A DNA stretch of 22,866 nucleotides from the IMG/VR virus record IMGVR_UViG_3300004805_000033, positions 1-22,866 of that record. One strand, given 5' to 3'. The notes under the pieces were generated by a model that saw nothing but the letters and a program-made list of their open reading frames with translations, did no database searches and was not told where the DNA came from. The stretch comes from a virus. Positions 1 through 22,866 of the stretch are shown here, piece by piece. The position numbers and the translations under genes are program-made. Positions within the stretch are counted from its first letter, which is position 1; each line of letters opens with the position of its first letter.

Positions 1-219
1 CCTGACTTAGGTTATTACCAATCAGGTTTAAATGGGCTACAAACTATAATACAAACAGGGCCGCTACAATCTGAAACAGGCGTACCTTTATTAGGAAGTC
101 GAATAATTCAATGGGGTTGGCAGCCTGTAGGCGGAGCTAGTTTCTTTGATGCAGCATTAACACCAAATTATTTGGTTGCAACAGGTGTAGTAGCAAGCGT
201 AACAGTATCAACAACATAA
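1..219 (+). CDS. 3' end of a probable virion protein (partial)
   Basis: An open frame enters from the left edge and ends at TAA 217-219, giving 72 visible residues that start PDLGYYQSG and end VASVTVSTT. The visible part is rich in Gly, Thr and beta-branched residues and contains a tryptophan cluster (IIQWGWQPVGG). I do not recognise a family. Its position just before the small basic proteins and the head-tail adaptor suggests a head or head-decoration protein, but that is inferred from gene order alone. The stop codon is fused to the SD of the next gene (TAAGGAG, 217-223), so the two genes are probably on one transcript. No membrane segment or enzyme motif is visible. Confidence 0.7.
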   Translation, partial: PDLGYYQSGLNGLQTIIQTGPLQSETGVPLLGSRIIQWGWQPVGGASFFDAALTPNYLVATGVVASVTVSTT

Positions 220-223
220 GGAG
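217..223 (+). promoter_or_regulatory. Stop codon fused to Shine-Dalgarno (TAAGGAG)
   Basis: TAAGGAG holds both the stop of the upstream gene (217-219) and a strong SD (AAGGAG, 218-223) six bases before the ATG at 230. It fixes the start of the 64-residue gene and implies translational coupling. Confidence 0.75.
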
Positions 224-229
224 AAGTAT

Positions 230-424
230 ATGGGATTCAGATCAGCAGCAGACGGTATTACTAAACAAGGTAAAACTAAAGGTCGTAACTTAGGTGACGA
301 TGGAGCTAAAGTAGCTATTCAAAATGGTCCAAAAGAATCAGGTAGCAAAGGTGGTAAAACTAATGCTGACATGAAAAAATTGGGTCGTGGTATGGCTAAA
401 GTTGCAGCACAAAAAAAGGGGTAA
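230..424 (+). CDS. Small basic Gly/Lys-rich phage protein, unknown function
   Basis: A 64-residue protein with a strong SD (AAGGAG, 218-223). It is dominated by Lys, Gly and Asn with few hydrophobic residues and is probably disordered. The C-terminus (KKLGRGMAKVAAQKKG) resembles the ends of short conserved proteins found beside head-tail genes of marine podovirus-like phages, from memory only. The basic character would suit nucleic-acid or acidic-surface contact, which is inference. The next gene starts four bases after its stop, so the pair is co-translated. It has no catalytic or membrane signature and no function should be assigned. Confidence 0.7.
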   Translation: MGFRSAADGITKQGKTKGRNLGDDGAKVAIQNGPKESGSKGGKTNADMKKLGRGMAKVAAQKKG

Positions 425-428
425 TAAA

Positions 429-773
429 ATGGCTAAAAATGACTTTCCAAAACCAACACCAGCGGAATCATTTCCACTAGGTCACGCTAAAGAAAATAAA
501 GACGCAAGCGAATATACTGGATTTAAATATCCATCAGGCGGTACTGGCAGTGATATTGGTATTTATAAACAACCGATGCCTAATCCAGCGAGTACAGATA
601 TACACTTTAGTCAAGATCCTAATAAGTTAAAGGCTCAACAACTTGGTCGTAATACAGGCACACCTCGTGTAAGCGCTGGCGATCCTACTCGTCCTGCTAA
701 GACTGACGGTATTACAATCCGTGGATGTGGTGCAGCTACTAAAGGTACTAAAGCACGTGGTCCAATGGCGTAA
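429..773 (+). CDS. Conserved small phage protein with C-terminal GAATKG..ARGPMA motif
   Basis: The ATG at 429 is preferred over an in-frame ATG at 387. The 387 start would overlap the previous gene and add 14 residues, while 429 lies just after the upstream stop with an A/G-rich SD (AAGGGG, about 417-421). The 114-residue product is polar, with many Pro, Gly and Lys. It ends in RGCGAATKGTKARGPMA, a tail I recognise from short proteins of podovirus-like marine and freshwater phages that sit next to the adaptor gene. No enzymatic motif, signal or membrane helix is visible. A minor virion or assembly role is inferred from position. It ends in tandem stops (TAATAA, 771-776) immediately before the adaptor start. 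Confidence 0.75.
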   Translation: MAKNDFPKPTPAESFPLGHAKENKDASEYTGFKYPSGGTGSDIGIYKQPMPNPASTDIHFSQDPNKLKAQQLGRNTGTPRVSAGDPTRPAKTDGITIRGCGAATKGTKARGPMA

Positions 774-776
774 TAA

Positions 777-1418
777 ATGAATTACACCGAACTAGTATCA
801 GAGATACAGAACTATACAGAGAATGAGTTCACGACTGAAGTAGTAAATACGTTTATTACTCAAGCCGAACAAAGAATTTATAACTCTGTACAGTTACCAG
901 CATTACGTAAAAACGTAACAGGTACAACTACGGCTGGTAATAAGTATTTAGCGATGCCTGACAATTGGTTGGCTACATTTAGCTTAGCTATTATTAATGC
1001 AGCTAATGAATATACATATCTTTTAAATAAGGATGTGAACTTTATTAGACAGTCTTACCCAGATACTGATTCAGATTTTTATGGTGAGCCTGCTTATTAT
1101 GCAGTGTTTGATAATGTTTCATTTATTATGGGCCCTACACCAGATGATAGCTATGATGTTGAACTACATTATTTTTATTATCCTGAGTCTATTACAACGA
1201 CTCAATCAGGTACTAGCTGGTTAGGTGATAATTTTAGTTCTACTTTATTATATGGTTCATTACTAGAAGCTTATACCTACATGAAGGGTGAAGCAGATGT
1301 CATGGCTCAGTATCAAAAACGATATGATGATGCTATGGTATTGTTGAAACAACTTGGTGATGGTAAAGATAGACAAGATGCGTATAGGAGTGGGCAAGTT
1401 AGATACCCAGTTAGATAA
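777..1418 (+). CDS. Head-to-tail adaptor protein (SU10-adaptor type)
   Basis: The start is forced: the codon just upstream (774-776) is an in-frame TAA. The 213-residue protein opens with helical MNYTELVSEIQNYTEN, then an ITQAEQRIYNS helix, a beta-rich centre (GEPAYYAVFDN.SFIMGPTP) and FYYPESI. It ends in a helix-rich segment (YGSLLEAYTYMKGEADV...QKRYDDAM). This helical-ends and beta-centre pattern, with an AEQRIY motif, fits the adaptor family of podoviruses such as SU10. That protein rings the portal and connects it to the nozzle. Length is normal for the family. The stop overlaps the next start as TAATG (1416-1420). The assignment rests on pattern recognition and is fairly secure. Confidence 0.75.
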   Translation: MNYTELVSEIQNYTENEFTTEVVNTFITQAEQRIYNSVQLPALRKNVTGTTTAGNKYLAMPDNWLATFSLAIINAANEYTYLLNKDVNFIRQSYPDTDSDFYGEPAYYAVFDNVSFIMGPTPDDSYDVELHYFYYPESITTTQSGTSWLGDNFSSTLLYGSLLEAYTYMKGEADVMAQYQKRYDDAMVLLKQLGDGKDRQDAYRSGQVRYPVR

Positions 1419-1846
1419 TGTCAATAGGACAAACCCAAACTACAGTATTTAAGCTTAACTTATTAAAGGCATTAGAAAACTTTAATGTTGGCACACCATA
1501 TACATATAAGATTGCTCTTTATGTTGCAACTGCAGTATTAAATGAAACTACTACTGAATATACAACAGAGGGTGAGATTACAGGGGTTGGGTATAGTACG
1601 GGTGGCAAAGAATTAACAATAACTGGGCTAGGAAGTGACGTATCTAATAATACAGCATATGTATCGTTTTTAGATGTGACTTGGAACCCTGCAAATTTTA
1701 CTACTGCTGGAGCTTTGATATATAATAGCACTACAAATGCGGCTGTTTGCGTATTAAATTTTGGTGGTAATAAAACAGCAACAAGTACATTTACAATAAC
1801 ATTTCCAGCAGCCACATCCACAACTGCTGTATTAAGAATTAATTAA
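1418..1846 (+). CDS. Small beta-rich virion protein, fibre/accessory type
   Basis: A 142-residue product whose start overlaps the adaptor stop (TAATG) with no clear SD, so translation is probably coupled. After a short helical start (FKLNLLKALENF) it reads as beta-strands: YKIALYVATA, then a TTEYTTEGEITGVGYSTGG element, TAYVSFLDVTWNPANFTTAGALIYNS and a final TSTFTITFPA strand. The combination of YTT.GE..G.GY..GG and ALIYNSTT is one I recognise in a widespread small protein of tailed phages that sits among tail and fibre genes. Its exact role is unknown to me. There is no signal peptide or membrane segment. Confidence 0.72.
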   Translation: MSIGQTQTTVFKLNLLKALENFNVGTPYTYKIALYVATAVLNETTTEYTTEGEITGVGYSTGGKELTITGLGSDVSNNTAYVSFLDVTWNPANFTTAGALIYNSTTNAAVCVLNFGGNKTATSTFTITFPAATSTTAVLRIN

Positions 1847-1850
1847 GGAG
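1844..1850 (+). promoter_or_regulatory. Stop codon fused to Shine-Dalgarno (TAAGGAG)
   Basis: The stop of the upstream gene (1844-1846) is embedded in a strong SD (AAGGAG, 1845-1850), five bases before the ATG at 1856. It settles that start. Confidence 0.75.
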
Positions 1851-1855
1851 AAATC

Positions 1856-2464
1856 ATGCATAAAGAAAAACAAGGCTTTGGTGATTCAGCCATCGCTACA
1901 TTAAATACAAACGCTATATCTGCAGAAGAATTAGGCGTACACGGTCACTACCACGTAGTTTGTAGAGATAAAGCAGGTAACATTAAATGGGAAGAAGAGT
2001 TTCCTAACTTAGTTGTAGCCGTAGGTAAAGAGTTAATGCTAAATACATTACTTAGAACTTCAGGTACTTATACTACAGTTGGACCATTCTTAGGCCTTAC
2101 AAATGCTACTTTAACACCTGCAGCTACAGATACAATGACAACTTTAGTTGGTGGCGGTTATGAATTTATTAACTACACAGTAGGCGCTTCACCAGTTCGT
2201 GGTACAGCAGTGTTTGCAGCAGCAACATCATCAGGTTCAACACCATCTAATGTAACTACTTCAACTGCAGCGCCTATTACTTACACTATTACAGGTGCAG
2301 GTGGTACAGTTTATGGTTGTTTCTTAGTAACAGGTTCTGGTGCTGTAAGTACACAAAGTTCTACTGCAGGTACTTTATACAGTGAAGGCAACTTTGCAAC
2401 TGCTAAAATTACAACAGCAGGCGATACAGTAAGCGTTACGTACTCTACAACTGCAACAAGCTAA
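1856..2464 (+). CDS. Phage virion-associated protein, N-terminal YHVVCRDK module
   Basis: A 202-residue protein with a strong SD. The polar N-terminus (1-30) leads into HGHYHVVCRDKAGNIKWEEEFPNLVVAVGKELML at about residues 29-62. I recognise that block from many podovirus-like structural proteins. From about residue 65 the protein is Thr/Ala/Gly/Ser-rich beta sequence of fibre or jelly-roll type, with PFLGLTN and a SVTYSTTATS end. It lies between another small beta-rich protein and a large fibre, so a tail-tip or fibre-associated role is likely. No catalytic residues can be picked out. The stop is again fused to the next SD. Confidence 0.72.
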   Translation: MHKEKQGFGDSAIATLNTNAISAEELGVHGHYHVVCRDKAGNIKWEEEFPNLVVAVGKELMLNTLLRTSGTYTTVGPFLGLTNATLTPAATDTMTTLVGGGYEFINYTVGASPVRGTAVFAAATSSGSTPSNVTTSTAAPITYTITGAGGTVYGCFLVTGSGAVSTQSSTAGTLYSEGNFATAKITTAGDTVSVTYSTTATS

Positions 2465-2468
2465 GGAG
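2462..2468 (+). promoter_or_regulatory. Stop codon fused to Shine-Dalgarno (TAAGGAG)
   Basis: The upstream stop (2462-2464) forms part of the SD AAGGAG (2463-2468), six bases before the ATG at 2475 of the 787-residue fibre gene. Confidence 0.75.
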
Positions 2469-2474
2469 TCTTAA

Positions 2475-4838
2475 ATGGCTCTAGTAGTCAAGGATCGGGT
2501 CCAGGAAACTACCACCACGAGTGGTACAGGTACACTTACGCTCGCAGGAGCAATTGCTGGGTATCAAGCCTTTTCTAGCGCCATAGGTAATAGCAATACT
2601 ACGTTCTATACAATCTATGATAACATAGCACAAGTATGGGAAGTGGGTATTGGTACTGTAGGCCCTAGTACTTTAGCTCGTACTACAGTTCTATCTAACT
2701 CATCGGGTACTACATCTCCTATATCGTTACCTGGTAATGCAGCTGCTGTATTCTGTACTTATCCTGCTGAACAATCTATTAACTATGATGCCAACGGCGT
2801 AGCTACTATTGGTTCTACTCTTAGTTATTCAGATACTGGGATTATTGGATCTTTTGCTTCTACAGTTGCTGGCTATAATCAAGTCATTATTCAGAATAAA
2901 AGTAATGCTACAAATGCATCTTCTAACATAAATGTATCTAATGATACTTCTACATCAAGTGCTGGATATGCTGAATTAGGCATTAACTCTTCTACGTTCA
3001 CTGGTACTGGATCATTTAATCTTCCGAATGCTTCGTATCTAGCTTCTGCGTCTACTGATTTAACTATCGGTACATATGGCGCATATAACGTTCACTTTGT
3101 AACTAATAGCAACGCTACTGATGCGATGACCATCTTTAATTCAGGCGGTGTGTCATTAGGTGGATATGGCGATCCTGGTATTGGTACTTTATATGCTAAT
3201 AACGTATACGTAGGTTTTAATACCATTACAGCAGCTGCTGGCACTACAATATTAACTAATGCTTCTGCGGGTTGGCAAAGTGTTGTGGGTACAAATACTC
3301 AAACAATTCAATTACCTGTTGCTACAACATTATTTAAAGGCTTTGCGTTTACTGTAACAAGTAGTAGTACTGGTGCGGTGACTATTAAAGATAATGCATC
3401 TGCCACTATTGATACCGTTGTTACTGGCGGTTCAGCTATTTTAGTACTAACAAACAATAGTACTTCCGCAGGTACATGGGTAGCTTATAGTTATATACCG
3501 GCTAGTTACGACTTTAGTGTAACTACTGCTAATTTTGGTGGTGCCGCAATTACTAATGCGCTTTGGAATGGTACAACAATTGGTACAGGTTATGGTGGTA
3601 CAGGGTTAACTACATTTGCTGCGGCTAACAATGCTATCTATTCAACATCAAGTTCAGCTTTAGCTGCGGGTACATTACCTATTGCAGCTGGCGGTACAGC
3701 GGCTACTACGTTTACAGCTAACGGTGTTATATATGGTAACGGCACATCTGCATTAGGTGTTACAGCAGCAGGTACTACAGGACAAGTTTTGATAGGTAAT
3801 ACAGGCGCTGCTCCATCATGGTCAACAATTTCTGGTTCTTTAGTTAGCTCATTCCAAACATCATTAAGTGGACTTACACCAAGTACAGCAACAACAGGTG
3901 CGGTTACTTTAGCAGGTACTTTAGGTGCTACATCAGGTGGTACAGGACTAGGTACTTATACTACAGGCGATATTATTTATGCTTCAGCTACGAATACAAT
4001 ATCTAAATTAGGTATTGGGGCGACAAATAAAGTATTAACCGTTGCTGGCGGAATTCCTTCATGGGCAGATACACAAAGCACTATGGTATATCCAGGTATT
4101 GGTATTCCTAATTCGACAGGAACTGCATGGGGTACATCTTATTCAACAACAGGTTCAGGCACAGTCGTAGCTTTAGCTACAAGTCCTACATTCGTAACAT
4201 CTATTACAGCTCCACTACATTTAGGTGGTACAACTGCTTCATCAACACTTACACTACAATCAACTTCAGGTGTGGGTACAACGGATTCTATAGCTCTAAA
4301 AGTAGGTAATAACGGCGCTACAACAGGTTTAAATATTTCAAGTGCAGGCGTTACAACATTATCATCAGCGCTTCCAGTAGGTTCAGGCGGTACAGGACAA
4401 ACATCATATACAGATGGTCAATTACTTATTGGTAATACAACAGGTAATACATTAACTAAAGCCTCTTTAACAGCGGGTACAGGCATTTCAATTACGCCTG
4501 GTTCTGGTTCAATTACGATTGCAACTACTTCAACTGGTGCATCAATTACTAATGATACAACAACAGCAACAGCTGAATATCCACTCTTTGCAGCAGCCAC
4601 TACAGGTTCATTAGCTACTGTTTATACAAGTAATGCTAACTATTTATTCACGCCATCAACAGCTGAATTACAGGCTAAAGAATTTAAAGCTACAAACGGT
4701 ATATATGCATATAATGCAACAGTAAATTCAAGTTATACAATTCCTACGGGATATAACGCATTAAATGCAGGTCCTATGATTGTTGCGGGAGGAGCTACTG
4801 TAACTGTTTCTACAGGATCGGTTTGGACCATATTATAA
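2475..4838 (+). CDS. Large tail fibre with GGTG-type repeats
   Basis: A 787-residue protein. The N-terminal domain (about 1-105) begins MALVVKDRVQETTTTSGTGT and includes a WEVGIGT strand and a VFCTYPAE end. That domain is common at the virion-attached end of phage fibres. The middle is Thr/Ser/Gly-rich. From about residue 370 to 690 a loose module recurs: GGTG or GGTA (near 375, 406, 488 and 637), followed by VIYGNGTS or LLIGNTTG, then variants of GQVL.....APSW or LTAGTGISIT. The last 90 residues (TGSLATVYTSNANYLF...SSYTIPTGYNALNAGPMIVAGG) match a typical fibre C-terminus. It is probably a trimeric receptor-contact or shaft protein. The next gene begins one base after the stop with no strong SD. 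Confidence 0.8.
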   Translation: MALVVKDRVQETTTTSGTGTLTLAGAIAGYQAFSSAIGNSNTTFYTIYDNIAQVWEVGIGTVGPSTLARTTVLSNSSGTTSPISLPGNAAAVFCTYPAEQSINYDANGVATIGSTLSYSDTGIIGSFASTVAGYNQVIIQNKSNATNASSNINVSNDTSTSSAGYAELGINSSTFTGTGSFNLPNASYLASASTDLTIGTYGAYNVHFVTNSNATDAMTIFNSGGVSLGGYGDPGIGTLYANNVYVGFNTITAAAGTTILTNASAGWQSVVGTNTQTIQLPVATTLFKGFAFTVTSSSTGAVTIKDNASATIDTVVTGGSAILVLTNNSTSAGTWVAYSYIPASYDFSVTTANFGGAAITNALWNGTTIGTGYGGTGLTTFAAANNAIYSTSSSALAAGTLPIAAGGTAATTFTANGVIYGNGTSALGVTAAGTTGQVLIGNTGAAPSWSTISGSLVSSFQTSLSGLTPSTATTGAVTLAGTLGATSGGTGLGTYTTGDIIYASATNTISKLGIGATNKVLTVAGGIPSWADTQSTMVYPGIGIPNSTGTAWGTSYSTTGSGTVVALATSPTFVTSITAPLHLGGTTASSTLTLQSTSGVGTTDSIALKVGNNGATTGLNISSAGVTTLSSALPVGSGGTGQTSYTDGQLLIGNTTGNTLTKASLTAGTGISITPGSGSITIATTSTGASITNDTTTATAEYPLFAAATTGSLATVYTSNANYLFTPSTAELQAKEFKATNGIYAYNATVNSSYTIPTGYNALNAGPMIVAGGATVTVSTGSVWTIL

Positions 4839-4839
4839 A

Positions 4840-5988
4840 ATGTACGGTATAAGTCCATATGCTCAAGCACCTTTTGCTTCAATTAATACGGTCTCTTACT
4901 TTTTAAATTTAACAGAGAACATTGGTGTAGCAGATAGTAGTACTCAAACTTGGACGTTTGGATTTAGTATTGCTGAAAATGTAACTGTAAATGATATTAA
5001 TTCACAAGCGGGTATCTTTATTGGTACTATTGTTGAAAGAATAGGTGTAGATGATTCGAGTACTCAACAAAGCACATTTTTGCAAACGCTTTCTGAGAAT
5101 GTTACATTAGATAATACACAAGATATAGCAGCACAATTTAGTGTCACTAGAACTGAAAATGTTAACTTAGATGATTCATCAGTACAATATTTTGCGGCAT
5201 TAGAAACTCGTACTGAAAATTTCTATATGGATGATATAAGAGCGATAGCAGCTCAGTACTTAGAGTCTATAACTGAAAATAGTAATTTAAATGATACACC
5301 AAGTATTACAGCACAATTTGCAACAAGTGTAATAGAGAACATAGATTTACAAGATTTACCAACTATTTTTGCTAACTTTGTAGCAAGTAGAACTGAAGAT
5401 ATTACAGTAGCAGATATTGCATTAATATCAGACATGTTCTTCTTTGATATAACAGAGTCAATCACTGTAGATGATGCAAGAGAGATTGCGGCTCAGTACT
5501 TAGAGTCTATAACTGAAAATAGTAATTTGAATGATTCACAAAGTATTACAGCGCAGTTTGCACAAAGTATTATTGAAAATGTTACGATGGATGATGCGGC
5601 TACTGTATTTGCAAACTTTATAGCCTCTAGAACCGAAGTTATAACAATGGCTGATGTTGGAGTCATCATTCAGATATTCTTTGCAGATGTTATAGAGTCA
5701 TTTACAGTAGATAATACAAATAGTAGTCAGGCAGGGTTTGTAGTTAATGTTGTTGAAAACTTTAATCCTAATACTGTTTATAGTGTAAGAGCAGACCTTA
5801 ATTTTACAATTGATGAAGTATTCTACATGTTAGATGTACTTTGTTATAACGGCTGGTTTAGAATTGATGATAGTCAAGTAGCTTCATGGAGTGTAATACC
5901 GGGTCCAGGAGCAGCAGGATGGAATACTATATCGACTACCCAAGTACCAAGTTGGGGCAATATTGACACAAAACAACCTTGTAGTTAA
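4840..5988 (+). CDS. Virion protein built from sixteen 20-residue repeats
   Basis: A 382-residue protein. After a short lead (1-16), residues 17-336 form sixteen units of exactly 20 residues. Each unit runs roughly (AxQF)xxSx(T/V/I)EN..(L/V)(D/N)D...(I). Glu is present at 26, 46, 66 and every 20 residues to 326. Position 32 and its 20-residue successors hold Asp, with one Asn at 292. An aromatic residue sits six before the Glu in most units. The fixed register suggests a regular solenoid or fibrous shaft. The acidic ladders could bind cations, which is inference. The C-terminus (338-375) holds two copies of GW..I...QV.SW..I. The protein lies between fibre genes, so a fibre or tail-surface role is likely. 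The family is not recognised by name. Confidence 0.75.
   Translation: MYGISPYAQAPFASINTVSYFLNLTENIGVADSSTQTWTFGFSIAENVTVNDINSQAGIFIGTIVERIGVDDSSTQQSTFLQTLSENVTLDNTQDIAAQFSVTRTENVNLDDSSVQYFAALETRTENFYMDDIRAIAAQYLESITENSNLNDTPSITAQFATSVIENIDLQDLPTIFANFVASRTEDITVADIALISDMFFFDITESITVDDAREIAAQYLESITENSNLNDSQSITAQFAQSIIENVTMDDAATVFANFIASRTEVITMADVGVIIQIFFADVIESFTVDNTNSSQAGFVVNVVENFNPNTVYSVRADLNFTIDEVFYMLDVLCYNGWFRIDDSQVASWSVIPGPGAAGWNTISTTQVPSWGNIDTKQPCS
4888..5847 (+). repeat. Sixteen tandem 60-bp (20-residue) coding repeats
   Basis: The 60-bp units encode residues 17-336 without any length change. They are strongly diverged at DNA level but keep Glu at unit position 10 and Asp (once Asn) at unit position 16. 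The strict length implies selection on a structural period. Confidence 0.85.
5248..5727 (+). repeat. Tandem 240-bp duplication within the 20-residue repeat array
   Basis: Units 7-10 (5248-5487) and 11-14 (5488-5727) are copies of one four-unit block. The 38 bases at 5251-5288 and 5491-5528 are identical, beginning GCTCAGTACTTAGAGTCTAT. The following units remain recognisably paired (TAQF with TAQF, FANF with FANF). This looks like a fairly recent four-unit expansion. Confidence 0.8.
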
Positions 5989-6020
5989 GGTATAATACGA
6001 ATAAATAAAAAGGATTTTTT
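5989..6020 (+). promoter_or_regulatory. Candidate promoter and leader (GGTATAAT) before 6021
   Basis: This 32-base gap holds GGTATAAT (5989-5996), with a perfect TATAAT at 5991-5996, and an SD AAGGA (6010-6014) six bases before the ATG. A TTGACA lies at 5963-5968, but its 22-base spacing from TATAAT is too long for a classical sigma-70 promoter. The leader aligns with the one before 16112 (about 23 of 32 positions, counted by hand), which supports a shared regulatory element. Confidence 0.4.
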
Positions 6021-7097
6021 ATGGCAAGCACCTATTCACCACTTAAAATAGAACTCATCGGGACAGGCGAACAGTCTGGTACCTGGGGTTCAACCACGAA
6101 TACCAATTTAGGTACTGCTCTTGAACAGGCTATTACAGGTACAGGCGATGTTACTTTTTCAAGTGGCGACGTTACTTTAACGTTAACTGACACTAATACT
6201 TCTCAAACAGCTCGTAATCTAAGACTTAACTTAGTAGGCACAATCAGTGCCCCACAAGATTTAATCGTACCTAATATTGAGAAATTATACTTAGTTAACA
6301 ATACTTTAACTGATTATGTCACTATTAAAAACACAACTGGGACTGGCGTATCTATCCCACCTGGTGGATCTACGTTCGTATTTAATGATGGTACAGATAT
6401 TACTGAAACTATTACTGCCCTACCTGGTGGTTTAGTTCTTCCAATTACAAATGGTGGTACTGGCGCTACTAATGCTTCAGATGCAAGAGATAATTTAGGA
6501 CTAACTATTGGTACTGATGTTGAAGCTTATAATGCTAACCTCGTAGACTCTACTGCAAATACTACTTTTTCTGGGGATAATACTTTTTCTGGTGATAATT
6601 CTTTTTCTGGGGATAATACTTTTTCTGGAACTAATTCATTTTCAGATACAACGACCTTTACAGGACAAGCTTTATTTGATGGTACTTCAGCAATTCTTTC
6701 ATCTAAATTTACTAATGGCTTAGAATTAATTACCATATCTGCTACAGCTGCTACAGGAACGATCAATTATGATGTGACGACTCAGTCTGTGATATACTAT
6801 ACATCAGATGCTGTTGCTAATTGGACAGTTAATTTCAGAGCGTCAAGCGGTACTACTTTGAATGCCTCGATGGCAACCGGTGAAGTGATTACAGTTGTAT
6901 TTTTAGTGACTTTAGGCGCCACCGCATACTATAATACTGCAATAACCATTGATGGAAATCCTATAACCCCTGTTTATTTAGGGCAAACTGCTTGGACTTC
7001 TGGATATGCTAGTGCATTAAATTCATACACATATACTATTATTAAAACCGGTTCAGCTACCTTTAAAGTATTAGCTGTACAAGCAGCGTTTGCATAA
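6021..7097 (+). CDS. Tail fibre protein with GGTG motif and hexapeptide linker
   Basis: A 358-residue protein started by a good SD. Residues 1-130 form an N-terminal domain beginning MASTYSPLKIELIGTGEQSG and containing GTWGSTTNTNLGTALEQAI. That domain is very common in phage fibre genes. Next comes LPITNGGTGATNASDARDNLGL (about 142-163), the classic fibre motif. A six-residue repeat follows (182-211, TFSGDN and variants). The C-terminal module (about 218-358: ISATAATGTINYDVTTQSV, ATAYYN..ITIDGN) is homologous to the end of the next protein. A role in host contact or fibre assembly is likely. The paralogous C-terminus suggests duplication or module exchange between the two genes. Confidence 0.8.
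   Translation: MASTYSPLKIELIGTGEQSGTWGSTTNTNLGTALEQAITGTGDVTFSSGDVTLTLTDTNTSQTARNLRLNLVGTISAPQDLIVPNIEKLYLVNNTLTDYVTIKNTTGTGVSIPPGGSTFVFNDGTDITETITALPGGLVLPITNGGTGATNASDARDNLGLTIGTDVEAYNANLVDSTANTTFSGDNTFSGDNSFSGDNTFSGTNSFSDTTTFTGQALFDGTSAILSSKFTNGLELITISATAATGTINYDVTTQSVIYYTSDAVANWTVNFRASSGTTLNASMATGEVITVVFLVTLGATAYYNTAITIDGNPITPVYLGQTAWTSGYASALNSYTYTIIKTGSATFKVLAVQAAFA
6564..6653 (+). repeat. Five 18-bp repeats encoding TFSGDN hexapeptides
   Basis: Five units of 18 bases encode TFSGDN, TFSGDN, SFSGDN, TFSGTN and SFSDTT. The first four are nearly identical in DNA, for example CTTTTTCTGGGGATAATA. Slipped-strand length change of this linker is plausible. Confidence 0.85.
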
Positions 7098-7119
7098 AAG
7101 AATTTAAGGAGATTTAAAT

Positions 7120-7758
7120 ATGGCAATAACATTAGACGGCACCAGTGGGATAACCGCCCCAGCCATAGTAAGTTTAACTACTGCACTTAGTGTACCAAAT
7201 GGGGGTACAGGCGCTACTACATTCTCCTCAGGGGCTTTATTAAAAGGCGCAGGCGCTAGTGCAGTTACAACAGGTACAGCGGGTACAGATTATGTAGCAC
7301 CAGGTACAGCTACAACATTCACAGCTAAACAAACATTTAATGGGGCAACAGCAACTTTAGCTTCTGCATTTATTAATGCTACTGAAACATCAACTATATC
7401 CGCTACAGCAGCTACAGGCACAATCAACTATGATGTAACTACACAGTCAGTGCTTTATTACACAACATCAGCTTCAGCTAACTGGACACTTAATATTAGA
7501 GGTAATGGTACAACATCTTTAAATACTTTAATGTCTACTAATGATTCACTTACAGTCGTATTTTTAGTATCTCAGGGTGCTACAGCTTATTATAATAATG
7601 CATTGACTATTGACGGAAACTCTGTCACTCCAAAATATCAAGGTGGCACTGCGTGGTCAAGTGGTAATGCTTCAGGTGTAGATGCTTACTCATACACAAT
7701 TGTTAAAACAGGTTCAGCCGCTTTCACAGTATTTGCAGCACAAACACAATTTAAATAG
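7120..7758 (+). CDS. Short tail fibre sharing the C-terminal module of its neighbour
   Basis: A 212-residue protein with a strong SD (AAGGAG, 7106-7111). The N-terminus MAITLDGTSGITAP is a widespread phage fibre start, followed by LSVPNGGTGATTF and LLKGAGASAVTTGTAGTDYV (about 25-60). Residues 73-212 align throughout with residues 218-358 of the preceding protein: FNG/FDG, then identical ISATAATGTINYDVTTQSV, then GATAYYN, TIDGN, TAW.SG.AS and YTI.KTGSA. The pair are two shafts or attachment domains joined to a common tip. It could be an alternative fibre or a co-assembling subunit. No catalytic motif is visible. Confidence 0.78.
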   Translation: MAITLDGTSGITAPAIVSLTTALSVPNGGTGATTFSSGALLKGAGASAVTTGTAGTDYVAPGTATTFTAKQTFNGATATLASAFINATETSTISATAATGTINYDVTTQSVLYYTTSASANWTLNIRGNGTTSLNTLMSTNDSLTVVFLVSQGATAYYNNALTIDGNSVTPKYQGGTAWSSGNASGVDAYSYTIVKTGSAAFTVFAAQTQFK

Positions 7759-7768
7759 GATTTAAAAT

Positions 7769-10700
7769 ATGTCACTATTATCCCGTCTAGCCGTAACTGC
7801 AGCAAGAGCTTATGGTATTCTTTCATCCAATTCTAAAAATGTAAACGCATCTTATCTTGTTGTAGCTGGTGGGGGCGGTGCTGGTAGTAATGCAGCAACT
7901 TACAATGGCGGAACAGGTGGTGGCGGTGCTGGTGGTTTTTTAAATTCAACATTTACATTATCCATATTAAATACTTATACTATTACCGTAGGTGCAGGAG
8001 GAGCAGCAGGAGCTTCTTCTACAGTTGGAAGTAATGGAGCTAACTCAATAATTTTAGGAACAGGTCTTACTACAGTAACTTCAGTAGGTGGCGGAGGTGG
8101 TGGTAAATCAGGACCGGCACCTTCAGGCTCAGTAAGTCCTGGAAGTTCTGGTGGGTCTGGTGGCGGAGGTGGAGGAACTGGAACATTTACAAATACTGGA
8201 GGTAGTGCTACTTCTGGTCAAGGAAATGCTGGAGGAACAGCAACTCAAGCTGGAGCAAATTATGGTGGTGCTGGCGGTGGCGGTGCTGGAGCTGTTGGTG
8301 GCTCTACAACAAATTCAAATAGTGGTGCTAATGGTGGAGTTGGTTCTGCATCTTCTATTAGCGGTTCTTCAGTAACTTATGCTGGCGGTGGCGGAGGTGG
8401 TGGTTATTCGCCAGGAACTGCTGGAACAGGCGGTTCAGGTGGAGGAGGAAATGGCTCAAACAGCACAAATGGCACAGCTGGCACAGCTAATTTAGGTGGT
8501 GGGGGTGGCGGTGCAGGTTCAGCTCCCGCAGGTGCATTAGGAGGTGCAGGCGGTTCAGGCGTAGTTATCATATCTTACACATCTGCTACACCTAAATTCG
8601 TAGGTGGCACTCTTACTACTTCAGGTGGTAACCAAATACATACATTCACATCTTCAGGATCATTAAGTCCTCTTACACCTGTAACAGCTAGTTATTTAGT
8701 CGTAGCTGGTGGTGGTTCAGGAGGTGCAAATGCAGGTGGCGGTGGTGGTGCTGGCGGACTTTTAACTTCATCTACTACAATATATTCAGGTGCTACTTAT
8801 GTAGTTACTGTAGGTGCAGGTGGAGCAGGTGTAACTGGAGGTGGCGCTCCATATCCAGTAGGTATTAGTGGCTCTAATTCATCTTTAGCTGGAACAGGAT
8901 TAACAACAGTAACTTCCACAGGTGGTGGTGGTGGCGGTTCTTATGCTAACTCTACTGCAAGAAATGGTTTAAGCGGTGGCTCTGGTGGTGGTGCTGGTAA
9001 CTTTGGTGGAACAACTGACGGAACTGCTGGTACAGGTACAAGTGGACAAGGTAGTAACGGTGGTGCATCATTTGCCTCAAACTTTAATGGTGGCGGTGGA
9101 GGCGGAGCAAGTGCTGTTGGTGGAAATGCTACATCTCCTGTAGCTGGTACTGGTGGAGCAGGAACTGCGTCAAGTATAACAGGTTCATCTGTTACTTATG
9201 CTGGTGGTGGTGGTGGAGGTGGCGGTAATACTACTTCTGTAGCTTCAGGCGGTGCTGGTGGTGGTGGAGCAGGTGGCTCTACAAGTCCTACTTCAGCAGG
9301 AACAGCAGGAACAGCTAACACAGGTGGTGGAGGCGGTGGTTCTTCAAGCGGTAGTTCAGGTTCAGGTTCAGGCGGTAGCGGAACAGTTATCATCTCATAC
9401 GCTGGCTCACAAGTATTTAACGGTGGTCTAGTCACATCATCAGGTGGTAATACTATCCATACATTTAACGCTACAGGTGCTTTAACACCATTAACTAATA
9501 ACCTAAATAACTCTTTAAGGTTTAGAAGTAGTGCTAGTGCTTATTTATCTAGAACTTTTGCAAGTTCAGGCACAAATAATAAAATTCAAACATTCTCTGC
9601 TTGGGTAAAAAGAGGTCTTTTAAGTAGTTCAACAGATTATAGATTAATGGGTGGGTATGATGGAAGCTCTGCTAATTCTACAGAAATTAATTTTAATAAT
9701 GATTCTTTAAGACTTGAATTTGGTGGTGCTGCAAATAATCCAGTAATAACAACACAAGTATTTAGAGACCCCAGTGCTTGGTATCATATTGTAGTTGCAA
9801 TAGATACAACTCAAGCTACAGCAGCTAACAGAGTTAAAATGTATGTTAATGGTAACCAAGTAACTGCTTTTTCAACTGCAACTTATCCAGCACAAAATGC
9901 TCTTTCACAACTAACAAGTGCAAATGTTAATAATCGTATTGGTTCAAGTTGGTCAGGCTCTAACCCTTTTGATGGATACATGACTGACATCAACTTCATT
10001 GACGGTCAAGCACTAGAACCCTATTACTTTGGTAACAATGACGCATACGGTAATTGGAAACCAATTAAATACACAGGTATGTATGGCACTAATGGTTTCT
10101 ACTTAAACTTTGCTGATACTTCAGCTCTTACAACTTCATCTAATGCAGGTCTAGGTAAAGACACAAGTGGCAACGGAAACTATTGGGCAACTAACAACAT
10201 CTCAATTACTGCTGGCGTAACCTATGATGCTATGACAGATGTGCCTACTAATACAAGTGCAACTGTGGCTAATTATTGTGTGTTAAATCCTTTAAATGCA
10301 GCATCTAACCAAGCAATAAGTTTTGCAAATTTAAGAGTTATAGAATCAGCTGGTACTGCTGCGACAAGAGCATATTCTACTTTTGAATTACCTTCTAGTA
10401 AAATTTATTTTGAAGTAACTATGACAACCGCTTCATCAACAAACATGATGGGCGTTGGCACTTCTGGAAATTTAAGTAATTATCCTGGACAAGATGCAAA
10501 TAGTTGGGCATATCATTCTGCTGGAATACTTTATAATAATTCAAATACAACTTTAGTTACAGCAGCAAGCACTGCTGGTGATATTGTGGGTGTTGCTGTT
10601 GATATGAGTGCAGGAAAAATATGGTTTTCTGTAAATAATACTTATGTTGCTTCTGGTAATCCATCAGCAGGAACAAACCCAGCTTTTTCAGGATTAACAG

Positions 10701-11854
10701 GTTCTTTATTTCCAATAGTAAGAGCATACACTTCAACAATGGATATTAACTTTGGTCAACGACCATTTTCTTACACACCACCTACAGGCTTTGTAGCACT
10801 AAACACATATAACTTACCTACACCTACTATATTGCAAGGTAATTTGTATATGGATGCAACGCTATATACACAAAATGGTGCAGCAACTAATGTTGTTGTA
10901 AACGCAGGTCAGTTTAAACCTGATTTGGTATGGTTAAAATGTAGAAGTAATGCTGGAACATATAATGTATTAACAGATACTGTTAGAGGTATAGCTAATT
11001 CTTTATATAGCAATACTACTACTGTTGAAAATAGTGATGGATATAACTTTTTTAATTCATTTAACTCTAATGGTTTTAGTTTGACACTTGGTGATAGTGG
11101 AACTAATAGCACATCAGGAAGAACTCAAGTAGGTTGGCAATGGCAAGCTGGTCAAGGTTCAACATCATCTAACACTTCAGGCTCTATTACATCTACTGTA
11201 TCTGTAAATACTACTGCTGGGTTTAGTGTGGTGACTTATACATCACAAGCAAGTGGAACTGCTACATTTGGTCATGGATTAGGTGTTGCACCATCAATGA
11301 TATTTTTAAAAGGTAGAAATCTTGTTGGTGGATGGTATGTATATCATTCTGCATTAGGCGGAACTAAATATTTAGCATTACAATCAACTGGCGCAGCAAC
11401 TACAGCCGCTGATGGATGGAATAATACAAACCCAACAAGCACAGTTGTTTCTGTAGGTAATGGTTATGCTGGAAGTTATAACATGGTAGCTTATTGCTGG
11501 GCAGAAATAGCAGGGTTTAGTAAGTTTGGTTCTTACACAGGTAATGGTTCTACAGATGGTCCTTTTGTTTACACAGGATTTAGACCTAAATGGATTATGA
11601 TAAAAAATACAACAACCGTAGGTCAAGCATGGTTTATTTATGATAGTGCTAGAAGCACATATAATTTAGTTACTGCTTTTTTACAACCAAATACTAGTAA
11701 TGCAGAAGCAGGAAGCTCTGTAGATAATCCTATAGATATATTGTCAAATGGATTTAAAATTCGTTATACCAATACAGGCACAAATACAAGTAGTGATGTA
11801 TATATTTTTGCAGCCTACGCAGAAAACCCTTTCAAAAACGCTAACGCAAGATAA
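7769..11854 (+). CDS. Giant multi-domain adhesin: Gly-rich x2, LamG-like, SPRY-like, phage C-terminal domain
   Basis: A 1361-residue protein with an SD (AGGA, 7757-7760) overlapping the upstream stop. Domains in order: short lead 1-26; Gly-rich module A about 27-306 (from ASYLVVAGGGG) and module B about 307-576 (from ASYLVVAGGGS), each ending in GG...TSGGN.IHTF; LamG/concanavalin-like region about 579-785 (SLRFRSSASAYLSRTF, FSAWVKRG, WYHIVVAIDTTQ, VKMYVNGNQV, FIDGQ); SPRY-like region about 860-1012 (KIYFEVTM, GDIVGVAVDMSAGKIWFSVN, YTPPTGFVAL). The C-terminal domain (about 1025-1361) carries FKPDLVWLKCRSNAG, TFGHGLGVAPSMIFLKGR and GFSKFGSYTGNGSTDGPFVY, and ends ENPFKNANAR. I recognise this last domain from marine phages (DUF7483-like). 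The whole reads as a host-surface glycan-binding adhesin. Domain edges are approximate. Confidence 0.8.
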   Translation: MSLLSRLAVTAARAYGILSSNSKNVNASYLVVAGGGGAGSNAATYNGGTGGGGAGGFLNSTFTLSILNTYTITVGAGGAAGASSTVGSNGANSIILGTGLTTVTSVGGGGGGKSGPAPSGSVSPGSSGGSGGGGGGTGTFTNTGGSATSGQGNAGGTATQAGANYGGAGGGGAGAVGGSTTNSNSGANGGVGSASSISGSSVTYAGGGGGGGYSPGTAGTGGSGGGGNGSNSTNGTAGTANLGGGGGGAGSAPAGALGGAGGSGVVIISYTSATPKFVGGTLTTSGGNQIHTFTSSGSLSPLTPVTASYLVVAGGGSGGANAGGGGGAGGLLTSSTTIYSGATYVVTVGAGGAGVTGGGAPYPVGISGSNSSLAGTGLTTVTSTGGGGGGSYANSTARNGLSGGSGGGAGNFGGTTDGTAGTGTSGQGSNGGASFASNFNGGGGGGASAVGGNATSPVAGTGGAGTASSITGSSVTYAGGGGGGGGNTTSVASGGAGGGGAGGSTSPTSAGTAGTANTGGGGGGSSSGSSGSGSGGSGTVIISYAGSQVFNGGLVTSSGGNTIHTFNATGALTPLTNNLNNSLRFRSSASAYLSRTFASSGTNNKIQTFSAWVKRGLLSSSTDYRLMGGYDGSSANSTEINFNNDSLRLEFGGAANNPVITTQVFRDPSAWYHIVVAIDTTQATAANRVKMYVNGNQVTAFSTATYPAQNALSQLTSANVNNRIGSSWSGSNPFDGYMTDINFIDGQALEPYYFGNNDAYGNWKPIKYTGMYGTNGFYLNFADTSALTTSSNAGLGKDTSGNGNYWATNNISITAGVTYDAMTDVPTNTSATVANYCVLNPLNAASNQAISFANLRVIESAGTAATRAYSTFELPSSKIYFEVTMTTASSTNMMGVGTSGNLSNYPGQDANSWAYHSAGILYNNSNTTLVTAASTAGDIVGVAVDMSAGKIWFSVNNTYVASGNPSAGTNPAFSGLTGSLFPIVRAYTSTMDINFGQRPFSYTPPTGFVALNTYNLPTPTILQGNLYMDATLYTQNGAATNVVVNAGQFKPDLVWLKCRSNAGTYNVLTDTVRGIANSLYSNTTTVENSDGYNFFNSFNSNGFSLTLGDSGTNSTSGRTQVGWQWQAGQGSTSSNTSGSITSTVSVNTTAGFSVVTYTSQASGTATFGHGLGVAPSMIFLKGRNLVGGWYVYHSALGGTKYLALQSTGAATTAADGWNNTNPTSTVVSVGNGYAGSYNMVAYCWAEIAGFSKFGSYTGNGSTDGPFVYTGFRPKWIMIKNTTTVGQAWFIYDSARSTYNLVTAFLQPNTSNAEAGSSVDNPIDILSNGFKIRYTNTGTNTSSDVYIFAAYAENPFKNANAR
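7847..9496 (+). repeat. Tandem pair of Gly-rich modules (about 280 and 270 residues)
   Basis: Module A is 7847-8686 and module B is 8687-9496. They share the order ASYLVVAGGG, a YTITVGAGGA or YVVTVGAGGA strand, GTGLTTVTS.GGGGGG, SSIxGSSVTYAGGGGGG, and a TIHTF or QIHTF end. They are an ancient in-frame duplication with heavy GGT/GGC/GGA codon runs, which may also mediate recombination. Confidence 0.8.
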
Positions 11855-11866
11855 CAGGAGAAACAC

Positions 11867-12232
11867 ATGGCACATTTCGCACAACTTAACGAAGAAAACC
11901 TAGTAACACAAGTGATTGTAGTTGCTAACCAAGATACAACTGATAGTGATGGTATGGAAAACGAAGCAGTAGGTGCTGCGTTCTGTGCTAACCTTTTAGG
12001 TGGTACTTGGAAACAAACATCTTATAATGCTCGTATCCGTAAAAACTATGCAGGTATTGGCTACAAGTATGACGCTACATTAGATGCTTTTGTCCCACCA
12101 CAACCGTTTGCATCATGGGTACTAGATGAAGATAAAGCTCAATGGAAAGCGCCTGTAGATATGCCTACTGATGGCAAACAATACACATGGGATGAAGATA
12201 CAAAAGCTTGGGTCGAAGTTCCAGCAGTATAA
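11867..12232 (+). CDS. Conserved phage protein (MAHFAxLNEENLVTQVIVV family)
   Basis: A 121-residue acidic protein with an SD (AGGAG, 11856-11860). It has an N-terminal strand (HFAQLNEENLVTQVIVVANQ), a conserved centre (GGTWKQTSYNARIRKNYAGIGYKYD) and a Pro/Trp-rich end (FVPPQPFASWVLDEDKAQWKAP...YTWDEDTKAWVEV). I recognise it as a protein very common in marine phage genomes, usually next to fibre and tail genes. Its function is not established as far as I know. It may cap or chaperone a fibre, or decorate the virion. No membrane segment is present. Confidence 0.75.
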   Translation: MAHFAQLNEENLVTQVIVVANQDTTDSDGMENEAVGAAFCANLLGGTWKQTSYNARIRKNYAGIGYKYDATLDAFVPPQPFASWVLDEDKAQWKAPVDMPTDGKQYTWDEDTKAWVEVPAV

Positions 12233-12245
12233 TTAGGGGGAATCC

Positions 12246-12518
12246 ATGAATATGGAAAAAATAACGAGTATGTTATTCCCAGTGATAGTCTCGGCTATTG
12301 CTTGGTTACTTACATCAATGACTACTATTCAGGCAGACTTAATTACTATTAAATCTAAAATGCCTAATCTTATTACAGAACAAGGTGTACCTACTGATAG
12401 CCCTATTTCTGCTGAAGCAAGAGCAAGACTTAAAGAAGAACTTAAAGGTCAAATAGCAGAACTATCTATTCGTATTAGATTATTAGAAGAACATGAAAAA
12501 TCAAAAGGATTTAAATGA
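12246..12518 (+). CDS. Small membrane protein with coiled coil, lysis-cassette accessory
   Basis: A 90-residue product with an SD (AGGGGG, 12235-12240) five bases before the first ATG. A second in-frame ATG at 12252 is less well spaced. One hydrophobic segment (about 9-27, MLFPVIVSAIAWLLTSM) is followed by a Pro-containing linker and a charged coiled coil (about 55-86, AEARARLKEELKGQIAEL). The topology resembles an inner-membrane spanin or a holin-associated protein. It is short for a spanin, and no lipoprotein partner is visible. The stop overlaps the holin start (ATGA, 12515-12518), so the two are coupled. A lysis-accessory role is inferred from position and topology. Confidence 0.65.
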   Translation: MNMEKITSMLFPVIVSAIAWLLTSMTTIQADLITIKSKMPNLITEQGVPTDSPISAEARARLKEELKGQIAELSIRIRLLEEHEKSKGFK

Positions 12519-13003
12519 TGTTTAGTATCCTAAGTTCTATATTAGGTTTTGCTACTGCAGGGCTACCTAGCATACTAGGATTCTTTCAACAAAAAGGAGA
12601 CCAAGCTCATGAACGAGAAATGGCAAGATTACAAAATGAACAATCTTTGGCTATGGCTGAAAAAGGTTTTCAATCGCAAGAAAAAGTAGCTGAAATTAAT
12701 TTGGAGGGTACTTATGCAGAAACATTTACTCAAGAACGTCAAGCACTATATGAACACGATGCAAAACTTGTTCACGATGCAGCACCCTGGGTTAGAACTC
12801 TTAACGCAAGTGTCCGCCCTATTGTTGCTTTCACTTTTGTAGGCTTATTACTTTTTGTAGATATTGGCGGTTTTGTTTGGGCAGTTAAGACTGCTGGATT
12901 TAGTCGTGATGCTATGGATGTTATATTCTCTAGTGATGAGATGGCTATTGTAGGTTCTATTATTGGTTTCTACTTTGGTGCTAGGACTTGGGAAAAGAAA
13001 TAA
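12515..13003 (+). CDS. Holin, 3TM GTA-type
   Basis: A 162-residue protein with hydrophobic segments at about 3-24, 102-124 (IVAFTFVGLLLFVDIGGFVWAV) and 142-156. A charged coiled coil lies between the first two (28-85, EREMARLQNEQSLAMAEKG). The APWVRTLNASVRPIVAF motif (90-106) and the IIGFYFGARTWEKK end are typical of the 3TM holin family first named from gene transfer agents. It would open the inner membrane for the endolysin encoded immediately downstream, whose start follows its stop without a gap. Translation begins in the ATGA overlap; a second ATG at 12518 would remove only the first Met. Confidence 0.75.
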   Translation: MMFSILSSILGFATAGLPSILGFFQQKGDQAHEREMARLQNEQSLAMAEKGFQSQEKVAEINLEGTYAETFTQERQALYEHDAKLVHDAAPWVRTLNASVRPIVAFTFVGLLLFVDIGGFVWAVKTAGFSRDAMDVIFSSDEMAIVGSIIGFYFGARTWEKK

Positions 13004-13453
13004 GTGAATGTATCAAAAGCTGGCATCGCTCTTATCAAACATCACGAGGGTGTGCGTAGTCGTCCCTATCGTTGCCCTGCAAACTTGTGGACTGTTGGTG
13101 TTGGTCATCTTATCGGGAATGGCAAATTGTTGCCTGATTCTTATAACAGAACTTTTACAGCGGAAGAAATAGATGGACTTCTTAAATCCGACCTACGTCG
13201 CTTCGAGCTGGGAATATCTAAAATGTTACCTAACGTGCCTCTTAGACAATGTGAATTTGATTGCCTTGTATCTTTTGCCTTTAACCTTGGCTTGGGTACA
13301 TTTCAGCGATCAACACTCCGTCAAGCGCTTCTTCGCAACGATAAAAAGGCGGCTATGGAATCGTTAATTAAATACTGCCGTGCAGGCGGTAAAATACTTA
13401 AAGGTCTACAAACTCGTAGACTAGATGAACGTGCACTCTTTGAAGGTAAATAA
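13004..13453 (+). CDS. Endolysin, GH24 lysozyme-type muramidase
   Basis: A 149-residue protein with a GTG start directly after the holin stop. Residues 1-35 carry IKHHEGVRSRPYRCPANLWTVGVGH in two parts: Glu15, Cys24 and Thr30 match the lysozyme spacing E-8aa-(D/C)-5aa-T. Here the middle position is Cys rather than the Asp of T4 lysozyme. QCEFDCLVSFAFNLG (about 82-96) and AGGKILKGLQTRRLDERALF near the C-terminus are the usual GH24 landmarks. It cleaves the glycan strands of peptidoglycan. No signal peptide or SAR anchor is visible, so release should depend on the upstream holin. Length is normal for single-domain enzymes. GTG and a weak SD may lower its expression. Confidence 0.88.
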   Translation: MNVSKAGIALIKHHEGVRSRPYRCPANLWTVGVGHLIGNGKLLPDSYNRTFTAEEIDGLLKSDLRRFELGISKMLPNVPLRQCEFDCLVSFAFNLGLGTFQRSTLRQALLRNDKKAAMESLIKYCRAGGKILKGLQTRRLDERALFEGK

Positions 13454-15390
13454 TGCCATTAAGTAAACTAGTATTTAAATCAGGTATAAATAGAGATCAG
13501 ACTAATTACGCTTCTGAAGGCGGATGGTTTGATATGCAGTTGGCTAGGTTCCGTTCAGGCTTTCCAGAAAAATTTGGTGGCTGGGTAGTTCAAACTCAAA
13601 ATGCATATGAAGGTGTTGCTCGTTCTATATTTACTTGGAATACAACTGACGGGGGTCAGATCATTGGTGTAGGTACTAATGAAAAAATGTATGCTGGTGC
13701 TGGAACTAACTTATATGACATAACACCTATAAGAGAAACACTTGCTTCTCCAGACACAGATAATTGTTTTCAAACAACAGATACTTCTAATGTAGTCATT
13801 GTTAATATTATAGGTAACGGTGCTATTGATGGAGACTGGGTTACTTTCTCTGGTGTTACAGGTACTGTAGGCGGTATACCTGATGCAGAACTAAATGCTG
13901 AATTCCAAATTACCTATATTGATTCTAATTCGTTTTCTATTACAGTCACTACGCCTGCTACGTCAACTGTAGCTGCTGGGGGTGGTACAGCAATTGAAGC
14001 TGCGTTCCAAATTAATATTGGATATCCTGTTACTACATTAGGTTATGGCTGGGGCACAGGCGCTTGGAGTCGTGGTGCTTGGGGTTCTGCATCTAATGTG
14101 CCTGTTAATTTACCAGCAAGACTTATTTTCCAACAAAATTTTAATAATGATCTAATCTGGAATATCCGTTATAGCGATATTTATTACTGGGTTTACACAG
14201 CAGGTTTTAATACTCGATCTGTTTTATTAAGTGATATATCAGGTGCAGTCGCTGTACCTCAACAAGTTTCACGTATTTTATTTACACCTCAAGGTTTCTT
14301 ACTTGCATTAGGTTGTACAACATATGACCCATTAGCTTCTCCACCTCAGTATCTAGGTTACTATGATCCTTTAATGATTCGTTGGTCTAATGTAGATGCT
14401 AATGCTGGACCTCAACCTGAAGTATGGGAACCCTCTCTAACTAATACAGCGGGGTTCTTACGTATTCAATCAGGTTCTCAAATTATTACTGCTATTAATA
14501 CCCGACAAGAAACTTTAGTATTTACTAATTTATCATTACACTCATTACAATATTTAGGTTCCGCTGAAGTATTTGGGCTACAAGAACTTTCTCATAACAT
14601 TTCTATCATGGGTCCTAACGCTGTAGCAGGCACTAACAACATTACTTACTGGATGGGTACTGATCGATTCTATGCTTACTCAGGTCGTGTGGATGCTCTA
14701 CCTTGTACACTACGTCAATACATATTTAACGACATTAACTTAGTTCAACGTGATCTTGTATTTGCAGGTGTTAATAATCAGTTTAATGAAATTATTTGGT
14801 TCTATTGCACAGCTAATTCTAATGAGATTAATCGTTATGTAATTTATAACTTCCTAGAAAACATATGGTATTTCGGTCAATTATCTAGAACTACTTGGTT
14901 AGACTCTGGTGTATTTGATCATCCTCTATCTACTTCTAATGGCTGGGTATATCAACAAGAAAATGGTGTTAACGATGGTCAACCACTAGGTGCTCCTCCG
15001 TTACCTATTGAATCTTATATTCAGTCTGCAGACATTGATATTAATGATGGTGATAAATATATGTTAGTCCGTCGTGTTATTCCCGATGTTAACTTTAATG
15101 GATCAGAAACTGTTAATCCAGTCACAGGTGCGCCTATTGATCCTCAAGCTGTTATGACTGTTGGCGTTAGAAATTTCCCTGGTGCTACATCATCTATAGT
15201 TAATGAAGAAGGCCAAATAACTGCACGCGATATTATTACAACAGCAACGATTGATCAATATACAAACCAAGTATTTATAAGATGCCGTGGCCGCCAAATG
15301 AATTTCAGAATTGGATCAAGCGGTGTAGGAACTCAGTGGCAACTTGGTATGCCTAGAGTTGATGCGCGTCCAGACGGAACGAGAAACTAA
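13453..15390 (+). CDS. Tail nozzle-like protein
   Basis: A 645-residue protein whose ATG overlaps the endolysin stop (TAATG) with SD GAAGG (13442-13446). The opening LSKLVFKSGINRDQTNYASE, then GGWFDMQLARFRSGFPEKFGGW, is a signature I recognise in podovirus-like phages. The rest is beta-rich with Trp/Gly-rich loops (YGWGTGAWSRGAWGS at about 198-212), LLALGCTTYDP, and YWMGTDRFYAYSG near the middle-right. It is consistent with the nozzle that closes the short tail below the adaptor. The family also resembles proteins simply called tail or stabilisation proteins, so the exact ring position is inferred. It is separated from the adaptor gene by about 12 kb of fibre and lysis genes, an unusual distance. 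Confidence 0.65.
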   Translation: MPLSKLVFKSGINRDQTNYASEGGWFDMQLARFRSGFPEKFGGWVVQTQNAYEGVARSIFTWNTTDGGQIIGVGTNEKMYAGAGTNLYDITPIRETLASPDTDNCFQTTDTSNVVIVNIIGNGAIDGDWVTFSGVTGTVGGIPDAELNAEFQITYIDSNSFSITVTTPATSTVAAGGGTAIEAAFQINIGYPVTTLGYGWGTGAWSRGAWGSASNVPVNLPARLIFQQNFNNDLIWNIRYSDIYYWVYTAGFNTRSVLLSDISGAVAVPQQVSRILFTPQGFLLALGCTTYDPLASPPQYLGYYDPLMIRWSNVDANAGPQPEVWEPSLTNTAGFLRIQSGSQIITAINTRQETLVFTNLSLHSLQYLGSAEVFGLQELSHNISIMGPNAVAGTNNITYWMGTDRFYAYSGRVDALPCTLRQYIFNDINLVQRDLVFAGVNNQFNEIIWFYCTANSNEINRYVIYNFLENIWYFGQLSRTTWLDSGVFDHPLSTSNGWVYQQENGVNDGQPLGAPPLPIESYIQSADIDINDGDKYMLVRRVIPDVNFNGSETVNPVTGAPIDPQAVMTVGVRNFPGATSSIVNEEGQITARDIITTATIDQYTNQVFIRCRGRQMNFRIGSSGVGTQWQLGMPRVDARPDGTRN

Positions 15391-15391
15391 T

Positions 15392-16075
15392 ATGGCCTTT
15401 ATAAATATTGCTAATCTTAAAGCGCCTAAGGCACCTAACTTACCTATTCCTCCAACGACATATAATCAAACTTATTTTGAAGCATTAACTAATGTACTAC
15501 GTTTATATTTTAATCAGCTTGATCTATTAACTAGAACTATTATTACCCCCGATCTTGGTTATTTTTTAAATCAACCTTATGCTGGGTTTTATGATACTAC
15601 TACTCAAACAGCGGCAGCATTTGATACGGCTTACCCTATTACGTTTGATACCCAATATCAAGCAGATGCACCTCATGTAACTGGACTTACTTCTGATATA
15701 TTTATTAACCATGCAGATAGTGATTCAAAAATAATTTTTTTATTTCCAGGTGTTTATAACATTGCTTATATGGTACAACCCACAAGTGTAGCAGCAGACT
15801 TTGATACATATTTCTGGCTAAGACAAAATGGGACTACTGATGTTGTAGGTTCATCAACTAAATGCCAAACAGTAAGTGGCTATAATTTAACACCTATAAA
15901 TATTAACGCTATAGTAGAAGTATTCACTTCTGGGGAATATGTAGAGCTTGTATGGGCAGTATCAAGTAAAGGGTCTGGCGTAAGTACTAATGTAAGCCTA
16001 GTTCCTTCTGCTGCAACGGCTTTCTCGCCTGCAGCACCCTCAGCACTTTTAACTGTAACTTATGCATCGGCTTAA
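15392..16075 (+). CDS. Virion protein with conserved N-terminal helix and jelly-roll-like C-terminus
   Basis: The start at ATG 15392 is preferred. An in-frame ATG at 15344 would overlap the nozzle gene by 47 bases and add 16 residues with no phage-like features. The 227-residue product begins MAFINIANLKAPKAPNLPIP, followed by YNQTYFEALTNVLRLYFNQLD, a block I know from structural proteins next to nozzle-type genes. From about 105 the sequence is beta-rich (IIFLFPGVYNIAYMVQP, FDTYFWLRQNG, VEVFTSGEYVELVWAVSS, PSALLTVTYAS), resembling a C1q/TNF-type jelly roll. A tail-tip or fibre-attachment role is likely. The SD is weak, so coupling with the nozzle gene is probable. Confidence 0.68.
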   Translation: MAFINIANLKAPKAPNLPIPPTTYNQTYFEALTNVLRLYFNQLDLLTRTIITPDLGYFLNQPYAGFYDTTTQTAAAFDTAYPITFDTQYQADAPHVTGLTSDIFINHADSDSKIIFLFPGVYNIAYMVQPTSVAADFDTYFWLRQNGTTDVVGSSTKCQTVSGYNLTPININAIVEVFTSGEYVELVWAVSSKGSGVSTNVSLVPSAATAFSPAAPSALLTVTYASA

Positions 16076-16081
16076 AAATAT

Positions 16082-16111
16082 GGTATTATTAGATAAATTC
16101 AAGGACTTCTT
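16082..16111 (+). promoter_or_regulatory. Candidate promoter and leader (GGTATTAT) before 16112
   Basis: The longest intergenic gap (16076-16111) contains GGTATTAT (16082-16089), preceded by TG at 16081-16082 as in an extended -10. An A/T-rich leader and SD AAGGA (16101-16105) lie six bases before the ATG. No good -35 is seen. It aligns with the leader at 5989-6020. Confidence 0.4.
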
Positions 16112-17632
16112 ATGCACGCACATCACACAGCTTTAGGTATAGCTTCTTTAGGTCGCCACGGGGACGACATGATTGTCCATATGAACCGCGACGAGGTTCA
16201 AGGTCTACAAGCTTTGGCTCAACAACACGGTACAAGTTTGTCTATAAACCCTCATACTGGCATGCCAGAAGCATTTAAACTTGGTAATGTATTCAAAGCA
16301 TTATTACCTATGGCCGCAGGGTTTGCTTTAGGTCCAGGCGGATTTTTTGGCGGCGAAGGGTTATTTGGCAGTGCATTAATGACCGGTTTGGCTGTCGGTG
16401 CAGGTACTGGATTGTTAACAGGTAATTTAGGTCAAGGATTAATGGCAGGTTTAGGGGCTTATGGTGGTTTTGATTTAAGTAAAGCATGGAATGGCATGGG
16501 CGGAACAGATGCATTTAAAAATGCTAATATATTTAATCAAGCACAAGCAGCCCCAAATACTATGGCAGAACAAGCTTTAAAAGGTGGTGCAGGAACAGCA
16601 AATTTAGCTGGTGGCGTAGGTAATATTGGTCCTAATTTAGGATTAGTTAATACCGGAAGTAATATATTTGATGCTTCTGCTACGGCTATTCCAGCTGATT
16701 ATGTACCTGGCGGTCCTTATATGCCTTCTAATGTTGCGGAAGCAGCAAAACCTATCGCTCCAGATTTAGGTACAGTAATTAAAAATACTCCAACTGCACC
16801 AGCTGCCGTATCAAAAACAATAGTACCTGATAGCGGTATTAAAGGCGTTTGGGATGCGTATAAAGCAAATGATGGAAGCGCGTTAAAACTTGCTACAGCA
16901 ATAGGCGGTCCAGTAGTACAAGGTTTTGAACAATCTGATTCTATGCCTAATCAAAATCCTAATGCGCAAGAGTATACTAAACGAGTACCTACAGGCCAAT
17001 ATGATGCACAAGGTAACCCAATCTATACTACAATTCTACAAACAGCATATAGCCCAAATGAAACATTAAATTTAAATGATCCATATAAAAACTATCCTAA
17101 TGTTAAACAGCCTCCAGCATTACAACTTCCTCCTACAGTAATTGCTAAAGAAGGCGGAGAAGTTCATTCATATGCAGTTGGCGGACCTGTTACTACAACT
17201 GGGGTTCAATCTTTATATAGTAGTCCTGATGGAACTAATGCTCAAAATACACCTATGGATGCTTATGGTATTGGTAGACTTAACTCATTAGCTAATGCAG
17301 AAGCTATGAATACAGCTAAGACTTTTGGATATGCTAATGGCGGTGTTATTGCTTTAGCACATGGTGGAACTCCTCAAGCAGGCGGTTATTTAGATGGTCA
17401 AGGTGATGGTATGTCTGACTCAATACCTGCTACAATAGAAGGAAAACAACCAGCCCGTTTAGCTGACGGAGAATTTGTAGTTCCAGCTGACGTAGTAAGT
17501 CATATTGGTAATGGTTCTTCTAAAGCAGGGTCAAAAAGATTATATGCAATGTTAGATAAAGTAAGACAAGCAAGAACAGGACATGTTAAACAGGGTAAAC
17601 AAATAAACCCTAATCAGTACTTACCTGCATGA
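16112..17632 (+). CDS. Probable internal virion/ejection protein with Gly-Ala hydrophobic core
   Basis: A 506-residue protein with an SD at 16101-16105. Residues 17-55 (GDDMIVHMNRDEVQGLQALA, then GTSLSINPHTGMPEAF) form a conserved phage block. Residues 57-120 are Gly/Ala-rich and hydrophobic (LPMAAGFALGPGGFFGG, TGLAVGAGTGLL, GLMAGLGAYGGF) and could insert into a membrane. A Pro/Asn-rich linker follows. The C-terminal part has GGEVHSYAVGG, YANGGVIALAHGG (407-419) and DGMSDSIPATIEGKQPARLA, then DGEFVVPADVVSHIGNGSSK and a helical LYAMLDKVRQART. I know this C-terminal block from virion proteins of podovirus-like phages. The hydrophobic core and genome position suggest an ejection role. The stop overlaps the next start as ATGA. 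Confidence 0.65.
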   Translation: MHAHHTALGIASLGRHGDDMIVHMNRDEVQGLQALAQQHGTSLSINPHTGMPEAFKLGNVFKALLPMAAGFALGPGGFFGGEGLFGSALMTGLAVGAGTGLLTGNLGQGLMAGLGAYGGFDLSKAWNGMGGTDAFKNANIFNQAQAAPNTMAEQALKGGAGTANLAGGVGNIGPNLGLVNTGSNIFDASATAIPADYVPGGPYMPSNVAEAAKPIAPDLGTVIKNTPTAPAAVSKTIVPDSGIKGVWDAYKANDGSALKLATAIGGPVVQGFEQSDSMPNQNPNAQEYTKRVPTGQYDAQGNPIYTTILQTAYSPNETLNLNDPYKNYPNVKQPPALQLPPTVIAKEGGEVHSYAVGGPVTTTGVQSLYSSPDGTNAQNTPMDAYGIGRLNSLANAEAMNTAKTFGYANGGVIALAHGGTPQAGGYLDGQGDGMSDSIPATIEGKQPARLADGEFVVPADVVSHIGNGSSKAGSKRLYAMLDKVRQARTGHVKQGKQINPNQYLPA

Positions 17633-18042
17633 AGTTAGTACAAATAGTAGCACCAAGTTATATCCACGCGGTATGGGCAGAAGTTAGGCCTTTGCTTAAT
17701 AATGCCATCGTTAAATATGATCATGCGGATTATGATGTGGAGCACTTAAAAGTATTACTTATTAGAGAATACCAAGTATTGTTTGTAATACTAGAAGATA
17801 ATAAGATTATTGGGGCATTTACAGTAGAAGTTATTAATTACCCTAATCATCGAGTAGCGCATACTACAACCATGGGCGGTAAAGGTGTATTTGATAAAAA
17901 TACAATAGCACAATATGAAGATTGGTGTAGAGGTAATGGGGTTACAAAGATTAGAGCATTTGCTCAAGATGGACAAGCTAGACTTTTTAAAATGAAACTA
18001 GGACTTAATGCGGTAACGCACGTAGTGGAGAAAAACTTATGA
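17629..18042 (+). CDS. GNAT-like acetyltransferase-fold protein in the ejection block
   Basis: A 137-residue protein that starts in an ATGA overlap without its own clear SD. Secondary structure reads as a GNAT fold: helix (YIHAVWAEVRPLLNNAI), helix (DVEHLKVLLIREY), strand pair (QVLFVILEDNKIIGAFTVEVINY), then HRVAHTTTMGG, helix (TIAQYEDWCRGNGV), strand (KIRAFAQ) and DGQARLFKMKLGL. The RLFKMKLGL segment matches the usual C-terminal GNAT helix, but the classical Q/RxxGxG/A acetyl-CoA loop is not clear; it may lie near TMGGKG. T7 internal virion protein gp13 is also GNAT-like, from memory. An inactive virion-associated copy is therefore as likely as a working enzyme. The start of the next gene overlaps its stop. 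Confidence 0.6.
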   Translation: MKLVQIVAPSYIHAVWAEVRPLLNNAIVKYDHADYDVEHLKVLLIREYQVLFVILEDNKIIGAFTVEVINYPNHRVAHTTTMGGKGVFDKNTIAQYEDWCRGNGVTKIRAFAQDGQARLFKMKLGLNAVTHVVEKNL

Positions 18043-19196
18043 TTAATATATTTAACTGGGTAGAAAGCTTAGTAAGCTTCTTTACATTTAATGTAGGTGG
18101 TGGCGGTTCTTCTTCTCCAGCTCCTGCGGGACCACAAACTTCTACTTCGTATTCTACTAACTTACCTGAATATGCTCAGCCATACTATACAGAGTTAATG
18201 AAGCAAGCGGGTAAAGCAGTTTACTCTACAGATTCTGGTGGTAATGTTACAGGTGTTAATCCATATCAACAATTTGGTGGTACTACTCAATTAGCAGGTG
18301 GTGCAACATCTAATCCAGGTCAACGTATTGCAGGCTTTACTCCAGGTCAACAAGCTGTTCAACAACAAGTTGGAAGTATGCAAACACCAGGTCAATTTGG
18401 TGCAGCTACTCAAGGCTTAGGTGCAGGTACTACACTAGGACTAGGTGCAGGTATTCAAGGTTTAGGCCAAGCTCTAAACTATCAACCTATGGGTGTAAGT
18501 ACTGGACAATTTGGTAATCAAGCAGCAGGACAATATATGAGTCCATATTTAATGGCTTCATTAGCTCCACAATTACAATACCAACAACAACTATATGGTC
18601 AACAAAATGCTGGGAATACATTAGGCTCTATTGGTCGTGGTACATTTGGTGGTGCACGTCAAGCTTTAATGCAGTCAGCTAACCAACAAGCACAAAATCT
18701 AAACTTAGGAAACATCTTAGGTCAAGGTTTAAATACTGGATATAATAATGCACAACAACAATATAATGCAGACCAAGCAAGAGCATTACAAGCTCAACAA
18801 GCAAATCAACAAGCGATGGGTCAGCAAGCTGCTCTATCTGGTCAATTAGGTCAAGCTGGATTGACTGCTGGATTACAAGGTTCACAAGCATTAGGTCAAA
18901 TTGGTGCGCAACAACAAACTGCTGACCTCGCTAGATTACAAGCTCAAGAAGCTTCTGCGGCTCAAACACAGGCACTACAACAGCAACAACTTAATCAGTC
19001 TTATCAAGATTGGCAAACAGCACAGAATTATCCTAAGTCTCAACTTGAGTATATGAGTAATATTCTACGCGGTAACGCAGGGGCACTTGGTTCTACACAA
19101 GTATCTTATGCACCAGCACCAAGTCAGGCTTCTCAACTAGCAGGTCTAGGTCTTGCAGGCTTAGGTTTATATAACGTATTAGGTAAAACAGGATAG
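18039..19196 (+). CDS. Gln/Ala/Gly-rich probable internal virion protein
   Basis: A 385-residue protein beginning in an ATGA overlap with SD GGAG about 10 bases upstream. The N-terminus (1-24) is hydrophobic/aromatic and is followed by GGGGSSSPAPAGP. Residues about 38-60 (SYSTNLPEYAQPYYTELMKQ) are a conserved phage block. The centre is Gln/Ala/Gly-rich with long helical stretches (ALQAQQANQQAMGQQAALSG, RLQAQEASAAQTQALQQQQL). The end has NYPKSQLEYMSNILRG and SQLAGLGLAGLGLYNVLG, a possible membrane-active tail. It resembles DNA-ejection proteins of podovirus-like phages. The long Gln tracts are coded mainly by CAA and give several false open frames. Confidence 0.65.
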   Translation: MINIFNWVESLVSFFTFNVGGGGSSSPAPAGPQTSTSYSTNLPEYAQPYYTELMKQAGKAVYSTDSGGNVTGVNPYQQFGGTTQLAGGATSNPGQRIAGFTPGQQAVQQQVGSMQTPGQFGAATQGLGAGTTLGLGAGIQGLGQALNYQPMGVSTGQFGNQAAGQYMSPYLMASLAPQLQYQQQLYGQQNAGNTLGSIGRGTFGGARQALMQSANQQAQNLNLGNILGQGLNTGYNNAQQQYNADQARALQAQQANQQAMGQQAALSGQLGQAGLTAGLQGSQALGQIGAQQQTADLARLQAQEASAAQTQALQQQQLNQSYQDWQTAQNYPKSQLEYMSNILRGNAGALGSTQVSYAPAPSQASQLAGLGLAGLGLYNVLGKTG

Positions 19197-19205
19197 GACA
19201 CTATT

Positions 19206-20831
19206 ATGAGCATCAATATTGTTAAATTACAAGATGAATTAAGAAGTGTACCTCTTCAAAATTTAATTACTTATGTAAGTTCTCCTAATGGCCAAGTGCC
19301 TAGTTATCTTGCGTTAGCTGAAATTAAACGCCGTAAAGATATGGAAGAACGAGCAACTGCTAATCAAGCTACGGCACCTCGTACTTCTGTAGCCCAAGAT
19401 TTAACTGCACCTAAACAAAATATAGCTATGGCTCAACCTATGCAACAAGCTCCTCAAGAGCAAGGTGTAGCTGGATTACCTACAGGTGATATGTATCACG
19501 AAAAGAATTTTGCAGGCGGCGGCATCGTAGCATTTAGTGGTCAAGATGGTGTAAGTGATGTTGCATCTAAAAAATATCAAGCTTGGCAACAAGACACTAT
19601 GTTTGATCCTCAACATTTATATGCTGGTGCAATGGATGCAATTACAGCGCCATTTAAATATAGAACAGTTTACGATCCTAATACAGGTACTTTTGTAAAA
19701 GCTAGCCAAGCATACGGAATGACACCTAGATTAGATGCACTTAATGCTGAAAGACAAACAGAAAAACAAGCGATTCTTAATTCTATTCCTGAAGCTAAAC
19801 CAGGACTTCCATCTCTTGTTACTAAACCAGATAATACACTTACTAATGAAGATATAGCTAGTATCTATGCATCTACAAAACAAAATGCGCCAGCTCCAAG
19901 GGGCCCAGCAAGCGTAGATACAACAGGTCAAGCGCCTTCAGCAGATGTTACTAGACCTATGAATACTGTTACAGCTAAACCAGGTATTGATAGCTTACTT
20001 GAAAATACAGATAATGTAGCAGAAGATAAAATGGCTCGTTATCAACAAATGATGGGCGTTAATCCTGAACGTGCTAGATTACAAGATTTAGTTACTAAAT
20101 ATGAAACAGGTGCAGGTGAACAAGAACGTATGGCTCCATGGATGGCTTTAACTAAAGCAGGCTTTACTATGATGGGCGGTAAGTCACCTTACGCTATGCA
20201 AAATATTTCTGAAGGTGCTGTTGCAGGTCTTTCAGATTATGCTCAAGCTAAAGATAGACTTGATAAACTTAATGAAAAACAAATTGACCTTAGGTCTAAA
20301 CTTCTTCAAGTGGATGATGCTAGAAAATCTGCTGCAGTTACTTACGGTGTTAATAGTGAAGAACATGCACTCGCACGTAATGCTCAAGTTAAACTTAAAG
20401 ATATGGAAGAGCAAAATGCTAATGCTCGCGCAGATGCACAAAATGCAACTCATATTAAAGGTGCTCAAATTGCTGCAGCTAAAGAATCTGATTATGAAAC
20501 ATATATTAAGATGGCTAAACAAGATCCAGATAATTATAAAACAATCATTGATCCTGAAACTAAAAAAGCTACAAGAGCATTTGACGCTACTAAAGTTACT
20601 CAAGCATTTAAATCTTGGAGTGGTGGTAGCACAGGTGCAACTGATAAAGAACTTATGGATATCTGGAATCAAAAATCATTTGATAAAAAATTCTTAGCTC
20701 AATACCCATCACCTGCTGACTTTGTATCAAGCTATAGACAAAAAATATCATCAGGTAATGCAGGTGTAGCGCCAGCTGCTAATCCATCTTTAGCAAATAG
20801 GAAGCCACTAGGTAGCATACTAGGACAATGA
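19206..20831 (+). CDS. Internal virion protein with SxxLALAEIKRRK N-terminus
   Basis: A 541-residue protein with SD AGGA (19195-19198) overlapping the upstream stop. The N-terminus (NIVKLQDELRSVPLQNLITY, then VPSYLALAEIKRRKDMEER) is a conserved start in podovirus-like internal proteins. FAGGGIVAF (102-110) recalls the YANGGVIAL motif of the protein at 16112. Low-complexity Pro/Ala/Thr linkers occupy about 190-260. Residues about 310-455 are predicted coiled coil (TKAGFTMMGGKSPYAMQNIS, then AKDRLDKLNEKQIDLRSKLL). It ends in PLGSILGQ. An ejection or scaffold-like role is likely. The next start overlaps its stop (ATGA, 20828-20831), so the last two virion genes are coupled. Confidence 0.65.
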   Translation: MSINIVKLQDELRSVPLQNLITYVSSPNGQVPSYLALAEIKRRKDMEERATANQATAPRTSVAQDLTAPKQNIAMAQPMQQAPQEQGVAGLPTGDMYHEKNFAGGGIVAFSGQDGVSDVASKKYQAWQQDTMFDPQHLYAGAMDAITAPFKYRTVYDPNTGTFVKASQAYGMTPRLDALNAERQTEKQAILNSIPEAKPGLPSLVTKPDNTLTNEDIASIYASTKQNAPAPRGPASVDTTGQAPSADVTRPMNTVTAKPGIDSLLENTDNVAEDKMARYQQMMGVNPERARLQDLVTKYETGAGEQERMAPWMALTKAGFTMMGGKSPYAMQNISEGAVAGLSDYAQAKDRLDKLNEKQIDLRSKLLQVDDARKSAAVTYGVNSEEHALARNAQVKLKDMEEQNANARADAQNATHIKGAQIAAAKESDYETYIKMAKQDPDNYKTIIDPETKKATRAFDATKVTQAFKSWSGGSTGATDKELMDIWNQKSFDKKFLAQYPSPADFVSSYRQKISSGNAGVAPAANPSLANRKPLGSILGQ

Positions 20832-22866
20832 ACCCTTCAAAAATCCAAGAAGCTATAGCACAAGGCTATAGTCCTGACGAAGTTTTAGACTACTTAAGTA
20901 AGTCTACTTGGCAAGATAAGCAAGATAAAATTTCTGAAGCTCGCTCACAGGGCTATTCATCTGATGAAATACTCGGCTATCTAACTCAACCTAAAACAGG
21001 CGGTATATTAGAAGCTGGTATTGGTGGCGCTAAACATCTTGGTGCATCCGCATTAACTGCAATACAAACTCCGTTTATGAGTGATGAAGAAGCTGCTGCA
21101 AGATCAGTCGCTCGACAAGAAGCTATTACTGAAAAACCAGGTTTTAGCCTAGATCAAATCAAAGAAGCTTATAAAGAAGGTATTATTCCAGGTACTGTCG
21201 AATTAGCTAAAGAAATCCCAGCAGGTATCGCTGAACAAATTCCTAACTATGCTGCTATGTTAGCTGGCGCTAGAACCGGTGCTGCATTAACTCCTCCTGT
21301 ACTTCCTATTGTAGGTCCCTTCGCTAAGCCGCTAGGTGCTATTGCTGGTGCTGTCGCTGCGAATTACTTGCCTATTGCGGGTGGACATTTAGAACGTCAA
21401 GCTCAAGAACAAATTGCTTCTGGTAAACCAATTGATATTAATGAAGCTGCAGCTTATGGTTATGCTATTCCTTCTTCTGCGTTAGACGTAGGTGCTATGG
21501 AGTTTGGACTAGGTAAATTCTTAGGACTTCGTAAACTAGGTACAGAAACTGCAGAAAAAGCTGCGAGAGAAACGTTAGAAAAAGCTGCCAAAGAATCCAT
21601 AATAAAAGCAGGTACAATTGGTTTTGGGAAGCTGGCTACAGCAGAAGTACCTACCGAAGTTATGCAACAAATGTTTGAACGACTTCAAGCAGACTTACCT
21701 CTTACTACGCCTGATGCAATCAAAGAATACACAGACACTGCAGCACAAACATTAGCACTAGGTCCACTAGGTTCCGTAGCTAGAATATCTGAACGCGGTG
21801 AAGCTCGTAATACCCTACAAGCCGATGAACAACAACGAGCACAAACATTAGATAGAGTTGAAGCTGATCGCGCTCGTATAGATCAACAAGTAATGGATGC
21901 TAAGTTAGAAAATATTAATGCTGAACGAGATCGAATTAATAAAATAGCAGAAGATGCAAAAACTGAAGGCGAAATGCTTCAAGCTAAAGAAGCTGCTAAT
22001 ACGTTATACCAATCAACAATCAACTCACTAGGTAATAAAGCCCCAGAGAAATCTAAGATAGCTAAGTCTATTGCTGCTATGGAAGCTTCATTTAATACGG
22101 CTATAGAACAAGGTGATATTGATGCACAGAAAAAAGCAATTGCTGAATTAACAAATGTTCCCCTTAAGTTGATTAATTTAGCGACTATGCCTAATGTAAT
22201 TACAGACCAAACATTTACAGATATGGGTATTGGACCTACGGCTACTATCAGAAAGAAAAAAGAATTACATGGATTAGATCCACAAATTCCAGCTGAAAAT
22301 GAACAAATTAGGAATGCATTAAGTGCTTTATTAGAAACAAAAGAAGAAGGTTCTAAGCAATATGAAGGTATTAAGAACTATTTAAATTCAATCCCAACAA
22401 CTCAAGAATTAAAAGGATACACTAAAAATGAAACAGCTATCACCGCAAGACCTGGAGAAAGCGCTGAAGTATCTGGACAACCCGTGGCAGGAGGACTTAC
22501 CGCAGGAATTGAAGGAGTTAACGGAACTGGACTGGGAAGTGCTACAGATAATGTTCAACAACTTGCAGGACGAGAGGGCCCACGCCCAGCTCCACTAACA
22601 CCTGAATCTACTGAAGTAATAAAACCTGAGAGAAAATTAGCGCCTACTATGGGCATTCAAGCGGTGTTAAAACAAAGTGGCGGTATTAGTACAGATCATT
22701 TATTTGATCTTACGGGTGAAAAAAGCGTTAATAAATCTGGTGCTACTGTAGGACTATTTACTAAAAATGGTAGAGGCCTAGATGATGCAGTTCAAGTTGC
22801 AGTTGATAACGGCTATTTAAATGCTGATGTATTAAATGAAGTCGATGGTGGAGTAGAAGCATTATC
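20828..22866 (+). CDS. Large internal/ejection protein with LPD-like features (partial, 3' end missing)
   Basis: The start overlaps the upstream stop (ATGA). The frame stays open for 679 residues to the right edge, so the true length is unknown. Two copies of an IxEAxxQGYSxDE(I/V)LxYL helix lie at about 6-23 and 35-52. A hydrophobic Ala/Gly/Pro-rich segment (about 134-180, AEQIPNYAAMLAGARTG, PPVLPIVGPFAKPLGAIAGA) may be membrane-active. HLERQAQEQ and a long coiled coil (about 320-400) follow. The last visible part (GISTDHLFDLTGEK, NGRGLDDAVQVAVDNGYLNA) resembles large-polyvalent-protein modules found in phage and plasmid ejection proteins. It was probably packaged to be injected with the DNA. 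A catalytic domain could lie beyond the window. Confidence 0.65.
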   Translation, partial: MNPSKIQEAIAQGYSPDEVLDYLSKSTWQDKQDKISEARSQGYSSDEILGYLTQPKTGGILEAGIGGAKHLGASALTAIQTPFMSDEEAAARSVARQEAITEKPGFSLDQIKEAYKEGIIPGTVELAKEIPAGIAEQIPNYAAMLAGARTGAALTPPVLPIVGPFAKPLGAIAGAVAANYLPIAGGHLERQAQEQIASGKPIDINEAAAYGYAIPSSALDVGAMEFGLGKFLGLRKLGTETAEKAARETLEKAAKESIIKAGTIGFGKLATAEVPTEVMQQMFERLQADLPLTTPDAIKEYTDTAAQTLALGPLGSVARISERGEARNTLQADEQQRAQTLDRVEADRARIDQQVMDAKLENINAERDRINKIAEDAKTEGEMLQAKEAANTLYQSTINSLGNKAPEKSKIAKSIAAMEASFNTAIEQGDIDAQKKAIAELTNVPLKLINLATMPNVITDQTFTDMGIGPTATIRKKKELHGLDPQIPAENEQIRNALSALLETKEEGSKQYEGIKNYLNSIPTTQELKGYTKNETAITARPGESAEVSGQPVAGGLTAGIEGVNGTGLGSATDNVQQLAGREGPRPAPLTPESTEVIKPERKLAPTMGIQAVLKQSGGISTDHLFDLTGEKSVNKSGATVGLFTKNGRGLDDAVQVAVDNGYLNADVLNEVDGGVEAL

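Follow-up and report, generated by a model that had tools for sequence, protein, structure and literature searches.

What kind of structure is built by a viral protein whose acidic residues return at the same place every twenty residues, and what would such a protein do for the virus? The question is raised by one gene of the window analysed here, i.e., the whole stretch of DNA under study, a virus record of 22,866 bases. Its product, P0001, is strongly acidic, with 31 Asp, 20 Glu, 9 Arg and 1 Lys, a pI of 4.05 and a net charge of -41. This acidity, the near-absence of Lys and a Trp-rich C-terminal module had been passed over in the initial annotation. The gene and its parts are the following:

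4840..5988, + strand: coding sequence of P0001, an acidic 20-residue-repeat protein (type A slot protein, see below), 382 aa
4840..4887, + strand: N-terminal module, residues 1-16, MYGISPYAQAPFASIN (conserved form MFGxSxFAQAPFASLGG)
4888..5847, + strand: repeat array, residues 17-336, sixteen 20-residue units with Phe/Tyr at unit position 4, Glu at 10 and Asp at 16
5248..5487, + strand: four-unit block, units 7-10, residues 137-216, near-copy of the next block, single copy in the closest relatives
5488..5727, + strand: four-unit block, units 11-14, residues 217-296, duplicate of block 5248..5487
5848..5985, + strand: C-terminal Trp module, GWFRIDDSQVASW...SWGNIDTKQPCS, with 11-residue repeats W..I..xQ

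A repeat array constrained in length and in two acidic columns

The initial annotation had described sixteen exact 20-residue repeats at residues 17-336, and the units are indeed in register with zero indels: the lag-20 identity reaches 0.31, whereas none of 1000 shuffled sequences exceeds 0.14. The exactness holds for the length of the unit, which is always 20, and not for its sequence, with a mean pairwise identity between units of 28% and the last two units degenerate. The proposed Glu column at 26+20n (unit position 10) is found in 16/16 units, for which the chance probability is ~2e-22 after correction for 20 phases, and an aromatic residue does mark unit position 4 in most of them (14/16). 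The Asp column at 32+20n (unit position 16) had been credited with a single exception and has three (Asn92, Asn292 and Thr312), its 13/16 occurrences being still far above chance (~8e-12).

Residues 137-216 and 217-296 are identical at 51/80 amino acid and 171/240 nucleotide positions, that is, the array carries a four-unit internal duplication, which the initial annotation had also passed over. Its closest relatives, at 50-67% identity, are twelve-unit proteins without exactly these 80 duplicated residues. On this comparison of sequences, the sixteen units of P0001 arise from an in-frame 80-residue duplication.

Relatives were sought in viral contigs by scans seeded with the downstream gene, an N-terminal DNA motif, a repeat motif and one relative, after which the ORFs of the fetched contigs were searched with a two-unit HMM derived from P0001; a sliding-window alignment of the repeats was dropped because MAFFT shifted the overlapping windows. 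In this way, 118 non-redundant relatives were collected from IMG/VR contigs. When 78 of them are aligned, Glu10 is found in 99% and Asp16 in 83% of the units, so both acidic columns are conserved throughout the family, the Asp column more weakly than first claimed. Measured between the start Met and the C-terminal GW, 85 of 90 relatives have a length of 16-20 modulo 20, twelve units being present in around 70 of the relatives measured, and dN/dS over 22 pairs has a maximum of 0.34, with none at or above 1. Together with these whole-unit steps in length, the median dN/dS of 0.24 indicates a genuine protein under constraint, in which units are gained and lost as wholes. In one contig (L051, 1632-5963), the type A repeats and the Trp module form the C-terminus of a 1444-aa ORF starting MANRYWVGGAGTWDN, naturally fused in this way to a large repetitive protein that has no library matches.

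The earlier reading could not name this repeat family, nor can the libraries: Pfam, PHROGs, NCBIfam and the PDB hold no credible match to P0001 or its relatives. The NCBIfam, Pfam and PHROG matches of the repeat protein are all sub-threshold or short (the best in PHROGs, of unknown function, has an E of 0.0017 over 21 residues), sequence searches of the PDB yielded chance-level matches only, and no profile of a known phage tail fibre family in Pfam or PHROGs matches P0001 itself. A tblastn search with P0001 of INPHARED (~50,000 phage records) returned nothing, even at E 10, and a scan of bacterial and archaeal genomes for the repeat and the N-terminal motif revealed no cellular relative. The N-terminal pattern matches in cellular genomes were mostly to a permease-like protein (Chloroflexota and other bacteria) or due to chance, and were rejected.

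A gene among tail genes

The immediate neighbours of P0001 are both fibre-type genes:

2475..4838, + strand: upstream neighbour, tail fibre protein (phrog_31660 tail fiber, E 1e-16)
6021..7097, + strand: downstream neighbour, the fibre-like TGEQSGTW gene, which marks the slot (phrog_31104, phrog_5906 and phrog_24210 tail fiber)

Further upstream, before the tail-fibre gene, are found an SU10-type adaptor (PF24175), phrog_644 and phrog_8123, while the TGEQSGTW gene is followed by a phrog_5906 paralogue, a Gly-rich/SPRY/DUF7483 protein and a lysozyme; a stabilisation or nozzle-type protein (phrog_3287) is also encoded downstream of P0001. A similar gene order exists in loci L228 and L254, the slot gene and its downstream neighbour are present in L274 as well, and a TGEQSGTW-type gene lies downstream in 104/125 type A loci. 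P0001 thus belongs to a virion/tail gene cluster, lying between fibre-type genes both in the window and in relatives, as is proper to the tail-associated structural class, and the flanking PHROG matches and this gene order support a tail-gene neighbourhood.

Several features of the neighbours deserve mention in their own right. A tandem 18/36-nt repeat at window positions 6553-6643 encodes FSGDN[TS] hexapeptides in the downstream gene. The genes at 6021-7097 and 7120-7758 have a C-terminal domain in common (phrog_5906), as if duplicated. At 7769-11854 a 1361-aa protein is encoded, with domains Gly_rich_2, SPRY and DUF7483, whose C-terminal half has relatives in Pelagibacter, Roseobacter and Methylophilales phages.

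Constant ends and dissimilar bodies

Elsewhere, the gene directly upstream of the TGEQSGTW gene usually encodes a tandem-repeat protein too, often with different repeats. Besides the type A protein, this slot is occupied by:

type B: 22-residue repeat, VTGVxGTxxLGxxTV
type C: 22-residue repeat, TLVGxAP
type D: 20-21-residue repeat, LTGVxASGAVGTV
type E: ~20-residue repeat

In the loci retrieved through the downstream gene alone, an HMM of the type A C-terminus recognises 28/40 proteins of type B, 6/8 of type C and 2/2 of type D, and one of the type A N-terminus recognises 8/40, 0/8 and 0/2, respectively. Loci fetched by the N-terminal motif were left out of the evidence on that end, for which they are biased. 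Slot proteins without the type A N-terminus have a different W/G-rich start, of the GWGxxxWG type. Common N- and C-terminal modules thus hold the slot proteins together as a family. As for the bodies between these ends, hhalign finds no significant similarity of type A repeats to those of type B or D; a type B-D likeness given by the same program was discarded, since reversed-profile controls were nearly as strong, which points to composition.

Between loci that differ in repeat type, the downstream gene can be 85-93% identical over 140 aa. As this domain is conserved in general, such an identity shows that the gene co-occurs with different bodies, and does not in itself show a recent exchange. 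Loci L053 (type D) and L065 (type B) share 89% DNA identity from inside the C-terminal Trp module into the next gene, no similarity having been found over the repeats, and an identity that starts inside the Trp module is as expected from recombination at this module. Altogether, these data suggest that the slot protein is an interchangeable rod on the phage tail.

Some slot loci present particularities of their own. A 1206-aa slot protein with type D 20-residue repeats (L185, 3490-7110, - strand) goes far above the usual twelve or so units. In podophage ctXG6705 (L085, MW202481.1), a slot-like protein encoded at 9065-9841 and annotated "serine-rich adhesin" has the same N-terminus MFGICSFSQAPFSSLAG and a Trp-repeat C-terminus, with yet another repeat body between them. 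Furthermore, some type B loci (L010, L011, L017, L021, L032, L036 and others) carry, between the slot gene and the TGEQSGTW gene, a conserved Cys-rich ORF of 66-73 aa with the motif ECxxCGMxVDAEEYxSGTCSDCG.

A putative beta-repeat shaft

We consider it, on balance, probable that P0001 is a structural protein associated with the tail of an aquatic podophage-like virus, with a beta-repeat shaft whose body can be swapped. The short N-terminal module would be its probable anchor, the twelve to sixteen 20-residue units would form the regular shaft, and the Trp/Gln 11-residue-repeat module would constitute a distal or oligomerising end. Each unit could be a two-armed beta-arch, with E10-x-[ILV]12-x-[LMV]14-x-D16 as arm a and [IQ]20-x-[AS]2-x-[FY]4-x-Q6 as arm b. 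Side chains of the same parity would share a face (E10, 12, 14 and D16 in arm a; 20, 2, 4 and 6 in arm b), and the stacking of successive units would produce ladders of Glu, of Asp and of aromatic residues. Those made of acids would presumably be tolerated only with cations, protonation or burial, and it counts against such a shaft that columns of unpaired Glu and Asp stack unfavourably unless they are protonated or cations are present. The shaft would be the exchangeable part of the molecule, phages with similar flanking genes carrying other 20-22-residue repeats between the same ends, and on the tail it may act in adhesion or as a spacer.

The initial annotation had proposed a regular rod, to be checked by structure prediction. 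The AlphaFold2 monomer built from 11 sequences is an all-beta structure in which each unit has two strands, at a pLDDT of 43.9; the one built from 78 sequences (pLDDT 49.8) is mostly irregular, with helices at unit positions 14-6 in a few units (local pLDDT 70-74). The low confidence and the absence of a regular beta rod from the deeper-alignment model speak against the beta shaft. The 11-sequence model matches the predicted structures of two uncharacterised uncultured-phage proteins (E 6e-8 and 8e-5), and in a Foldseek search of the PDB it has no match with E <0.2, many of the matches being beta-helices, uninterpretable at such model confidence. Because the two models are low in confidence and disagree, we infer, rather than read from them, the fold, the oligomeric state, the cation binding and the location on the virion.

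Covariation in the family alignment provides another line of evidence. Its strength follows the order i+2 > i+1 > i+4 > i+3 > i+6 > i+5, an alternation peaked at i+2 that is typical of strands and not of helices, and the odd/even split ranks 1/126 among two-colourings for arm 18-6 and 4/126 for arm 8-16. Part of this signal comes from the existence of two unit variants, DSSTQQSAFLQ and DxxxIxAQFAQ. Corresponding positions of different units covary equally strongly one and two units apart, and as this covariation does not decay with distance, it was not used as proof of stacking. The claim of a regular rod thus gains from the strand-like alternation and loses from the monomer models, and a regular rod on the virion is plausible, being better supported now by synteny, length quantisation and covariation.

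An alpha/beta or helical repeat, in which a helix over positions 14-6, capped by Asp16, would be followed by a short extended segment or loop at 7-13, is distinctly unlikely. The helices of the 78-sequence model agree with such a repeat, as do the amphipathic pattern 14, 17, 20, 4, 8 (hydrophobicity at 14, 17, 20, 4, 5 and 8 also suits an amphipathic helix), the N-cap-like D, E, N and S at position 16, and the sub-threshold matches of several members to helical Pfam families. However, the covariation maximum lies at i,i+2, with no peak at i+3, i+4 or i+7, most of the 78-sequence model is at pLDDT <60, and helices are unlikely in the Gly/Val/Thr-rich repeats of the slot equivalents.

Low pLDDT in both models, together with extreme acidity and few basic residues, could also be read as the mark of an intrinsically disordered acidic spacer or bristle; we deem this very improbable in view of the fixed hydrophobic positions 4, 8, 12 and 14, of a 20-residue step that is invariant over about a hundred proteins, and of purifying selection. 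An intertwined homotrimeric beta fibre in place of a single-chain solenoid is a stronger contender, though a doubtful one; as in the shafts of many phage fibres, every 20 residues of a chain would contribute two short strands, and the protein would be stable in trimeric form only. The gene sits among fibre genes, a failed monomer prediction is expected for an obligate oligomer, and the alternating covariation fits extended strands; nevertheless, known trimeric fibre repeats in Pfam or the PDB give no match.

Likeness to known systems

The single-chain beta-arch shaft that we prefer has its nearest analogue in the curlin (CsgA) repeats, which form a beta-arch solenoid with the motif N-x-Psi-x-Psi-x-Q (PMC10192328). 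Both have a ~20-23-residue repeat with two strand motifs, a variable number of whole units and conserved polar ladders at the arm ends, and the spacing of E10-x-Psi12-x-Psi14-x-D16 equals that of N-x-Psi-x-Psi-x-Q (PMC10192328), by analogy with which the type A protein would work like a curlin-type beta-arch solenoid. Two strands per unit, as in a curlin-like arch, appear in the low-confidence 11-sequence model and not in the 78-sequence one, and covariation supports strands. In contrast, the ladders are of Glu (99%) and Asp (83%) instead of Asn and Gln, so that the curlin motif itself is lacking, the unit is exactly 20 residues instead of 23 +/- 5, and the gene has phage tail genes as neighbours, neither CsgG nor CsgF being seen in the window. 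The Pfam curlin-repeat is absent from the matches of P0001 at E up to 1 and from the matches listed for the 78 relatives. An identification as curlin was rejected, neither the profile nor the defining residues being matched.

Two other repeat classes were discarded. The RTX/Ca2+-binding beta-roll likewise has regular acidic repeats, but the type A consensus has no Gly-rich nonapeptide GGxGxDxUx (GGxGxD), the period is of 20 residues and there is no Pfam match to RTX/hemolysin-type repeats. A pentapeptide repeat (quadrilateral beta-helix, A(D/N)LXX) disagrees with an identity in P0001 of 0.05 at lag 5 vs 0.31 at lag 20; matches of this type were limited to SV2C in the PDB (E 0.077, chance-level) and to weak Pfam matches in 3/78 members, the best with an E of 0.02 among the matches listed.

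Phage tail fibre and tailspike shafts are trimeric beta-repeat fibres with swappable parts. The slot proteins resemble them in their tail-gene neighbourhood, conserved N-terminus, repetitive middle, C-terminal module and recombination between phages, and differ in that the repeat body is exchanged while both ends are kept. On this reading, the type A protein would be a phage tail appendage with a repeat shaft, a known kind of structure. In phage DSL-LC04 (WJZ48131.1) and Pelagibacter phage HTVC023P (gp68), proteins annotated as hypothetical occupy the same slot, upstream of a TGEQSGTW-type gene; like P0001, they have tandem repeats and Trp-rich C-termini, though their repeats are of the 22-residue VTGVxGTxxLG-like type (type B) and not the E/D 20-residue unit.

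Biological significance

The type A family is common in aquatic tailed-phage contigs and absent from the family libraries checked. A broader proposal, which we put forward tentatively and with more doubt than conviction, is that the slot proteins represent an undescribed and widespread tail component of aquatic phages, with constant ends and an interchangeable repeat shaft in which unrelated 20-22-residue families replace one another, type A being a new beta-arch solenoid, about twelve coils long, with acidic ladders and a dependence on cations. The invariant Glu column and the fixed 20-residue step pose a sharp structural question, namely whether the stacked acids are cation-bound. If the arrangement of constant ends and variable shaft is true, phages would exchange the shaft of an appendage and not its tip alone, and such an exchange would bear on how abundant aquatic viruses meet the surfaces of their hosts.
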